NCBI GenBank assembly: GCA_900473795.1 | Contig: UCMT01000005.1 | Span: 62,001-126,000, forward strand | Reading direction: 5' to 3' | Length of the DNA: 64,000 nt | Source: Hyphomicrobiales bacterium | Lineage (GTDB): Bacteria; Pseudomonadota; Alphaproteobacteria; Rhizobiales; Rhizobiaceae | Part shown: positions 1 to 64,000 of the stretch, piece by piece | How the letters are laid out: every line of letters begins with the position of its first letter | How positions within the stretch are numbered: position 1 is the stretch's first letter | The notes under the pieces: generated by a model | Seen by the model: only the letters and a program-made list of their open reading frames with translations | Told to the model about the DNA's origin: nothing | The model's database searches: none | Made by a program: the position numbers and the translations under genes

Positions 1-254
1 TCCGTGCGGATCGCTTCGAAAAGGCGGGCGACCGCATTGGCATCGCCGATATCGGCCCTGACCGCACGCACGGTGCCGCCCGTTTGCAACGCCATCTCGC
101 TGGCGGCTTTCTCGAGCACCTCGGCGCGCCGGCCGGTGATGACGACGGTATAACCCTCGGCGCTCAGGGCTTCGGCGATGCCGCGTCCGACACCGGTGCC
201 GCCGCCTGTCACCAATGCAATCTTGCCGTCGCCGGACTTCGAACCACGCGCCAT
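1..254 (-). CDS. SDR-family oxidoreductase, N-terminal part (cut by window edge)
   Basis: The reverse strand encodes MARGSKSGDGKIALVTGGG followed by TGVGRGIAEAL, the glycine-rich TGxxxGxG nucleotide-binding motif of classical short-chain dehydrogenases. About 84 residues are present; the catalytic YxxxK part lies beyond base 1. The ATG (252-254) comes one base after the TGA of the DenD-like gene, so the two are almost certainly co-transcribed. By context it should act on a sugar acid or polyol linked to the DenD step; that substrate is inference. Confidence 0.8.
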   Translation of the reverse strand, partial: MARGSKSGDGKIALVTGGGTGVGRGIAEALSAEGYTVVITGRRAEVLEKAASEMALQTGGTVRAVRADIGDANAVARLFEAIRT

Positions 255-255
255 G

Positions 256-1239
256 TCAGATCTGTCCTCCGAGCTCGTCTTCGATATGGATCCTGATGAT
301 CTCGTCGAAGTTGGTCTCGGCCTTGAAGCCGAGTTCGGCCGCGCGCCGCGCATCGAAATCGGTCGGCCAACCCGACACAATGGATCGGATCACCGGGTCC
401 GGCTTCCGGCGGATCAACTTGACCGCCTTCTCACCGGCGACGCGCCGCAGCGCCTCGATCTCCTCGCCGACGAGGGCGGAAAGGCCGGGCATGGTCAGAT
501 TGCGTCTCGGCCCGATCGCCGACGTATCCATCCGCGCGGCATGGACGAAGAAGCCGATCGCCGAGCGCGGGCTCGCAAACCAGTGGCGCACGTCCTCGTC
601 GACGGGCAACACTGCCTCCTGACCGGCGAGCGGCTCGCGCAGAATATTGGAAAAGAAGCCGGATGCCGCCTTGTTGGGCTTGCCCGGGCGGATGCAGATC
701 GTCGGCAGGCGGATGCCGACGCCGTCGAAAATATCGCGCCTCGAATAATCGGCCAGCAGCAGTTCGCAGATCGCCTTTTGCGTGCCGTAACTCGTCAGCG
801 GCGTGGTGAAGAACGAATCGCCGATCTTGTCCGGGAACGGCTGGCCGAAGACGGCGATCGACGAGGCAAAGATGACGCGCGGTACATAAGGCTCCCGCAG
901 CCCCTCATGGCGGATTGCCTCGAAGAGCGCCCGCGTTCCGTCGAGGTTGACCTGGTAGCCCTTGTCGAAATCGGCCTCCGCCTCGCCGGAAACGATCGCC
1001 GCGAGATGGAAGATCACGCCGGGCCGCAAAGCGACGAGTTTCTCCGCGGCGCCGTCCTTTGAAAGATCAAGTGCAAGCGGCGTTGCGACGGTCGACAGCG
1101 ACGGCGGCACCGGCGGCTCGATGACGTCCACCAGCGTCAGCTTGCCGATGTCGTAGCCCAATGCACCTGCCTCAAGGGCAAACTTCTCCACCAGCTTGCG
1201 GCCGATCATTCCAGCCGCGCCAATCACCATGACATGCAT
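256..1239 (-). CDS. denD: DenD-like NAD-dependent D-erythronate dehydrogenase
   Basis: Protein of 327 residues of the extended SDR (epimerase/dehydratase) type. The N-terminus MHVMVIGAAGMIGRKL carries the GxxGxxG dinucleotide fold and SYGTQK supplies the YxxxK catalytic pair. Overall it resembles D-erythronate 2-dehydrogenase (DenD), which oxidises D-erythronate in four-carbon sugar-acid catabolism. A longer reading frame begins at 1320, but the start at 1239 puts the methionine directly before the Rossmann strand and has AGGGAGA about 7 bases upstream. The GntR/FCD regulator upstream on the same strand and the SDR one base downstream suggest a small regulated catabolic operon. The exact substrate is inferred from family resemblance. 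Confidence 0.75.
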   Translation of the reverse strand: MHVMVIGAAGMIGRKLVEKFALEAGALGYDIGKLTLVDVIEPPVPPSLSTVATPLALDLSKDGAAEKLVALRPGVIFHLAAIVSGEAEADFDKGYQVNLDGTRALFEAIRHEGLREPYVPRVIFASSIAVFGQPFPDKIGDSFFTTPLTSYGTQKAICELLLADYSRRDIFDGVGIRLPTICIRPGKPNKAASGFFSNILREPLAGQEAVLPVDEDVRHWFASPRSAIGFFVHAARMDTSAIGPRRNLTMPGLSALVGEEIEALRRVAGEKAVKLIRRKPDPVIRSIVSGWPTDFDARRAAELGFKAETNFDEIIRIHIEDELGGQI

Positions 1240-1380
1240 TCTCGGCAATCTCCCTGTCTGCCGCCCGCCAGCGCCGCGCGTCAAATGTGGACGCGCAAAG
1301 GACGCTGCCTTTGAAATCACTGCACAAGCCGGATCAGCCGGCCGTCCCGCTCTTGCTCTTTTCCGACCCCAATTGCTCCC

Positions 1381-2109
1381 TCAGGTCAGCAGTTCCTTCG
1401 TCGTGTCGTAGATCCGGGTGAGGTGCTGGCGAAAGGCTGCAACCACCGCCTCCCGGTCGCGCCGGGCCAGCGCCTCGACGATCTCGGTGTGGTCGTCGTA
1501 ACTCGCGTCGATGGCGCCCGGCCGCGACATGGCGCTGCGCCGGTAGTTCATCATGTAGGTGTAGAGATCGGTGACGAAATCGGAGAGCAGCGGGTTGCCG
1601 CAGGCCCGGTAGATCGCCACATGGAATTCGCGGTCGCAGATCAGGAAGCGCATGGCGTCGTCGCCACAGAGCTTCTGCGCGTCGAGCAGGCTTCTGAGCT
1701 TGCTCATCGTGTCTTCGTCGATCCTCTCGGCTGCATCGCCGACGACCTTCAGCTCGATATGCAGCCGGGCGGCGTGAACGTCCTCGAGATCGTAGCTGTC
1801 GATGGCGTTGGGCGAAGCGATGGTGACGGTGAGATGGCTGAGATCGACGTTGCAGACCCGCGTGCGGCTGCCCTGGGACACCTCGACGATGCCGCGCGCG
1901 GCAAGTGTCTGGATCGCGCCGCGCACCGTCTCCCTGCTGACATGAAGCACATTGGCGAGTTCGCGTTCGCCCGGCAACACGTCGCCGGGGCGCAGCATGT
2001 TGGTGGCGATCAGCACCATCAGCTTCTCGACTATGACATCGCGCGTCGTGCGGCGGTCAAGGCTCTGCCCGACCTTCGGCATCTGCGTGAGTATCGGGCT
2101 GCCTTCCAT
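1381..2109 (-). CDS. GntR family regulator, FadR/FCD subfamily
   Basis: Protein of 242 residues. An N-terminal winged helix (LRPGDVLPGERELANVL, then VSRETVRGAIQTLAARG) is followed by an all-helical FCD ligand domain with the metal-type histidines in DREFHVAIYRACGN and DDHTEIVEALARRD. This subfamily usually represses genes for organic-acid or sugar-acid catabolism and is released by a carboxylate. The open frame extends to 2235, but 2109 (MEGSPILTQ) has TTGGAGA 5-6 bases upstream and is preferred. It lies 141 bases upstream of the DenD-like gene in the same direction and probably controls it. CTGGTTGGTCCAG at about 2131-2143 is an imperfect dyad that could be its own operator. Confidence 0.85.
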   Translation of the reverse strand: MEGSPILTQMPKVGQSLDRRTTRDVIVEKLMVLIATNMLRPGDVLPGERELANVLHVSRETVRGAIQTLAARGIVEVSQGSRTRVCNVDLSHLTVTIASPNAIDSYDLEDVHAARLHIELKVVGDAAERIDEDTMSKLRSLLDAQKLCGDDAMRFLICDREFHVAIYRACGNPLLSDFVTDLYTYMMNYRRSAMSRPGAIDASYDDHTEIVEALARRDREAVVAAFRQHLTRIYDTTKELLT

Positions 2110-2336
2110 CGCGGTCTCCAACTGACCCACTGGTTGGTCCAGCAGATCAGTTGCGATGGAACTGCCAAAAACCTGCCGCGTCAAGTAACTTCGTCGCTGC
2201 AGTGCATCAAAAATATGCGCGTAATACGTGTACAATCCGCCAGACCGGAATGCAAGTTTTAGTCGTACATTGGCTGCCTGAACGGTACGCGATTATCCCC
2301 GCAGATGCCGGCGGTGCGCCGGACCAACTGCACGTA

Positions 2337-2414
2337 TCCTTGGATCGGAGCCGATCCAAGGATAGAAACATCCAGCGATTCAAAGTGCTTAGAGTGACCT
2401 TTGTGCGTCTGATC
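2337..2414. repeat. Degenerate member of the nested-hairpin intergenic repeat family
   Basis: Begins with a perfect 11-bp inverted repeat, TCCTTGGATCG / CGATCCAAGGA (2337-2362). It continues with CAGCGATTCAAAGTGCTTAG and GTGACCTTTGTGCGTCTG, which match in order the middle of the repeats at 25691-25791 and 59417-59520. The terminal GACGCGCGGCGCTGTAG half is lost. Confidence 0.6.
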
Positions 2415-2437
2415 ACAGTACACGACAGTTCCGGGAA

Positions 2438-2557
2438 CACCCCCTCTGTCACTTCGTGACATCTCCCCCTCAAGGGGGGAGATCGGGAGCAAGAGATCAG
2501 CTTCACGCCAATCTCCCCCCTTGAGGGGGGAGATGCCCGGCAGGGCAGAGGAGGGTG
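2438..2557. repeat. RIME-type palindromic element, copy 1
   Basis: Intergenic element that starts CACCCCCTCTGTCACTTCG and has arms CATCTCCCCCTCAAGGGGGG and CTCCCCCCTTGAGGGGGGAG, ending with CCCGGCAGGGCAGAGGAGGG. It resembles the Rhizobium-specific intergenic mosaic elements (RIME). A second copy lies in the opposite orientation at 49575-49688. With the repeat at 2337-2414 it accounts for most of the gap between the GntR gene and the aldehyde dehydrogenase gene. Confidence 0.75.
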
Positions 2558-2632
2558 AGACGGCCACTGTCGTAAAAGAAGCTCCGCCGCGCCGGACCGT
2601 TCAGCCAAGCGGCATCGATGTCCGGCGCGTAT

Positions 2633-4075
2633 TTACTTGCAGATCGCCGCGGCCAGGAAGCCGCGCATGGCGTCGCCGAAGGGCGGGCGCATCATATATT
2701 CCGCTTCCACCATCTTACTCTGGTGGTAGACCGCGCGGGGATACGAGAAGGTCAGGAAACCGAACTTGCCGTGATAGGCCCCCATGCCCGAATGGCCGAC
2801 GCCGCCGAAGGGCAGGCCTTCCGCCGTGACATGGCTCATGCAGTCGTTGACCGTCACCCCGCCGGAGGTCGTATTGTCGAGGACGCGGGCCTCCTCTTCG
2901 TGATCCCGGCTGAAGTAATAGAGCGCGAGCGGGCGCGGCCTGGCATTGATGCGGTCGATGACGTCGGCGATATCGCGATAGGGAACGATCGGCAGCACGG
3001 GTCCGAAGATTTCCTCCTGCAGCACGCGCATTTCCTCCGCGGGGTCGAGGATCAGGGTCGGAGGAATGCGGTGGGCGGATTGCTGGGAGAAATTCTCAGC
3101 CGCCGGATTGATCTCGATGATGCGCGCACCCTTGGCCTTTGCATCGTCGATCAGCCCCACGACGCGGGCATGGTGGCGGGCATTGACGATCGAGGTGTAG
3201 TCCGGGTTTTCCTTCAGCGCCGGATACATCGCGCCAACCGCCGCGACCGCGTGTTCGGCAAAGGCCTCGACGCTTTCCTCCGGCACATAGACATAATCCG
3301 GGGCAAGGCAGATCTGGCCGGCGTTCAGCGTCTTGACCGTCATGACGCGGCGCGCCGCATCGGCGAGATCGGCAGAACGGCCGATGACGACGGGCGACTT
3401 GCCGCCGAGTTCAAGCGTCAGCGGCGTCAGATTCTCCGCCGCCGCGCGCATGACATGATGGGCGATCGCGGTCCCGCCGGTGAAGATCAGGTGGTCGAAG
3501 GCAAGGCTCGTGAAGGCCGTGCCCGTGGCCGGGCCGCCCTGAACGACGGCGATTTCCGTTTCGTCGAAGGCGCCGGCGATGAGCTCCGCCATCAGCGCTG
3601 CCGAGGCCGGTGTGACCTCGGACGGCTTGATCATGGCGCGGTTGCCGGCCGCGAGAATGCCGGCGAGCGGCGCAAGGGCGAGCTGATAGGGGAAATTCCA
3701 GGGGCTGAGGATCCCGACGATCCCTTTCGGCTGATAGACGACTTCGGCCACCGCATCCGGGAACAGGGCCTCGTGCTTTTCGGGTTTCAGCCATTCGGCG
3801 ACATGGGCCTTGGCATATTTGAGCGAGCCGACGCAGGTGAAGACGTCGAGAAGCAGGCTCGCCTCGACGCTGCGACTGCCGAAATCCTGCGAAAGTGCCG
3901 CGGCAATCGCGTCCTTGTGGTCGACGAGCAGGCCAATGACGCGGTCGATGCGATCGATCCGGGTCTCGATGCTGGGTGACCCTTCCTTGAGGAAGGATGC
4001 CCTCTGCCGGGCAAGCAGCGCCTTCATGGCATCGGGGCTGGTATCGGCGGCAATGATCGGGGTGACGGTGTTCAT
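2633..4075 (-). CDS. Coniferyl-aldehyde dehydrogenase family protein
   Basis: Aldehyde dehydrogenase of 480 residues. The general base E222 sits in LTLELGGKSP and the nucleophile C256 in TLNAGQICLAPDYVY. PWNFPYQ (about 126-131) and the C-terminal FGGVGHSGMGAYHGKFGF are typical of the coniferyl-aldehyde dehydrogenase (CalB-like) branch. It should oxidise an aromatic aldehyde to its acid with NAD(P). It is the last gene of a four-gene minus-strand run with feruloyl-CoA synthetase and hydroxycinnamoyl-CoA hydratase-lyase. In that setting the substrate could be coniferaldehyde (giving ferulate), vanillin (giving vanillate) or both; the sequence does not decide. The ADH stop is 21 bases upstream, with GGGAGGAA before the ATG. 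Confidence 0.85.
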   Translation of the reverse strand: MNTVTPIIAADTSPDAMKALLARQRASFLKEGSPSIETRIDRIDRVIGLLVDHKDAIAAALSQDFGSRSVEASLLLDVFTCVGSLKYAKAHVAEWLKPEKHEALFPDAVAEVVYQPKGIVGILSPWNFPYQLALAPLAGILAAGNRAMIKPSEVTPASAALMAELIAGAFDETEIAVVQGGPATGTAFTSLAFDHLIFTGGTAIAHHVMRAAAENLTPLTLELGGKSPVVIGRSADLADAARRVMTVKTLNAGQICLAPDYVYVPEESVEAFAEHAVAAVGAMYPALKENPDYTSIVNARHHARVVGLIDDAKAKGARIIEINPAAENFSQQSAHRIPPTLILDPAEEMRVLQEEIFGPVLPIVPYRDIADVIDRINARPRPLALYYFSRDHEEEARVLDNTTSGGVTVNDCMSHVTAEGLPFGGVGHSGMGAYHGKFGFLTFSYPRAVYHQSKMVEAEYMMRPPFGDAMRGFLAAAICK

Positions 4076-4096
4076 TGTTTCCTCCCTTGAACGGTG

Positions 4097-5203
4097 TCAG
4101 ACGGCCGGCTGGCGCACGATCGGTTTCAGCACGATGCCTTTTTCCGAATCCTCCACCGCCTGGTTGATGTCGGCGAAATCGTAGAATGTGACGAGCCTGT
4201 CGAAGGGGAAGCGGCCCTGCCGGTTAAGGTCGATCAGCAGCGGGATCAGTACATCCGGATTGGAATCGCCCTCGACGATGCCGCGGACGCGGCGTCCGCC
4301 GGACAGGATGTGGGTGAGATCCAGCGTCAGCGTGGCGCCGGCGGGCGAGGCCCCGACGATGCCGCAGGTGCCGCGCGGCGCCAGCACCCGCACGCACTGG
4401 TCGATGACGGCCGGGACGCCGGAGGCATCGATCGAATAGTCGACGCCGGCGCCGGTCAGCGCCATGATGGCGGCGACCGCATCCGTCGCCTTGCCGTTGA
4501 CGATGTCCGTCGCGCCGAGCTCCGCCGCAAGCGCAAGGCGCGTCTCGTTGACGTCGACGGCGATGATCCGCGACGCGCCGACGACCCGCGCCGCCATCAC
4601 CGCGGCGAGGCCGACCGAGCCCATCCCGAAGACGGCCAGCACCTTGCCCGGTTCCACCTTGAGCGCGTTCATCACTGCGCCGGCGCCGGTCTGGATGCCG
4701 CAGGCGAGCGGCCCGAGCAGCGCCAGATCGGCGTCTTCGGGCACTTTCACGACATTGCGCTCATGGCAAAGCGCGTGGCTGGCGAAGGAGGATTGGCCGA
4801 AAATATTGCCGTGGACCGGCACGCCTTCGCAGGAGAGCCCGCTCGAACCGTCGGCCCGCGAACCGAAGAAATTGCGCGGGAAGAATTCGTGGCAATAGGT
4901 TCCCTCGTGATCGTTGCAGCTCGGGCAATGACCGCAGGAATTGAAGGTCATGACCACGTGATCGCCAGGCTTCACCTTGGCGACGCCAGGGCCGACACGC
5001 TCGACGATGCCGGCGCCTTCATGGCCGAGCACGACCGGCTGGGGCACCGGCAGATGCTGGTCGCGCATGACGATATCGGTGTGGCAGACCCCGGTCGCCA
5101 CGACCCGGACGAGGATCTCGCCCTCGCGCGGCTCCTCCAGATCGAGCCTTTCCAATGAAAACGGCGTATGCGGCGCACGCGCCACCGCGGCATGGATCTT
5201 CAT
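4097..5203 (-). CDS. Zinc-dependent aryl/allylic alcohol dehydrogenase
   Basis: Medium-chain dehydrogenase of 368 residues. Catalytic zinc ligands are C40 (GVCHTD), H61/E62 (LGHEGAG) and C168 ([11 protein letters not shown]). Structural-zinc cysteines are C90, C93, C96 and C104. The NAD fold is [15 protein letters not shown]. Sequence style fits the benzyl/aryl-alcohol dehydrogenase (XylB-like) branch. In the ferulate operon it plausibly converts coniferyl alcohol to coniferaldehyde, feeding the neighbouring aldehyde dehydrogenase; this is inference. GGAGGAA precedes the ATG. Confidence 0.85.
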
Positions 5204-5262
5204 TATCTTCCTCCTCCCGATGATCAGCCCGCGAACGGCCCGGCGAGCCGGGCCTGTTGCCT

Positions 5263-6087
5263 TTAGCGGGCGCGTTTGTAGGCGCCGAGCCCCGGCTGAT
5301 AGGTCTTGTCGTCGAGGAACTGCTTCAGCCCCTCGTCACGCCCCTTGGTCTTGTCGAGAAACAGCATCTGCTCCAGCTTGGCGTAGATGTAATCGTCGGC
5401 GAGGTCCCACGGCAGGTCGCGCACGCGCTTGTAGGTGTCCTTGGCGGCCTTCAGGGTGACCGGGTTCTTTTCGAGCAGGCTGGCGCAGATCTTGCGGACC
5501 CGGGTTTCGAGGTCTGCAAGCGGCACGGCTTCATTGACCAGGCCCATTTCGGCCGCCTTGCGCCCACCGAAAAGTTCGCCGGTCATGATGTAATAGAGAG
5601 CGTCGCGGTGGCGCATCACCTCGGCGACCGCGCGGGTGACGTTGCCGCCCGGCAGGATGCCCCAGTTGATTTCGGAGAGGCCGAAATTCGCCTCCTCGGC
5701 GGCGATGGCAAGATCGCAGGAAACCAGCGGCGTGAAGGCGCCGCCGAAGCACCAGCCGTTGACCATGGCGATCGTGGGCTTCTCGAAATACATCAGCCGG
5801 CTCCACCAGCCGCCGGACTGGCGCCGCGCCTTCAGCGTCGCATCGCGCGGCTTGCCGTCGTTGTCGCGGAAGTATTCCTTGAGATCCATGCCGGCCGACC
5901 AGGATTCGCCAGCACCGCGCAGAACGAGGACGCCGCAGCGGTCGTCCCCTTCGAGCTCGTCAAGCACTTCGAGCATCCGGGCATTCAGCGCCGGGTTCAT
6001 CGCATTGCGCTTTTCCGGGCGGTTGAGGGTCACGAAGGCGATGCCGTTGTCGAATTCGACCAGAACCGGCGATTTCATTTCAGTCAT
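5263..6087 (-). CDS. ech: p-Hydroxycinnamoyl-CoA hydratase/lyase (feruloyl-CoA hydratase-aldolase)
   Basis: Crotonase-fold protein of 274 residues. [17 protein letters not shown] provides the CoA/oxyanion region. [18 protein letters not shown], with E139, is the signature that separates hydroxycinnamoyl-CoA hydratase-lyases from ordinary enoyl-CoA hydratases. The enzyme hydrates feruloyl-CoA or coumaroyl-CoA and cleaves it to vanillin or 4-hydroxybenzaldehyde plus acetyl-CoA. The open frame runs to 6432, but that stretch is antisense-frame noise over the synthetase gene. Start 6087 ([10 protein letters not shown]) has GGAG 8 bases upstream and lies 40 bases after the synthetase stop. The symbol ech is used for this enzyme in Pseudomonas. 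Confidence 0.9.
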
Positions 6088-6127
6088 AGGGTCACTCCAT
6101 AGGTTTCGGGTGAAAGGCCGAACCGCT

Positions 6128-7714
6128 TCACAAAGCTTGTCGCTGAAGGGTTTCGTCGGAATGGAACTGGCGCAGAACATGTTTCTGCACCTTGCCGGAG
6201 GCGGTGCGGGGAATGGTTTCGACAAAGAGGATGCGAGCCGGGCGCTTGAAGGCGGCGAGCCGTGCCGCGCAATGGCCGGCAATCTCGTCGCCCGTTGCCG
6301 TCGCGCCGGGCCGCAGCACGATGTAGGCGACGCCGCATTCGCCCCAGCGGCTGTCGGGCACGCCGACCACCGCGGCATCGAGCACGTCCGGATGGGTTGC
6401 GAGCGCCGCTTCGACCTCGGCGGGGTAAACATTCTCGCCGCCGCTGATATACATGTCCTTCAGCCGGTCGACGACGCGATAGAAGCCGTTTGCCTCGCGT
6501 CGGCCGAGATCGCCGGTGCGGTACCAGCCGTCGGCGAAGGCGGCAGCGGTTTCCCGCGGCTTGTTCCAGTAGCCGGGCGTCACCGCCGGCCCGCGCAGCC
6601 AGAGTTCCCCGATCTCGCCTTCCTTGACCTCGCGACCCTCCTCGTCGACGATGCGAATGTCGAGCAACGGCGCAGGAAGACCGACGCTGCCGGGATTGTC
6701 CTTAACCGCGCGCCGGTCGATCGGCACATGCAGCACTGTTCCGGCCTCGCTCATGCCGTAACCGTTGACCAGCGCAACGCCATCGGCGAGATAGCTTTCG
6801 ATCAGCGCCTGGGTGAGCGGCGCGCCACCGACGAACAGCGCGTGAAGCCCGGCCAGAGCAGCGGCGCTATAGGCGGGATCGTTGCGCAGCGCGAGCGCGA
6901 TCTGCGGCACGGCGAAATAATGGGTAATGGCAAGCTGCGGATCGGCAAGTGCTGCGAGCGTTCTGGCCGGCGTGAAGCGGTCGGAGATGACGAGCGTGCC
7001 GCCCAGCATCAACGTGGTGCGGGCAACGGCGATCAGCCCGATCGTGTGGAAGAACGGCAGGTCGCACAGGGCAACGGAACCGGGGCCGATCTCTCCGACG
7101 AAGGAAAAATTGACGGCGGCGAAAAAGGCGTTGCGACGGGTGATGATGACGCCCTTCGGCTGTCCCGTCGTGCCCGACGTGTAGAGAAGGACGCAGGCCG
7201 CGTCGGCATCGACCGGCACCGGTCCGGCCGGAGCGCCTGCCTCGATCCGCGCTGCGAGCCCGTCCGGGCCGTCAGCGGTCGACAGCGTCGTTATCTGCGG
7301 AACGGCACTCGCGATGCTTTCCACGGTTGCCGCAAATTCCTCGTCGTGAACCAGGAGAGCGGGCGCGCAATCGGCAAGGATCGGCCGAAGCTCGGCGGCG
7401 TTGAGGCGCCAGTTGAGCGGGACATAAACGGCGCCGGCGCGCTGGCAGGCAAAGGCAAGCACGATCGAATCCATCGAGTTGCGCGCCAGCATGGCGACAC
7501 GCGCGCCGTCCCGCCGCGGCCCGAGCAGCTCCTTCAGGAAGCCTGCACAGCGCGCGATGCGCGCATCGAGCCCGGCATAGGTCAGCTGCGTGCCGGTGGC
7601 GATCTCGTAAAGGGCCGGACGATCCGGTGCGACGCGGGCGCGGTAAAGGATCGGATCGCCCTTCACGAGTCCGCATTCCACCGGCGAAGCCATCCCGAAA
7701 AAGGATTGTGCCAT
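6128..7714 (-). CDS. fcs: Feruloyl-CoA / hydroxycinnamate-CoA synthetase
   Basis: ANL-superfamily acyl-CoA synthetase of 528 residues. Motifs in order are the P-loop-like YTSGTTGQPKG (178-188), VNGYGMSEAG, GWYRTGDLGRRE, YISGGENVYPAEVEAAL and the C-terminal lysine K508 in PRTASGKVQKH. It activates the aromatic acid to its CoA ester using ATP. Placement directly before the hydratase-lyase makes ferulate or p-coumarate the probable substrate. Start 7714 (MAQSFFGM) follows GGGAGGAG by 4 bases and is preferred over the frame start at 7753. It is the promoter-proximal gene of the operon; the palindrome 7757-7779 lies about 43 bases upstream of its start. Confidence 0.87.
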   Translation of the reverse strand: MAQSFFGMASPVECGLVKGDPILYRARVAPDRPALYEIATGTQLTYAGLDARIARCAGFLKELLGPRRDGARVAMLARNSMDSIVLAFACQRAGAVYVPLNWRLNAAELRPILADCAPALLVHDEEFAATVESIASAVPQITTLSTADGPDGLAARIEAGAPAGPVPVDADAACVLLYTSGTTGQPKGVIITRRNAFFAAVNFSFVGEIGPGSVALCDLPFFHTIGLIAVARTTLMLGGTLVISDRFTPARTLAALADPQLAITHYFAVPQIALALRNDPAYSAAALAGLHALFVGGAPLTQALIESYLADGVALVNGYGMSEAGTVLHVPIDRRAVKDNPGSVGLPAPLLDIRIVDEEGREVKEGEIGELWLRGPAVTPGYWNKPRETAAAFADGWYRTGDLGRREANGFYRVVDRLKDMYISGGENVYPAEVEAALATHPDVLDAAVVGVPDSRWGECGVAYIVLRPGATATGDEIAGHCAARLAAFKRPARILFVETIPRTASGKVQKHVLRQFHSDETLQRQAL

Positions 7715-7756
7715 TTTCTCCTCCCATGCCCGCCGCCCCTCCGCGGTAGGCATTTA

Positions 7757-7779
7757 ATTTGTATGTAACACATACTAAT
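7757..7779. promoter_or_regulatory. Probable MarR operator of the ferulate operon
   Basis: Inverted repeat ATTTGTATGT-aac-ACATACTAAT: 10-bp arms with one mismatch and a 3-bp centre. It lies in the 190-bp gap between divergent fcs and marR, close to the fcs start. Position and symmetry fit a site for the MarR protein encoded next door, as for CouR/FerR-type hydroxycinnamoyl-CoA sensors. Binding is inferred. Confidence 0.65.
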
Positions 7780-7904
7780 ATTTTTTAAGCGGGATGCAAG
7801 AGGCTGTTCGATGCAGCGGGGAAATATTCCGTTCCGTCTCGATAAGTTATTGACGAAACCGCTCATTTTGATGGTTATGATGCCTGGTGAGGCGAGGTAG
7901 AACG

Positions 7905-8390
7905 ATGAGCAAAAAGCCACCGCAGGACGAAGTCGAGAGCGACGACGCTCACGCAATGCCGAGGCTCGACGTCGGCCGGCTGGGTGACCTGCTGGGTTTT
8001 CATCTGCGCATGGCGCATGTCGCGATCTACCGCGATTTTGCCGAAACCATGGCGGACCTCGCCCTCACGCAGAAGCAGCTTGCGGTGATGGAACTCATCG
8101 CGGCCAATCCGGGCACATCGCAAATCGACCTCGCCCATACGCTCGGAACCGACCGGGCGACGATGATGGCTCTCGTCAATCGGCTGGCAGCGCGCGACCT
8201 GATCGAGCGCCGCCCCTCGTCTGCCGACCGCCGGCGCCAGGAGCTTCACCTGACGAAAGAAGGACGTGCAGTGCTGACCCGGGCGCGCAAGCTGATCGAC
8301 ATCCACGAACAGCGTTTCATTGACCTCTTTTCGCTCGCGGAGATGGACGCGTTACTGGTGGCGCTGAAACGGATATATAAAGAGCGCTGA
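7905..8390 (+). CDS. MarR family regulator, probable ferulate-operon repressor
   Basis: Protein of 161 residues with a MarR winged helix: QKQLAVMELIAANPGTSQIDLAHTL (recognition part TDRATMMALVNRLAARDLI) and a basic wing RRPSSADRRRQELHLTKEG. Divergent from the feruloyl-CoA synthetase operon. MarR regulators in this position in other proteobacteria (CouR, FerR) repress the pathway and are released by the hydroxycinnamoyl-CoA thioester; that ligand is inferred here. Start 7905 is preferred over the in-frame 7887 because it fits the conserved N-terminal length. Confidence 0.85.
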   Translation: MSKKPPQDEVESDDAHAMPRLDVGRLGDLLGFHLRMAHVAIYRDFAETMADLALTQKQLAVMELIAANPGTSQIDLAHTLGTDRATMMALVNRLAARDLIERRPSSADRRRQELHLTKEGRAVLTRARKLIDIHEQRFIDLFSLAEMDALLVALKRIYKER

Positions 8391-8447
8391 CAAGGCCCGG
8401 CAGCGGCAAACAGCCCGGCAGATGCCGCGCTGAAATCCATGGCTATC

Positions 8448-8924
8448 TCAAAGCCTTTGCAGCAATGCCCGGCCGATGGTTTTGGGTGGTTCGCTGCGCA
8501 GGACAAGCGACGTCGTCACCGCTCCGTATCGGGCGATCGTGTCGACGATCGTCTCCAGTTCCCCCGGCGTCGGAACCAGCACCTTCAGGAGAAAGCAATC
8601 CTCGCCGGTCAGGCGCAAGACTTCCATGACGTGCGGCATTTCGGAAAACAGCTTGAGGCAGGCGCGAATATGCTCATGCGTCGTGCGCAGGCGAATGACC
8701 GCCATCATCCCGAGCCCCAGGGCCGCAGCGTCGATGCGTCCCGCGTAGCCGCAAATGATGCCCTTCTCCTCCAGCCGCTTGACCCGCTCCGACGTCGCCG
8801 GCTGGGAGAGCCCGACGCGGCGCCCCAGCTCCGAAATCGCGATGCGGCCGTTTTCCTGCATCACTTCGATGATGGCGATATCGGTCGGATCGAGCGCGGA
8901 CCGGTCCGTTTCGGCAGTTCCCAT
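8448..8924 (-). CDS. Lrp/AsnC family transcriptional regulator
   Basis: Protein of 158 residues. The N-terminal HTH is LDPTDIAIIEVMQENGRI to TSERVKRLEEKGII. A RAM/ASNC ligand domain follows (MMAVIRLRTTHEHIRACL, GEDCFLLKVLVPTPGEL). Convergent with the MarR gene. No amino-acid metabolism gene is adjacent except the DapA-family gene about 1.9 kb away, so its target is unknown. It is probably a local regulator rather than Lrp itself. Confidence 0.87.
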   Translation of the reverse strand: MGTAETDRSALDPTDIAIIEVMQENGRIAISELGRRVGLSQPATSERVKRLEEKGIICGYAGRIDAAALGLGMMAVIRLRTTHEHIRACLKLFSEMPHVMEVLRLTGEDCFLLKVLVPTPGELETIVDTIARYGAVTTSLVLRSEPPKTIGRALLQRL

Positions 8925-9013
8925 ATTTCACCTTCAATCCATCGGCAATCGGCAGCATTTTCCGATGAGTTCTCATTCAAAACCGGCCGCGTGTCCATCA
9001 TCTTCGCAACATA

Positions 9014-9051
9014 GCGGATGATTTCAGGCTGATCGACCTGAGATCATCCGC
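9014..9051. repeat. Imperfect hairpin GCGGATGAT...ATCATCCGC
   Basis: Arms of 9 bp (GCGGATGAT / ATCATCCGC) continue after one mismatch with TCAGG / CCTGA around the loop ctgatcga. No T-run follows, so it is not an obvious terminator. It lies upstream of the hydrolase pseudogene. Confidence 0.5.
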
Positions 9052-9067
9052 TCTTATCGAAAGATTG

Positions 9068-9115
9068 GAGCGGGATGTCGTCCGAAAACCGCGCACACTT
9101 TTCGGCATCCCGCTC
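9068..9115. repeat. Inverted repeat GAGCGGGATG / CATCCCGCTC
   Basis: Perfect 10-bp outer arms enclose a second dyad, CCGAAAA / TTTTCGG. I recall this form (GCGGGATG with CCGAAAA and a central GCGCACACTT) as common between genes in rhizobia. It ends 23 bases before the start of the frameshifted hydrolase, so it may sit in that gene's leader. Confidence 0.55.
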
Positions 9116-9138
9116 TAGTGCAGATATTTCAAGGAGAG

Positions 9139-9677
9139 ACCATGACGGACATCATCATGCTGCCGGGGATCGGCGGATCGGGCGAAAGCCACTGGCAAAC
9201 GCATTGGGAAAAGACACATCCGCGGATGCGGCGATTCCGGCCATCGGATTGGGACCGGCCGGACCTCAACGACTGGAGCGCGAGGTCCGCCTTTCGCCGG
9301 CCCCGCCCCTGCTGGTGGCGCACAGCCTCGCCTGCCTTCTCGTCGCGCATTGGCAGCAGACATCGGTTCTGCCCGTCGCCGGAGCGTTCCTGGTCGCAGT
9401 GCCCGATCCCCGCTCGGAGTCTTTCCCGCAGGAAGCATGCGACTTCATCGATCCGCCGGCCGGAGTGTTGCGCATGCCGTCGCTGATCGTTGCCAGCAGC
9501 GACGATCCCTTTGGTACCCCGAGCTATGCGAGAGAACGGGCCGAGGCGTGGGGGAGCGGCCTCGTCGACATCGGCGCGGCCGGCCACGTCAACGGTGAAA
9601 GCGGCCTCGGCGACTGGCCGGACGGCATGAACCTGCTGACGGCGTTCGCCACCGGGCTTGCGGCGGTGGGACGCTGA
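9139..9677 (+). pseudogene. RBBP9/YdeN-type alpha/beta hydrolase, frameshifted
   Basis: The ATG at 9139 follows AAGGAGA and starts MTDIIMLPGIGGSGESHW then QTHWEKTHPRMRRF and DWDRPDLNDW, the typical N-terminus of RBBP9-family serine hydrolases. After about base 9280 the family sequence continues in the frame one base earlier: PPLLVAHSLACLLVAHW (nucleophile motif AHSLA), then SSDDPFGTPSYA and the histidine in GAAGHVNGESGLGDW, stopping at 9677. The join needs loss of 1+3n bases near 9275-9300. Neither half alone has a full catalytic triad. It could be a recent natural mutation or a sequencing error. Confidence 0.75.
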
Positions 9678-9727
9678 TAGAGACTTAGATCCACGACCCG
9701 CTATCGGAAACACCCTACCATTGCGTA

Positions 9728-9844
9728 TTGCCCCTCATCCGGCCTGCCGGCCACCTTCTCCCCGTGAACGGGGAGAAGGAACAAGCGGCAACCTCGATCG
9801 TCCCCTCTCCCCGCTCGCGGGGAGAGGGTCAGGGTGAGGGGCAA
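9728..9844. repeat. 117-bp palindromic intergenic element with two internal hairpins
   Basis: Outer arms TTGCCCCTCA / TGAGGGGCAA bracket two hairpins, CTTCTCCCCgtgaaCGGGGAGAAG and CCCTCTCCCCgctcgCGGGGAGAGGG. This looks like a second class of rhizobial mosaic element, distinct from the copies at 2438 and 49575. It fills most of the gap between the hydrolase pseudogene and the sodB terminator. Confidence 0.65.
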
Positions 9845-9883
9845 AGGAGCCATATTCCGTAGCTTTAGATGCACGGAGCGCAC

Positions 9884-9913
9884 AACAAAAAACCCGGCAT
9901 CGCTGCCGGGTTT
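9884..9913 (-). terminator. Rho-independent terminator of sodB
   Basis: On the minus strand AAACCCGGCA-gcga-TGCCGGGTTT is followed by TTTTGTTG. It begins about 24 bases after the sodB stop codon. Confidence 0.85.
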
Positions 9914-9936
9914 CGTGGTCATCGTAACGGGAAAAC

Positions 9937-10536
9937 TTATGCGGCGGCTTCGTAGAGCTCGAGCACGTAATCCCAGTTGATCAGGCTGTCGACGAAGGCT
10001 TCGAGGTACTTCGGACGGGCGTTGCGGTAGTCGATGTAGTAGGAATGTTCCCAGACATCGACGCCGAGGATCGGCGAGGCGCCGTGAACCAGCGGGTTTT
10101 CGCCGTTCGGGGTCTTGGAGATTTCAAGCTTGCCGTTCTTGACCGAGAGCCAGGCCCAGCCCGAGCCGAACTGGCCGGCGCCGGCAGCGATGAAATCGGC
10201 GCGGAACTTGTCGTAGCCGCCGAGATCGGACTTGATCGCCGCGTCAAGCTTGGCCGGGAGTGCGGTGCCGCCGCCGCCCTTCTTCATCCACTTCCAGAAA
10301 TGCAGGTGGTTGTAGTGCTGGCCGGCATTGTTGAACAGCGGCTGGTTGGTGCCGTAGGACTTCTTGACGATTTCTTCCAGCGACAGAGCGGAGAGACCAG
10401 CTTCCTCGGCAAGCTTGTTGCCGTTGGTCACGTAAGCGAGGTGATGCTTGTCGTGATGATATTCGAGCGTCTCGCGCGACATGTAAGGCGCAAGCGCGTC
10501 GTAGTCGTAAGGCAGGTTCGGCAATTCGAAAGCCAT
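9937..10536 (-). CDS. sodB: Superoxide dismutase, Fe/Mn type
   Basis: Complete 199-residue protein. Metal ligands are visible as H27 (LEYHHDKHHLAYV), H77 (HYNHLHFWKW) and the D/H pair in GVDVWEHSYYIDYRN. It converts superoxide to oxygen and hydrogen peroxide. There is no signal peptide, so it is cytoplasmic. Metal choice (Fe, Mn or cambialistic) cannot be settled from these motifs. AGGAGA precedes the ATG and a clear terminator follows. It is monocistronic. Confidence 0.95.
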   Translation of the reverse strand: MAFELPNLPYDYDALAPYMSRETLEYHHDKHHLAYVTNGNKLAEEAGLSALSLEEIVKKSYGTNQPLFNNAGQHYNHLHFWKWMKKGGGGTALPAKLDAAIKSDLGGYDKFRADFIAAGAGQFGSGWAWLSVKNGKLEISKTPNGENPLVHGASPILGVDVWEHSYYIDYRNARPKYLEAFVDSLINWDYVLELYEAAA

Positions 10537-10794
10537 GATGGTATCTCCTCTTCGTGGCGGGGTCCATGAAAGCCGGGTTGGAATTCATGAAAGAAATCGG
10601 TGAGGCGGAACATAGGGACCACCGCTGAAACAGGCAACCGCCGCCATGCCAAATTTCGCTACAGGCATGGAAAATACTTCTCGCGCTTGATTGTTCCATG
10701 CCGCGTGAGACAGGCGTTGCGCCCATGTTGACGCCGGCATGGCAAACCGGCATGTCTGGCGGTGGTGCCCCTCGCCCTTCAAGGAGAATGACAC

Positions 10795-11685
10795 ATGTTG
10801 TTCCATGGCCTGTCCGCCTTCCCGATCACGCCAGCCGACCCCCATGGACGCGTCGAGGAAACCGCTCTCAGCGCCTTGCTTCACCGCATCGCCGATGCAG
10901 GCGCCGATTCCGTCGGCCTGCTTGGAAGCACCGGCTCCTATATGTATCTCAGCCGTGGGGAGAGACGCCGGGCCATCGAAACGGCGGTCGATTGCCTCGG
11001 CGGACGCACCCCCATCATCGTCGGCGTCGGGGCCTTGCGCACCGACGAATCGATCGCCCTTGCCCAAGACGCGCGGGATGCCGGCGCGCAGGGGCTTCTG
11101 CTCGCGCCGGTCTCCTATACGCCACTTGGAGACGACGAAGTCTTCGAGCACTTCGCTGCGGTCGCGGCGGCGACGGACCTGCCCGTCTGCGTCTACAACA
11201 ACCCCGGCACGACGCATTTTTCCGTCAGCAATGCGCTTCTGCGGCGCCTCGCCGAGGTCCCGACGATCGTTGCGGTGAAAAACCCGGCCTTGCCGGCCGC
11301 GGATATGCCCGCCGCTCATCGGGCGACGCAAAGCGCGCTTCCCGCCGATTTCGCCATCGGCTATAGCGGCGACTGGCTCGCTGCCGATGCCGTCCTGTCT
11401 GGCGGTGTCGCCTGGTACAGCGTCATCGCCGGCCTGCTGCCGAGGCCGGCCGTCAAGCTGATGCGGGCGGCGCAAGCCGGCGATCGCGCAGAAACGCAGC
11501 GGATCAACGCCCTGTTCGAGCCGTTCTGGGCACTGTTTCGCGAATTGAGCAGCTACCGCGTCGTTCACGCCGCGGCAAATCTGCTCGACCTCAACAGCTT
11601 CGACCCGCCACGACCGATCCTGCCGCTTTCGCGGGCCGACCGGCAAAGGGTGAAGGCGGCGCTCGACGCTTTATCTTCGGTCTAG
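10795..11685 (+). CDS. Dihydrodipicolinate synthase (DapA) family aldolase
   Basis: TIM-barrel aldolase of 296 residues. The GSTGS motif (GLLGSTGSYMYLS) corresponds to GTTGE of DapA. The catalytic tyrosine is Y134 (VCVYNNPGTT) and the Schiff-base lysine K162 (IVAVKNPAL). The N-acetylneuraminate lyase/DapA superfamily includes many catabolic keto-acid aldolases. The GSTGS variation and its solitary position argue against it being the lysine-pathway enzyme. AAGGAGA lies 8 bases before the ATG. Confidence 0.85.
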   Translation: MLFHGLSAFPITPADPHGRVEETALSALLHRIADAGADSVGLLGSTGSYMYLSRGERRRAIETAVDCLGGRTPIIVGVGALRTDESIALAQDARDAGAQGLLLAPVSYTPLGDDEVFEHFAAVAAATDLPVCVYNNPGTTHFSVSNALLRRLAEVPTIVAVKNPALPAADMPAAHRATQSALPADFAIGYSGDWLAADAVLSGGVAWYSVIAGLLPRPAVKLMRAAQAGDRAETQRINALFEPFWALFRELSSYRVVHAAANLLDLNSFDPPRPILPLSRADRQRVKAALDALSSV

Positions 11686-11905
11686 CCGCGCCGTCAGTCA
11701 CGGTTCTGGCCGGAAACCATGCCGGCGCACTACCATTTGCGCGGGTGCTGCTCTAATTTCGGTTGCGCAAACGCCTGGCGCATATAAGTTCTATGCGGTT
11801 CCGGCCGGCATCGCTTCGATGCACGTGATCCCGGCGCCAGCGTTTTCAGGTCTGCATATTTCATTCGGCGTTCGAAGATCGTTCAATCACGCGAGGGGAA
11901 TTTTT

Positions 11906-12412
11906 ATGGCCAATCCGTTGTCCACACTCGGCATCATCCACACCGTCATCAGCGTCGTGCCTGTTGTCGCCGGCCTCTACGGCTTTTCGAAATACGGGGC
12001 GATCGTTCCGAAAACCGATTCGGGGCGGATCTATGTCATCACGCTCGTGCTTTCGGCCCTCACTTCCTTCGGCCTGTCGAGCTCGGGCGGCTTCAATGCC
12101 GGGCATGCCATCGGCATCCTTGCGATCCTCGCCGTCGCCTTCTCGCTGATCATCGCCGGGCTCGGCTGGTTCGGCCGCCTCAACCGCTATCTGCAGGCGC
12201 TGTCGATGTCGTTTACCTTCTTCCTGCTGATGGTGCCGGCGATCAACGAGACGCTGTCGCGCCTGCCTCCCTCCAACCCGATCGGCAACGGACCGGAATC
12301 GGCGCCGGTTCAGACCGTTACGGCGATCTGGGCGGTGATCTTCCTGATCGGCATCTGTCTGCAGGCCTGGTCGATGCATCGCCGGGCAGACAACGCGGCG
12401 CTGCCAGCCTGA
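11906..12412 (+). CDS. Four-helix integral membrane protein, unknown function
   Basis: Protein of 168 residues with four hydrophobic segments: LSTLGIIHTVISVVPVVAGL, a span from about residue 42, AIGILAILAVAFSLIIAGLG, and a last one including TAIWAVIFLIGICLQAWSM. The start at 11906 has GAGGGGAA 7 bases upstream; the frame open from 11819 is not needed. I do not recognise a named family. It resembles DUF2306-like heme-free membrane proteins in size only. Confidence 0.75.
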   Translation: MANPLSTLGIIHTVISVVPVVAGLYGFSKYGAIVPKTDSGRIYVITLVLSALTSFGLSSSGGFNAGHAIGILAILAVAFSLIIAGLGWFGRLNRYLQALSMSFTFFLLMVPAINETLSRLPPSNPIGNGPESAPVQTVTAIWAVIFLIGICLQAWSMHRRADNAALPA

Positions 12413-12505
12413 TCGCCAGCCCGGGGTGCCGGGGAGACGCGGCTCCAGCCTTGATTTCGCCGGTATTTTAAGGGTTTGTTAAGCCAAACCAGCCGGAGAA
12501 ACTCC

Positions 12506-13785
12506 ATGGCGCTTGGCGCATCTCATCGCTTGCAGGACGGGATCGATGCCGTCGAAACCATGACGCGCTTTGCGCTGGCCGTTCTGGCGCTGGCATCGGG
12601 CGTCTATACCTATCTCGGGGTCCGCTCCATCCTCGATGGTTCGGCGACTGCCGTGTTCTTCGCGGCGCTGATCTATTCCAGCGCCGTCTCCGTCGCCATC
12701 TACGCTTTCTGGACCTATATGGCACGGTTCTACCCGCACATCACCGGCGCCTCGGCGCGCACCGCGATGCTCGGCATCATGGCGCTCGGTGCGTGATGAT
12801 CATCGCCATGGCAAGCTGGCTGAACGCCGCCGCCCTTGCCGGCTCCGCGGCGCTCGAACAGCATCTCGCCGAAACGGTCGAGGACTACACCGCCGATCTC
12901 GACAGGGCGCACCAGAATGCCCTTGCCGCCCAGAGCCTGCTGCCTGATATCCAGCGCACCTCCGAGCGCTTCCAGCGCCTGTCGGACCAGGAGCGCGAAA
13001 GCGGCGCGCTGACCGGCACGACCGGCGCCGGCAGCGTCGTCCAGCTGCTCGGGCAGATGGCGGCGCAGCTGAAGGAGCTCGAAACCGGCATCACGGCTTC
13101 GCGCGAACGCGTCACCTCGCTCTTCGACGAAGGCCGCGCCCATCTTGCCACCATGCGCACGCTGGTTTCGGCACCCGGCGCGATCGATCCGCGCGCCGAG
13201 CAGTTCGCGGCCGAAGCCGTGGCACTGACCGGCACCATCACCTCGCTGGAGCAGACCTCGATCGCCGCCTCCGTCAAGCGGGCGGCGGAAGACCTGTCGC
13301 TCGGCTTCATCGCCCCAGTCGCCAGCGGCGCCGAGGCCGATCTCGCCAACCGGCAGGACTAGGTGATGGAAACCATCCGCACCTCGGTCGCGGCCCAGTC
13401 GAAAGTCCTGTCGGAAGCCGCCGACCAGATCCTGACGCGCGAGCCGGTCGGCGAACGCCGCTTCGTGCCGCTCTCGTCGGCCGCCGCCGTGTTGCGCTAT
13501 GCCTCGGATTTCATTCCGAGCTGGGCCGGCGCGATCGCCATCGATCTCTTGCCCGCCGTCCTCGTCTTCATGCTGTCGATCGCCCATGGCGCGCTGCGGC
13601 GGCAGGAGCAGAAACTGCCCTTTGCCGAGCGCATCACCGCGGCGGAATTGCTGGAGGCGCTGCAGGTGCAGAAGGCCTTGCAGTCAAGCGGCGTCGATAT
13701 CGATGCCGCGGTGGCCGAGGCCGAGGCGAAGGAGCAGTCCAACATCGCCAGCTTCGACCTCTCCGGCAAGGGGCCTCGCAAATGA
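12506..13785 (+). pseudogene. Membrane protein with coiled central region, broken by a 1-base deletion and an amber codon
   Basis: Three consecutive reading segments look like one rhizobial protein of about 425 residues. Segment 1 (12506-12796) has two membrane spans and ends MALGA-stop. Segment 2 resumes one base out of frame as MIIAMASWLNAAALAG; one extra C (GCG-CTG-ATG-ATC) would restore GALMIIAM. Segment 2 is a helical, Q/E-rich region that ends NRQD then TAG at 13360. Segment 3 continues in the same frame (VMETIRTSVAAQSK, then a membrane span AIAIDLLPAVLVFMLSIAHG). A CAG-to-TAG change would explain the stop. The function of the intact protein is unknown. Confidence 0.7.
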
Positions 13786-13874
13786 AGGAATCGCGCCAAT
13801 GATCGCCCGCGCGGCTGGAAGGGTTTGGGCAGCGGCTGAAGACATATCTGCTTTCCGCCGATGACGGCACGCTG

Positions 13875-14615
13875 ATGCGCCATGCCTTCCAGGCGCTGCT
13901 GGCCACCGCCGTGGTCTTCATCATCATCGACTGGAACGAGCTCAGCGCCGCCAACCGGGACCTGCCCGGCTTCGACCCGATGCAGCCGGAAGCCGTGCCC
14001 GTGCTGCCGCCTGCGCTGACCGATGGCGAGCCACAGAATGCGCCATCTGACGTCACCGCCGATCCGCAGACGCTCAAGCAGCCGATCCGCTTCGAGCTTC
14101 AGCCGGGCGGCATCCTCTCGGCACAGGGCTCGATCGACCCGGGCGCTGCCGGCCGTTTCGCCGAGGAGATCGCGGCGCGCGGCGAATATGTGAAGACCGT
14201 GCTCATCAACTCCCCCGGCGGCGCCGTCGGCGATGCGCTCGCCATGTCGAAGCTGATCCGCGAGAGGAAGCTCGGCACGAAGGTCGCCAGCGGCGCGCTC
14301 TGCGCCTCCTCCTGCCCGATCATCATGGCCGGCGGCGTCGTCCGCGAAGCCGAAAAAGGCGCCGTCGTCGGCGTCCACCAGATCTTCAACGGCTCGACGG
14401 AAAAGCTCTCTGCCGAACGCGCCATGTCGGACGCGCAAAAAATGACCGCCGACGTCAGCCGCCATCTGGAGGAGATGGGCGTCAAATTCGGTGTCTGGCT
14501 GCACGCGCTCGAGACGCCGCCGGACCGGCTGTACTATCTGACGGCCGAGGAGATGAAGGAATTTGCGCTGACGACCGATGGGGGTACGCCGGTGGCGGGG
14601 GTGAAGAAGAAGTAG
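13875..14615 (+). CDS. COG3904-like periplasmic ClpP-fold protein (N-terminus probably damaged)
   Basis: Protein of 246 residues. After an N-terminal membrane anchor (RHAFQALLATAVVFIIIDW) comes a ClpP/crotonase-like domain: VLINSPGGAVGDALAMSKLI and GALCASSCPIIMAGGVV, with serine and cysteines where Clp-type proteases carry the nucleophile. The natural start may be the ATG at 13782, which overlaps the previous stop as ATGA. That frame reads MKESRQ then TGA (13800) before continuing SPARLEGFGQRLKTYLL into this protein. A C-to-T change would create that TGA. The start at 13875 has no ribosome binding site, so expression is doubtful. Confidence 0.65.
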   Translation: MRHAFQALLATAVVFIIIDWNELSAANRDLPGFDPMQPEAVPVLPPALTDGEPQNAPSDVTADPQTLKQPIRFELQPGGILSAQGSIDPGAAGRFAEEIAARGEYVKTVLINSPGGAVGDALAMSKLIRERKLGTKVASGALCASSCPIIMAGGVVREAEKGAVVGVHQIFNGSTEKLSAERAMSDAQKMTADVSRHLEEMGVKFGVWLHALETPPDRLYYLTAEEMKEFALTTDGGTPVAGVKKK

Positions 14616-14664
14616 CAACGCTTTGCACGATACGCGAAACGAAGCCCACTGCACTGCTGGCCGA

Positions 14665-15966
14665 CTAACGCGCCCTTTGCGCTATCATGATCGCGATCCG
14701 GCGAACAGGCAGCAACAACGACGCCAGTTCCGCCAGTTGGTTGATCCCGGGCAGACGTAAAATCCAACCTGCAAAGGCGGACAGCCCGCCAAGATGCTCC
14801 AGCGCGCGGCCGAGCGCCGCGATACCGGTGGCATTCAAATCGGCGTCACTGCTGACGTAGCGCAAACGATGACGCGCCAGCGCGGGGCGCACCGGTGCTG
14901 TTTCTATCACCAAGCCCTCGGCGGCATGCCGCATCAACCAGGCAAGCAGCCGCGAATCCCGGCCGGAATCGGGGAAATGCAGTGTTGCCGTACGCGCGAT
15001 ATACGGTCTGCCGCGCGGAACCCAATCCCGCACGGCGGCCCGGTACTGGGCCCAGTCTTCCGGCATGGCAAGCGCGATGTGGGTGCGATTGTACCAAGCG
15101 GCGAAGATGCCGTCGAAGATCAGGAATGTCACGGGTATCGCCCATGCGGCGGTGGAACCGGTGAGAACGGCAAGCGAGGCCATTACGAGCGCGGAGGTGA
15201 TCTGCATGGGGTTTGCGATCGACGCGTAGGGGCCACTGGTCACCACCCTTTTGGGCGGATCATAAGGAACAGGCGTGCCACGCCCGACAAGCGCGAATTC
15301 ATGCGCCGCGGCCCAACCGATCAGCAGGCAAGGCAGCCCGATTGTCAACGCAACGATCCAGCGTAAAGCCGATGCCGATTCCAGCACGGCGATGTAGTCC
15401 CTGCCCTCCCACGCCAGCACGCAGGCGGGCAAAACCAGAAGCATGTAGCCGCCCCAGCCGAGACCGTGAAAACAGGTTCTCACAACCGGCCTGCTGTCGG
15501 TCTCCGTCAACCGCGCAAGAACCAGACACGGCACAAGACAGAACAGAATACCCACGGCCTCGCCGACCAACCAGCCTCTGTCAAGTACAACCAGCGGCTT
15601 CAGAAGAGGCATCGAGACTATATCGGCAGCAACGAACGTGACGATCATCAACACGGGCGGGACACGCCGCGACAAGATCACGGCAACCGGGCCCCAGATG
15701 ATGGACCAGCCAATCCACAGATCGACGGGAAGTCCTAAAACAGCAATGGCATCAGGCTGAAAACGCCACCAGTCGAAGCCTTGTGCAGCCATGTTGAGAA
15801 CGAGAAGTGCCGGCAGTTGCCAAAGGCCGCCGAGCAGCGCCGCAGTCGCCTGTCGCGGAGTGAGTGGAAAGAGGATCAGCAGCAACATCGTCCCGCCAAC
15901 TGGACCGAGCAACAACGCCGTCCGCGCGAGCGCAATCAGGTCGACGCCAGGATACCCATCAATCAT
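14665..15966 (-). CDS. Polytopic membrane protein with ICMT/PEMT-like methyltransferase domain and DUF393-like tail
   Basis: Protein of 433 residues. The first 230 residues hold about six hydrophobic spans. KRVVTSGPYASIANPMQI, followed by a span and AAWYNRTHIALAMPEDWAQYRAAVRDWVPRGRPY, matches the isoprenylcysteine/phospholipid methyltransferase pattern (GPY..RHPMY, then Y..Y...V...P). The last 90 residues (GLSAFAGWILRLPGINQLAEL, LLLPVRRIAIMIAQR) resemble the end of DCC/DUF393 proteins but lack their CxxC. Start 15966 overlaps the stop of the upstream gene (ATGATTGA), implying translational coupling. The methyl acceptor is unknown. Confidence 0.65.
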   Translation of the reverse strand: MIDGYPGVDLIALARTALLLGPVGGTMLLLILFPLTPRQATAALLGGLWQLPALLVLNMAAQGFDWWRFQPDAIAVLGLPVDLWIGWSIIWGPVAVILSRRVPPVLMIVTFVAADIVSMPLLKPLVVLDRGWLVGEAVGILFCLVPCLVLARLTETDSRPVVRTCFHGLGWGGYMLLVLPACVLAWEGRDYIAVLESASALRWIVALTIGLPCLLIGWAAAHEFALVGRGTPVPYDPPKRVVTSGPYASIANPMQITSALVMASLAVLTGSTAAWAIPVTFLIFDGIFAAWYNRTHIALAMPEDWAQYRAAVRDWVPRGRPYIARTATLHFPDSGRDSRLLAWLMRHAAEGLVIETAPVRPALARHRLRYVSSDADLNATGIAALGRALEHLGGLSAFAGWILRLPGINQLAELASLLLPVRRIAIMIAQRAR

Positions 15967-16339
15967 TGCCTCGGCCCTCCATCCACCAGCCGATGGCAAC
16001 GGCCAGCGCGAGCATGGCGGGAACGGCAAGGATCATCGGTGCAAGCAAAGTGCCGGCGAACGTGCCGACCGCACAACCCGCAGCGGTCATGCGCTTTGCC
16101 ATGCGAGAAACCAGGACCGGCGGATCGGGAGCGAAAGCAAGCGTTATACCCAGTAGCCCCGGCAAAACAACGAGCAGCGCAAGCCGATGAACCGGCCAGA
16201 CGGTTGCGTGCACGAAAAGGGAGATGCCCATGCAGACGAGGTTCGACCCGGCAATGATCTGAGACCAACGATCGCGAAATTGCGGCCTCAGCGGCGACAA
16301 GCCGTAGGGATAGTCCGGTCTGCCCTGATATTGCGGCAT
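15959..16339 (-). CDS. Small membrane protein coupled to the methyltransferase-like gene
   Basis: Protein of 126 residues starting MPQYQGRPDYPYGL, with about four hydrophobic segments (NLVCMGISLFVHATVW, LALLVVLPGLLGITLAF, CAVGTFAGTLLAPMILAV, MLALAVAIGWWM). The open frame reaches 16618, but the ATG at 16339 has a perfect GGAGG 6 bases before it. Its last codons overlap the start of the methyltransferase-like gene, so the two probably act together in the membrane. No family recognised. Confidence 0.7.
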   Translation of the reverse strand: MPQYQGRPDYPYGLSPLRPQFRDRWSQIIAGSNLVCMGISLFVHATVWPVHRLALLVVLPGLLGITLAFAPDPPVLVSRMAKRMTAAGCAVGTFAGTLLAPMILAVPAMLALAVAIGWWMEGRGND

Positions 16340-16593
16340 GCAGCCTCCATCGTTTCGGCTGCAACCTAAGGCATAATCATTGAGAACCATATCCGATAAA
16401 AGATAAGATTGTCGGCTTGCTGCAGCGACCTTCAAAAGCAAGAAAGACGCGTGCGGGGTTCGCGACGCGCCTTCTTCCTGCGGGGCCGATGAGAGGTCTG
16501 ACTTACAAATCCGGCCGGCCGGTGGCCCAGATAGAAAGCCAATTTGCGGAATAACATCGGGAAACGCCCGTACTGCCGCGCTGGATTCAATAG

Positions 16594-17160
16594 CTAGTTG
16601 TCTTCCACACCTGTCCATGACGAAGAGTTATATGTCCGAACAGAGCCGTCGTCGGGGTTGACCTCAGGCGCAGGTCCAAATCGGCGATGATAGCCTTTCA
16701 ATATCTCGAAAAGTTCTCTTGGTTTAACGCCAGCCAATGTGCTCGCCGTCATCGTCACGTCGCGCTCCTTTGCTTCAAACATTTTGAAGACAATCAGTTT
16801 TGTCTGCCGAAATCGCCCCGTTTCGTAAAGCTTGATTTTGTGGATTGAAGTCCAAGGCAGAGGTGCCGCTGGAAGAGCGCGACCTGAAACACCATCAGGA
16901 CCAATAATGAGTACCGGCCTGCTCATATCCATTCGTGAGAAAAGATAGCTGCTTGCAGCCAGACATGAAGCGACAACGAGACACCACGCGATCACAGCAC
17001 CGACCGGGTTTGGCCAGTATTCGGTTGGAACCGTCGCTCCGTATGCCTTGAAAAGCAGGGTCGGTAACGCGATGCTGCAAATGACCAGAGCAGCGCGAAA
17101 TTTCTGAGCCGAAAAATGGTACTCGAGCCTCGGGTATTGCTCTCGAGAAAGTGCCGGCAT
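16594..17160 (-). CDS. Two-span membrane protein, STM3941/bacterial PH-like
   Basis: Protein of 188 residues. Two hydrophobic segments (RAALVICSIALPTLLFKAYG and AVIAWCLVVASCLAASSYLF) precede a soluble domain with VLIIGPDGVSGRALPA and LPWTSIHKIKLYETGRFRQ, the layout of STM3941-type bacterial PH-like proteins. The coding region is AT-richer than the surrounding genome. It lies just beyond the aminotransferase fragment at 17214-17440 and is the last gene before the methyltransferase pair. Start 17160 (MPALSREQYP) is chosen for compactness; 17178 is also possible. Confidence 0.6.
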   Translation of the reverse strand: MPALSREQYPRLEYHFSAQKFRAALVICSIALPTLLFKAYGATVPTEYWPNPVGAVIAWCLVVASCLAASSYLFSRMDMSRPVLIIGPDGVSGRALPAAPLPWTSIHKIKLYETGRFRQTKLIVFKMFEAKERDVTMTASTLAGVKPRELFEILKGYHRRFGPAPEVNPDDGSVRTYNSSSWTGVEDN

Positions 17161-17213
17161 TATCTCAAGCTGCTCCAATTATTTTGTTCAATCCTGATGA
17201 GAGCCGGATTGGA

Positions 17214-17440
17214 TCACAAATCCTGCCTGCCCGCCGAATGCGCCCAGTCCATGTAGGCATCCTTCGCCTTGGCGGCGATCGGGCCGGGCTGGAGATCGCG
17301 GTCCTCGAGGCGGGTGACGGGGACGACCTTGGAATAGTTGCCGGTGGCGAAGATTTCGTCGGCGGCCTCGAAATCGGCGAGCGTCAGCGTCGTCTCGACG
17401 ACGTCGACGCCGGTGGCGAAGGCGAAGTAACCGAGGCGCT
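17214..17440 (-). pseudogene. Displaced 3-prime fragment of a branched-chain aminotransferase gene (fragment A)
   Basis: On the minus strand the frame reads VDVVETTLTLADFEAADEIF, then ATGNYSKVVPVTRLEDRD, LQPGPIAAKAKDAYMDWAHS and a stop at 17214. This is the last 60 or so residues of the complete aminotransferase at 20974-21861. By eye the DNA is about 90 percent identical over roughly 190 bases. Upstream, homology stops inside GYFAFATG, 12 bases after the MYG1 stop codon. It has no start codon or promoter of its own. Confidence 0.8.
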
Positions 17441-17452
17441 TGCCTGCGCTCC

Positions 17453-18394
17453 CTACTCGGCCGCCGCCACCTCAGCGGCAACAGCCTCATCTACCGCCAG
17501 TTCGGCCATGGCAAGAGCAGCCTCGCGGGTCCGGGCTGCGGCAACGAAGCGGCCGTTGTGGCAGAAGCTCGCGCCCTTCACCCCGCACACCGCCTCCAGA
17601 TCACCATTGGTCAGCCCAGCCCAGGCGGCCGGCAGATCGGCCCGCACCTCAAAGCCTTCGTCGGCGCGGCGGATGGTGGTCAGGCACCAATCCTTGTCGC
17701 GCGGATGGACGACGAACAGCAGGTGATCGGCGCCCGCCTTGACGATGGCCGGACGGAACGGCATCCCCATCGGCAGCTCCAGGATGCGCCCTTCGCCCGT
17801 ATCGACGATGGCCTGGTGCACCAGCGCCTCGGCCCGCAGCTTGGCAGCACTTTGGGCGATCCTTGCCTCGACGAAACTGCGGGCAATGGCCAATGCCGCG
17901 TGGAAAGCGTGATCGTCGGCTTCAGGATCGGTCTCGTCGAAAACGGGCTTCAAGGTTTCCAGCAGCGCAGGCAAGGTGAGCCCCGCCAGCTTTCCGGCAA
18001 CGGCGGGGCTGAGCGCTCCATTGTCCACCAGATCGACCGGCAGCACGAAGCTCATATCGAAAGAGCCATGGATCGTCTCGACATGCGCTTCCGGAACACC
18101 GGAAGCGGCGAGATAGTCGCGGCCATAGTGCTTCCAGATCAATCCGAACGAACTGTAGGGCTGGCCGTCGTCGCGCAGCGGCGCACCGCGCTGATGATGA
18201 TCGAAGATGCGCGCATCAGGATCATAGGCGCCGCCGACATCGTAGATGATGCGGTCTGCACCGGGTGCGAGCCATTCCGGCGCCCGGCTGCGGGTGATGC
18301 GCGCCTGCGGGAAAAGCCGGGTGAGGATGACGCTGGACAACAGCTCGTCGGCATGGAAGCCACCGGAATGGGTGACGAGGAATTCTGGGATCAT
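17453..18394 (-). CDS. MYG1 family protein (UPF0160, DHH-like hydrolase)
   Basis: Protein of 313 residues. LVTHSGGFHADELLSSVIL, YDVGGAYDPDARIFDHHQRG and YSSFGLIWKHYGRDYL are the conserved histidine/aspartate blocks of the MYG1 family, which has a DHH-phosphoesterase-like metal site. Eukaryotic MYG1 is a 3-prime to 5-prime RNA exonuclease; the bacterial role is unproven. Start at MIPEFLVTHSGG (18394) fits the family N-terminus although the ribosome site is weak; a GTG at 18439 is an alternative. It sits between the two aminotransferase fragments in the same orientation. Confidence 0.85.
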   Translation of the reverse strand: MIPEFLVTHSGGFHADELLSSVILTRLFPQARITRSRAPEWLAPGADRIIYDVGGAYDPDARIFDHHQRGAPLRDDGQPYSSFGLIWKHYGRDYLAASGVPEAHVETIHGSFDMSFVLPVDLVDNGALSPAVAGKLAGLTLPALLETLKPVFDETDPEADDHAFHAALAIARSFVEARIAQSAAKLRAEALVHQAIVDTGEGRILELPMGMPFRPAIVKAGADHLLFVVHPRDKDWCLTTIRRADEGFEVRADLPAAWAGLTNGDLEAVCGVKGASFCHNGRFVAAARTREAALAMAELAVDEAVAAEVAAAE

Positions 18395-18505
18395 GCCGGG
18401 ATGCGCCTTGTTGCTTGCGGAGGTTCGCTGGAGATGCACCAGATAGCCATTGCGGGAGGCGAGCTCAACCCGTCTTTTGCGTGGTCGGTGTGCTTAATGG
18501 CTCGC

Positions 18506-19000
18506 CTATTTGCGAATGGAGCGGCAATCTGCATCGGTTATGGCCAGTGTTGTTCCACCATCAGGCCAAGAGACGACGTACTGTACCTGTTTTATGCGTC
18601 GAGATGCCAACCAAGCGCCATAGACCTTACATTGCTCAATCGTCATGTCTTTGTTGATTTCGAAACCGTCCAATGGCTCGGGTGAGAAGGCTTGAAATGC
18701 AAGAAATCGATGAGCAAACGATACGGAGTTAAGTGAGATACCGTCAAAGTCTTGAGGAAATTTCTCGTTCATTTTGGCGATTTCGGCATCGGATATCGCC
18801 TTCGGCGGCAGTCGCATGATGTTGCCAAGTAGACACGTGCCTAGGAGGATGAGAAAGACCAACAATCCCTCTCTCTTGAACCACCACTGGATCACACCAC
18901 CGACTGCGGCACTAAAGATGACTTGCGCCATCAACCAGGGAATCCAATCGCTTGTATTCCAGTGGAGTTCGCCCCAAATTTCGTCAAACATTTCAATCAT
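18506..19000 (-). CDS. Hypothetical membrane-anchored protein, AT-rich islet gene
   Basis: Protein of 164 residues starting MIEMFDEIWGELHW. Two hydrophobic stretches (WLMAQVIFSAAVGGVIQWW and GLLVFLILLGTCLLGNIM) are followed by a soluble C-terminal part ending AITDADCRSIRK. Base composition is visibly AT-richer than neighbouring core genes, suggesting recent arrival. No family recognised. It belongs to the run of minus-strand genes between aminotransferase fragments A and B. Confidence 0.6.
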   Translation of the reverse strand: MIEMFDEIWGELHWNTSDWIPWLMAQVIFSAAVGGVIQWWFKREGLLVFLILLGTCLLGNIMRLPPKAISDAEIAKMNEKFPQDFDGISLNSVSFAHRFLAFQAFSPEPLDGFEINKDMTIEQCKVYGAWLASRRIKQVQYVVSWPDGGTTLAITDADCRSIRK

Positions 19001-19364
19001 TATTCTCAACCAGGAATGGATGCTCGGAATCCTCTGGTGCCTATAGAAGCGCGATGGCCTTGGATCAAGATTGAATCTATCCGCCACGCCCGAAGAAAAT
19101 GGGCCATCAAAGTGCACTTGGGCCGATGGACGACGAAGGTCTTGGCTGGATTGCACCCGTTGCAGGCATTGCAACCCTTAGCAAACCGGATATCGTGGAC
19201 TTTCTCGGACGCTTTGAAAGATCAGCATGATTTACATTGGATCGCGAGATGCAAGAAACGACCAGGCTATACGTTGCGTTGTTGCCAAGCGCGGGTTCGC
19301 CGGGCCATGTCGTGACCTTGGCTGAGTCCAAGTGCGCCATGAGCGGCCATCGGCACGGGCACGC
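19001..19364. other. Intergenic stretch without a convincing gene
   Basis: No coding region can be supported with confidence. A plus-strand frame at 19099-19230 encodes 43 residues that include DDEGLGWIAPVAGIATLSKP and look protein-like, perhaps the tail of a lost gene. Minus-strand frames of similar length have unconvincing composition. Confidence 0.4.
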
Positions 19365-19739
19365 CTATAGGACTGCAAACTCGACTTTTCGGGCGCCGAT
19401 ATAGAAGCCACCGGCACGGACTTCTTGGATCGTACGCTCTGAATCACCCAAGCAGTCGAAATCAACGTAAGTCAATCCGGCCTCCGTAATGACCGCGATT
19501 CCAAAAGAAACCAACCCCAATGTCGTATTAAGGGGCTGCACGAGCTTAAACTCTTTTACGTCCTGAAAATTCAGGACGCATTGTTTCCGAGTCATTCGAG
19601 GATCGAAATCGCCCTGACAGTTCAAAACGACTTGCAGAAGAAGATCAGCGCCGGAACCGTAGTCGATAGAAATGGCTTCGACAACGGAGTCGTTGAAGTT
19701 GTCGAACCGATGCAAAATTTCCGGAATTGAGTTTGGCAT
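19365..19739 (-). CDS. Small hypothetical protein, possibly immunity-like
   Basis: Protein of 124 residues starting MPNSIPEILHRFDNFNDSVV. The pattern of a short acidic N-terminus followed by alternating beta strands (LLLQVVLNCQGDFDP, CVLNFQDVKEFKLVQPL, LTYVDFDCLGDSERTI) is reminiscent of small beta-rich immunity proteins such as Imm50, but I cannot claim membership. It is AT-rich, has no neighbouring toxin gene, and lies next to aminotransferase fragment B. Confidence 0.55.
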   Translation of the reverse strand: MPNSIPEILHRFDNFNDSVVEAISIDYGSGADLLLQVVLNCQGDFDPRMTRKQCVLNFQDVKEFKLVQPLNTTLGLVSFGIAVITEAGLTYVDFDCLGDSERTIQEVRAGGFYIGARKVEFAVL

Positions 19740-19880
19740 CCGCATACGACCTGATCAATTAGAGGCTTGTTAAAGGGGCAAAACACCACAGTCTCGTAGA
19801 GTCCGCAATGGGCCCAGAGGCAGCCCCCTGTCCTGCCACCAAGAAAGAGCCATCCGCTTTCCGGGCAGATGGCGGACCGG

Positions 19881-19981
19881 CAGCGTCCTCACATATCCGA
19901 CGCCGCCGAGTCCGCCCAATCCATGTACAGGTCCTTCGCCTTGGCGGCGATCGGGCCGGGTTGGAGGTCGCGGTTTTCGAG
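19881..19981 (-). pseudogene. Displaced 3-prime fragment of a branched-chain aminotransferase gene (fragment B)
   Basis: The minus strand reads LENRDLQPGPIAAKAKDLY then MDWADSAASDM and stop (TCA at 19889-19891), matching the last 30 residues of the aminotransferase at 20974-21861. Identity is about 88 percent by eye. The match continues about 8 bases past the stop codon (GCAGCGTCC, plus-strand sense) and then ends. At the other side it breaks at TTTTCGAG, 14 bases from the stop of the Imm33-like gene. Confidence 0.8.
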
Positions 19982-19994
19982 CTTGTTGCCGGCC

Positions 19995-20348
19995 TCACGC
20001 AATGTCCAGAAGCGACCTGTCGAACCAGACGTCTTCGTAGGAGCCATCCGTCAAAAACCGCCAGCCCGGAGGCAGCGACAAGTATTTTGCGATCAGCGGA
20101 TTCCAGGTGGCGACGTGGGAATAGTGCAGCGCCTTGAAAGCATCGTCATCGGGAAAAGTTTCTCCGCCCCATATGTACCAGCCATTCGTAGGAAGTTCCG
20201 GTGGATGCCGCAGCCCGTTGATCGGAAGGATCGATGACTTCACGTTTAGCGAAATACCCAAAACGCTATCGTCAGACGGCGGCGAAAACTCTGCTCCATA
20301 TTTGTTGCAGACTTGCTTTTGCTCGATACTGAATATGCCGGCGCTCAT
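19995..20348 (-). CDS. Imm33-domain-like protein
   Basis: Protein of 117 residues. The C-terminal half NGWYIWGGETFPDD, YLSLPPGWRFLTDGSYEDVW, FDRSLL has the look of proteins annotated with the Imm33 (DUF2185-related) domain, predicted immunity partners of polymorphic toxins. No toxin gene is adjacent. It starts 9 bases after the stop of the broken NADAR gene, so they form one transcript. It ends 14 bases before aminotransferase fragment B. The family call is from memory of the motif pattern and is moderate. Confidence 0.6.
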   Translation of the reverse strand: MSAGIFSIEQKQVCNKYGAEFSPPSDDSVLGISLNVKSSILPINGLRHPPELPTNGWYIWGGETFPDDDAFKALHYSHVATWNPLIAKYLSLPPGWRFLTDGSYEDVWFDRSLLDIA

Positions 20349-20357
20349 CGCGTGATC

Positions 20358-20904
20358 TTATTGTTTTTCGCCGCGAAGTCTGTCCCGCGTCTCCATCAAT
20401 GCGAACCCGAGCAGGTTTTCTCCGCGCCAGAGAAGCGGATTGCTCGCGTTGTCATCGTCAGCGGCAAGACCGATCCCCCATACCGGATCGACTGGACTTG
20501 CCTCGACCAGGATCAGGTCGCCCGTCGACAGCAGGAACTCGCCAAGCGCCAAATTCTGTTTGAACTTGTGCAGGTTGCCTTCCGTCACGATGCGAAGCTT
20601 TTCTTCGTCCCAGAGCGCAGGGTCGAAGCCGCGCACCTCACGGCCGAGTTGCTTGACCTGTTTGGGGCTTTCCGCGTCCCGCCGTTTGCTCGTCACCGAA
20701 CAGTCGCGCCTTTCCCGCCATCATCCAGTGTTCCGCGGTCGGATAACGAAGGCCATCCACCTCAAAGGGAGCTGGCCACCATTGGCTGAAACAGGAGACA
20801 CCGAGCTTGCCATCCCTGGAAGGCTGATGCCCCCAAAAGAAAAGCACCTTCAGCTCCCCTTTCGCGCGGAATTCATTCTCGATTTTCAAACGGTTATGAT
20901 CCAT
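20358..20904 (-). pseudogene. NADAR (YbiA/DUF1768) family protein, frameshifted
   Basis: The N-terminal part in one frame reads LKVLFFWGHQPSRDGKLG, FSQWWPAPFEVDGLRYPTAE and HWMMAGKARLFGDEQTA, the NADAR core. The continuation DAESPKQVKQLGREVRGFD, VDPVWGIGLAADD and LLWRGENLLGFALMETRDRL lies in another frame from about 20690 to 20358. A small indel near 20675-20690 explains the break. NADAR proteins are N-glycosidases linked to ADP-ribose and riboflavin-intermediate metabolism and, in some systems, to reversal of nucleic-acid ADP-ribosylation. This copy is probably inactive unless the indel is a sequencing error. It lies 69 bases after the intact aminotransferase. Confidence 0.75.
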
Positions 20905-20973
20905 TCCTCGATATGGAACGGGCCTGTCGCGTTTGTCGATTCAGCTCCACGCTCGAGGTGAAGTGCAGCGTCC

Positions 20974-21861
20974 TCACATGTCCGAAGCCGCCGAATGCGC
21001 CCAGTCCATGTACAAATCCTTCGCCTTGGCGGCGATGGGGCCGGCTTGCAGGTCGCGGTCTTCGAGGCGGGTGACGGGGACGACCTTGGAATAGTTGCCG
21101 GTGGTGAAGATTTCGTCGGCGCCCTCGAAATCGGACAGTGTCAGGGTCGTTTCGACCACGTCGAAGCCGGCGTCGCGCAGCAGTGTCATGACGCGGAAGC
21201 GGGTGATGCCGGCGAGGAAGGTCTTGTTGGCGGCCGGCGTGAAGACAACGCCGTCCTTGACCATGAAGACGTTGGACGAGCCGGTTTCGGCGATATTGCC
21301 AAGCATGTCGCGCACCAGCGCATTGTCGAAGCCGCGCGTGCGGGCCTCGGCCAGGATGCGACCGTTGTTGGGATAGAGGCAGCCGGCCTTGGCATCGGTT
21401 GGCATGCATTCGATCGTCGGCCGGCGGAAGGGTGAAACGGTGACCGACATGCCGCCGTTGCCGCCGCCCATCGGCGCCTCGAACAGGCAGAGCGCGAAAC
21501 GGGTCGATTCCGGATCGACCGTGACGACGCTGCTTGCCGAGCCATGCTCGCCCCAGTACATCGGCTTGATATAGACGGCGGTCTTGCCGTCGAATTTCTT
21601 GCAGCCCTCCCAGGCGAGACTTTCGATGTCCTCCGCCGTCACCGTGGGCTTGAGGCCGAGCGCCAGCGCCGAGCGGTTGACGCGCTGGCAATGCAGGTCG
21701 AGATCCGGTGCGATGCCGTCGAACCAGCGGGCGCCATCGAACACCGTCGAGCCGAGCCACATGGCATGCGAGGTCGGGCCGATCAGCGGCGGGTTGCCGG
21801 AAAGCCACTCGCCGTCGACATAGGTCCAGGTGGTGCTGCGCGGGGATGTGTCGACGGCCAT
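20974..21861 (-). CDS. Branched-chain-amino-acid aminotransferase (class IV, PLP)
   Basis: Complete protein of 295 residues. Class IV motifs include DAKAGCLYPNNGRILAEARTRG (likely PLP lysine in DAKAG), GNIAETGSSNVFMVKDG and FLAGITRFRVMTLLRDAG. It transfers amino groups between branched-chain amino acids and 2-oxoglutarate, or acts on a related substrate; ilvE identity cannot be fixed. Start 21861 (MAVDTSPR) has AGGAGA 7 bases upstream. Its 3-prime end exists in two further diverged copies (19881-19981 and 17214-17440). Confidence 0.85.
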   Translation of the reverse strand: MAVDTSPRSTTWTYVDGEWLSGNPPLIGPTSHAMWLGSTVFDGARWFDGIAPDLDLHCQRVNRSALALGLKPTVTAEDIESLAWEGCKKFDGKTAVYIKPMYWGEHGSASSVVTVDPESTRFALCLFEAPMGGGNGGMSVTVSPFRRPTIECMPTDAKAGCLYPNNGRILAEARTRGFDNALVRDMLGNIAETGSSNVFMVKDGVVFTPAANKTFLAGITRFRVMTLLRDAGFDVVETTLTLSDFEGADEIFTTGNYSKVVPVTRLEDRDLQAGPIAAKAKDLYMDWAHSAASDM

Positions 21862-22015
21862 GACGGTCTCCTGTTTTCGTCCTTCTGATATCCGCAATAG
21901 CCGGAAAATCGAGAAGTGGGGTAAATAGGTACATCAAAAAAAGTCATGCCGTCCAATCTGGATCGGACGGCACCGCTCGCATAGTCTGCCGCGCGAAAGA
22001 AAGAAGGATCATCCC

Positions 22016-23056
<1,041 letters not shown>

Positions 23057-23192
23057 CCTTTCAGGGCTAGGCCCGTCCGGTACGCGCCAATATCGCGGCG
23101 ACTATTCCGGCCCCTCGCAACTTCCATTTGGCACGGTGCGCCCTATTTCACCCATGGTCGCTACAATGCGTCGTTGCTCATGGAGTGGGATA

Positions 23193-23360
23193 ATGGCATC
23201 ATCCATGCTGATCGGCATTCTGATCACGTTTCTCGTCATCGTGCTTGTTCTCTATCTTGTTGCAAGGCTGCCGATCGACGGCCGTGCCAAGCAGATCGTC
23301 CAGATCATCGTGATCATCATCGGCATTGTTTCGCTGCTGAAATATCTCGCGGTCTTTTGA
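23193..23360 (+). CDS. Small two-span membrane protein (Thivi_2564-like)
   Basis: Protein of 55 residues: MASSMLIGILITFLVIVLVL, a short polar turn (RLPIDGRAKQ), then IVQIIVIIIGIVSLLKYL. This two-helix hairpin layout fits the Thivi_2564 family of small inner-membrane proteins. GGAGTGGG lies about 5 bases before the ATG. Function unknown. Confidence 0.7.
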   Translation: MASSMLIGILITFLVIVLVLYLVARLPIDGRAKQIVQIIVIIIGIVSLLKYLAVF

Positions 23361-23421
23361 CGGCGACGGGGAGAGCAATCTCCCTTCCCTTTCCATCAGC
23401 ATTGCAAAGCGAGTTTAGACA

Positions 23422-23625
23422 TTGACCGATAAAACCGACACCAAGGCGCCTGCCAAAGTCACCGTGCGCCGCAGCCAGGACGAAACCTCCGCTGCCGCTC
23501 TTGCCATCATCAAGGCGGAACTTGTGGCGCGAAACAAGAAGACGGCCATGCTGAAGGCCCTGCGGCTCGGCCAGGAGCCCGTCGTGGAAAAGCCGGTGAA
23601 AAAGGCAGCCGCTAAAAAGAAGTGA
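23422..23625 (+). CDS. Small basic hypothetical protein, TTG start
   Basis: Protein of 67 residues read from TTG at 23422. The N-terminal part (TVRRSQDETSAAALAIIKAE) is helical and the C-terminus is lysine/alanine rich (KPVKKAAAKKK), like many small nucleic-acid-binding tails. No ATG is available in frame nearby. I have seen similar short proteins in other rhizobia without a known role. Confidence 0.6.
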   Translation: MTDKTDTKAPAKVTVRRSQDETSAAALAIIKAELVARNKKTAMLKALRLGQEPVVEKPVKKAAAKKK

Positions 23626-23646
23626 TGGCGCGCAAGACTCTGCGAA

Positions 23647-24015
23647 TCAGGATTTGGCCAGCCGGCGGGCGAGAATACCGCGCCGGATGGTCAGGGCGAC
23701 CTTGCCGGCGATGATGCCGGCCACGGCGCCCACCGCCTTGACCAAGGCGTCATCGAATCTCGCATGCCGGGTCGGGGAAAGTTCCTGCAGCATTTCGATT
23801 GCGAATGACGCGGCGACGAGAAAGAGCGCCAGCGACATCCATCTCCTCGGATAGGCAACGGCGAAAACGGCGCCCGCCAGGAAAAACGCGGCCGCGCGGT
23901 CCAATCCGACCGACGTCAGCGTGTGGGGGCGAAGTCCTATGGGCGAGACGGTCACAAACACAAGGGCGGCCAGCACGGCCCATGCCAGCCATTTGAAAAA
24001 CTTCTTTGTCATCAT
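23647..24015 (-). CDS. VanZ-like membrane protein
   Basis: Protein of 122 residues. Four hydrophobic segments (WLAWAVLAALVFVTVSPIGL, AAAFFLAGAVFAVAYP, LALFLVAASFAIEMLQELSP, AVGAVAGIIAGKVAL) with IEMLQ...RHARFDDALVKAVGA, the VanZ-like signature. VanZ proteins modify glycopeptide tolerance in some bacteria; in rhizobia the role is unknown. Start at the double ATG 24015, with only a weak ribosome site. Confidence 0.75.
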   Translation of the reverse strand: MMTKKFFKWLAWAVLAALVFVTVSPIGLRPHTLTSVGLDRAAAFFLAGAVFAVAYPRRWMSLALFLVAASFAIEMLQELSPTRHARFDDALVKAVGAVAGIIAGKVALTIRRGILARRLAKS

Positions 24016-24237
24016 CCCGTCACAATAGCGGACAGCATTTATATTGCAACGCACAACGAAGATTATTGCGGTGCGCAATCGATGCGACGAGAGACGCCAT
24101 CGCGACGTCACCACATATCCGCCTGAGGGATGGCGGCCGGCGTCCACCACCCTTGCGCGATGATCCGGCTTTTTTCACTTTCCCCTTCCCGCCAGCGCCG
24201 CTATTTTCATATCGGCAACGGAATCAACGAGGCGACC

Positions 24238-24813
24238 ATGGCACTTGCAGTTGAAAGGCGGACGCCTGAAAAGCAAACGGATACGCTTTACGCAGCCTTG
24301 CTCGACAGCAATCCTTCCCATCCGAACGGCTGGCCGATCCGGGTGATCGTCGCATCGCAGACCGAGGCGCGGCACAATCGGGCGCTCTGGGCACCGAGCC
24401 ACCTGATCTCGATCCGGGCGCCGGGAACCAAGCTTCTGTCGATGATCGAGCTGCCGGCGGAGCGGCATCTGGAACTTCTGTTCGGCGACGTCACCGATCC
24501 AGACGAGCCTGAAGCCGCGCGGGCCGACGCGATCGAACGGGCCTTCGCCTTTATCGACAGCCTGCCGGAGGATGCGCACCTGCTGGTCCACTGTCTGCGC
24601 GGCATCGGCCGCTCGACGGCGCTGACGCTCGGCATTCTCGCCCGCTACATGGAACCGGAAGAAGCGGCGGCAGCGCTGCATGGGCTGAGGCCGGAAGCCA
24701 AACCGAACCGGCATGTGACCGGCCTCTGCGACACGGTGCTCGGGCTCAAGGGACGCCTGGCCAAGCAGGCGCTGCGGTTTCCGGCCAAGGTCTGGAAACC
24801 GGCAAAAAGTTGA
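24238..24813 (+). CDS. Tyrosine-phosphatase-superfamily protein
   Basis: Protein of 191 residues. VHCLRGIGRSTALTLG is the HCxxGxxRS P-loop of cysteine phosphatases, with nucleophile C119 and arginine R125. The rest (DDAIERAFAFIDSLP-like helix, then EEAAAALHGLRPEAKPN) fits bacterial dual-specificity phosphatase-like proteins. Cytoplasmic. Start 24238 gives MALAVERRTPEK; the frame upstream to 24130 lacks supporting features. Confidence 0.8.
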   Translation: MALAVERRTPEKQTDTLYAALLDSNPSHPNGWPIRVIVASQTEARHNRALWAPSHLISIRAPGTKLLSMIELPAERHLELLFGDVTDPDEPEAARADAIERAFAFIDSLPEDAHLLVHCLRGIGRSTALTLGILARYMEPEEAAAALHGLRPEAKPNRHVTGLCDTVLGLKGRLAKQALRFPAKVWKPAKS

Positions 24814-24835
24814 GCCGTTTTCTCTTGAAGAATGA

Positions 24836-24850
24836 TTGTGCAATGCACAA
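24836..24850. promoter_or_regulatory. Inverted repeat TTGTGC-aat-GCACAA
   Basis: Perfect 6-bp arms with a 3-bp centre in the gap between the phosphatase and the dehalogenase genes, 111 bases before the latter's start. Could be an operator; no adjacent regulator gene supports it. Confidence 0.35.
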
Positions 24851-24960
24851 ATTTTTGACATGATCCCGGCAAAGAACCGTATTCAAGCGGCGATCAAGCG
24901 GCCGATTCCTTTTCGCATTTGGAAAAGGGCCGGCGCGAAGGGAATGACGGGAGGTTTTTG

Positions 24961-25611
24961 ATGTCTCATGCGGCCTATGTCTTCGATGCCTATGGCACCC
25001 TGTTCGACGTTCACGCGGCGGTGCGCAAACATGCGGGCGAGATGGCGCCGGACGGCCAGGCCTTTTCCGATCTCTGGCGCGCCAAGCAGCTCGAATATTC
25101 CTGGATCCGGACGCTGATGGGGGCGCATGCCGATTTCTGGACGCTGACCGAACAGGCGCTGGACCATGCCTTTGCGCGGTTTCCGTCCGCTGACCCAAAG
25201 CTCAAGGCCTCGCTGCTCGACGCCTATTGGCATCTCGACTGCTACCCGGAAGTGCCGAGCGTGCTGAAAAGCCTGAAGAGCCGCGGTGCGCGCATCGCCA
25301 TCCTGTCGAACGGTACGCCGCAGATGCTGCAATCGGCGGTGAAGAAGGCCGGGCTCGACCTCATCATCGACGACATCTTCTCCGTCGAGACGGTGCGCGC
25401 CTTCAAGACCGCGCCCGCGGTCTACGACATGGTGACGACCACCTACCGGCTCTATCCGAACGCCGTCTCGTTCCAGTCCTCCAACCGCTGGGACGTTGCC
25501 GGCGCCACCAAATTCGGCTTCCGCACCGTCTGGATCAATCGTGGCGACATGCCCGACGAATATGCCGATTTCGGTCCGTCGCTGATCCTGCCGTCGCTGG
25601 AAAGCCTGTAA
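24961..25611 (+). CDS. Haloacid dehalogenase, type II
   Basis: HAD-superfamily protein of 216 residues. The nucleophile is D9 (YVFDAYGTLFDV); motif II is ILSNGTPQMLQSAV, the lysine is in AFKTAPAVYDMV, and the acidic motif is SSNRWDVAGATKFG. These are the marks of L-2-haloacid dehalogenases, which hydrolyse 2-haloalkanoates to 2-hydroxyacids. Real substrates of such chromosomal copies are often unknown. GGGAGG precedes the ATG. Confidence 0.87.
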   Translation: MSHAAYVFDAYGTLFDVHAAVRKHAGEMAPDGQAFSDLWRAKQLEYSWIRTLMGAHADFWTLTEQALDHAFARFPSADPKLKASLLDAYWHLDCYPEVPSVLKSLKSRGARIAILSNGTPQMLQSAVKKAGLDLIIDDIFSVETVRAFKTAPAVYDMVTTTYRLYPNAVSFQSSNRWDVAGATKFGFRTVWINRGDMPDEYADFGPSLILPSLESL

Positions 25612-25690
25612 CGCGCGCACGCGTTTTTATTTTTGTTTCGCGCATCTCGTTACCGCAAAACCGCCGCAGACTTTTGGGCAACATGTGCCG

Positions 25691-25791
25691 CTGCATAATT
25701 CCTTGAACTGCAATCGACTTAAGGGAAAATCATGCAGCAGATCAAAGCGTTACAGCGACCTTTGCGCGTCTGACGACGCGCGGCACTGTAG
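25691..25791. repeat. Nested-hairpin intergenic repeat, copy 1
   Basis: About 101 bases beginning CTGCATAATTCCTTGAACTG and containing ATGCAGCAGATCAAAGCGTT, then CAGCGACCTTTGCGCGTCTG and GACGCGCGGCACTGTAG. Nested dyads: CGCGTC / GACGCG inside TACAG / CTGTA. Nearly the same as 59417-59520 and partly matched at 2337-2414. It ends 18 bases before the tam start codon, so it is in the tam leader. Confidence 0.75.
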
Positions 25792-25809
25792 TGCTGAAGG
25801 AGAAAGCCG

Positions 25810-26577
25810 ATGGCCTGGTCCGCCGAACAATACATGAAATTCGAGGACGAGCGCACCTGGCCGGCGCGCGATCTCCTGGGCCACGTGCCAAATCTGCCCG
25901 AAGGCGCCCTGTACGATCTCGGCTGCGGGCCTGGCAATTCGACGGAACTCGTCCAGGACCGCTTCCCGGCCTATCTTCTGACGGGTGTCGACAGCGACGA
26001 GAACATGCTGGCGGCAGCGCGCAAGCGGATGGCGCATACCCGCTTCGAAAAAGGCGATCTGGCGCGCTGGGCACCGCGCGAACCGGCGGTGCTGTTCTTC
26101 GCCAACGCGGTGTTCCAGTGGCTGCCGGACCACCTCGATGTCTTCGACCGGCTGATGGATGACCTGATCCCCGGCGGCACGCTTGCCGTGCAGATGCCGG
26201 ACAATCTCGACGAACCGACGCATGCCTTCATGCGGGAGCTGGCCGAGGATCCCCGCTTCAGCGAATTCTACGTCAACCGCGGCCGCCGCAACGCCCTTGC
26301 CGCCCCCGCCGTCTATCTCGACCGGCTGGCGCCGAAATCGATCAAGATCGATGTCTGGCATACGATCTATTATCATCGCCTGGCCAATGCCGAAGCGATC
26401 GTCGAATGGGTGAAGGGCACCGGCCTTCGCCCCTATCTCGACGTCCTGCCGCCCGCTGCGCGCGAGGCCTACCTTGCCGCCTATCTCCGGCGGATCCGGG
26501 AGGCCTATCCGCCGCTCGCGGACGGGCATGTGCTGTTGAAATTCCCGCGGCTGTTTCTCGTCGCGGTCAGGCGCTAG
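25810..26577 (+). CDS. tam: Trans-aconitate 2-methyltransferase
   Basis: SAM-dependent methyltransferase of 255 residues. Motif I is [15 protein letters not shown], with [14 protein letters not shown] following. [20 protein letters not shown] and the C-terminal [14 protein letters not shown] match Tam, which methylates trans-aconitate that arises spontaneously from cis-aconitate and inhibits the TCA cycle. AAGGAG precedes the ATG. Monocistronic. Confidence 0.9.
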
Positions 26578-26683
26578 CGTCGGACTTTAACCAATAAGAA
26601 CAATTGCCCCTCTGGCGCGTCGCGCCGGTTCAGGGCATCCTGTGAGAGCCGAGAATTGTGCTTATGGCAGGGGAGGACCGCTC

Positions 26684-28645
26684 ATGCGCTGCTTTACTGT
26701 ACTTGGACCCTCGCAAACCGGAAAATCGACAGTCGTGGAAAAGCTCGGCTCGCTGGAGGGAGCGCCAAGAAAATCCAATTCCCCCTATGGATTGAACCTG
26801 ACGGAATTCATGTTCGGAAACGAAACGTGGTGCGCGCTCGATGCGCCCGGGGGAAACGAAGCGCTGGTGCATGCGCAGCATGCGCTTCTTGCCAGCGATG
26901 CCTGCATCCTGTGTGTTTCGCCCGCCCCCGAGGAGGCCGTGCTCGCCGCGCCCTATCTGCGGGTGATCGAGGCTTCGGGAACGCCGTGCATCCTCTTCGT
27001 CAACCGCATGGACGAGCCGAGGGGGCGGCTCAGGGACGTGATCGCAGCCCTTCAGGACTATGCCGGCCACACGCTTCTGCTTCGTCAGATTCCAATCCGC
27101 GAGGGTGACAGGATCGTCGGCAGTTGCGACCTGATCTCGGAACGGGCGTGGCGCTACCGCGAAGGCCAGACGTCAGCGCTGATCGCGATCCCCGAAAGCG
27201 CCGCCGAGCGCGAGCATGAAGCGCGCACCGAGCTCCTGGAACATCTGTCGGAATTCGACGACTGGCTTCTCGAGGAACTGATCGAAGACCGCGAGCCGCC
27301 CAGCGATGCGCTCTACGCCATCTCCTCGCGGGTTCTGAAGGAAAACCGGATCATCCCGGTGCTGATCGGTGCCGCCAGCCATGGCAACGGCATGATGCGG
27401 CTGATGAAGGCTCTGCGCCATGAGGCGCCGCCTGTCGAGGCGCTTCGCGAGCGCCTTGCCCGCGCAGCCAATGTCGATGCAGGCAAGCTGGCGGCGGCGA
27501 GCTTCCATGCCTATCATCGCCAGAATGTCGGCAAGACGGTGCTCGTGCGTGCGCTTGGCGAGGGCCTGAAGCAAGGCGCGTCCCTCGGCAGTGCCAGTCT
27601 CGGTGCCGTGCAGGATCCGGCAAACGGCCGGTCCAACGCGCCGTTTGTACCAGCGTCTGGAGACGTTTTCGCGACGGTCAAGTCCGACCACCTGCCCGTT
27701 CCCTCGCTTTTGACATCCGACGCGGCCGTGGCCCCGCCGGAGTGGACGGAAGCATCGACGCCGATGCTCGAGCGGATCCTCGTGCCGGGCAGCGAGCGGG
27801 ATGAGAACAAGCTCTCCGAAACGCTGGCCAAGCTTTCGGAGACGGATCGCGGCCTGAAGGTCATGCAGGAGGAAGGGACCGGCGCCCAGCTTGTCTGCGC
27901 CCAGGGGCCGGTGCACCTGCGCGATCTCTGCCGGACCCTGTCCGACGTCTTTCACATCGCCGTCACCGACCGACCACCCAGTCCGATCTACCGCGAGACG
28001 ATATCGAAGCCTTCGGAGGTCCACTACCGCCATCGCAAGCAGACCGGCGGTGCCGGGCAATTCGCGGATGTGAAACTGAGCATCCACCCCAACGGGCGCG
28101 GCCAGGGGTTCACCTTCGGCGAAACCGTCAAGGGCGGCGTCGTTCCGCGCAATTACATCCCCGCCGTCGAAGCGGGCGCGCGCGAGGCGATGGAGAAAGG
28201 TCCGCTCGGCTTTGAGGTCATCGACGTCGGTGTGACGCTGACAGATGGCCAGCACCACACCGTCGACAGTTCGGAATACGCGTTCCGGACCGCGGCGAAA
28301 ATGGGGGTGCGGCAGGCGCTGGCCGAAGGATCGGCCGTGTTGATGCAGCCGGTTTTCCGCAGCGAAATTCACATTCCGTCGGTCTATTCGGGCAGCCTCG
28401 TGCAGATCGTCTCGGCTCTGAAGGGTCAGGTCCTCGGCTTCGACCGGGATGAAACCGCCAAGGGATGGGACATCTTCCGCGCCCTCGTTCCCGGCGGCGC
28501 GCTCGACGAACTGGCGCGGGCGCTGCGCTCGGCGACGCAAGGCATCGGTTATTTCTCCAAGACCTTTGATCATTTCGAGGAGCTGTACGGCAAGGAAGCG
28601 GACGCCATCGTCAGGGCGCATGGGACGCAACGCGCCGAACACTGA
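26684..28645 (+). CDS. Elongation factor G-like translational GTPase, atypical G domain
   Basis: Protein of 653 residues with the EF-G domain order: G domain, domain II, then domains III-V (HYRHRKQTGGAGQFADVKL and YSGSLVQIVSALKGQVLGFD). G1 is GPSQTGKST. G3 reads DAPGGNE (53-59), where EF-G has DTPGH, so the catalytic histidine is absent. G4 is NRMD (107-110) in place of NKMD. The switch I region is much shortened. It is therefore an EF-G paralogue that may bind but poorly hydrolyse GTP. Paralogues like this occur widely in rhizobia next to a normal fusA; the role is unknown. GGGGAGG lies 9 bases before the ATG. Confidence 0.85.
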   Translation: MRCFTVLGPSQTGKSTVVEKLGSLEGAPRKSNSPYGLNLTEFMFGNETWCALDAPGGNEALVHAQHALLASDACILCVSPAPEEAVLAAPYLRVIEASGTPCILFVNRMDEPRGRLRDVIAALQDYAGHTLLLRQIPIREGDRIVGSCDLISERAWRYREGQTSALIAIPESAAEREHEARTELLEHLSEFDDWLLEELIEDREPPSDALYAISSRVLKENRIIPVLIGAASHGNGMMRLMKALRHEAPPVEALRERLARAANVDAGKLAAASFHAYHRQNVGKTVLVRALGEGLKQGASLGSASLGAVQDPANGRSNAPFVPASGDVFATVKSDHLPVPSLLTSDAAVAPPEWTEASTPMLERILVPGSERDENKLSETLAKLSETDRGLKVMQEEGTGAQLVCAQGPVHLRDLCRTLSDVFHIAVTDRPPSPIYRETISKPSEVHYRHRKQTGGAGQFADVKLSIHPNGRGQGFTFGETVKGGVVPRNYIPAVEAGAREAMEKGPLGFEVIDVGVTLTDGQHHTVDSSEYAFRTAAKMGVRQALAEGSAVLMQPVFRSEIHIPSVYSGSLVQIVSALKGQVLGFDRDETAKGWDIFRALVPGGALDELARALRSATQGIGYFSKTFDHFEELYGKEADAIVRAHGTQRAEH

Positions 28646-28663
28646 AGCGTCGTGGTCAAAACG

Positions 28664-29266
28664 CTAAGAGAGCTTCCCCTTGTGCGGGTGGAAAGTTTCG
28701 CCGCGGGCGAGCATGGCGACCAGCCTCTCGATGGTGCGGGCGCGGGTTTCCGGTTTCGTCGCCGTGTGGACGCGGTAGAGCACGGAATAACGGTTGGCGC
28801 TGTCCAGTGTGCCGAAGAAGGCTTTGGCGTTTTCATTGCCGTCGAGCGCCCGGCGCAGATCGTCCGGAACGGTGGTCTTGCTCTGCGGCTCGTAGGCCAC
28901 GGCCCAGCGGCCGTCCGCCTTGGCCCGTTCGATCTCCGCGAGCCCGACCGAATGCATCCGGCCCTCGTCGATTAGCGCTTGCGCCCGTCTGCAATTGATT
29001 GCCGACCACCTGCTTTTGGGGCGGCGCGGCGTGAACCGGATCAGCCAGTGGTTCTCGTCGAAGGGCTTGAGCTGACCGTCGATCCAGCCATGGCAGAGAG
29101 CCGCGTCAATTGCCTCCGGTTTCGAGACGCTCGGTGCGCCCGACGCCTTCTTTGCGAACTTCAGCCATAGGCCATTCGAGGCCGCGGTCTGACTGGCAAG
29201 CCAGCTTTCCCATTCGGCGGCGCTGGCAAAGGCCAGCACCGGCAGATCGGTTTGATTGTCCGGCAT
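28664..29266 (-). CDS. YdeI/OmpD-associated family protein
   Basis: Protein of 200 residues. VLAFASAAEWESWLASQ, SNGLWLKFAKK, IDAALCHGWIDGQLKPFD and FTPRRPKSRWSAINCRRAQ are the conserved blocks of the YdeI/OmpD-associated (bacteriocin-protection) family. C-terminal helix ends ERLVAMLARGETFHPHK. GGAGG overlaps the stop of the upstream ChaC gene, and the start (ATG 29264-29266; GTG at 29267-29269 also possible) is adjacent to it. The two genes are translationally linked. Confidence 0.85.
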   Translation of the reverse strand: MPDNQTDLPVLAFASAAEWESWLASQTAASNGLWLKFAKKASGAPSVSKPEAIDAALCHGWIDGQLKPFDENHWLIRFTPRRPKSRWSAINCRRAQALIDEGRMHSVGLAEIERAKADGRWAVAYEPQSKTTVPDDLRRALDGNENAKAFFGTLDSANRYSVLYRVHTATKPETRARTIERLVAMLARGETFHPHKGKLS

Positions 29267-29269
29267 CAC

Positions 29270-30001
29270 CTATCCTCCAAGCGGCCGTTTTAGTGACGAC
29301 GCAACGGCTGACAGGTGGATCGATCTGATCTCCTCGGCCACGAGCTGCTGCAGCCGCCAGAGGTTGCGGTCGCGAATGCCGAAATCCTCGAGATGAGAAA
29401 CGGTGTTGTAGAGATATTCCGCGCAGGATCCGAAATGACCGCAGGCGCGCGCCAGGATGCCCGCGACCTCATCCAGCGGCCGGCGTGAGAGAATGCGCTC
29501 GCCCTTCGCCCCGACCCAGAACCCCAGCGCCCGGCACGGGCCGCTCTCGGATTTGACCGGCAGCCACCGGACGGCATCCATATTTTCGAAGGAACTGACT
29601 TCACGCCGCAGCATGCGCTCGATCTGAGCGACGCGATCGCCGTCCGGCAGGCGATAGATGACACCGTCGCATCGCCCGCCGCGCTCCAGCGCCATCATCA
29701 AGCCCGGCTGCTCGCGCGAACCGCGCCAGCGATTGATATGCAGACAGAAGGACCGGTGCCAGCCGAACGCGGTCGCCCGCTGCCTGTCGATCGCCTCGAA
29801 CTCCGGCTTCCAGATCAGCGAGCCATAGGCAAACACCCACAGCGGCTGCCCGAGGCTCTCCCGCTCGAGCCGTTCGGCGAGTTCCCTGTAGCCTTCGTCG
29901 GTAATGGCGGTCCAGCGCCCGTCGGGACCGGGATCGACAATGTCGCGGTGACAAAGCGCCACGAGATCAGGCGTCAAGGACATTTTTCGCAGTCTGGGCA
30001 T
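29270..30001 (-). CDS. Gamma-glutamylcyclotransferase, ChaC family
   Basis: Protein of about 243 residues. WVFAYGSLIWKPEFE is the YGSL substrate-binding motif; the glutamate general base is probably the one in VSSFENMDAVRW-region/RREVS, and CGHFGSCAEYLYNTVSHLEDFGI is the conserved C-terminal block. ChaC-type enzymes cleave glutathione to 5-oxoproline and Cys-Gly. The start is uncertain: 30001 (MPRLRKMSLTPDL), 29983 and a GTG at 30025 are all in frame with no clear ribosome site. Confidence 0.82.
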   Translation of the reverse strand: MPRLRKMSLTPDLVALCHRDIVDPGPDGRWTAITDEGYRELAERLERESLGQPLWVFAYGSLIWKPEFEAIDRQRATAFGWHRSFCLHINRWRGSREQPGLMMALERGGRCDGVIYRLPDGDRVAQIERMLRREVSSFENMDAVRWLPVKSESGPCRALGFWVGAKGERILSRRPLDEVAGILARACGHFGSCAEYLYNTVSHLEDFGIRDRNLWRLQQLVAEEIRSIHLSAVASSLKRPLGG

Positions 30002-30318
30002 ATCGTCAGGACTCGGGATTCGCACGGCAAGAAAAGGATGGGAGGATCGTGCCGCGCCAAATTGCCAGAGCCATCCTGCCAGTCAAGCCATGAGCGATCT
30101 GCACAGTGACCGCACAAAGGGAAATTTGACCCAAATTTGGAGAGCATGCCTTTACGAGTTTCGCGTATCTCTAAGGCCGCGAAACATCTGATTTCTCGAT
30201 CCCGGCTCGGGGGAGACGGGAAGAGAAATGGCGATGTCATGCGGCGGCGGTCAGCCGCAAGATTCAAATCCACAGACATCTTTTCAGCATTGAACGCTGA
30301 ACCTTGAGGAGGCACCCC

Positions 30319-30810
30319 ATGAAAAAGACCCTTGCCGCGGCCGTCATCGCCGCTTTCCTGCCGGCTGCTTCCCATGCCGCGACCCTGAATTTTCCGAGCG
30401 ACGCGCCGATCGCATCGATCACGATCCCCGACAACTGGGGGCCGAAGGAGACCGAGACCGGTATCGACGCCACGTCGGACGACAACGCCATCTATATTTC
30501 CATCGACATCGCCGACGGCGAAACGACCGACAAGGTGGTCGAAGACGCCGTCGCCTTCCTGGAAAAGAACGGCGTCAAGATCGATGCGTCGACACAGAAG
30601 GAAAGCAGCGAGAAGCTCAACGGCATGGACATGACCAATCTCGACTGGTCCGGCAGCGACAATGACGGCGACGTCAGCGTCGGCCTTTCGTTCCTGTCGC
30701 CGAAGGAGGACAAGCTCCTGGTCATCACCTATTGGGGCACGAAGGGAATGCAGGAACAGCACGGCCCCGAACTCCAGGCGATCATCACCTCCCTGAAGCC
30801 TGCCGAATAA
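30319..30810 (+). CDS. Small secreted protein of unknown function
   Basis: Protein of 163 residues with a Sec signal peptide (MKKTLAAAVIAAFLPAASHA, cleavage likely after SHA at 20). The mature part is acidic: ITIPDNWGPKETETGIDATS and a C-terminal helix GPELQAIITSLKPAE. This layout of a periplasmic stress-type domain is common in rhizobia, but I cannot name the family. GAGGAGG lies 7 bases before the ATG. Monocistronic. Confidence 0.8.
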   Translation: MKKTLAAAVIAAFLPAASHAATLNFPSDAPIASITIPDNWGPKETETGIDATSDDNAIYISIDIADGETTDKVVEDAVAFLEKNGVKIDASTQKESSEKLNGMDMTNLDWSGSDNDGDVSVGLSFLSPKEDKLLVITYWGTKGMQEQHGPELQAIITSLKPAE

Positions 30811-30852
30811 GCAACTAGACTTCCGGCGGGCGGTGGGCGTCCGCCTTGCCCG

Positions 30853-31746
30853 TCATACACGCTCGGCCAGAAAGTCGATGAATGCCCGGATGCGGGCCGC
30901 GAGATGCTCGTGGCCCGCAAAGACCGCGTAGAACTGTTCCGGCTCGATCGGATTGTAGTCCTTCAGCACCTCGACCAGAGCGCCGCTTTCAAGGTCCCGC
31001 TCGACGTGGAACTTGCCGATGCGGGCGATGCCCAGCCCCTGCAGGCAGAGATGCCGGGCGATCGAGCCGCTCGCCGCCTGCACATTGCCCGAAGCCGGGC
31101 TCAGATAGACGGAGGTGCCGCCGGGATCGCGGAACGGCCATTCGCCCGGCGTCCTGCCGAAGGTGAAGGTGATGCAATTGTGCGCTGCCAGATCTGCGGG
31201 TGTTTTCGGCTCGCCGCTGCGCGCGAGATAACCCGGCGTGGCGACCGTGATGCGGTGAGTGTCGAGCAGCTTCCTCGCCTTCAGGGATGAATCGCGCATC
31301 GGGCCGACGCGGATCGCCACATCGGTCCGCTCCTCGATCAGGTCGATGATACCGTCCGTCAGCGACAGTTCGAGCCGGACCTCCGGATAGAGCGCCAGGA
31401 ATTCTCCGGCAAGCGGCAGGATGTAGCATTCGCCGAAGCCGACGGAGGCATTGACCCGCAACAGGCCGCGCGGCGTGGCCCGGCCGCCCTCGGCGACGAG
31501 CCGCTCGGTCTCGGCGATATCGGCCAGGATGCGCTGCGCCCGGGCGAGGTAGACTTCCCCTTCCGGCGTCAGAAGCAGCGAGCGGGTCGTGCGCACCAGA
31601 AGGCGCGTGCCGAGGCGGTCCTCGATGCGGGTGACGAGCTTGCTGACGGCGGACGGCGACAGCTTCAACCGCCGACCGGCTGCGGAAAAACTCTGCAGCT
31701 CCGCCGCTGCGACGAACACCTCCATCTCCCCTGCCCTGTTATCCAT
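30853..31746 (-). CDS. LysR family regulator of the adjacent MFS-AKR operon
   Basis: Protein of 297 residues. N-terminal HTH (MEVFVAAAELQSFSAAGRRL, LSPSAVSKLVTRIEDRLGTR) and a periplasmic-binding-protein-like effector domain with the family tail HLAARIRAFIDFLAERV. Divergent from an MFS exporter plus aldo/keto reductase. Classical LysR logic predicts activation of that operon by a small effector. A candidate site lies at 31754-31774. Confidence 0.88.
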   Translation of the reverse strand: MDNRAGEMEVFVAAAELQSFSAAGRRLKLSPSAVSKLVTRIEDRLGTRLLVRTTRSLLLTPEGEVYLARAQRILADIAETERLVAEGGRATPRGLLRVNASVGFGECYILPLAGEFLALYPEVRLELSLTDGIIDLIEERTDVAIRVGPMRDSSLKARKLLDTHRITVATPGYLARSGEPKTPADLAAHNCITFTFGRTPGEWPFRDPGGTSVYLSPASGNVQAASGSIARHLCLQGLGIARIGKFHVERDLESGALVEVLKDYNPIEPEQFYAVFAGHEHLAARIRAFIDFLAERV

Positions 31747-31753
31747 GGCCCAT

Positions 31754-31774
31754 CCTGTGAATTGGTTTCACAGG
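31754..31774. promoter_or_regulatory. Probable LysR operator, perfect 8-bp dyad
   Basis: CCTGTGAA-ttggt-TTCACAGG: 8-bp perfect arms around 5 bases, containing the T-N11-A pattern of LysR sites. It begins 8 bases upstream of the LysR start, between it and the divergent MFS gene. Binding is inferred. Confidence 0.6.
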
Positions 31775-31899
31775 TATTTATCCATTCCTCTCGATTATCG
31801 CGCAAGTCCCTTTGATCCATAGTCCGCCCAACGAAACCGGCGGCGGCACGCGCCGCCATCAACCCGCCCGGCCTCCCGCGGGCGACCAAAGGTGCTCCC

Positions 31900-33078
31900 A
31901 TGCCTCTTGCCCTCTATGCGCTGACGATCGCGGCCTATGCGATCGGAACCACCGAATTCGTCATTGTCGGCCTGTTGCCGACGGTTGCCACCGATCTCGG
32001 CATCACGTTGCCGCTCGCCGGGCTGATCGTGTCGATCTATGCGCTCGGCGTCACCTTCGGCGCGCCGATCCTCACCGCCCTGACCGGCCGGATCGAGCGC
32101 AAGCCGCTGCTTCTCGGCCTGATGATGCTGTTCATCGCCGGCAACGCGCTGGCGGGCTTGAGCCCCTCCTATGAAATGCTGCTCGTCGCCCGCATCCTCT
32201 CCGCCTTCGCGCACGGCGTGTTCTTCTCCGTCGGCGCGACCATTGCCGCCGATCTCGTGCCGGCCAACCGCCGCGCCTCGGCCATCGCGCTGATGTTCAT
32301 GGGGCTGACGGTCGCCATCGTCACCGGCGTTCCGCTCGGCACCGTCATCGGCCAGACCTTCGGCTGGCGCGCCACCTTCTGGGCCGTCGCAGGGCTTGGC
32401 GCGATCGCGCTGACCGCAATCGCCGCGCTGCTGCCGCCAACGCTGTCAAAGGCGGCTCCGGCCAGCATTCTCGATCAGGTCCGCGTGCTCGGCTCGGGCC
32501 GTCTGCTCCTCGTCTTCGGCATGACGGCACTCGGCTATGGCGGCACCTTCGTCACGTTCACCTTGCTTGCGCCGATGCTCGAGGACGTCACCGGCTTTGC
32601 CGCCTCCTCGGTCAGCCTGGTGCTCGTGCTCTACGGCCTTGCGATCGCCGCCGGAAACATCGTCGGCGGCCGCATCGCCGACCGCAATCCGGTGAAGGCA
32701 CTGACCTTTCTGTTTGCCGCGCAGGCTGCCGTGCTGGCGCTGTTCACCTTCACCTCGGTCTCGGCGATCCCGGCCCTGATGACGCTTTCGGCGCTCGGCT
32801 TCCTGTCCTTCGCCAACGTGCCGGGCCTGCAGCTCTATGTCGTGCAACTGGCCAAGCAGCATCGCCCCGGCGCCGTCGATGTCGCCTCGGCACTCAACAT
32901 CGCCGCCAATCTCGGCATTGCCGCCGGCGCCTGGATCGGCGGGCTGGTGGTTGCCTCGCCGCTCGGCCTGCAGGCGACGCCATGGGTGGGGGCAATTCTT
33001 GTTGCCGGCGCGCTGGTTCTCACTCTCATCAGCAGCATGCTGGATCGCAGGCCGGAGCCCGTTGCCCAGACCGCCTGA
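31900..33078 (+). CDS. MFS drug/sugar efflux transporter, DHA1 family
   Basis: Protein of 392 residues with 12 hydrophobic segments. EFVIVGLLPTVATDLGIT and the loop GAPILTALTGRIERKPLL are typical of the AraJ/YdhP-type DHA1 exporters, which use the proton gradient. The substrate is unknown. Followed 116 bases downstream by an aldo/keto reductase in the same direction; divergent LysR upstream. Confidence 0.87.
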   Translation: MPLALYALTIAAYAIGTTEFVIVGLLPTVATDLGITLPLAGLIVSIYALGVTFGAPILTALTGRIERKPLLLGLMMLFIAGNALAGLSPSYEMLLVARILSAFAHGVFFSVGATIAADLVPANRRASAIALMFMGLTVAIVTGVPLGTVIGQTFGWRATFWAVAGLGAIALTAIAALLPPTLSKAAPASILDQVRVLGSGRLLLVFGMTALGYGGTFVTFTLLAPMLEDVTGFAASSVSLVLVLYGLAIAAGNIVGGRIADRNPVKALTFLFAAQAAVLALFTFTSVSAIPALMTLSALGFLSFANVPGLQLYVVQLAKQHRPGAVDVASALNIAANLGIAAGAWIGGLVVASPLGLQATPWVGAILVAGALVLTLISSMLDRRPEPVAQTA

Positions 33079-33194
33079 CCGAAAGCGACCCAACCCAGGG
33101 TGGCTTGACCCGATCCCCGCCTGCCACATCTATAGGCTTGTCTCTTTCAAAACGCCCGGTAGTACAGGCCGGGCACCTCGAAAAGGAAAACTTC

Positions 33195-34031
33195 ATGCAA
33201 CCGATCGTCAACGCCAACGGCGCCGCCATTCCCGCCCTCGGCTTCGGCACCTTCCGCATGCCCGGCCCGGACGTGCTGCGCATCGTGCCGGAAGCCCTGA
33301 AGATTGGCTTTCGCCATATCGATACAGCGCAGATCTACGGCAACGAGGCCGAAGTCGGTACCGCCATCCAGCAATCGGGCGTGCCGCGCGCCGATATCTT
33401 CCTCACCACCAAGGTCTGGGTCGACAACTACAGGCAAGGCGCTTTTACGGCTTCCGTCGACGAAAGCCTGCAGAAGCTGAAAACCGACTATGTCGATCTC
33501 CTGCTGCTGCACTGGCCGGGAAGCCCGGTGCCGCTTGCCGAGCAGATCGAGCGCCTGAATGCCGTCCAGCAGGCCGGCAAGGTCCGCCACATCGGCGTCA
33601 GCAACTTCAACACCCACCAGATGGACGAGGCCGCGCGGCTGAGCGTAGCGCCGCTCGTCACCAACCAGGTCGAATATCACCCTTACCTCGACCAGTTGAA
33701 GGTGCTGGAAGATGCCGATCGTCTCGGCATGTCGATCACCGCCTACTACGCCATGGCCGACGGCCGCGTGCCGAGGGATCCGGTGATCAACGACATTGGC
33801 AGCCAGCATGGCAAGACCGCCGCGCAGGTGGTGCTGCGCTGGCTGATCCAGCAGCATGGCGTCGTCGCCCTGACGAAGACCGCAACGCAATCGCGGCTGA
33901 CCGAGAATTTCGACATCTTCGATTTCGTGCTGTCGACCGAGGAGATGAAGTCGATCCACCTGCTCGCCAAGCCGGACGGCCGCATCGTCAACCCGCAAGG
34001 ACTCGCTCCCGTCTGGGACCGGGCGGCCTGA
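33195..34031 (+). CDS. Aldo/keto reductase
   Basis: Protein of 278 residues. The catalytic tetrad is visible as D (FRHIDTAQIYGNEAEVG) with the tyrosine in IYGN, lysine in TTKVWVDNY and histidine in LLLLHWPGSP. NADPH-binding residues sit in ALTKTATQSRLTENFDIFDF. It resembles 2,5-diketo-D-gluconate reductases, but the family is broad. Start 33195 (MQPIVNANGAAIPALGFGT) is supported by AAAAGGAAA. Probably co-transcribed with the MFS exporter. Confidence 0.88.
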   Translation: MQPIVNANGAAIPALGFGTFRMPGPDVLRIVPEALKIGFRHIDTAQIYGNEAEVGTAIQQSGVPRADIFLTTKVWVDNYRQGAFTASVDESLQKLKTDYVDLLLLHWPGSPVPLAEQIERLNAVQQAGKVRHIGVSNFNTHQMDEAARLSVAPLVTNQVEYHPYLDQLKVLEDADRLGMSITAYYAMADGRVPRDPVINDIGSQHGKTAAQVVLRWLIQQHGVVALTKTATQSRLTENFDIFDFVLSTEEMKSIHLLAKPDGRIVNPQGLAPVWDRAA

Positions 34032-34119
34032 GCATCAGCGTGGTCAGCCCTCCTCCCCATTCCCGGGCGAACGACCGGTGTGCGCCAATTCCGGACGTTG
34101 CCAAGTCGCCCCCCGATAC

Positions 34120-34143
34120 CGTAGTCGGTTATCACCGACTACG
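34120..34143. repeat. Perfect 10-bp inverted repeat in a gene leader
   Basis: CGTAGTCGGT-tatc-ACCGACTACG, ending 18 bases before the start codon of the 98-residue gene at 34162. No T-run follows. It may be an operator or an RNA hairpin near the ribosome binding site (GGAGGA). Confidence 0.55.
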
Positions 34144-34161
34144 TCGTCACGGAGGACAAGC

Positions 34162-34458
34162 ATGCGTTTCTCAGAAGAAAGACTTTGGGAGCACATCAAT
34201 GACGGTTGGAGCCGCATGTCGTTCAAGCAGCGCAAGCTTTGGGACGCTATTAAACGGATGCCGGAAGAATGGGAGCTGAAGGGCTACGGACCTTGCTGGG
34301 TGGTCGCATTGATTGGCGAAACCGTCATCTATTACGACCATTTTGAGGACGGTTTCAGCCGATCGCCATGGTCTCGATATGGTATTATTGATCGTTATCA
34401 ATCAGGAAATGACTTGGAACACGCCGTTCAGATGGTACTCAACAATATTATTGATTGA
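34162..34458 (+). CDS. Orphan hypothetical protein, AT-rich
   Basis: Protein of 98 residues starting MRFSEERLWEHINDGW. Rich in W/Y (GYGPCWVVALIGETVIYYDH, SPWSRYGIIDRYQSG) and acidic, which is typical of small immunity or antitoxin-like proteins, but no family was recognised. Base composition is well below the genome average. GGAGGA lies 7 bases upstream and the inverted repeat at 34120-34143 precedes it. Convergent with an isochorismatase gene; no toxin nearby. Confidence 0.6.
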   Translation: MRFSEERLWEHINDGWSRMSFKQRKLWDAIKRMPEEWELKGYGPCWVVALIGETVIYYDHFEDGFSRSPWSRYGIIDRYQSGNDLEHAVQMVLNNIID

Positions 34459-34607
34459 TGTGGGTGACGACGTTGGCCTTTGAACCAGCTAGCCGATCTA
34501 TTGGGAACATGTCGTCAGTTGCGCCGATGTCCGCAATGGGCCGTGAGCGGACGCCCATAGGCATCGCAGCTCTCAAGACAATAGTTGACATAACGTTAGG
34601 CTCTTGC

Positions 34608-34637
34608 GGCCGCCGGAGCTTGTCCGGCGGCCATTTT
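34608..34637. terminator. Terminator hairpin between convergent genes
   Basis: GGCCGCCGGA-gcttg-TCCGGCGGCC followed by ATTTT on the plus strand. It sits between the ends of the 98-residue gene and the isochorismatase gene, so it probably terminates the plus-strand transcript. Confidence 0.7.
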
Positions 34638-34645
34638 GCCGGACT

Positions 34646-35248
34646 CTAGCGGACCAGCTCGGCAACATCGGCAATCAAGCCGTGCGTATCGGCCAGGGCT
34701 GCCAGCGTCGCCCGATGCAGGTCAGCCGCATGAACGACGCCCGACCGCAGCGGCAGGTCGCGCGTGGCGCAGGCGTCGCCCGCGACCGTAATCGAATAGT
34801 CGCGATCGCGAGCAGCACGGACGGTGGACGAGACGCAATTATGGGTCATGAATCCCGCCACGACGATTTTCGTGCCGGCTGGGCCGACGAGGGCTTCGAG
34901 ACCGGTTTCGGCAAAGGCATTGGCATAGGTCTTTTCAACGACCGCCTCGCCTTCGGCAGGCGCGACAGCCGGGATAAAGGCACCCCTGAACGCGCCCCGG
35001 TCGAAGAGATCGCCCGCCTCGCCCCGATGCGCGACATGAATGATCCGCGCCCCGGCCGCGCGTGCGGCCTGCAGAAGGATCGCCGCCCGCTCCAGCGCGG
35101 CGTCCGCTCCAACCAGCGCCAGCGGTCCGGAGAGATATTCATTCTGGTAATCGATCAGGATCAGGGTCGTGTCCGAAAGGACGGGTGGGGTCAGGACCAC
35201 ACCTGCGAGCGAGAGGATCGTGGTGGCGGGCATCGTCGTGTCGGTCAT
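34646..35248 (-). CDS. Isochorismatase-family cysteine hydrolase
   Basis: Protein of 200 residues. The catalytic triad is D33 (LILIDYQNEYL), K106 (VVEKTYANAF) and C138 (GFMTHNCVSSTVRAARD), preceded by the cis-peptide region. The family includes nicotinamidases and N-carbamoyl amidases; motif spacing is that of the uncharacterised cysteine-hydrolase branch. Divergent from a LysR gene across 86 bases. Confidence 0.87.
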   Translation of the reverse strand: MTDTTMPATTILSLAGVVLTPPVLSDTTLILIDYQNEYLSGPLALVGADAALERAAILLQAARAAGARIIHVAHRGEAGDLFDRGAFRGAFIPAVAPAEGEAVVEKTYANAFAETGLEALVGPAGTKIVVAGFMTHNCVSSTVRAARDRDYSITVAGDACATRDLPLRSGVVHAADLHRATLAALADTHGLIADVAELVR

Positions 35249-35334
35249 GAAAAACTCCCTTGCGGATTGGAATGGCCAAGACTACCAATCTGCGCAGACA
35301 CAGGGATACCCGAGATTTTCAAGGACAAAGCTGC

Positions 35335-36195
35335 ATGAATGCAGGTTCAAACTGGGCCGATCTGGAACTTCTCGATCACATTTTGCGGCATCGCACCTTA
35401 TCCGGTGCGGCAGCAGCGCTCGGCGTCGATCAGACGACGGTGTCACGACGGCTCGCCGCCCTTGAGCGCCGCGTCGGCAGCGCGCTTTTCGATCGCATCG
35501 ACGGCAGGCTCGCTGCCACTCCTCCGCTTTCCGGCATCATCGACCGGTTGCGGACGATCTCGCAGGAGGCTTCGCTGTCGATCTCCTCGCTGATGCGGGC
35601 GACTGCGGAACTGAAGGATCATGTCCGGGTCACCAGCGTCGGCTTCGTACTTTCGACCCTTCTCGCTCCGGCGCTCGATGGCTTTGCCAGGCAAAATCCC
35701 GGCATCAGCCTCGACTTTGTCGCCGACGATCAATCCCTGAGTTTCGAGCGGCGCGAAGCGGATGTCGCGCTTCGCTTCGGCAGGACTGCAGAGCAGGACA
35801 CAAAGATCCGCAGCCTCGGAACCCTGCGCTTCCATCTCTGCCGCCCGGCCGGCGTCAACGAAGAAACGGCTGGGAAGGTCGTGGTGCGCTATGGCGAGCG
35901 CCTGGCGCATGTTCCGGAAATGCAGGCGCTGGACCGGTTGCGGCCGCATGCTCGGACAGTGCTGACATCGACCCGCCTCGACGTGCTGATCGCCGCCTCG
36001 CTGGCTTTGGGTGCCGATCTGATGTTGCCCGAGAGTTTTGCACGAAAGGACGCGCGATTCGATCTTGTCGAGGAACCGAACGCCATCGCGGAGCGCCCGC
36101 TCTTCCTGCTGACGCATCCGGAGCGCGCCAAGGTGCCGGCGGTGGCGCTGACGGCCGAATGGATCGCCGAGACCGTCAAGGCCTGGCAGAACTGA
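35335..36195 (+). CDS. LysR family regulator
   Basis: Protein of 286 residues. LDHILRHRTLSGAAAALGVD and QTTVSRRLAALERRVGSALF form the HTH; a LysR effector domain follows. Divergent from the isochorismatase gene, its likely target. The shared gap (35249-35334) has GATTGG and CCAATC half-sites 14 bases apart. Start at 35335 fits the usual LysR N-terminus; the frame extends upstream to 35260. Confidence 0.86.
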   Translation: MNAGSNWADLELLDHILRHRTLSGAAAALGVDQTTVSRRLAALERRVGSALFDRIDGRLAATPPLSGIIDRLRTISQEASLSISSLMRATAELKDHVRVTSVGFVLSTLLAPALDGFARQNPGISLDFVADDQSLSFERREADVALRFGRTAEQDTKIRSLGTLRFHLCRPAGVNEETAGKVVVRYGERLAHVPEMQALDRLRPHARTVLTSTRLDVLIAASLALGADLMLPESFARKDARFDLVEEPNAIAERPLFLLTHPERAKVPAVALTAEWIAETVKAWQN

Positions 36196-36275
36196 CCGGC
36201 GCCGGCCTGGCGCTGGACGTGTTCACGGCCGCCCCGCCTCGACGAAGCGGCCGTGAACGGTCTTATCGCCGGATA

Positions 36276-36671
36276 TCAGACGAACTGGCTGAGGCCCGGC
36301 ACCGAAGCGACGACTTCGTCGACGACGTCTGCGCCGGCCTTTTCCTTGGCATAGCCGATGGTTTCCTTGGCAAGGGCGGTGATCTCGCCCATGCCGAGGC
36401 CCTGCGACATCAACTGCTGGCCGAGTGCCATGACACCGCCGCCGGCGCCGACTGCGCTGAGCAGGCCACCCAGCAGGCCGCCGCCGCCCGAGCCTTCGCC
36501 GTTGAACTTGGCGACCATTTCGGAAGCGCCGGGAATGGCCTCGATCATCTGGGCGACCGGACCGTCGGCGGCTTCGCGCTGCAGGAAGCCGAGCATCATG
36601 CCGATAGCCTTTTCAGCCGTTGCCGGATCGATACCGACATTGTCCGCAACGCGGGTGATCAGTTCATTCAT
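36276..36671 (-). CDS. DUF2267/DUF2780-like small protein
   Basis: Protein of 131 residues: MNELITRVADNVGIDPATAE, a helical segment, then a glycine run (EGSGGGGLLGGLLSAVGAGG) and a C-terminal helix DVVDEVVASVPGLSQFV. The helix-glycine-helix plan resembles the DUF2267/DUF2780 group of uncharacterised proteins. Start 36671 is right after GAGGAGAA. A perfect 16-bp palindrome lies 26 bases upstream. Confidence 0.7.
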   Translation of the reverse strand: MNELITRVADNVGIDPATAEKAIGMMLGFLQREAADGPVAQMIEAIPGASEMVAKFNGEGSGGGGLLGGLLSAVGAGGGVMALGQQLMSQGLGMGEITALAKETIGYAKEKAGADVVDEVVASVPGLSQFV

Positions 36672-36696
36672 GGGTGATTCTCCTCGTATTTTTTTG

Positions 36697-36712
36697 ACGT
36701 TGACGTCAACGT
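36697..36712. promoter_or_regulatory. Perfect 16-bp palindrome upstream of the DUF2267-like gene
   Basis: ACGTTGACGTCAACGT is fully self-complementary, in an A/T-rich setting (TTTTTTG before, AAATTATC after). MerR-family sites such as those of LiuR use closely related ACGT-rich dyads. No MerR gene is in the window, so the regulator would act in trans. Confidence 0.5.
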
Positions 36713-36963
36713 AAATTATCTCGGCTTGAAACTCAAGCGCTGTTCGAACCGGCGGTCCACAGCGCGAACCCGACCATCGTTTCATGCCTCGGCGGCGAAT
36801 ACAATGCGGCCATAGGGCGCGTTCGACCCCCGCCCCGCTACAATCCTTCTGTTGCCGGTGGCAAGCACTGCTCCTATAACATCCCTTGGAAAACAATGTG
36901 ATGAAAACCCCGCGCCGTTCGGCGAGCCCGCGGCTTTCATCGTAAAACGGAGACAGGACCCCC

Positions 36964-38514
36964 ATGCTTGAGGACGGGAAGCTTTACGTCGGCACGAGCC
37001 GGAAGCCGGACGACACGATCAACAAGCCCGAATATCTCGATTTCAAGTTCGGCAACCGCCATGGCCTGATCACCGGGGCAACCGGCACCGGCAAGACGGT
37101 GACGCTGCAGATTCTGGCAGAAAGCTTCTCCAATGCCGGCGTGCCGGTCTTCTGCGCCGACGTCAAGGGCGACCTTTCCGGCATCGGCGCGATCGGCGAG
37201 GAGAAGGACTGGGTGAGGAAGCGGGTCGACCAGATCGGCTTTACCGACTTCAGTTTCCAGGAATTCCCGGTGATCTTCTGGGATCTCTACGGCGAAAAGG
37301 GCCACCGCGTGCGCGCCACGATTTCGGAGATGGGGCCGCTGCTTCTCTCCCGCCTGATGAGCGCCAGCGACGCGCAGGAAGGCGTGATCAACATCGCCTT
37401 CAAGATCGCCGACGAAGGCGGCCTGCCGCTGCTCGACCTCAAGGATTTCCAGGCGCTGCTCACCTATATGGGCGAGAACGCTTCCGAGCTTTCCAACAAA
37501 TACGGCTTCATCTCGAAATCCTCGACCGGCTCGATCCAGCGCGAACTTTTGATCCTCGAGCAGCAGGGCGCCGAGCACTTCTTCGGCGAGCCGGCGCTCA
37601 AGGTTTCCGACATCATGCGCACGACCCGCGACGGCCGCGGCGCGATCTCGGTGCTCTCCGCCGACAAGCTGATGATGAACCCGCGCCTCTACGGCACCTT
37701 CCTGCTCTGGCTGATGTCGGAACTGTTCGAGGAACTGCCGGAGGTCGGCGACCCGGACAAGCCGAAGCTGGTCTTCTTCTTCGACGAGGCGCACCTCTTG
37801 TTCAACGATGCGCCGAAGGTGCTGCTGGAGCGCATCGAGCAGGTGGTGCGGCTGATCCGCTCCAAGGGCGTCGGCGTCTATTTCGTCACCCAGAACCCGC
37901 TCGACGTGCCGGACACGGTGCTGGCCCAGCTCGGCAACCGCGTCCAGCATGCGCTGCGCGCCTACACGCCGCGCGAGCAGAAGGCGGTGAAGACGGCGGC
38001 CGATACCTTCCGCCCCAACCCGGACTTCGACTGCGCAACGGTCATTACCAATCTCGGCACCGGCGAGGCGCTGGTCTCCACCCTCGAAGGCAAGGGCTCG
38101 CCGTCGATGGTCGAGCGCACGCTGATCCGCCCGCCCTCGAGCCGCGTCGGGCCGCTGGCGGAGGCCGAGCGCGCCGACATCATGAAGATCAGCCCGGTGG
38201 CCGGCCTCTACGACGAGGATTTCGACCGGGAATCGGCCTACGAGCTGCTCGCCAAGCGAGCCGCCAAGGCGGCGGATCAGGCGGAAGCCGCGCGCGAAGC
38301 CGAAGAAGCGCCGCCGGCCTCCGGCGGCAGCCGCTGGACCCTGCCGGGCTTCGGCGACGACGAACCGGCTTCGACGCAGGCAAAGCCCCGCGCCCGCTCC
38401 GGCTACCAGCGCGAATCCGTCGCCGAAGCCGCGATGAAATCCGTCGCCCGCACCGTCGCCTCCTCGCTCGGCCGAGCCTTGGTGCGCGGGATCCTGGGGA
38501 GCTTGAAGCGGTAG
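36964..38514 (+). CDS. HerA-like ATPase, DUF853 family
   Basis: Protein of 516 residues. Walker A is GLITGATGTGKTVTLQ (38-46) and Walker B LVFFFDEAHLLFND; the arginine-finger region GVGVYFVTQNPLDVPDTVLAQLG is that of HerA/FtsK-type motors. DUF853 proteins are related to HerA, the DNA-end-processing translocase, but no NurA gene is adjacent, so its role is unknown. The C-terminus is alanine/glutamate rich and charged (AAKAADQAEAAREAEEAPPA). A terminator follows at 38538. Confidence 0.87.
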   Translation: MLEDGKLYVGTSRKPDDTINKPEYLDFKFGNRHGLITGATGTGKTVTLQILAESFSNAGVPVFCADVKGDLSGIGAIGEEKDWVRKRVDQIGFTDFSFQEFPVIFWDLYGEKGHRVRATISEMGPLLLSRLMSASDAQEGVINIAFKIADEGGLPLLDLKDFQALLTYMGENASELSNKYGFISKSSTGSIQRELLILEQQGAEHFFGEPALKVSDIMRTTRDGRGAISVLSADKLMMNPRLYGTFLLWLMSELFEELPEVGDPDKPKLVFFFDEAHLLFNDAPKVLLERIEQVVRLIRSKGVGVYFVTQNPLDVPDTVLAQLGNRVQHALRAYTPREQKAVKTAADTFRPNPDFDCATVITNLGTGEALVSTLEGKGSPSMVERTLIRPPSSRVGPLAEAERADIMKISPVAGLYDEDFDRESAYELLAKRAAKAADQAEAAREAEEAPPASGGSRWTLPGFGDDEPASTQAKPRARSGYQRESVAEAAMKSVARTVASSLGRALVRGILGSLKR

Positions 38515-38537
38515 CGAGCCGTTGGGTTCTGGAAACC

Positions 38538-38573
38538 AAAACGGCGGCTCCGGATGGGGCCGCCGTTTTCGTT
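38538..38573 (+). terminator. Rho-independent terminator of the DUF853 gene
   Basis: AAAACGGCGGC-tccggatggg-GCCGCCGTTTT followed by CGTTT. It starts 23 bases after the stop codon. The A/T flanks would allow it to work in both directions for the convergent RTX gene. Confidence 0.8.
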
Positions 38574-38621
38574 TGGAGCGGACCTCGCGTACCGGCGCGC
38601 CAGAACGTTGCGCTCAGCCTG

Positions 38622-40940
38622 TCACAGCCAGAAATAGTGCTCCGCCAGGGTCACTGCGTCGTCCAGACGGATGGAAAAATCGGCTTTCTTGTCTCCGTTG
38701 ACGTCGACGTAGATAAACGTGTCGGAGGCGGCCTTGTCGTAACGCAGTTCGCCCGCCTTACCGGTGAAGGCGGTCGTGCCTACGAACGAGAATGCCTGAT
38801 CACCGGATGACTTGGTGTTCGCATCGAGCGCAGATAGATCGATCTGGTCACCGAAACCTGAGAAGTCGAGGATCGTGTCACGCTTCAGCGATGAGACCGT
38901 GGAGTCCGTCAATGCCGTAAAAACGAAGCGATCTTTGCCGGCACCGCCGATCAACGCATCAGCGCCGTCACCACCGTAAAGGACATCGCCTCCATTTTGG
39001 CCAGAAAGACGATCATTGCCATGTTGGCCGCGCAGCTCGTCCGATCCATCACCACCAATCAACTGATCGTCACCATAACCACCGAAGAGGCCATCGTCGC
39101 CATATCTACCGTTGAGTTTATCGGCGCCTCTGGTGCCAAAAAGGTAGTCCCAATCGTTGGTGCCGCTTTCATTCTTGGAAGCTCGTGCGTCAAAAACAAA
39201 GTCCCTTGAGGACAGCTTGTCAGCACGAACGTTATCCAACCGAATGCTATAGTTGGACGGAAGGTAGAAATAAGTCTCCGTCCCGTCCTCCGTGTGCCGC
39301 AAAAACTCCAGCTGATCAAAGCTCGATATGCCGAAAGCCGAGACGTCGATCTTGTCAACACCGATCGTGAAATCGGCAATAGTATTGGTACCACCCGGCG
39401 ACGAAACTTGAGCGGAGAGCTTGAACGTATCGCGACCGGCCTGTCCGTAGAGTACGTTCCCCGCCCCACCGATGATAAGCACGTCGTTGCCGGCGCCCGC
39501 GACAAGCAGATCACCGACGCCGCTGGCACTCAGAATATCAGCCTTGGCACTGCCGAAGATGCTGTCACTAAGACTGGTGCCTTTTTTCGGCGCTCCCGTA
39601 TAGAAGATGAAGTCCGAGGCAGTTAATTTTCCGAGGATTACGCCCTCGAGAAACACGGCATGCTCCCTGCCGGCATAAAAAGCATTGAAGTACGTTGCTC
39701 CCGATTCCTTCTCCAGAATGACTTTCAATTGATCGAAAGTTGAGATTCCGAATGCCGAAACATCGACCCGGTCGACCCCAATCTTGAAATCGTGAATGTC
39801 ATCCCTGCTCGTATTGATACTGAGAAGGTGGCTTCCGCTCTGTTCGTCAGTGAGACGAGCGCTCATCTTGAAAATATCCGCACCGCCGCCACCATAGAGA
39901 TCATTGTAGTCGTAGCCACCTTGCAGCGTGTCGTTGCCCTCGCCCCCCAGCAACACATCGTCGCCATAGCCGCCGCTCAACTTATCTGCATACGCACTGC
40001 CGAAGATGGTGTCCGCGTCATCAGATCCAGTTATGTTTCTTGCGCCCGAAGTCGAAAAAACGAAGTCGGACGCGTTCAGGTCGCTGATTTTGACGTTGCT
40101 GAGCTCTATCTCAGTGAAAACAGTGTCAGCGCCGTTCTCCCGTAAGATAGGCTTCAGTTGCTCCCAACTCGAAACGCCCAAATCGGAGACGTCGATCTTG
40201 TCCACTCCGGCCGTGAAATCCGTGACGGTGCTATACTGATATGCTTTTGGTCCCGCGACGAATCGAAAGATGTCTGCACCACTGCCGCCCGTATAGGCAT
40301 TGTGGTATCCATTACTTGCGATCAGAATATCATTGCCATCCCCGCCGTCCATGTCATCGCGGTTTCCGTAAAGCGTATCGTCACCGTTGCCGCCTATGAG
40401 TTGATCGACGGCGTCATCGGAATTGGAATCGGAACCGCCGTACAGCGTGTCATTCCCGTCGCCACCATAGAGTTCATCATATCCGTCCGAGCCATATAAT
40501 GTGTCCGCGGCGGTGCTACCGAAAAGCCTATCGCCAGCTAGAGTGCCGGTCTCAGTCTTGGCACCAGATTCACTGAAGATAAAATCTGACGCCGTCAGAC
40601 TGCTGAAAGTAACGCCGGAGATCTCTATGGTGTAGGCGTGGGAACCATAGTAAGCACGGAGATATGTTTCAGACCCGGTGTCTGTCCGTATCGCTGCCAG
40701 TTGGTCCCAGCTCGAAATCCCGAACACGGAGACATCGATCTTGTCGACTCCAAGCTCGAAATCTTTGATTACGTCGTGGCTGCCTGATCCGCTCGCCAGG
40801 CGCTCGCTAACCGTGAAAATATCCGCTCCGCCGTTACCATAAAGCGTGTTCTTGCCCTTACCGCCAATCAGCGTATCGCCGTCACTACCCCCGGTCAGCG
40901 TCTCTTCCCCGGAGTCGTTTGTCCCTACAATCGTCGCCAT
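38622..40940 (-). CDS. Modular RTX (hemolysin-type calcium-binding) protein
   Basis: Protein of 772 residues without a signal peptide, a typical type I secretion substrate. Nonapeptide RTX runs (GGDGNDTLYGG, GGYGDDVLLGGEGNDTL, GGDGSDELRGQHGNDRLSG) alternate with a repeated block carrying DFxxGVDKIDVSxFGISxxDQL at about 60-81, 241-262, 384-405 and 524-544, each followed by ASDFxFxxxGA. Unit lengths are roughly 130-180 residues. The C-terminal 115 residues (DRFVFTALTDS to LAEHYFWL) match the secretion-domain end of RTX proteins. There is no protease or lipase domain, so a calcium-binding surface or adhesin role is inferred. No type I exporter genes are adjacent. Confidence 0.85.
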   Translation of the reverse strand: MATIVGTNDSGEETLTGGSDGDTLIGGKGKNTLYGNGGADIFTVSERLASGSGSHDVIKDFELGVDKIDVSVFGISSWDQLAAIRTDTGSETYLRAYYGSHAYTIEISGVTFSSLTASDFIFSESGAKTETGTLAGDRLFGSTAADTLYGSDGYDELYGGDGNDTLYGGSDSNSDDAVDQLIGGNGDDTLYGNRDDMDGGDGNDILIASNGYHNAYTGGSGADIFRFVAGPKAYQYSTVTDFTAGVDKIDVSDLGVSSWEQLKPILRENGADTVFTEIELSNVKISDLNASDFVFSTSGARNITGSDDADTIFGSAYADKLSGGYGDDVLLGGEGNDTLQGGYDYNDLYGGGGADIFKMSARLTDEQSGSHLLSINTSRDDIHDFKIGVDRVDVSAFGISTFDQLKVILEKESGATYFNAFYAGREHAVFLEGVILGKLTASDFIFYTGAPKKGTSLSDSIFGSAKADILSASGVGDLLVAGAGNDVLIIGGAGNVLYGQAGRDTFKLSAQVSSPGGTNTIADFTIGVDKIDVSAFGISSFDQLEFLRHTEDGTETYFYLPSNYSIRLDNVRADKLSSRDFVFDARASKNESGTNDWDYLFGTRGADKLNGRYGDDGLFGGYGDDQLIGGDGSDELRGQHGNDRLSGQNGGDVLYGGDGADALIGGAGKDRFVFTALTDSTVSSLKRDTILDFSGFGDQIDLSALDANTKSSGDQAFSFVGTTAFTGKAGELRYDKAASDTFIYVDVNGDKKADFSIRLDDAVTLAEHYFWL

Positions 40941-41169
40941 TTCGCAGCCATCCGCCCCAATTCGAAACCATATCAGGCGGTTAAGTCATGACGAACCTAA
41001 TGCCTTGCCGCACGCGCGGTTATCGACTTACAGCAAGGGTTGCATCGGAAGCAACTGCCGCGGGAGAATTTCTTTTTTGATATCAACCGGTAAGCGTTGC
41101 CGTGGGAACCGCAGGCTCCATGATCGACTTGCCACCGTTTCGGACGTCTTCGAAACCGGTTCCCGACAC

Positions 41170-41200
41170 GAAAAAACCCGGCGGATCGCTCCACCGGGCT
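41170..41200 (-). terminator. Rho-independent terminator of ohr
   Basis: On the minus strand AGCCCGGTGGA-gcga-TCCGCCGGGTT, with one wobble/mismatch, runs into TTTTTT. It lies about 26 bases after the ohr stop. Confidence 0.8.
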
Positions 41201-41225
41201 CGTCTGTTCAAGGAAGGCGGTTCCC

Positions 41226-41648
41226 TCAGGCGAGCGTTGCCGGGATTTCCGTCGCGGTGCGCAGCGCGTGGCTGTAGGGGCAGACGATGTGGGCGGCGGC
41301 GACCAGCTTTTCGGCGATGTCGCGGTCGATGCCCGGCAGGTTCACGGAGATCGACGGGTTGATGTAGAAGCCGGTGCCGTCCTCGCGCGGGCCGATGCCG
41401 ACGGTTGCGGTCACGGTGGCGTCGTCCGGGATCTTCACCTTTTCCTTGCCGGCGACGAACTTCAGCGCGCCGAGGAAGCAGGCGGAATAGCCGGCGGCAA
41501 AGAGCTGTTCCGGATTGGTGCCGGTGGCGCCGTCGCCGCCGAGTTCCTTCGGAACGGTCAGCGTCACATCGAGGACGCCGTTTTCGCTGACGGCGCGGCC
41601 GGCACGGCCACCGGTTGCGGATGCCTTGGTGGTGTAGAGGATGGGCAT
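41226..41648 (-). CDS. ohr: Organic hydroperoxide resistance protein
   Basis: Protein of 140 residues. The two redox cysteines are C57 (AAGYSACFLGAL) and C123 (AHIVCPYSHA), which reduce organic hydroperoxides using lipoyl-type thiols. The length and GYSACF motif separate Ohr from OsmC. The frame extends to 41969, but start 41648 (MPILYTTKAS) has AGGAGA upstream. Divergent from ohrR; expected to be derepressed by organic peroxides. Confidence 0.93.
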   Translation of the reverse strand: MPILYTTKASATGGRAGRAVSENGVLDVTLTVPKELGGDGATGTNPEQLFAAGYSACFLGALKFVAGKEKVKIPDDATVTATVGIGPREDGTGFYINPSISVNLPGIDRDIAEKLVAAAHIVCPYSHALRTATEIPATLA

Positions 41649-41722
41649 GGTCTGTCTCCTTGGTTCCAGGCGGTTGATTGCGGGGCAATTTGCTGTCGGA
41701 ATTTTCAATAGCGCATAATTTA

Positions 41723-41754
41723 ATTGGACGCAATATAATTTTGCAAATTGCAAA
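41723..41754. promoter_or_regulatory. Candidate OhrR operator region
   Basis: Two dyads in the ohr-ohrR gap: ATTG-gacg-CAAT (41723-41734) and TTTGCA-aat-TGCAAA (41740-41754), in an A/T-rich background. The second is perfect. OhrR sites in rhizobia are A/T-rich palindromes in this position; which dyad is bound is not decided by sequence. Confidence 0.55.
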
Positions 41755-41783
41755 CCGACGCCAAAACTGCGAGGATAGGAGGT

Positions 41784-42263
41784 ATGACCGACGATAGTGA
41801 CGCGCGTAAGGACGATCTCAAGGACGGCGAGGCGCTGGCGCTTGGCCAGCAGCTCTGTTTTGCTGTCTATTCCGTGGCGCATGCGTTCAACCGCACCTAC
41901 AAGCCGCTGCTCGACCGCTTCGGCCTCACCTACCCGCAATATCTCGTGCTTCTGGCGCTCTGGCAGCACGACAATATGACGGTCAAAGGCATTGGCGAGG
42001 AGCTGGGGCTGGATTCCGGCACGCTGTCGCCGCTGCTCAAGCGGCTGGAAACGGCCGGGTTCGTCAGCCGCACGCGCGACAAGGGCGACGAGCGGCAGGT
42101 GATCGTCGCGCTGACGGAAAAAGGCGTGGCGCTGAAGACCGAGGCCTTCGGGATCCTGATGGAAATCGGCAAGGCGACCGGATGCAGCATGAAGGAAGCC
42201 GCCGCCCTGCGCTCGGCGCTACACGGCCTCAACCGACATCTCGACGAGCACAACGGAGGTTAG
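41784..42263 (+). CDS. ohrR: Organic-peroxide-sensing MarR regulator
   Basis: Protein of 159 residues. C25 (LGQQLCFAVYSVAHAFNR) is the peroxide-sensing cysteine of OhrR, and the tyrosine in LTYPQYLVLLALWQ the partner region. The winged helix is GLDSGTLSPLLKRLETAGFV and the basic wing RTRDKGDERQVIVAL. It represses the divergent ohr until the cysteine is oxidised. GGAGG lies 4 bases before the ATG at 41784. Confidence 0.92.
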   Translation: MTDDSDARKDDLKDGEALALGQQLCFAVYSVAHAFNRTYKPLLDRFGLTYPQYLVLLALWQHDNMTVKGIGEELGLDSGTLSPLLKRLETAGFVSRTRDKGDERQVIVALTEKGVALKTEAFGILMEIGKATGCSMKEAAALRSALHGLNRHLDEHNGG

Positions 42264-42267
42264 GGCT

Positions 42268-42296
42268 GCTCCATAATTCTCAAGGAATTATGGAGC
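42268..42296. repeat. Hairpin GCTCCATAATTCT...AATTATGGAGC, degenerate repeat copy
   Basis: Arms GCTCCATAATT / AATTATGGAGC, centre ctcaagg, directly after the ohrR stop. CATAATTC, AATTATG and the following TTCAAATGCTT resemble the first half of the repeats at 25691 and 59417, so it may be a shortened member. No T-run. Confidence 0.45.
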
Positions 42297-42353
42297 AAGT
42301 TCAAATGCTTGTCGTTCGCCGCAGCGAAGGGCGCACCAACCGGGCGAAAAGTT

Positions 42354-43139
42354 TCACATCACCAGGATCGGCGCGCCGTTGCGGACGCGGTCATAGAGAT
42401 CGATGACGTCCTGGTTGATCAGGCGCACGCAGCCTGACGACACAGCCTTGCCGATCGATTGCCATTCCGGCGATCCGTGCAGGCGGTAGAGCGTGTCCTC
42501 GCCGTTCTGGAAGATATACATCGCCCGCGCGCCGAGCGGATTGTCGATGCCCGGCGGCATGCCGCCATTGGCGATCGAATATTGTGCCAGTTGCGGCTGG
42601 CGGGCCACCATCTCGTTCGGCGGCTTCCAGCGCGGCCATTTCTGCTTCCACTGGATCACGCCCCTGCCCGACCAGGCAAAGCCTTCGCGGCCGATGCCGA
42701 CGCCATAGCGCATGGCCGAGCCGTTGGACTGAATGAGATAGAGAAAGCGTTCGCCCGTATCGACGATGATCGTGCCCGGCTGCTCGCCGAACGTGTTGGG
42801 CACCTCCTGGCGATAGTAGCGCGCATCGATCTGCTGGTAGGGGACCGCCGGGATGTTGAAACCGTCATCGACCTTGGGCCCGTACATCTCGGCATAATAG
42901 GCCGATTGCGGCGGCAGGCCGCTCGGCTCCCCGCCATAGACCGGTCCCTCCAGTTCCGCTCCATAGCGCGGGTCGCTGAAACGGCCCTCCAGCGCCGGAT
43001 TGCGGAAATAGGGCGCGGTTTCGGCGCGAAACCGATCGGTGTTCATCGAGGACGTGCATCCGGCAAGGCCGGCCGAGGCCACGGCAAGCCCGGAGATATT
43101 GAGAAATTGCCGGCGGGAGAGCGATTTGGACAGTGTCAT
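42354..43139 (-). CDS. L,D-transpeptidase lipoprotein (YkuD domain)
   Basis: Protein of 261 residues. The N-terminus has a twin-arginine-like start (SLSRRQFLNISGLAVASAG) and the lipobox LAGC. The YkuD catalytic signature is LYRLHGSPEWQSIGKAVSSGCVRLIN, with the active cysteine in SSGCVRL. Such enzymes form 3-3 peptidoglycan cross-links or attach proteins to peptidoglycan at the outer face of the inner membrane. Monocistronic; divergent gene-poor gap on the other side. Confidence 0.9.
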   Translation of the reverse strand: MTLSKSLSRRQFLNISGLAVASAGLAGCTSSMNTDRFRAETAPYFRNPALEGRFSDPRYGAELEGPVYGGEPSGLPPQSAYYAEMYGPKVDDGFNIPAVPYQQIDARYYRQEVPNTFGEQPGTIIVDTGERFLYLIQSNGSAMRYGVGIGREGFAWSGRGVIQWKQKWPRWKPPNEMVARQPQLAQYSIANGGMPPGIDNPLGARAMYIFQNGEDTLYRLHGSPEWQSIGKAVSSGCVRLINQDVIDLYDRVRNGAPILVM

Positions 43140-43345
43140 TGAACTCTATATATGTCGTTGACGCGGATTGGCGAAGGCGCGGCCGAAGACGCCACGCAAA
43201 AAAAACATTACTCCGGCAGTATCCACCGGTCCCCGCCACAAGTATGGCAATTGCGGCTGGATCGGGGCTTGCGCCAATCAAGGCTCTTCACAACTATGAG
43301 AGCGTCTATCGACCGTGTCCAGAGCGCAACAGTCCGGCGGCGCGA

Positions 43346-45652
43346 TCAAGCCAAAAGGGCAGCAAAGGCGGCGGGTATCAGCGGCCGGCTGACGAAATAG
43401 CCCTGCACGTCGTGGCAGCCGCTGGCCCGCAGGAAATCGACCTGCGCCTGGGTTTCCACGCCTTCGGCAATCACCGCGATCTGCAGCTTTTGCGCCAGCG
43501 AGATGATCGCGCCGGTGATCGCCATGTCGTCGGCGTCGCCCGGAATATCCTGGACGAAGGAGCGGTCGATCTTCAGCCGGCGGACGGGGAAGCTCTTCAG
43601 CGCGCTGAGGCTCGAATAGCCGGTGCCGAAATCGTCGATGGCGAGATGGACGCCGAGTTCCTGAAGCTCGTGCATGGTGGCGATCGCCGCGCCGACATCC
43701 TGCATGATCAGGCTTTCGGTCAGCTCCAATTCGAGATACCGGGGTTCCAGCCCGCTTTCCTCAAGCGCTTCCGCCACCCGCGACACCCAGTTGCGCTCGC
43801 GGAACTGGCGGGCGGACACGTTGACGCTGATGACGATCGGCGGCAGGCCTTCATCCTGCCAGGCCTTGTTCTGCCGGCAGGCCTGGTTCAGCACCCAGTC
43901 GCCGATCGGCACGATCAGCCCTGTTTCCTCGGCCAGCGGAATGATGTCGGCCGGCGAGACCAGGCCCCGCTCGGGATGCTGCCAGCGCAGGAGCGATTCG
44001 GCGGCGAATATTCTGCCGGTCTTCAGGTTCATCTGCGGTTGGTAGTGCAGCACGAATTCGCCGCGGGCGACGGCATCACGCAGTTCCTCGTGGCGCAGCA
44101 GCTTTGCGCGCGCCTTCGCCGCCATTTCGGCGTCAAACAGCTGCAGGTTGTTGCGGCCGACTTCCTTGGCCCTGTACATGGCCGAGTCGGCGTTGGCCAG
44201 CAGCTCGGTCGCCGTCTGGCCATGGTCGGGATAACAGACCACGCCCATGCTGCAGCTGACCTGCAGGGTCCGCCCCGAAAGAACGAGCGGTGCGCCGATC
44301 GCTGCGCGAATAGTCTCGAGCCGGGAGGTTACGATGTCGCTATCCGGCGGCAGGCCGGTCAGCAGGATGATGAATTCATCGCCGCCGACGCGCACGACCA
44401 TGTCCGACTTGCGCACGCAGGCCAGCATGCGGCCTGCGGCGATACGCAGGAGTTCATCACCGGCGTGATGACCCAGCGTATCGTTGATGAGCTTGAAATT
44501 GTCCAGATCGAGAAAGGCGAGCGCCACCCACTGGCCGGTGATGCGCGCCTGCTGCAGGGCGGCGGTGACGCGGCCATCGAACAACACCCGGTTCGGCAAT
44601 CCGGTCAGCGCGTCGTGATGCGCCATGAACTGGATGCGCTCTTCCGATTGCCGACGCTCGATGGCGATGCCGGCCAGATGCGCCGCCATCGAAATCAATT
44701 CGTTCTGCTCCGCCGACGGAAGGCCGGCCTTAAGGGAATAGAGCGCGAAGGTTCCAAGCACCTTGCCTTGATAGGACAGGATCGGCGTCGACCAGCAGGA
44801 GCGATAACCGAACGGCCGCACGAAATCGGCAACATCCTCCCAGAGGGGATCGGACAGGATATCGGCGACCACGACCGGCTCGCCGCGCCAGGCGGCCGTG
44901 CCGCATGAGCCGGCCTTGGGACCTATGGCGATGCCATGAACCGCGGCATTATAGGCCTCGTCGAGGCTGGGAGCTGCCCCCGTCAACAGATGCCGCCCGT
45001 CCTCAGAAAGGAGCAGGATGGACCCGATGATGCCAGGCAGATGCGCCTCGATCAGCAGGATCAGTTCGTTGAAGAATTTGTCCAGCGGCGTGCCCGTGGC
45101 GATCATCTCCAGCAGCCGGGCCTGGCCGAGCATGAGCCGCTCGGCTTTCTTGCGGTCGCTGATGTCGCGCGAGACGCCGACGATGCCGATGGTCGCGCCC
45201 TGCTTGTTGCGCAGCGGTACCTTCGAGGTCATCAGCCAACGCTCGTAGCCCTTGTCGACGAATGCCCGCTCCTCCATTCCGAAGATCGGACTGCCCGTCT
45301 CGATGACCTGTCGCTCCGTTTCAGCCGTTTTGGTGACCATGTCATGCGGATGCAGGTCGTAGTCCGTCTTGCCGACGAGTTCCTGCATTTCCGTGAAGCC
45401 GTTGTCGACGACGGTCGCGCGGTTGGCGATCAGAAACCGGCCTTCGAGATCCTTGGCGTAGATGTAGTCAGGAACGTGATTGACCATCGTCTCGAGCCAA
45501 TAATGACGGTCGGCGATGTCTGTCTGGGAGGTAAACAAGCGTGAGACTTCCGCCGCCAAACGCTGGCCTGCGGCCATCAGGCGTTGCGTGTCGTCATTGC
45601 TGGCGACCTTGGCACCGCTATCCCTGCGAGAGTAGTCTAAGTTTTTCGCCAA
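43346..45652 (-). CDS. PAS-GAF-GGDEF-EAL cyclic-di-GMP signalling protein
   Basis: Protein of 768 residues with no membrane span. PAS domain at about 50-170 (YIYAKDLEGRFLIANRATVV), GAF at about 185-335 (GSCGTAAWRGEPVVVADI), GGDEF at about 345-505 (intact VRVGGDEFIILL) and EAL at about 515-765 (AAESLLRW; DDFGTGYSSLSALKSFP; EGVETQAQ). Both the cyclase and phosphodiesterase motifs look complete, so it could make or break c-di-GMP, with PAS/GAF sensing an intracellular ligand. Net activity cannot be told from sequence. Confidence 0.9.
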   Translation of the reverse strand: MAKNLDYSRRDSGAKVASNDDTQRLMAAGQRLAAEVSRLFTSQTDIADRHYWLETMVNHVPDYIYAKDLEGRFLIANRATVVDNGFTEMQELVGKTDYDLHPHDMVTKTAETERQVIETGSPIFGMEERAFVDKGYERWLMTSKVPLRNKQGATIGIVGVSRDISDRKKAERLMLGQARLLEMIATGTPLDKFFNELILLIEAHLPGIIGSILLLSEDGRHLLTGAAPSLDEAYNAAVHGIAIGPKAGSCGTAAWRGEPVVVADILSDPLWEDVADFVRPFGYRSCWSTPILSYQGKVLGTFALYSLKAGLPSAEQNELISMAAHLAGIAIERRQSEERIQFMAHHDALTGLPNRVLFDGRVTAALQQARITGQWVALAFLDLDNFKLINDTLGHHAGDELLRIAAGRMLACVRKSDMVVRVGGDEFIILLTGLPPDSDIVTSRLETIRAAIGAPLVLSGRTLQVSCSMGVVCYPDHGQTATELLANADSAMYRAKEVGRNNLQLFDAEMAAKARAKLLRHEELRDAVARGEFVLHYQPQMNLKTGRIFAAESLLRWQHPERGLVSPADIIPLAEETGLIVPIGDWVLNQACRQNKAWQDEGLPPIVISVNVSARQFRERNWVSRVAEALEESGLEPRYLELELTESLIMQDVGAAIATMHELQELGVHLAIDDFGTGYSSLSALKSFPVRRLKIDRSFVQDIPGDADDMAITGAIISLAQKLQIAVIAEGVETQAQVDFLRASGCHDVQGYFVSRPLIPAAFAALLA

Positions 45653-45882
45653 GCAAGCCTCCGCAGACAGGTTTACCGTCCAAGCCGTCTTTCCTGATTT
45701 CCCGCCCCGATTTTTACCAGCCAGAGGTTATCCTTTACTAAAGAAGTATTTGCAAATGGACGAATACTGCCGCGGTCTTGCTGATTTCCAATGCTTCGTC
45801 CAGTCTACCCGCACAATTCCGTAGAATTTCGGCACAGCGGACATTGGCATGATTCATGCACTGTCAACGCAAAGGATTTGCC

Positions 45883-47253
45883 ATGCTGAACCGACGCCTG
45901 CTTCTGTCTTCGATCGCCTCGACGCTTTTTTGCACGGCGGCAGGCCCTTCCCTGGCTGCAAAACTGAAACCGGCGCAGGATGGCCTGCGGGGTACGATCG
46001 ATATTTCCGGCTACGGCGTCGGTCCCGATGCCGCCGCGGATCAAAGCAAGGCGTTCAACCGTCTTCTGCGGGAGGCGGCAGCCCGCGGCATGCCTGTCTT
46101 TCTGCCGGCCGGCGACTATTTGCTGTCCGGCATCACCCTGCCCGACGATCTCTGGCTCAGCGGCGTGCCCGGCCGGACGCGGCTGGTCCATGCCGGTGGC
46201 GGCGGGTTTCTGAGCGGCGAAGGGCTGGGGCGGCTGACGCTGTCGGATCTCGTTTTCGACGGTGGCGGCAAGGCTCTCGGAGATGAGACCCAAGGGCTAG
46301 TCAACCTGCGTGGCGTCGCCAATCTGGCGATCGAAAACTGCGCCATCATCGGCTCGTCGAAACACGGCATCAACGCCGAGCATTGCGGCGGCCGGATCGA
46401 CGGCAACAGCATTTCGCACGCTGCAGGCAGCGGCATCTATGCGGTCGAAAGCGAGAAACTCTCGATCACGACCAACACCGTTTTCGACTGCGGCAATGGC
46501 GGCATCCTCGTGCATCGCTGGGAGGCTGCGGAAGACGGCACGATGGTCCGCGGCAATCGGGTGTTCCGCATCAGTGCCCGGGATGGCGGAACGGGCGAGA
46601 ACGGCAACGGTATCAACATCTTCCGCGCGGCAAACGTGATGGTGACGGACAACCACATCTCCGATTGCGCCTTTTCCGCGATCCGCGCCAACAGCGCCAC
46701 GGATGTCCAGATCGTCGGCAACCAGTGCCTGCGTTCCGGCGAAACGGCCATCTATTCCGAATTCGGTTTCCAGGGCGCGATCGTCACCGGCAATCTGGTC
46801 GATGGTGCCGCCAATGGCATCCTGATCGTCAATTTCAACGAGGGCGGCAGGCTGGCGACCGTCAGCGACAACATCATCCGCAACCTGCATGTCGATGGCC
46901 CCTATGTGCACGACGGCGCCGGTTTCGGCTTTGGCATCGCGGTGGAGGCGGACACGACCGTGACCGGCAACGTCATCGAGAATGCGCCGAAATGGGGGTT
47001 GATGTTCGGCTGGGGGCCTTATCTGCGCGACGTCGTTGCGACCGGTAATTTCGTGCGAAATGCCGGCGGCGGCTGCGCCGTCACAGTGGTCGAAGGCTCA
47101 GGCACCGCGCTGATCGCCAACAACCTGTTTCAGGACGTCAGGGACGGAGGCGTCCTCGGCTATCGCTGGAACGAGAAGGTCACGGGCGATCTCCTCAGGA
47201 GCGGAAGCGAGGGCTTCGCGCACCTCACCCTTTCCGGCAACCGGCTCGGCTGA
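45883..47253 (+). CDS. TIGR03808-type exported beta-helix repeat protein
   Basis: Protein of 456 residues. The N-terminus MLNRRLLLSSIASTLFCTAA has the twin arginine and hydrophobic run of a Tat signal. The rest is right-handed beta-helix repeats (ITGNLV-, NHISDCAFSAIRANSAT-, TGNVIENAPKWGLMFGW-like rungs). This matches the TIGR03808 family of Tat-translocated repetitive proteins, found mostly in rhizobia and relatives; no enzymatic role is known. It starts 230 bases after the c-di-GMP protein gene in the divergent direction. Confidence 0.87.
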   Translation: MLNRRLLLSSIASTLFCTAAGPSLAAKLKPAQDGLRGTIDISGYGVGPDAAADQSKAFNRLLREAAARGMPVFLPAGDYLLSGITLPDDLWLSGVPGRTRLVHAGGGGFLSGEGLGRLTLSDLVFDGGGKALGDETQGLVNLRGVANLAIENCAIIGSSKHGINAEHCGGRIDGNSISHAAGSGIYAVESEKLSITTNTVFDCGNGGILVHRWEAAEDGTMVRGNRVFRISARDGGTGENGNGINIFRAANVMVTDNHISDCAFSAIRANSATDVQIVGNQCLRSGETAIYSEFGFQGAIVTGNLVDGAANGILIVNFNEGGRLATVSDNIIRNLHVDGPYVHDGAGFGFGIAVEADTTVTGNVIENAPKWGLMFGWGPYLRDVVATGNFVRNAGGGCAVTVVEGSGTALIANNLFQDVRDGGVLGYRWNEKVTGDLLRSGSEGFAHLTLSGNRLG

Positions 47254-47353
47254 AAGCGTCAAAAGATTTCATGGCTGACATCAGCACCGTCTGCTTCAAG
47301 CGCTGCCAAGCCTGGCGTAGCCTGCGGTGAATTTCAGCCAAAGGGGAACCACC

Positions 47354-48019
47354 ATGCTGACGATCTATGGCGTCTACTGCTCGCGCGCCTCGCGCAACTA
47401 TTGGATGGCGGAAGAGCTGGGCATTCCGTTCAAATCGGTGCCGGTCATCCAGGCGCGGCTCGTCGCCGATCCGCTGGCGCACGACGCCCGGCTCAACACG
47501 AAATCTGCATCGTTTCTCGCCGTCAACCCGATGGGCAAGATCCCGGCCATGGAGGATGACGGGCTCGTGCTGACCGAATCGCTGGCCAACAATCTCTACC
47601 TCGCGCGCAAGCATGGCGGGCCGCTCGCGCCTGCCGATCTGCGCGAGGAAGGCGAGATGCTGGCCTGGACGCTCTGGGCGGCGACGGAGGTCGAACCCCA
47701 TACGGTCAAGATCGTGCTGACCTACGATAATGCCCGGGAGGAAACGCCGGAGGGCAAGGCTATCATCGAAACGTCGGTCAACGGGCTGGAAAGGCCGCTG
47801 GCACGGCTGGAAGCGCATCTGCAAACGCAGGACCACGTCGTCGACGGCCGCTTCACGGTCGCCGATCTCAATCTTGCGGAAGTGCTGCGCTACGCCATGA
47901 GCGAGACCTATCTCTTCGACCGGCATCCGAAGGTCAAGGCCTGGCTCGCCCGCTGCCACGCCCGGCCGGCCTTCAAGACGATGATGGCCGGACGGCGCAA
48001 GGAGGCGGAGGCCGCCTGA
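47354..48019 (+). CDS. Glutathione S-transferase
   Basis: Protein of 221 residues. The thioredoxin-fold N-terminus ([20 protein letters not shown]) and ...[20 protein letters not shown], where the cis-proline and E/S bind glutathione, are followed by the helical C-terminal domain ([17 protein letters not shown]). Substrate unknown. GGGGAA lies 6 bases before the start at 47354. Confidence 0.86.
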
Positions 48020-48468
48020 CCCTGCCCGACCGCTTCGATCGCGGCGGGGGAGCCCCGGATTGCAGCATGAGGACCGACGAGGCGTGTCGCGCGCGACGTC
48101 GTCCTGCCGAACACCGCTTCGGCCCACGCGTATGAATCCGATCGTCACCGCTCGCCTTTCGCGCTGCCGCGGCAGGCGATGCGAGGCGCTTTTTTTCAAC
48201 GTGCCGCGCAACCAGGCGCCTTCATCGCATCGGCCGTCTGCAGACGACCGCGGAAGGGGCAAGCCCCAGACGTCGCGCGCGTCGACCGGTCTCCAGGCAG
48301 CGCAATGCCCGCCCCATCATTGCCGCCACAAAGCATGAAGTTCTGACCTGCGGGGTCCCATCATGCCGACCTGTTGCGCAAACACCGCTCATAGTAGCTA
48401 ATATACAGCCATCGAATCATACTATTTTTACAGAGCGCAACACACTCCAACTCCTGCCTCGAGACAAG
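48020..48468. other. 449-bp gap with no gene seen
   Basis: No reading frame here has convincing composition and no strong repeat was found. The last 80 bases before the AraC gene are A/T-rich (TAGTAGCTAATATAC, ATCATACTATTTTTAC) and probably carry its promoter. Confidence 0.5.
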
Positions 48469-49473
48469 ATGAGTTACGTACACCACTCAAATCTGAGCAT
48501 GGCGAACGCAGAAGCGGACGAGGTGACGGAACTCTATGCACGATGCCGAATGCCGGCCGTCGTCGAGCCTCTCCGCCCGGATGACCGCATTTCAATCGAT
48601 TGCATGTATCGTTCCGTTCGGGCGAAGCAGCATGACGGGGTGCGCTACGGCGCTTGGCAAAGCCATTGCCGATCCGGCATGAAGCTGATCGCAAACACGC
48701 CGCCGGATCTGGTCGTCCTGTTTCTCCAATCTTCCGGTGCGCTGGAGTTGGATGATGGACGGGACCGGCACTTTCTGACCTCGGCCACCGGCTTTGTCGC
48801 CGCCCTGCCGCGGATCGAGACGCTCGTCTTCCATGAGAACCGCAGCCATTTGGCCATCGCGTGGCAAAAATCGATGCTCATCTGCGTGCTGAGCGAATTG
48901 CTGGACGCCCCCGTCACCGGCGAGCTTGAATTCACCGGCAAGCTTGATCTGACAACGCCCCACGGCTCCCGGATTGCAATGCTTAGCCGTCTTATCTGGG
49001 ACTATCTCGACACGAATGCCGGCGACAGTTTTTCACCGGCCGCCCCCGATCTGTTGGTTCGGGCTTTGATGATGCTTGTCCTGCAAAACGTGCCGCACAA
49101 CTACCATGAGCGGTTGACGGGACCGGTCTCTCCGGCAATACCGCGAAAACTGAAGCGGGCGATCGAGTACATGCACGCCAACGCAGCGTCGCCAATGGCG
49201 GTTTCGGAAATCGCGCGCGAGGCGGGAACGACGGTACGGTCGCTGCAGACGGCTTTTCAGCAGTTCAAGGACACGACGCCGTCAGACTATTTGCGCGCCA
49301 TTCGCCTGGAGGGTGTCCGCAAGGCACTGGTGAATGAGAAGGATGTGCTATCGATCGCCGACATAGCCAGGAATTGGGGCTTCCTTCACATGGGGCGCTT
49401 TGCAGCGATCTATCATCAGTCGTTCGGCGAGATGCCCTCGGAGACCATACGACGGCGGGGGAGAAGCAACTAG
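48469..49473 (+). CDS. AraC family transcriptional regulator
   Basis: Protein of 334 residues. The C-terminal double HTH is KRAIEYMHANAASPMAVSEI, REAGTTVRSLQTAFQQFKDT and the second helix set IADIARNWGFLHMGRFAAIY, with the AraC FGEMPSETIR ending. The N-terminal 200 residues are an AraC-binding-like (AraC_binding_2) sensor part. Target genes are not apparent from context. Confidence 0.87.
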   Translation: MSYVHHSNLSMANAEADEVTELYARCRMPAVVEPLRPDDRISIDCMYRSVRAKQHDGVRYGAWQSHCRSGMKLIANTPPDLVVLFLQSSGALELDDGRDRHFLTSATGFVAALPRIETLVFHENRSHLAIAWQKSMLICVLSELLDAPVTGELEFTGKLDLTTPHGSRIAMLSRLIWDYLDTNAGDSFSPAAPDLLVRALMMLVLQNVPHNYHERLTGPVSPAIPRKLKRAIEYMHANAASPMAVSEIAREAGTTVRSLQTAFQQFKDTTPSDYLRAIRLEGVRKALVNEKDVLSIADIARNWGFLHMGRFAAIYHQSFGEMPSETIRRRGRSN

Positions 49474-49574
49474 CTGTCGAAGCTGGCGCCGGACCGGAAA
49501 TCGCGGTCTGATGCGTCTTGTCCGATACATGGCGCCGGCGGGACCATCAGACCAACGTACACCACAGTGAGCGT

Positions 49575-49688
49575 GTCACCCCCCTGTGCCCTGCCGGGCA
49601 TCTCCCCCTCAAGGGGGGAGATTGGCTTGGCGCTGGCCTCTTGCTTCCGATCTTGAGGGGGAGATGTCACGAAGTGACAGAGGGGGGT
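49575..49688. repeat. RIME-type palindromic element, copy 2 (overlaps LysR 3-prime end)
   Basis: Opposite orientation to the copy at 2438-2557: starts CACCCCCCTGTGCCCTGCCG, arms CATCTCCCCCTCAAGGGGGG and TTGAGGGGGAGATGTCAC, ends GAAGTGACAGAGGGGGGT. Bases 49667-49669 are the stop codon of the neighbouring LysR gene, so the element has entered its coding end. Confidence 0.75.
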
Positions 49689-50611
49689 ATTCGCGATGCT
49701 GACGTGTGTCCTGCAAAGCCGAGACGCAGCATGCTCTCGGCAATCTCCTCGCGCACCCATTGCTTGAAGGCAGAAACCGTCTTCGTTTCGCGGCGTGAGG
49801 GCGGGGTGACGAAATAATGCGCAAAACCCGTCTTCACCCGGACAGGGTATGGCACCACCAAGCGCCCCTCGATGATTGAATAACCAGCGAGCGTCTGCCA
49901 GGCGAGCATCACGCCCTGGCCGGCAATGGCGGCATCCAGGCAGAGCGATGCGTCGTTGAACACATGCCGCGCGGTCATCTGTTTTCCGGAAAGGCCAACG
50001 TCGCGAAGCCAGGTCTCCCAGCTGAACATCGAGCGGCCGTCGATCACCGCGGGAGCGTCCAGAACATCCTTCGGCTGTTTCAGTTTTTCTGCAACGGCAG
50101 GCGAGCAGACCGGGAAAACCTCCTGCTCCAGCAGCAATTCGGCCTTGACGCCCGGCCAGTTGCCCGACCCGACCCGGATGCCGACATCGACGCCGGCGCT
50201 TTCCAGATTGACCAGAGCTGTCGTCGCGTCGATGCGCAGCCGGATATCCGGATGTTTCTCGGTAAAATGATCCAGCCGGTGAACGAGCCAGCGTGCCGCG
50301 AAAACCGGTGCAACCGAGATCGTCAGGATCGTCTCGTCGCGCCGGCGGGCCGAGGCGACCGCCTGATCGAGCATTTCGAAACCGCTCGTCAGGCGTGGCA
50401 GGAAGCTCTCGCCATAAAGCGTCGGCACCAGGCCGCGCGGGCTGCGCTCGAAAAGGATGCGGCCGAGCTGCTTCTCCGTCTTGATGATCTGCTGGCTGAC
50501 CGCGCCAATGGTGACGCCCAACTCCCTGGCGGCCGCCTGCAGCGAGCCGAGCCGCCCGGCGGCCTCGACGGCGCGCAATCCATTGAGGTGAACGGCGTTC
50601 AGATCCTTCAT
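49667..50611 (-). CDS. LysR family regulator, C-terminus supplied by a RIME element
   Basis: Protein of 314 residues. HTH: LRAVEAAGRLGSLQAAAREL and GVTIGAVSQQIIKTEKQLGR; effector domain follows, with the GcvA-like LVPTLYGESFLPRLTSGFEM. The last residues (RIPPSVTS) and the stop codon lie in the RIME element at 49575-49688, so the original C-terminus was replaced or extended. No ribosome site is visible; TATAG-ttttt-CTATA overlaps the start codon. Divergent from the 50674 gene. Confidence 0.85.
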   Translation of the reverse strand: MKDLNAVHLNGLRAVEAAGRLGSLQAAARELGVTIGAVSQQIIKTEKQLGRILFERSPRGLVPTLYGESFLPRLTSGFEMLDQAVASARRRDETILTISVAPVFAARWLVHRLDHFTEKHPDIRLRIDATTALVNLESAGVDVGIRVGSGNWPGVKAELLLEQEVFPVCSPAVAEKLKQPKDVLDAPAVIDGRSMFSWETWLRDVGLSGKQMTARHVFNDASLCLDAAIAGQGVMLAWQTLAGYSIIEGRLVVPYPVRVKTGFAHYFVTPPSRRETKTVSAFKQWVREEIAESMLRLGFAGHTSASRIPPSVTS

Positions 50612-50625
50612 ATAGTTTTTCTATA
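50611..50625. promoter_or_regulatory. Inverted repeat TATAG-ttttt-CTATA at the LysR start
   Basis: Perfect 5-bp arms overlapping the first base of the LysR start codon, in the gap shared with the gene at 50674. Possible autoregulatory or promoter element. Confidence 0.4.
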
Positions 50626-50673
50626 GTACCGGCGTGGCAAACTCAATTGAAAATTGTTTTTTGGAGGAGGATC

Positions 50674-50958
50674 ATGGCGGTATCGAAGAAGGATGACGAT
50701 GCCATGTCGAAGCTTTTCTCCATACTCGACCAGTTGCGCTCCCTACCGGCAGATGAAGACACGAAAGCCGCCTGGGTTTCCGACCCGCTGCGCCACCCCG
50801 ATATTGCGCGCATGGACGCGCGGCAGCTCGGCGACCTGCCTTTTCCCGGCCCTGCAATCCGCGCGGCGCCCCGCCATTGCACCAGATGTCTGCCGCGCCT
50901 GACGCTTGCGTTGATTGCCTCGCCGTCCGAAACTCGCCTCGATCGTGAGGGACCATGA
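50674..50958 (+). CDS. Short hypothetical protein coupled to an MmcQ-type gene
   Basis: Protein of 94 residues: MAVSKKDDDAMSKLFSILDQ, then PADEDTKAAWVSDPLRHPDI. The second half loses the helical pattern and may reflect a frame change near 50850. It follows GGAGGAGG and its stop overlaps the next start as ATGA, so the two are translationally coupled. No family recognised. Confidence 0.55.
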   Translation: MAVSKKDDDAMSKLFSILDQLRSLPADEDTKAAWVSDPLRHPDIARMDARQLGDLPFPGPAIRAAPRHCTRCLPRLTLALIASPSETRLDREGP

Positions 50959-51320
50959 GCGGCGGCGAAGAGACGGATCTCGAGCGCGTAACGAGGCTCG
51001 CCCAGGCGGCGGGCCTTCCGGAAGTGACACTCGGCACCAGCTACGGCACGCCGGCGCTTGAGGTCCGGGGCAAGAGTTTCGTGCGCATCAGGGAAGCGGG
51101 CGTCCTCGTTGTCATGTGCGCGCTCGAGGAGAAGGAGATGCTGATGGAAGCAGAGCCCGATCTCTATTTCGAAACCGATCACTACAAGGGCTGGCCGGCC
51201 ATGCTGGTCCGCCTCGCGGCGATCAACGATGCGGACCTGGCGCAACGGCTTCTTGCCGCCTGGCGGCAAAAGGCGCCGAAGCGGCTTGCAGCCAGCTTCG
51301 GCCGCCTCAACGACGACTAG
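50955..51320 (+). CDS. MmcQ/YjbR family protein
   Basis: Protein of 121 residues. LPEVTLGTSYGTPALEVRGKSFVRI and FETDHYKGWPAMLVRLAAI are the MmcQ/YjbR (CyaY-like fold) conserved blocks. These are small predicted DNA-binding proteins of unproven role. Overlaps the preceding gene by 4 bases. Confidence 0.87.
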   Translation: MSGGEETDLERVTRLAQAAGLPEVTLGTSYGTPALEVRGKSFVRIREAGVLVVMCALEEKEMLMEAEPDLYFETDHYKGWPAMLVRLAAINDADLAQRLLAAWRQKAPKRLAASFGRLNDD

Positions 51321-51324
51321 CGGC

Positions 51325-51945
51325 TTACCCCTCCAAAACAGCGAGGACCTTTTTGACAGCCGGGCGCTCGACCATGCGCGGGCGATGATCGAGGACCTTC
51401 GGGAAGCGCGCAGGGTCGACGCCATCGCCCTCAAGCCAGCCGGCCAGCGTGAACAGGTAGGGATCGGCGATCGAATAGGTCTCGCCCATTACCCAGGGGC
51501 CGGTGAACATGCCGGTTTCGATCAGCTCGAAGCAGTCGCCCATGTTGCTCGCAACCTTCAGCGTCATCGCCTCGATTGCCGCCGGATCGTCCGCCCAGCG
51601 GCTGCCGCGGCGCTTGTGCGCATGGGCCACATGCACGGTCGAGCAGAGATAGGAATTGAAGGACTGGATGCGGGCGAACGCGAACGGATCGGCCGGCACG
51701 CCGATCGGCGATCCCGCAAAGCTCTGGCCGATGTAGGCGAGGATGGCCGGGGTTTCCGTCGGCACGCCGCGCTCCGTCACCAGCGCCGGCACCCGACCTT
51801 TCGGATTGACACGCAGGAACTCGGGCGAACGCTGTTCCTGCTGTGAGAAATCAACGCGTTGCGCTTCATAGCGTGCGCCGGATTCCTCAAGCGCGATATG
51901 CGAGGCGAGCGAGCAGGTGGCCGGCGTGAAATAAAGCTTCAGCAT
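51325..51945 (-). CDS. Glutathione S-transferase
   Basis: Protein of 206 residues. MLKLYFTPATCSLASHIALE is the beta-class start with the catalytic cysteine region (TPATCSLASHI). VNPKGRVPALVTERGVPTET binds glutathione; YSIADPYLFTLAGWLEG is the C-terminal domain signature. Start 51945 has GGAGAATGAG upstream. Convergent with the MmcQ gene. Confidence 0.9.
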   Translation of the reverse strand: MLKLYFTPATCSLASHIALEESGARYEAQRVDFSQQEQRSPEFLRVNPKGRVPALVTERGVPTETPAILAYIGQSFAGSPIGVPADPFAFARIQSFNSYLCSTVHVAHAHKRRGSRWADDPAAIEAMTLKVASNMGDCFELIETGMFTGPWVMGETYSIADPYLFTLAGWLEGDGVDPARFPKVLDHRPRMVERPAVKKVLAVLEG

Positions 51946-52038
51946 CTCATTCTCCATCCTTTGCCGGCGACAGGCCGGCTTTTCCCGGCGCAAGTGATAA
52001 CAATCGCGCCGGTTGTTTGCCAGCCGGCGCGACGCCGA

Positions 52039-52410
52039 TCACGCCATTGTGGTTGGCGCGCAGCCCGGCACGTCTTCCAGCCGGTAATAGACGGGAATCC
52101 CGCGCTCCCGCGCGATCCGGACATCATTGTCCGCCCCCTTGGAATCGCCCGGCAAGCGCAGAACAGCCTCGCAGAGTTGCAGAAGCCGCCCGGCGACCGG
52201 ATGGAAAATCTCCTCATAGAGATCGTCGCCGACCTCGCGCCCGCCGGCGGCATGCCAGACCGGCAGCGCCACCCATTCCCCGATCATCGGCACATGGCCG
52301 GCCTGGAACAGCGCATGCGACGGCGCTTCCAGGCGTTTGAGATTGGCGGCCATTTTCTCAGGATCATCACCGGTGCCGGAGCGATAGGGGCCGGCAATCA
52401 GAACAAGCAT
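52039..52410 (-). CDS. DUF4406 protein (nucleoside 2-deoxyribosyltransferase-like fold)
   Basis: Protein of 123 residues. MLVLIAGPYRSGTGDDPEKM and the later LPGDSKGADNDVRIARERGIPVYY fit DUF4406, a Rossmann-like domain related to nucleoside 2-deoxyribosyltransferases. GGAGG lies 5 bases before the start at 52410. Divergent from a DeoR regulator, which suggests a role in a nucleotide or sugar pathway, but this is weak inference. Confidence 0.75.
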   Translation of the reverse strand: MLVLIAGPYRSGTGDDPEKMAANLKRLEAPSHALFQAGHVPMIGEWVALPVWHAAGGREVGDDLYEEIFHPVAGRLLQLCEAVLRLPGDSKGADNDVRIARERGIPVYYRLEDVPGCAPTTMA

Positions 52411-52453
52411 GTTTTCCTCCATTTTGCACGAAAATTCCAATTTAATCTGGATA

Positions 52454-52481
52454 TATCGTGACAAAACATGCAGTATCGTGA
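52454..52481. promoter_or_regulatory. Direct repeat TATCGTGA x2, candidate DeoR site
   Basis: TATCGTGA occurs at 52454-52461 and 52474-52481, 20 bases apart (two helical turns), between the divergent DUF4406 and DeoR genes. DeoR-family proteins often bind such direct repeats; binding is inferred. Confidence 0.45.
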
Positions 52482-52508
52482 AGAGTCAAGAATGATTTGG
52501 AGACCGAG

Positions 52509-53261
52509 ATGCTGACTTCGCAACGGCGGGCGCTGATTTCCGCAAGGCTTGCCAGTGACGGGCAAGTGGTTGCCGGGGAACTGGCGGCGGAACTGAACCT
52601 GTCGGAAGACACGATCAGGCGCGATCTGCGCGACATGGCGGCAGCCGGTCTTCTCAAACGTGTGCATGGCGGAGCGCTGCCGGTCACGCCGCCGCTTCCG
52701 GATCTGGAGGCCCGGCAGGCGATCTCGGCCGATGTCAAGAAACGCCTGGGGCGCAAGGCGGCGGAACTGGTACAGGCCGGACAGCTTGTCTTCCTCGACG
52801 GCGGCACCAGCAATGCCGAGATCGTCCGCGCCCTGCCCCGCGAGATGAAGCTGACGATCGCGACACACAGCCCGGTGATTGCAGCGCTGCTGGAAAAACA
52901 CCGGGCCGAGGTGATCCTGATCGGCGGCAGTCTCTACAAGCATTCGATGGTGGCGACCGGTGCTGCGGCGCTCGCCGCAATCGGCATGCTTCGCCCGGAC
53001 ATTTTCTTCCTTGGCGTTACCGCAATCCACCCCGCCCATGGGCTCTCGACCGGCGACTACGAGGAAGCCGCCATCAAGCGCGCCATCGCCGCCCGGTCGG
53101 CAGAGACCGTCGCGCTGCTGACGGAAGAAAAATTCAATGCCGTTTCGCCGCACCATATTGCCGGCATCGGCGAGATGGCGGGGCTGATCGTTCCCGCCGG
53201 CATGGCGGAAGAGGTCACCACGCCCTATCGGCAGGGCGGCGTCCGGATCATCGAGGCGTGA
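52509..53261 (+). CDS. DeoR family transcriptional regulator
   Basis: Protein of 250 residues. N-terminal HTH: LTSQRRALISARLASDGQV, LSEDTIRRDLRDMAAAGLL, KRVHGGALP. The effector domain has the sugar-phosphate-isomerase-like motif (VFLDGGTSNAEIVRALP, TGDYEEAAIKRAIAARS). DeoR repressors respond to phosphorylated sugars. Divergent from DUF4406; convergent with the asparaginase gene. Confidence 0.88.
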   Translation: MLTSQRRALISARLASDGQVVAGELAAELNLSEDTIRRDLRDMAAAGLLKRVHGGALPVTPPLPDLEARQAISADVKKRLGRKAAELVQAGQLVFLDGGTSNAEIVRALPREMKLTIATHSPVIAALLEKHRAEVILIGGSLYKHSMVATGAAALAAIGMLRPDIFFLGVTAIHPAHGLSTGDYEEAAIKRAIAARSAETVALLTEEKFNAVSPHHIAGIGEMAGLIVPAGMAEEVTTPYRQGGVRIIEA

Positions 53262-53267
53262 ACGGGA

Positions 53268-54275
53268 TCAGGCGGCGAAGGCCTCGGTCACGCGGACATC
53301 GCCGACATGGATGCCGTTCCAGTTCCTCATCGAATGGTTGGCCTGCGCCATCAGGCTGGCATGCAGTTCGAGCTCATCACGGAAGAAGCGGGCGAGTGTC
53401 GCAGCCACCATCGCCTCGGCGGCGCGCGTCGTGCCGTCCTCGCATTTGAGCGCAATCGCGATGCCTTGTTCGGGGATGGCAGCGCAGAACACGCCTTCGG
53501 CTCCGGTCTTGGCAAAGATGCGGCCGGGTGCCGTCTGCATCAGGCGGGTGCAGGCGCGCCTCGTACCGGCGACGTAGAAGGGTTCGGCCATGCAGGCCTC
53601 GACCAGCCGTCTCGACGCCTTCGCGCGCACCGGCTCCAGCCCGTCGCCCGTGACCATCTTGGCAAAGCCATGAGCAAGGCCCTTGAGCGGCACGGCATAG
53701 GTGGGGATCGAGCAGCCGTCGATGCCGCAATTGTCATGCGCGAGTGCGGCCCCGGTCAGGCCCTCCATCACGCCGCGAATTTCACGCTGCAGCGGATGGT
53801 CATAGGTCACGTAACCGGCCGTTTCCTCGCCGCTGTGGCAGCAGGCGCAGATGAAGCCGGCATGTTTGCCCGAGCAATTGTTGTGGAGTTGTGTCGGATA
53901 TTTGAGGGACCGCGCCTGTTCGATGATCGTATCCTGATTGAACGACCAGTGCTCGCCGCATTCGAGCGCCGAGACGTCCCTGCCGGCCGCCGCCAGCATC
54001 GCTGCGGCCAGCGCCACGTGCTCCGGCTCGCCGCTGTGCGACGAGCAGGCGAGCGCCAGTTCCTTGTCGCCGAACCCGTAGGCATCGGCGGCACCCGTCT
54101 CCATCAACGGCAGGGCCTGCATCGCCTTGCAGGCCGAGCGCGGGAAGACGGCCGCATCGGTCTCGCCCAGCGAAAAGACGGTTTTACCGGAACCATCGAC
54201 GGCAACCACCATGCCGCGATGACGGCTCTCCACCAGATTGCCGCGGGTGACTTCGACAAGGACCGGGTTCGACAT
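53268..54275 (-). CDS. L-asparaginase, Rhizobium etli type (class 3)
   Basis: Protein of 335 residues. The serine/lysine pair S47xxK50 (FPRSACKAMQALPL) and the SSHSGEPEH and NNCSGKHAGF blocks match R. etli-type asparaginases, which are unrelated in sequence to the E. coli enzymes and use a Ser-Lys tandem. It hydrolyses L-asparagine to aspartate and ammonia in the cytoplasm. Start 54275 (MSNPVLVEVTRG) follows GAGGG; an ATG at 54281 is also possible. Whether this copy is the inducible or constitutive enzyme cannot be told. Confidence 0.88.
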   Translation of the reverse strand: MSNPVLVEVTRGNLVESRHRGMVVAVDGSGKTVFSLGETDAAVFPRSACKAMQALPLMETGAADAYGFGDKELALACSSHSGEPEHVALAAAMLAAAGRDVSALECGEHWSFNQDTIIEQARSLKYPTQLHNNCSGKHAGFICACCHSGEETAGYVTYDHPLQREIRGVMEGLTGAALAHDNCGIDGCSIPTYAVPLKGLAHGFAKMVTGDGLEPVRAKASRRLVEACMAEPFYVAGTRRACTRLMQTAPGRIFAKTGAEGVFCAAIPEQGIAIALKCEDGTTRAAEAMVAATLARFFRDELELHASLMAQANHSMRNWNGIHVGDVRVTEAFAA

Positions 54276-54351
54276 GCTCATGCCCTCAAAAATCCAATTT
54301 CTGCCTGTGTCTTTAGACCAAGATCGCGCAACACAAAACCCGGACCCGCCC

Positions 54352-55089
54352 ATGAAATTTCTTCGCAGGCTGCTTCTCGCCTTCCTGTTCATCTATCTCC
54401 TGCCGGCGCTCGCTTCAGCCGGATGGTGGTACGTCAAGGAAAGGCCGGGTAGCTGGCGGGAGGCTGACTGGTCGTCGGCCAACATCCTGCCGAAGCCGAG
54501 CGGCGACAAGGCGGCGGCGATCTATGTTTTCTCCGCCACCACCGGCGGCATGAAGGGTGCCATCGCCAGCCATTCCTGGATCGTCACCAAGGGACAGGGC
54601 GACACGACCTATAACCGCTATGACAAGGTCGGCTGGGGTTCGCCCATCCGTCGCAACGGCTACCCCGCCGACGCCAGATGGTATTCCAACACGCCGCACC
54701 TGGTCGTCAGCGTAAAGGGCGAGGAGGCGGCGCGGCTGATCCCGAAAATCGAGAAGGCCATCCAGTCCTACCCTTATTCCAAACCCGGTGCCTACCGCAT
54801 CTGGCCGGGACCGAACTCCAATACCTTCGTCGCCCACGTGCTGCGTTCCGTGCCGGAACTGGGCGCCATATTGCCGCCCGACGCCGTCGGACGCGACTAT
54901 CTGCCGGAAGGCAAGCTGTTTGCGATCGACGCCGATGGGCTCGACATGCATGCAACGCTTTACGGATTGCTGGGGATTTCTGCCGGCATGCGCAGCGGAC
55001 TGGAGGTGCATGTCCTGGGCCTGGTCGCCGGCATCGACATCATGCGCCCGGCGATCAAGATACCGGCGTTGGGAAGGTTCGGGGTGTAA
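54352..55089 (+). CDS. DUF3750 exported protein
   Basis: Protein of 245 residues. A signal anchor (LLLAFLFIYLLPALASAGWW) is followed by YVFSATTGGMKGAIASHSWI, KVGWGSPIRRNGYPADARWY and GAYRIWPGPNSNTFVAHVLR, the DUF3750 blocks. Function unknown; it probably sits on the periplasmic side. It is divergent from the asparaginase gene, 76 bases away. Confidence 0.83.
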   Translation: MKFLRRLLLAFLFIYLLPALASAGWWYVKERPGSWREADWSSANILPKPSGDKAAAIYVFSATTGGMKGAIASHSWIVTKGQGDTTYNRYDKVGWGSPIRRNGYPADARWYSNTPHLVVSVKGEEAARLIPKIEKAIQSYPYSKPGAYRIWPGPNSNTFVAHVLRSVPELGAILPPDAVGRDYLPEGKLFAIDADGLDMHATLYGLLGISAGMRSGLEVHVLGLVAGIDIMRPAIKIPALGRFGV

Positions 55090-55122
55090 CGCCTAGAGCT
55101 TCTGGAATGCAGACAAGCAAAA

Positions 55123-55143
55123 AGGGCCGCCCAAGGCGGCCCT
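55123..55143 (-). terminator. Terminator downstream of the 24-codon gene
   Basis: On the minus strand AGGGCCGCC-ttg-GGCGGCCCT is followed by TTTTGCTTG. It lies 65 bases after the stop of the small gene at 55208-55282 and may also end transcripts of the quinone oxidoreductase gene. Confidence 0.75.
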
Positions 55144-55207
55144 CCATGAGTTTTGGCCAGGTAACGGGCCCGGACCGCATCAAGGTGCGACCCGCAGGAA
55201 GGCTGGG

Positions 55208-55282
55208 TCAGAACGAGGGTTGCCTCATTTCTGCCACCACAATTCCCATGTCCGTTACGAGGTTCGAAAGCTCATTAGACAC
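55208..55282 (-). CDS. Candidate 24-residue protein, GTG start
   Basis: Too short for ordinary gene calling. The minus strand reads GTG-TCT-AAT... giving MSNELSNLVTDMGIVVAEMR then QPSF and TGA. The ribosome site GGAAGGTGATCC, almost fully complementary to the 16S 3-prime end, lies 7 bases (from GGAAGG) upstream. A terminator hairpin with T-run follows at 55143-55123. TTGCAA and TACCTT spaced 16 bases apart upstream could be its promoter. No family recognised; it could also be a leader peptide or part of a small RNA. It lies 88 bases after the quinone oxidoreductase stop, on the same strand. Confidence 0.5.
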   Translation of the reverse strand: MSNELSNLVTDMGIVVAEMRQPSF

Positions 55283-55369
55283 TGGATCACCTTCCTTTCT
55301 TTACGTTGAAGATGACCTGAAGGTAGTCCGATTCGTGCCGATTGCAAGGGCGGCGATCTTAGACTTTAG

Positions 55370-56368
55370 CTACAACGTCATGACGATCTTGCCGATGTGA
55401 TCGCCGGCCTCCATCAGCCGATGCGCCTCGACAACGTTCGAGAACGGCACCACGGCGTGCATCACCGGGGCGACATCACCCTCGTCCAGGAGTGGCCAGA
55501 CGTTGTCCATGAGATCGTCGCGGATCGCCTCCTTCTCCACCGCCGTGCGCGGCCGCATCGCCGAGCCCATGACGTGCAGACGCTTGCCGAGGATCGGCGC
55601 GATATTGGCTTTTTCCACCGAGGCACCGCCGAGGAAGGCGATGATCGACAGGCGGCCGTCCTTGGCGAGAGAGGCGATGTTGCGGTCGAAATAGGGGGCG
55701 CCGACCATATCGAGGATGACATCGACGCCGCGGCCGCCGGTTTCCTCGAGGATGACCGCCTTGAAATCCTCTTCGCGATAGTTGATCGCCCGCCGCGCGC
55801 CGAGCGAGACGCAGGCATCGCACTTATCCTTTGCTCCGGCGGTGACGAAAACCTCGGCCCCGAAGGCGCGGGCAAGCTGGATGGCCGTGGTGCCGATGCC
55901 GCTCGAGCCGCCATGGATGAGGATCTTCTCGCCTTCCACCAGATCGGCCATCTGGAAGACATTGGCCCAGACGGTGAAGAAGGTTTCCGGCAGGGCTGCG
56001 GCGCGGGCCGCGTCATAGCCCCTCGGCCAAGGCAAAGCCTGCGTCGCCGGCAGGGCGCAGAATTCGGCATACCCGCCGCCATTGGCAAGGCCACAGACCT
56101 TGTCTCCGATGGCAAATCCCTCAGCCCCCTCGCCCATTGCCACCACTTCGCCGGCAACCTCGAGCCCGAGGATCGGGCTTGCGCCCGGCGGCGGCGGATA
56201 GTGGCCCTGCCGCTGCAGCACATCCGGGCGATTGACGCCGGACGCCTCGACTCGGATCAGGATGTCGCCGGGCCGGATCTCAGGCAGCGGACCGCGCGCC
56301 AGCACCATCTTTTCCGGCCCGCCCGGAGACGGAAGATCGACATAGGTCATTTCGGTCGGCAGGGTCAC
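55370..56368 (-). CDS. NAD(P)H quinone oxidoreductase, PIG3/zinc-independent MDR type
   Basis: Medium-chain reductase of 332 residues. [20 protein letters not shown] is the PIG3-family motif. [20 protein letters not shown] and [22 protein letters not shown] (NADPH site) follow. There are no zinc cysteines. It reduces quinones with NADPH. The start at 56368 follows GAGGAGATGACCC. It is followed by the small gene at 55208 and its terminator. Confidence 0.9.
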
Positions 56369-56436
56369 GGGTCATCTCCTCGCATTCTAGATGGCGATTT
56401 ATCTAGCGCGGGAACGCAGAACGGCAAAGCGGCATT

Positions 56437-57267
56437 CTAAGCGTCCTGTGGTCGCGTCTCGCGCCCCAGAAAGGCGACGATTAGGGCCGCGACCTTTGCC
56501 GGATCTTCCCAATGCGGGTTATGACCGTGACCTTCGAGAACGATGCTTTCAGCGTTTTCGAAAGCATCCGCCAGCGCCCGCCTGTGGCCGGCATCAAACA
56601 GCGCATCATCGCTACCGCCGATGCAGAGTGCCGGACATGCCACCTGCCGCGCTATGTGGGTGAGGTCGGTGTCCGCAAACCCACGCAGAATACCGTGCCA
56701 TATGGAAGCCGGAATTGCCGCTGCCTCGGCGCGCATCCGCGCCAGAAATACGGCATCGACTGCTCGCCGGCAGGCATGCCAATCGTCAAAGAAGGAATCG
56801 CCCGGATCGATCGGATCGGTCAGCGTTTCGATCTCGCGCGATATGCTGATGTCAGGCGGAAATTGCGGCCGCAGCGTGCCGGAAATCGTCACCAGGCTTG
56901 TCAGTTCATTTTGAAACCGCGCAGCAAGATCAATCCCGATCATCGCCCCCATCGAATGGCCGACGATGGCAAAACGCTCAAGCCCGAGCGCCTGCACCAA
57001 GGCACGGACATCCGTGGCAAAATCCGAGACATGCAACCCTTCCCCCGGTGCTGAACCGCCATGCCCCGGCATATCGGGAATGACCAGCCGATATCCGCCG
57101 AGCCGGGGGATCATCAGGGAAAAGCTGCGGCTCGAATCCGTATAGCCGTGGAGCAGCAGCAGCGCCGGTCCCGGACCGCCGCTGTCGACGTAGGCCAGCC
57201 GCCGGCCATCGGGCAAATGCATGACGTGCTTGCGTCCAGCCCAGCCCTCCTGATCGACGGCCGTCAC
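56437..57267 (-). CDS. Alpha/beta hydrolase coupled to the choline-binding protein gene
   Basis: Protein of 276 residues. Nucleophile S105 (AIVGHSMGAMIG), acid likely in CIGGSDDALFDAG and histidine in EGHGHNPHWED. The oxyanion region is LLLLHGYTDSSRSF. The GTG start overlaps the stop of the choX-like gene as GTGA, so the hydrolase is translated with it. It could hydrolyse a choline ester or another ligand of the transport system, which is inference. Confidence 0.85.
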   Translation of the reverse strand: MTAVDQEGWAGRKHVMHLPDGRRLAYVDSGGPGPALLLLHGYTDSSRSFSLMIPRLGGYRLVIPDMPGHGGSAPGEGLHVSDFATDVRALVQALGLERFAIVGHSMGAMIGIDLAARFQNELTSLVTISGTLRPQFPPDISISREIETLTDPIDPGDSFFDDWHACRRAVDAVFLARMRAEAAAIPASIWHGILRGFADTDLTHIARQVACPALCIGGSDDALFDAGHRRALADAFENAESIVLEGHGHNPHWEDPAKVAALIVAFLGRETRPQDA

Positions 57268-58199
57268 GGAAGAAGCTTCGCCCTGACGGCGGCGAGAGCC
57301 GGCTGACCGTCAAAGGTCGTGACGCCGTCGAGCCAGGCGTCAAGCCGCTCGGCTTCGCCGGCAATTGCCTTCAGCCCGGCCTCTTCCGGCGGCAGGCCGT
57401 CAGTCATCAGATAACCCATGCCCCTGTTTTCGAACGCTATGTCGAAAGAGAGGTTTTCGAGCAGCTTTGCCACATTGGGGCATTCCTGCAGGTAGCCCTT
57501 ACGCACCTGCGTCGAGACAGTTGCTGCGCCGAAATCCGGGCCATAGAACTTGTCGCCGCCGGTCAGATATTTCATGTCGATCACGGTGTTCATCGGATGC
57601 GGCGCCCAGCCCTGAAAGACGATGAAGGCCTTGTCCTTGATGTGGCGGTTGACCTCGGCGAGCATGCCCTGCTCGCTCGATTCCACCACTTCCCAATCGG
57701 AGAGACCCAACGCCGGATCCTTGATGGCGTCCAACATCAGCTGGTTCGAGCCCGGCTCGATGCCATAGAGCTTCTTTTCGAACTGATCGGGAAACTTCTG
57801 CAGGTCGGCGAAATCCTTGACGCCCGCATCCCAGACATAGGCCGGAACGGCGAAGGTGTATTTCGCGCCGGTGAGGTTGGTCCGGACATCCTCGACCGAA
57901 CCGTCCTCCTTGTATGGTTTGTAATAGGCGATCATCGCCGGGTCCCAATAACCGAGGAATACGTCGAGATCCTTGTTCTTCAGGCTGAGGTAAATCACGT
58001 CGATGCCGAGCAGCGTGCTTTGCGGCTCGTATCCGAGAGCCTTCAGGAGCGTCATGCCGACGCCGGTCGTGAAGGCGAGATCATTCCAACCGGGCTCTGC
58101 CATGCGCACGACCTTGCAGCTTTCGGGATCGGCGGCCAGCACCGGCGTGGCGGCGGCGAGGAGCATGAATGTCAGACCTGCTTTCCGATGTTGCGGCAC
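57264..58199 (-). CDS. choX: Choline ABC transporter substrate-binding protein (ChoX-like)
   Basis: Protein of 311 residues from a GTG start at 58199 with AGGAG 7 bases upstream; the longer frame to 58241 would lose it. The signal peptide is PQHRKAGLTFMLLAAATPVLA, cleaved before ADPESC. VRMAEPGWNDLAFTTGVGMT, DVFLGYWDPAMIAYYKP and KAFIVFQGWAPHPMNTVIDM match ChoX/ProX-like proteins that bind choline through aromatic residues. In S. meliloti choX precedes the ATPase and permease genes; here they are absent and a hydrolase follows. Controlled probably by the divergent TetR gene. Confidence 0.82.
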   Translation of the reverse strand: MPQHRKAGLTFMLLAAATPVLAADPESCKVVRMAEPGWNDLAFTTGVGMTLLKALGYEPQSTLLGIDVIYLSLKNKDLDVFLGYWDPAMIAYYKPYKEDGSVEDVRTNLTGAKYTFAVPAYVWDAGVKDFADLQKFPDQFEKKLYGIEPGSNQLMLDAIKDPALGLSDWEVVESSEQGMLAEVNRHIKDKAFIVFQGWAPHPMNTVIDMKYLTGGDKFYGPDFGAATVSTQVRKGYLQECPNVAKLLENLSFDIAFENRGMGYLMTDGLPPEEAGLKAIAGEAERLDAWLDGVTTFDGQPALAAVRAKLLP

Positions 58200-58213
58200 A
58201 TCGCGACTCCTTT

Positions 58214-58247
58214 TGACCGTTTGGTCATTTAACTGACCCATTGGTCA
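58214..58247. promoter_or_regulatory. Twin TetR operators TGACC-N4-GGTCA
   Basis: TGACC-gttt-GGTCA at 58214-58227 and TGACC-catt-GGTCA at 58234-58247: two identical dyads exactly 20 bp apart, i.e. on the same face of the helix. They lie just upstream of the choX-like gene and the divergent BetI-like regulator. Confidence 0.7.
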
Positions 58248-58301
58248 ATATTTGATCTTTCCGGTAAATTTGTCAATGTGGGAATCGAAGGAGACCCCGA
58301 A

Positions 58302-58889
58302 ATGAAATTGACGAAGATCAGCGAGATCAGACGCAAGGAGTTGCGGCAGGCAGCCTTCGAGGTACTGCAGCAGGAGGGCATGGCCGGGGCGACACTGGAG
58401 AAAGTGGCGACCCATGCCGGCGCCTCCAAGGGCATCGTGCTGCACTACTTCCGCAACAAGCAGGACCTGTTCGAACAGGCCATGCGCGAGGCAAATGCGT
58501 CGCTCAGAGATGCGGTCAACGCCCGCCTCAACCGGGCAAGGACGCCGCATGAACGCCTGGAGGCGATCATCGAGGGCAATTTCGAGGAGCGCTTCTTTCG
58601 CCCCTCTATCTGCCATGCGTGGTTGTCGCTCTGCGCCGAGGTGCCGCGCGAACCGCAACTCGCCCGGATACAAAAGGTTATCCATGCGCGCATGCGCTCA
58701 AACCTGATGTCGGCCCTCGTCCATCTCCTGCCGAGAAACGAGTGCAATGCGGTGGCGCTTGCAATCACGGCGCTGATCGACGGACTCTGGTTGCGGCTGG
58801 GCCTGCAATCGGAAGGCCTGACGCGGGAAATGGCACTTGCACAAATGAAGGATTATCTGACCCACCGTATTCCGCGCACCGGCGATTGA
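58302..58889 (+). CDS. BetI-like TetR family regulator
   Basis: Protein of 195 residues. The HTH (FEVLQQEGMAGATLEKVATH, AGASKGIVLHYFRNKQDLFE) and the ligand domain with SICHAWLSLCAEVPREPQLA and IDGLWLRLGLQSEGLT match BetI-type repressors. It is divergent from the choX-like gene and distinct from the BetI at 62254, so the genome has two choline-type regulators. Start 58302 chosen because GTG at 58278 lies in the promoter region. Confidence 0.85.
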   Translation: MKLTKISEIRRKELRQAAFEVLQQEGMAGATLEKVATHAGASKGIVLHYFRNKQDLFEQAMREANASLRDAVNARLNRARTPHERLEAIIEGNFEERFFRPSICHAWLSLCAEVPREPQLARIQKVIHARMRSNLMSALVHLLPRNECNAVALAITALIDGLWLRLGLQSEGLTREMALAQMKDYLTHRIPRTGD

Positions 58890-59121
58890 ACATTGCGGCA
58901 AGCGTATCAAGGCGGCAAACGGCTCTGCATCATGGCAAAATTACGCCAGGCAAGGCCTTGCAAAAATTAAGTTTCTTTAATTTGAACGATGCAGAAGCCG
59001 GCTCTAGCTTCGTCCTCGAAACCGGGAGACGCCGGCGGTCCTCCCAGCCGCGACGCGACGGATCCGGACGGTTTCACGACAGGCGGTCCACCAGGCAGGG
59101 GACCAACAAAGGACGACACCC

Positions 59122-59379
59122 ATGCGTGCTCTTCTGACCTCATTGACCATCATCTCCGCCCTCTCCCTCTCGTCAGCCGCATTCGCGGCCAGCACCACGA
59201 CCGGCACCATCCGCGCCCTCGACACCAAGGCGATGACGCTGACACTGAAGAACGGCACACGCTACATGTTACCCGCCGGCTTCAGGAACCCGGGCCTGAA
59301 GGTCGGCGAAAGGGTCACGGTTGCCTATGAGATGATCGGCAAGAAGCACCAGGCAACGGCAATCACGCCGGTGCAGTGA
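59122..59379 (+). CDS. DUF1344 secreted protein
   Basis: Protein of 85 residues: signal peptide MRALLTSLTIISALSLSSAA with cleavage near AFA-AST, then a small beta domain (TTTGTIRALDTKAMTLTLKN, GLKVGERVTVAYEMIG) of the DUF1344 family. These small periplasmic proteins are common in rhizobia; function unknown. Confidence 0.85.
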   Translation: MRALLTSLTIISALSLSSAAFAASTTTGTIRALDTKAMTLTLKNGTRYMLPAGFRNPGLKVGERVTVAYEMIGKKHQATAITPVQ

Positions 59380-59416
59380 CGCGCGGATCGTCGCATGAGT
59401 TTCCCGATCGCGGCTA

Positions 59417-59520
59417 CTGCATAATTCCTTAAATCGGAATCGATTTAAGGTCAAAATTATGCAGCAGATCAAAGTGTTACAGCGACCTTTTGCGCGTCTG
59501 AAAGACGCGCGGCGCTGTAG
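59417..59520. repeat. Nested-hairpin intergenic repeat, copy 2
   Basis: 104 bases starting CTGCATAATTCCTTAAATCG. Perfect dyads: CCTTAAATCG-gaat-CGATTTAAGG and GCGCGTCT-gaa-AGACGCGC, the latter enclosed by TACAGCG / CGCTGTA. Best-preserved copy of the family at 25691-25791. Confidence 0.8.
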
Positions 59521-59540
59521 ACGCTTTGGGCTCATGCAGA

Positions 59541-59582
59541 AACGGGCCGGAATCCATGAGGGGTTCCGGCCCGTTTTCTTTT
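59541..59582. terminator. Strong terminator hairpin
   Basis: AACGGGCCGGAA-tccatgagggg-TTCCGGCCCGTT followed by TTCTTTTC. It is on the plus strand between the DUF1344/repeat region and the end of the convergent EAL-GGDEF gene, and may serve both. Confidence 0.8.
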
Positions 59583-59601
59583 CAGCCGTCGCCGCCGGCG
59601 A

Positions 59602-61404
59602 TCAGAACGCCACGCCACCGAATGTATCGAAGACCAGACCTGTTTCGCTCTCCTTTGCCCGGCTTTTGATTTCGGCAATGCGGGCGCTGACGGCCTGGGC
59701 ATCGGAAAAGACGAAGCCTTCCGGCAGGATCAGCACCGCGATCGAGCAGCGCATCAAGGGGAAGATCGTAGCTTCGCCACCGCGGCCGTGGCCGGTCATG
59801 CAGCCTGCCTGCTGATGTTGCTGCGAATAGAGCTGGCGGACGTCGCTGCAGAACTCGGACAGAACCCGAGTCAACACAGCGCCCACCTCCCCCTGCGTCC
59901 AGCCGTGGACGCCGATGAAGAAATCATCGCCGCCGACATGGCCCAGAAACTTTTCCTCGCCGATGAAATGCCGGCGCATCAGGGCTGCAAACAGCGAGAT
60001 GGCGAGGTCGCCTTTCTGGAAACCGTATTGATCGTTGAAAGGCTTGAAGCTGTCGAAGTCGCAATAGCAGAAATAGCGGGCTTCATCGCCATCGAGCACA
60101 GCGTCCTGCACGTAATCGCGGATGGCGCGGTTACCGGGCAGGCCGGTCAGCGGGTTCTGTTCCTGGGCATTCTTCAATTGCTTTTCGCCGATGATCTTCA
60201 GAAGCGACGAGGCCGACAGCACGCCGGCATAGCGCATGTTTTCCGTCAGAATGACGCAGTCGCTGCCGTCCATACCGGCAAAGATCTTCAGCATTTCGTC
60301 GGCCGGCGTTTCCAGATCGGCTATCGGCGCCGGACTGACGAAATGCGAGATGTGGCGCTGGTACATATGGTTCTTCAAAAGGTCGCGGCCGAAGGGATGA
60401 TAGATCATCTCCTTGACGTGATACTCGTGCAGGACGCCACGCGGCTCGCCATTGGCGTTGAGCACCGGAAAGAAACTGCGCTGCGGCGACCGGCGGAACA
60501 GTTCGAACACCGAATCCAGATCGTCGTTTTCCCGCAGCGCCGGAACCTGCTCGATCTGCTTGCGGATGAGGATGCTGTCGAGTGAGGTCGAGTGGCGGCG
60601 CGCGCCGGCGCTCTGCTCCAGATGCGGATAGGTCGGCTGCAGATCGGCCAAATGCACCGTCGGGCGGGCGACGAAATAGCCCTGGACGAGATCGCAGCCA
60701 AGATCGCGGCAGGTGGCGAATTCCGCCGCAGTCTCGACGCCCTCGGCAATGACGCGGGTGCCGAGCACATGGGCGGTATTGACCGTATGGCGCACGAGAT
60801 GGCGCTTGCGCGGGCTGGCTTCGATGCCGGAGATGAAATGCCGGTCGATCTTCACGTAATCCACCGGCTGGTCGCAGAGCAGCTTCAACCCGTTGAATCC
60901 GACGCCGAAATCGTCGATCGCCAGCTTGAAGCCGGCAAGCCGCAGGCGTTTCATCAGTTCTGAAAAATCCGGCATCTTGCCGCTGTCGAAGCGCTCGGAA
61001 AGTTCAAAACAGATCGACGACGGCGGGATGTTGGCGCGCTTCAGGTGAGTGCCGAGCCGCTCGACGAGATCACCCTCCAGCCCGATCAGGCGGCTGTCGA
61101 AATTGACGAACAGGGTCCGCGAAGCGAAATCCGGCAGGCTGGCGAAACCGGCGAAGGCACGGGTGTTGATCATGTGCTCGAGCGCCATGAGTTGCCCCGC
61201 CGCCTCCGCCTTGTCGAGCAGTTCGAGCGGCGACTTGAAACCCAGCCGTTCGAAGCCACGCATCAGGGTTTCGTAACCGAAAACGGCACCGGTTGCGATC
61301 TCGGCAATCGGCTGGAAAGCGTTCTCGATCGCGAGCTTCGCCGGATTGACGATCTGATCGTCGCCGAAGCGGCGCAGGGAGAGCATTTCGGCGGCGGCGG
61401 ACAT
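59602..61404 (-). CDS. EAL-CBS-GGDEF protein
   Basis: Protein of 600 residues. N-terminal EAL domain at about 20-255 (FGYETLMRGFERLG, AIDDFGVGFNGLKLL, EGVETAAEFATCRDLG), CBS-like pair at about 280-415 (REND... to ILTENMRYAGVLSASSLL), GGDEF domain at about 425-595. The GGDEF motif reads GGDDF, and EAL reads ETL; both variants are sometimes active. CBS domains usually bind adenine nucleotides. Domain order is the reverse of the protein at 43346. It is cytoplasmic. Confidence 0.85.
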   Translation of the reverse strand: MSAAAEMLSLRRFGDDQIVNPAKLAIENAFQPIAEIATGAVFGYETLMRGFERLGFKSPLELLDKAEAAGQLMALEHMINTRAFAGFASLPDFASRTLFVNFDSRLIGLEGDLVERLGTHLKRANIPPSSICFELSERFDSGKMPDFSELMKRLRLAGFKLAIDDFGVGFNGLKLLCDQPVDYVKIDRHFISGIEASPRKRHLVRHTVNTAHVLGTRVIAEGVETAAEFATCRDLGCDLVQGYFVARPTVHLADLQPTYPHLEQSAGARRHSTSLDSILIRKQIEQVPALRENDDLDSVFELFRRSPQRSFFPVLNANGEPRGVLHEYHVKEMIYHPFGRDLLKNHMYQRHISHFVSPAPIADLETPADEMLKIFAGMDGSDCVILTENMRYAGVLSASSLLKIIGEKQLKNAQEQNPLTGLPGNRAIRDYVQDAVLDGDEARYFCYCDFDSFKPFNDQYGFQKGDLAISLFAALMRRHFIGEEKFLGHVGGDDFFIGVHGWTQGEVGAVLTRVLSEFCSDVRQLYSQQHQQAGCMTGHGRGGEATIFPLMRCSIAVLILPEGFVFSDAQAVSARIAEIKSRAKESETGLVFDTFGGVAF

Positions 61405-61558
61405 GCGCGGACTCCGGATCGGAAATAAGATTGCGCAAAAGATCGCTTCCGGGCTTAACTTTTCCGTTTCCCCAGCGTGACAGTTTTGTGAAAGTTCAAT
61501 GACTGCCGTGAGTTAGCCGCAAGGCACAACCACTTTTTCCAAGCGGCAAAAACCGCTG

Positions 61559-62107
61559 TCAGCCCTTGGCGAGAACGCCGAACGCAATGAGCGCAAGGCC
61601 CTGCATCACCAGGTCTATGGCGAGGAACAGACCGAGGATCCACAGGCTGTTGACCGGCCAGCCGGCGGCGATGACGAGGCCCGCCAGCGCCGTGACCACG
61701 CCGCCGAGCGCAATCCATCCCCACCCTTTGAGCGGCCGCAGATTGAAGGCGGACCAGATGCGGAAAATACCGGCGACCATCAGCGCCACCGCCATCAGCA
61801 AGGTAAGAACCGCCGATGCCAGGAGCGGATTGAGAAAAGCGAAACCGCCCGCGACGGTGTAACAGGCGCCGCTCAGGGTCCAGTAAAGCACGCGCTCCCA
61901 GCCCTTGACACGGAAGGCCTGGGCGAGATGCAGCATGCCGCCCACCAGCATGACGATGCCGACATAGTAGACGGAGGCGACGGTGGCGGCGAGCACGTTG
62001 CCGAAGGCGATGCCACCGCCCATGATCATCAGCACGCCGAGCGCCACGAACCATCCCCATTTTTCGCTCGCGACCAGTTTTCCGGTGGTGTCGAATGGCT
62101 GGGTCAT
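61559..62107 (-). CDS. HdeD-family membrane protein (DUF308)
   Basis: Protein of 182 residues with six hydrophobic segments in three DUF308 repeats (ALGVLMIMGGGIAFGNVLAA, SVYYVGIVMLVGGMLHLAQA, ASAVLTLLMAVALMVAGIFR and others). HdeD proteins are linked to acid resistance in E. coli; here the role is inferred only from family. AGGTTG is the ribosome site, weak. Divergent from betI. Confidence 0.85.
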   Translation of the reverse strand: MTQPFDTTGKLVASEKWGWFVALGVLMIMGGGIAFGNVLAATVASVYYVGIVMLVGGMLHLAQAFRVKGWERVLYWTLSGACYTVAGGFAFLNPLLASAVLTLLMAVALMVAGIFRIWSAFNLRPLKGWGWIALGGVVTALAGLVIAAGWPVNSLWILGLFLAIDLVMQGLALIAFGVLAKG

Positions 62108-62202
62108 GACGCAACCTCCAATTACTCGCGTAACAATCGCTCAAGCGTAAATAGAGCAACATTCTACGCTGAAATCAAAGGGAAAGATGTGGAATATTTT
62201 TA

Positions 62203-62222
62203 TTGATTGATGGGTCAATCAA
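62203..62222. promoter_or_regulatory. Probable BetI operator
   Basis: TTGATTGA-tggg-TCAATCAA: perfect 8-bp arms with 4-bp centre, 31 bases upstream of the betI start, matching the BetI consensus in outline. TATAAG at 62236-62241 could be the -10 element. Confidence 0.7.
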
Positions 62223-62253
62223 AAATACACTGCCCTTATAAGAGGGATCGAAA

Positions 62254-62856
62254 ATGCCGAAAATCGGGATGGAACCGGTGCGCCGCAAGGCGCTGGTGGA
62301 CGCAGCACTTCGCGTGATCGGCGATCAGGGCACGCTGGCGGTTACGATGTCCGATATTGCCCGCAACGCCGGAGTTTCGGCAGCACTTGCGCACCACTAT
62401 TTCGGCAGCAAGGAACAGCTGCTCACCGAGACGATCCGCTCTCTTCTGAAGCAGTTGCGCGCCGATGCGGTGATGGCGCTGCAGGCAGCGAAAACCGCGC
62501 GCGAACGGCTTTCGGCCATCGTGCGCGTCAGCTTCCATGCCGACCAGTTCGCGCCGGAAACGATCGCCGCCTGGCTCGCCTTTTATTCCGAAGCCCAGTG
62601 CTCGGACGAGACCCGGCGTTTCCTCGTCATCTATGCCCGCCGGCTGCGCTCCAATCTGGTGGCCAACCTGAAGGCGCTGTGTGGCGCGGATGATGCGGTG
62701 CGCGTCGCCGAGGGCACCGCGGCGATGATCGACGGGCTCTATATTCGCCGCGCGCTCGGTTCCTCGCCGGTGACGGCGGAAGCCTCCATCGCCCTGACCG
62801 ACGACTACATCACGCTCAACCTGAATGCGCTTGCCAGGCAAGGATACGCTGCATGA
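62254..62856 (+). CDS. betI: BetI, repressor of choline-to-glycine-betaine genes
   Basis: Protein of 200 residues. The conserved BetI N-terminus MPKIGMEPVRRKALVDAALR, the HTH VTMSDIARNAGVSAALAHHY and FGSKEQLLTETIRSL, and the C-terminal ALARQGYAA. It represses the bet operon; choline relieves repression. Its ATG-overlapping stop (ATGA) couples it to betC. The upstream operator at 62203-62222 makes it autoregulated. Confidence 0.93.
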   Translation: MPKIGMEPVRRKALVDAALRVIGDQGTLAVTMSDIARNAGVSAALAHHYFGSKEQLLTETIRSLLKQLRADAVMALQAAKTARERLSAIVRVSFHADQFAPETIAAWLAFYSEAQCSDETRRFLVIYARRLRSNLVANLKALCGADDAVRVAEGTAAMIDGLYIRRALGSSPVTAEASIALTDDYITLNLNALARQGYAA

Positions 62857-64000
62857 CTGCTCGCCGGCCGAATATCCTGATCATCATGGTCGACCAGCTG
62901 AACGGAAAGTTCTTTCCGGACGGTCCGGCGGAGTTCCTCCACGCGCCGCACATGAAGGCGCTCGCCAGGCGCGCCGCGCGCTTTCGCAACAACTACACGT
63001 CCTCGCCGCTCTGCGCCCCTGCCCGCGCCTCCTTCATGGCCGGGCAATTGCCGAGCCGCACGCAGGTCTATGACAACGCGGCTGAGTATACCTCCTCGAT
63101 CCCGACCTATGCGCATCACCTGCGCCGCGCCGGCTATTACACGGCACTGTCCGGCAAGATGCACTTCGTCGGCCCGGACCAGCTGCACGGCTTCGAGGAA
63201 CGGCTGACGACGGACATCTACCCGGCCGATTTCGGCTGGACGCCGGACTATCGCAAGCCGGGCGAGCGGATCGACTGGTGGTATCACAATCTCGGCTCCG
63301 TCACCGGCGCCGGTATCGCCGAGATCACCAACCAGATGGAATATGACGACGAGGTCGCCTTCCTCGCCAACCAGAAGCTCTATCAGCTTTCGCGGGAGCA
63401 GGGTGACGCGGAACACCGCCCCTGGGCGGTGACCGTCTCCTTCACCCATCCGCACGACCCCTATGTGGCGCGCCGGAAATTCTGGGATCTCTACAACGAC
63501 TGCGACCGGCTTCTGCCAGAGGTTGGCGAGATCGCCCTTGCCGAACAGGACCCGCACTCGCAGCGCCTGATGCTCGCCTGCGACTACGAGAGCTTCGCCC
63601 TGACGGAGGAAAACATCCGCCGTTCGCGCCAGGCCTATTTTGCCAACATCTCCTATCTCGATGAGAAAGTCGGCGAACTGATCGACACGCTGACCCGGAC
63701 GCGGATGCTGGACGACACGCTGATCCTGTTCTGCTCGGACCACGGCGACATGCTCGGCGAGCGCGGGTTGTGGTTCAAGATGAGCTTCTTCGAGGGCTCT
63801 GCCCGCGTGCCGTTGATGATCGCCGGTCCCGGCGTTACACCCGGCCTGCATCTGGCGCCGGTCTCCAATCTCGATGTGACGCCGACGCTCTGCGATCTCG
63901 CCGGCATTTCGATGGACGAGATCATGCCCTGGACGGACGGCGAGAGCCTCGTGCCGGTCATCAACGGCGCCGAGCGCGTCACGCCGGTCTTGATGGAATA
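62853..64000 (+). CDS. betC: Choline-sulfatase, partial at window end
   Basis: At least 382 residues; the usual length is about 510, so the C-terminus lies outside the window. The first ATG overlaps the betI stop. The sulfatase signature LCAPARASFMAG has C54, the residue converted to formylglycine, with D14 in IIMVDQLNG and later H in SFTHPHDPYVA and DHGDMLGERG as metal ligands. It hydrolyses choline-O-sulfate to choline and sulfate in the cytoplasm, feeding betaine synthesis. betB and betA probably follow as in S. meliloti betICBA. Confidence 0.93.
   Translation, partial: MTARRPNILIIMVDQLNGKFFPDGPAEFLHAPHMKALARRAARFRNNYTSSPLCAPARASFMAGQLPSRTQVYDNAAEYTSSIPTYAHHLRRAGYYTALSGKMHFVGPDQLHGFEERLTTDIYPADFGWTPDYRKPGERIDWWYHNLGSVTGAGIAEITNQMEYDDEVAFLANQKLYQLSREQGDAEHRPWAVTVSFTHPHDPYVARRKFWDLYNDCDRLLPEVGEIALAEQDPHSQRLMLACDYESFALTEENIRRSRQAYFANISYLDEKVGELIDTLTRTRMLDDTLILFCSDHGDMLGERGLWFKMSFFEGSARVPLMIAGPGVTPGLHLAPVSNLDVTPTLCDLAGISMDEIMPWTDGESLVPVINGAERVTPVLME

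What the first reader, a model, noticed from the sequence alone, without database searches (positions are those of the whole stretch)
17214..21861. Scattered diverged copies of the aminotransferase 3-prime end, separated by acquired small genes
Seen: the complete branched-chain aminotransferase (20974-21861, minus) is followed downstream by NADAR + Imm33-like genes, then a 101-bp copy of its own 3-prime end (19881-19981), then three or more AT-rich genes and MYG1, then a second 3-prime copy (17214-17440). All are in the same orientation and each copy keeps the original stop codon. The copies are 88-90 percent identical to the gene, and fragment B extends about 8 bases past the stop. Known: mobile elements that integrate at gene ends leave a displaced 3-prime end on the far side. 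Inference: the locus has received cassettes at least twice, each bringing or displacing an aminotransferase end. No integrase is visible, so homologous exchange of tails is an alternative.
Basis: partly seen in the sequence, partly recalled or inferred. Interest (0 to 1): 0.75.

Follow-up and report, generated by a model that had tools for sequence, protein, structure and literature searches.

The report
Gene-tail scars of repeated gene insertion
Behind a housekeeping aminotransferase gene of a soil bacterium, new genes appear to have slotted in more than once together with a fresh copy of the gene's own end, leaving old ends behind as fragments; this resembles how toxin genes in other bacteria swap their tails, but here at a gene that is not a toxin.

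Summary
The aminotransferase (AT, 20974-21861, minus) has two truncated same-strand copies of its 3' end: fragment A (19880-19981, 89%) and fragment B (17214 to about 17419, 90%), each ending in a stop codon. The window is from the Pararhizobium group. AT is a mosaic: R. giardinii/R. herbae-type alleles up to nt 696, mostly another lineage's from nt 741 (Fisher p 2.5e-7; by codon 6e-5), and fragment B starts at nt 697. Fragment A is followed by the downstream flank that lies directly behind AT in sister strains. Fragment B's tail type plus orf194 recurs behind an intact AT in strain R129_A, whose older tail is displaced further down. No tyrosine integrase hit lies on the contig and fragment starts differ between events. 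Best explanation: incoming DNA anchored by homology in AT and joined illegitimately (or as a circle) on the other side; the gene gains a donor tail plus cargo, the resident tail stays as a scar. It works like rhs/T6SS C-terminal displacement, but at a metabolic gene.

The parts
20974..21861 (-). intact class IV (branched-chain-type) aminotransferase, the anchor gene; mosaic
   Evidence: PF01063 E 5.6e-42; allele switch
21125..21169 (-). allele switch zone in AT (gene nt 696-740, counted from 21864)
   Evidence: informative sites; best single breakpoint 696-740
20358..20904 (-). NADAR gene in two frames (20638-20904 and 20358-20696); cargo
   Evidence: PF08719 positions 1-59 and 62-163; 1 of 26 genus genomes
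19995..20348 (-). Imm33-like gene; cargo
   Evidence: PF24719 E 2e-37; 2 of 26 genus genomes, the other being R. herbae DSM 26427, also behind AT
19880..19981 (-). fragment A: AT 3' end (gene nt about 788 to stop plus about 9 nt), ASDM type
   Evidence: 89% over 102 bp
19849..19873 (-). terminator-like hairpin of AT's native downstream flank, now behind fragment A
   Evidence: pattern scan (4 sites found, shuffles mean 4.8); flank 91% to that of L116; not the minimum-energy fold of the 77-nt stretch
19365..19745 (-). orf126, unknown; HU44 keeps a 74-bp remnant of its end
18506..19174 (-). orf222, unknown
   Evidence: no Pfam family
17453..18439 (-). MYG1-family gene, far end of the variable interval
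   Evidence: PF03690 E 9.7e-70; downstream of AT in 18 of 25 genus loci
17214..17419 (-). fragment B: AT 3' end from gene nt about 697, GRQDL type
   Evidence: 90% over 183 bp; contiguous with orf194 as in L048
16594..17178 (-). orf194, unknown; behind a GRQDL tail here and in L048
17405..17430 (-). stretch between MYG1 and fragment B; a single stretch of 25-26 bp in L116, L036, L037 and L048 aligns both here and at 14584-14609; joins AT at a CCGGC(G/T)TCG microhomology
14665..16029 (-). gene with a weak PEMT match (below Pfam's cut-off), between MYG1 and the convergent gene; same in L133

Best explanation
The fragments are scars of repeated insertion of small cargo genes by homology-anchored recombination. 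DNA from a related strain that carries an AT 3' end followed by cargo pairs with the resident AT gene. One side joins by homologous recombination inside AT, the other by illegitimate joining (or the donor is a circle and integrates by one crossover). The recipient keeps a full-length AT with a donor tail and gains cargo behind it, and the resident tail with its native flank is left downstream. Shown: truncated tails, allele switch in AT near the point where fragment B starts, native flank behind fragment A, sister loci with one AT end and that flank, a tail type linked to one cargo gene, differing boundaries. Inferred: order of events, form of the donor (linear or circular), transcription of cargo from the AT promoter.
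For: Mosaic AT: at sites where giardinii and HU44 agree against L116, nt 1-696 has 49 giardinii-type and 5 L116-type, nt 741-895 has 3 and 12, one neither. Fragment B begins at nt about 697. Fragment A plus flank aligns to L116 -92..88 at 91%. In 7 of 25 loci the native flank starts directly behind AT: L116, L036, L038, L042, L043, L044, L129 (L116, L036, L042 and L043 also served as queries; L037, L039 and L045 match in part). L048: AT(GRQDL)-orf194-displaced ASDM tail with the first 25 flank bases-MYG1. HU44: AT-racemase-oxidase-decayed AT copy with native flank. L046: directly after Imm33 an AT-tail remnant, local score 20, reached by 0 of 500 block shuffles and 0 of 481 random 65-mers, so the Imm33/tail junction is shared with the window. 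AT-MYG1 gap 193-5921 bp (n=18), against ADH-AT 147-188 bp in 14 of 18 and MYG1 to the next gene 23-92 bp in 11 of 14. Another gene of the contig has the same anatomy.
Against: Three sites after nt 696 are giardinii-type (763, 816, 890) and five before it L116-type; fragment B itself is mixed, so more than one exchange is needed. A single event for fragment B does not explain why no second MYG1 follows orf194; a deletion must be assumed. The MYG1/fragment B joint has only about 9 nt of imperfect microhomology. No plasmid or phage row listed carries AT tail plus cargo, but 43 of 63 rows were not listed. No donor strain with AT tail plus NADAR was found. orf126 also lies about 6 kb behind AT in G008 and on another contig in G018, so cargo is not strictly tied to the AT end.
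Confidence: 0.75

Rival explanations
1. A site-specific integrase element inserts at the AT 3' end and restores the gene end, leaving the displaced end on the far side; the integrase has been lost.
For: Gene 3' end used, full-length gene kept, displaced tail with native flank.
Against: 0 of 15 tyrosine-integrase hits on the contig; serine recombinases were not searched. Fragment starts and cargo ends differ between events. Tails diverge over 100-200 bp instead of sharing a short identical core.
Confidence: 0.07
2. [quoted passage not shown]
For: Direct repeats flank the inserts; the HU44 copies are 98% alike over 307 bp and of the same type; relatives' 25-26-bp stretch matches both ends of the block between MYG1 and the convergent gene.
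Against: In L048 and in the window the tails are of different types (GRQDL against ASDM) and match different lineages, so at least one tail was imported.
Confidence: 0.12
3. Old tandem duplication of AT followed by decay and gene gain between the copies.
For: The HU44 copy still has pieces of the 5' half with an internal deletion.
Against: Single AT with native flank in seven sister loci; scars found in 4 of 26 genus genomes, with different cargo and starts (remnants under about 50 bp were sought only in L046); mosaic gene.
Confidence: 0.04

Closest known systems
C-terminal displacement in rhs genes (Jackson et al. 2009, PMC2935791; abstract and outline seen)
   Same: Conserved core, laterally acquired 3' end, older tips left as an array; homologous recombination with circular intermediates proposed.
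   Different: There the tips are variable C-termini; here the tail of a metabolic enzyme stays much the same and unrelated cargo is what changes.
Sequential displacement in T6SS immunity arrays of Vibrio cholerae (Kirchberger et al. 2017, PMC5361080; passages seen)
   Same: Homologous anchor upstream, illegitimate joint downstream, an old 3' end shifted back, immunity genes accumulate; homology-facilitated illegitimate recombination proposed.
   Different: The anchor here is not an effector; the cargo (NADAR, Imm33-like, racemase, oxidase, orf194) has no evident partnership with it.
Insertion with long target duplication (Nobusato et al. 2000; not read, seen as described in passages of PMC1643837)
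   Same: Inserted genes with long direct repeats of the target.
   Different: In the window and L048 the repeats are different alleles; the cargo is not mainly restriction-modification.
Minimal mobile element of Neisseria (search listing only; its definition is recalled)
   Same: Alternative cargo between the same conserved genes.
   Different: Ends of the flanking gene are duplicated here; competence of the host is unknown.

Membership tests
Integrase island at a gene 3' end | Recombinase gene in or next to the element | tested here: not met
   0 of 15 PF00589 hits on contig C43; none among the ten locus proteins scanned with Pfam; serine recombinases not searched genome-wide
Integrase island at a gene 3' end | Fixed short identical core at both ends | tested here: not met
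   Fragment starts at AT nt about 697, 788, 842, 131/588
Integrase island at a gene 3' end | Empty site in relatives | tested here: met
   native flank directly behind AT in 7 of 25 loci; other cargo often follows further on
C-terminal displacement (rhs / T6SS type) | Resident 5' part joined to donor 3' part | tested here: met
C-terminal displacement (rhs / T6SS type) | Old 3' ends kept downstream | tested here: met
C-terminal displacement (rhs / T6SS type) | The exchanged tail encodes a variable toxin or effector domain | tested here: not met
   the tail is the aminotransferase C-terminus
Homology-facilitated illegitimate recombination | Homologous joint on one side, little or no homology on the other | tested here: inconclusive
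   AT side homologous; MYG1/fragment B joint about 9 nt of imperfect microhomology; Imm33/fragment A joint not resolved
Insertion with long target duplication | Both repeats derive from the same target allele | tested here: not met
   window and L048 tails of different types; HU44 is compatible
Minimal mobile element | Different cargo between the same conserved genes | tested here: met
   AT-MYG1 gap 193-5921 bp in 18 of 25 loci, several cargos
Minimal mobile element | Exchange by natural transformation | not testable with these tools
   needs an experiment

The most novel reading that the evidence does not exclude
Rhizobia carry integrase-free 'gene-tail cassettes': small cargo genes that travel together with the 3' end of a core gene as their own homology anchor, enter behind that gene's stop codon without harming it, in some cases ahead of its terminator so that they gain its promoter; displaced tails across the genome are the fossil record of this traffic. 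Another gene of the same contig, and ends of further genes in sister species, show similar anatomy.
Probability: 0.27. Interest if true: 0.65.

Novelty: new variant of a known kind. Interest (0 to 1): 0.42.

Why it matters
How small genes enter chromosomes without visible mobile-element machinery is often unreadable (general knowledge, no call). Here the scars preserve donor tail, resident tail, flank and joints, so mode and order of insertion can be approached. If general, truncated gene ends behind intact genes would be a searchable signature of homology-anchored gene capture, extending rhs/T6SS tail displacement to housekeeping genes and explaining insertion hotspots without integrases.

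Tried and rejected
Tyrosine integrase at the locus: none. Plasmid or phage carrier of AT tail plus cargo: all 11 plasmid records match either the AT part or the NADAR part; one phage record matches the AT part; the 20 listed of 63 plasmid records match the MYG1 part, 43 were not listed. Distant orf194 homologues (30-40%) elsewhere were not followed. Of 13 other repeat pairs viewed, three are gene 3' ends and most of the rest look by eye like dispersed intergenic repeats. A protein-level census gave 4 C-terminal downstream, 2 C-terminal upstream, 0 N-terminal and 4 internal fragments, one of the four C-terminal downstream ones being a 390-residue paralogous stretch; it missed the VOC-like, ADH and L099 cases, so its sensitivity is poor. 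Contiguity of tail and native flank was sought for the DapA-like and ADH copies and not found. Folding: none of six stretches had a significant z-score (best -1.93) and fragment A's flank does not show the hairpin in its minimum-energy fold; the terminator scan found 4 sites where shuffles gave 4.8. PADLOC: only the NADAR halves and the HU44 Mrr/M78 protein matched models among ten proteins. Paper searches: (one found nothing); papers opened. None of these searches was meant to prove absence in print.
Full report
Setting. The window lies in G000:C43:62001-126000 of a 6.39-Mb genome. Its closest named relatives at AT are Rhizobium giardinii H152 (L036, 98% aa) and R. herbae HU44 (L037, 97%); several other near ones are named Pararhizobium. 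Of 26 genus genomes (own included) 25 match the AT 3' end, all but G022.

Observation. AT has two truncated copies of its 3' end, same strand, stop codon kept: A (102 bp, 89%) and B (183 bp aligned, 90%). Tail copies also occur in HU44 (307 bp at 98%, plus 93 bp of the 5' half, with the part between missing) and in Rhizobiales bacterium R129_A (L048, 60 bp at 93%). R. herbae DSM 26427 (L046) keeps a short AT-tail remnant right behind its Imm33 gene, as the window does (score 20; 0 of 500 block shuffles, 0 of 481 random stretches). So scars were found in 4 of 26 genus genomes; remnants under about 50 bp were looked for only in L046.

The gene is a mosaic. At sites where giardinii and HU44 agree against L116 (G018), the window AT has the giardinii allele at 49 and the L116 allele at 5 sites in nt 1-696, and 3 against 12 (one neither) after it; Fisher p 2.5e-7, 6e-5 when collapsed by codon; best single breakpoint nt 696-740. 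Identity in 100-nt bins: to HU44 97 95 90 98 96 96 97 and then 93 and 87%; to L116 94 96 91 91 83 88 89 and then 95 and 95%. Fragment B starts at nt about 697 and has the giardinii-type GRQDL end. The simplest reading: the resident gene was parted there, its tail pushed downstream as B, and a donor tail taken. Against it, sites 763, 816 and 890 are giardinii-type, four of the five early exceptions sit together at 237-249, and B is mixed at 741-874, so further exchanges must be allowed.

Flanks. In seven of 25 loci AT is followed at once by a conserved flank with a GCCATCCGC-GCGGATGGC hairpin. In the window that flank stands behind fragment A (91% to L116; terminator-like 19873-19849), while AT keeps only about ten flank bases before it diverges towards NADAR. 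In L048 the first 25 flank bases stand behind the displaced tail, after orf194, and the hairpin is not complete there. In HU44 part of the flank lies behind both copies and the racemase is on the other strand. So cargo ahead of an intact native terminator is seen in the window only; read-through transcription is inferred.

Cargo. The AT-MYG1 gap is 193-5921 bp in the 18 of 25 loci with MYG1, while ADH-AT is 147-188 bp in 14 of 18 and MYG1 to the next gene 23-92 bp in 11 of 14. Contents include an S11 peptidase, a MerR protein, an RTX protein, a methyltransferase-like gene, DUF6966 plus Imm33-like, racemase plus DAO oxidase plus an Mrr/M78 protein, and orf194. A close orf194 (79%) exists besides the window only in R129_A, right behind a GRQDL tail in both; seven further genomes have distant (34-40%) homologues. 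Imm33-like occurs in 2 of 26, both behind AT, NADAR in 1 of 26, orf126 in 3 of 26, in G008 about 6 kb behind AT and in G018 on another contig. HU44 keeps a 74-bp remnant of the end of orf126.

Downstream part. Fragment B joins the region behind MYG1 at a CCGGC(G/T)TCG microhomology. A single stretch of 25-26 bp in L116, L036, L037 and L048 aligns both there (17405-17430) and at 14584-14609; between them lie fragment B, orf194 and a gene with a sub-threshold PEMT match, which L133 has at the same place. I could not order these steps with confidence.

Beyond AT. In 2.93 Mb (520 kb of this contig, 680 kb of G018, 85 AT-centred loci, partly redundant) 38 direct-repeat pairs passed the filter. Seven rows have a copy covering an ORF's 3' end: AT fragment A, HU44 AT, a gene at C43:16765-17724 (VOC-like by eye, not scanned), ADH in G018, a DapA-like gene in L046 (by eye), a gene in L099, and a 43-bp match at C43:34883 whose copy lies upstream. 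Fragment B was labelled internal because its alignment ends short of the stop. Two rows have a 5' end (L050, L083); both look by eye like intergenic repeats. Without the 43-bp row, six against none gives p 0.03 and six against two 0.29, so a 3' bias is only suggestive. The gene at 16765-17724 has a decayed tail 4.4 kb downstream behind four likely genes, and G020 has tail and following sequence contiguous over 575 bp at 81%. Other relatives carry roughly 3-6 kb there without a retained tail in the listed matches, so G020 is either an empty site or one that lost its insert. No contiguity was found for the ADH and DapA-like copies.

Mechanism and rivals. Homology inside AT on one side with a non-homologous joint on the other, or a circle with one crossover, accounts for donor tail, displaced resident tail, native flank and differing starts. 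Integrase insertion is disfavoured by the differing starts and by 0 of 15 tyrosine-integrase hits on the contig. Target duplication fits HU44 but not L048 or the window, where tail types differ. Tandem duplication alone does not fit sister loci with a single AT end.

Known relatives. rhs C-terminal displacement with proposed circular intermediates (PMC2935791, abstract) and T6SS immunity arrays with proposed homology-facilitated illegitimate recombination (PMC5361080, passages) work in the same way. Merodiploid formation by transformation (PMC3784515, passages) is another route to partial duplications. Long target duplication I know from passages of PMC1643837. I say that this works like C-terminal displacement but do not file it as a member, because the exchanged tail is not a toxin or effector end.

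Noticed in passing
window 20358-20904 (-): NADAR gene split over two overlapping frames that cover profile positions 1-59 and 62-163, so it looks frameshifted.
   Followed up: no
window 14584-14609 and 17405-17430: A stretch of 25-26 bp of relatives aligns to both ends of a block with fragment B, orf194 and a weak-PEMT gene between MYG1 and the convergent gene; L133 has the latter gene at the same place.
   Followed up: partly
L153:16765-17724 and L154:2148-2459 (C43:16765-17724, 22148-22459): Another gene of the same contig with a decayed copy of its 3' part 4.4 kb downstream; G020 has tail and flank contiguous.
   Followed up: partly
L116:3163-3228 and 4603-4669: Alcohol dehydrogenase 3' end duplicated about 1.4 kb downstream, stop codon kept.
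   Followed up: partly
L046:18554-18680 and 19570-19696: 3' end of a DapA-like gene (named by eye) duplicated about 0.9 kb downstream, stop codon kept.
   Followed up: partly
L099:3580-3669 and 4190-4278: 3' end of a gene plus about 30 bp of flank duplicated about 0.5 kb downstream.
   Followed up: no
L037:15096-15169: 74-bp remnant of the 3' end of orf126 between an alpha/beta hydrolase gene and an Mrr/M78-domain gene.
   Followed up: partly
G022: The one genus genome of 26 without a match to the AT 3' end.
   Followed up: no
plasmids collection: MYG1-region homologues at about 76-83% lie on large rhizobial replicons in most of the 20 listed rows (one is a 97-kb Aminobacter plasmid), so MYG1 may be a late neighbour of AT.
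   Followed up: no
phages collection, MW462191: A freshwater phage record carries an annotated branched-chain aminotransferase; its DNA matches 227 bases of the query (70%) within the AT or tail part.
   Followed up: no
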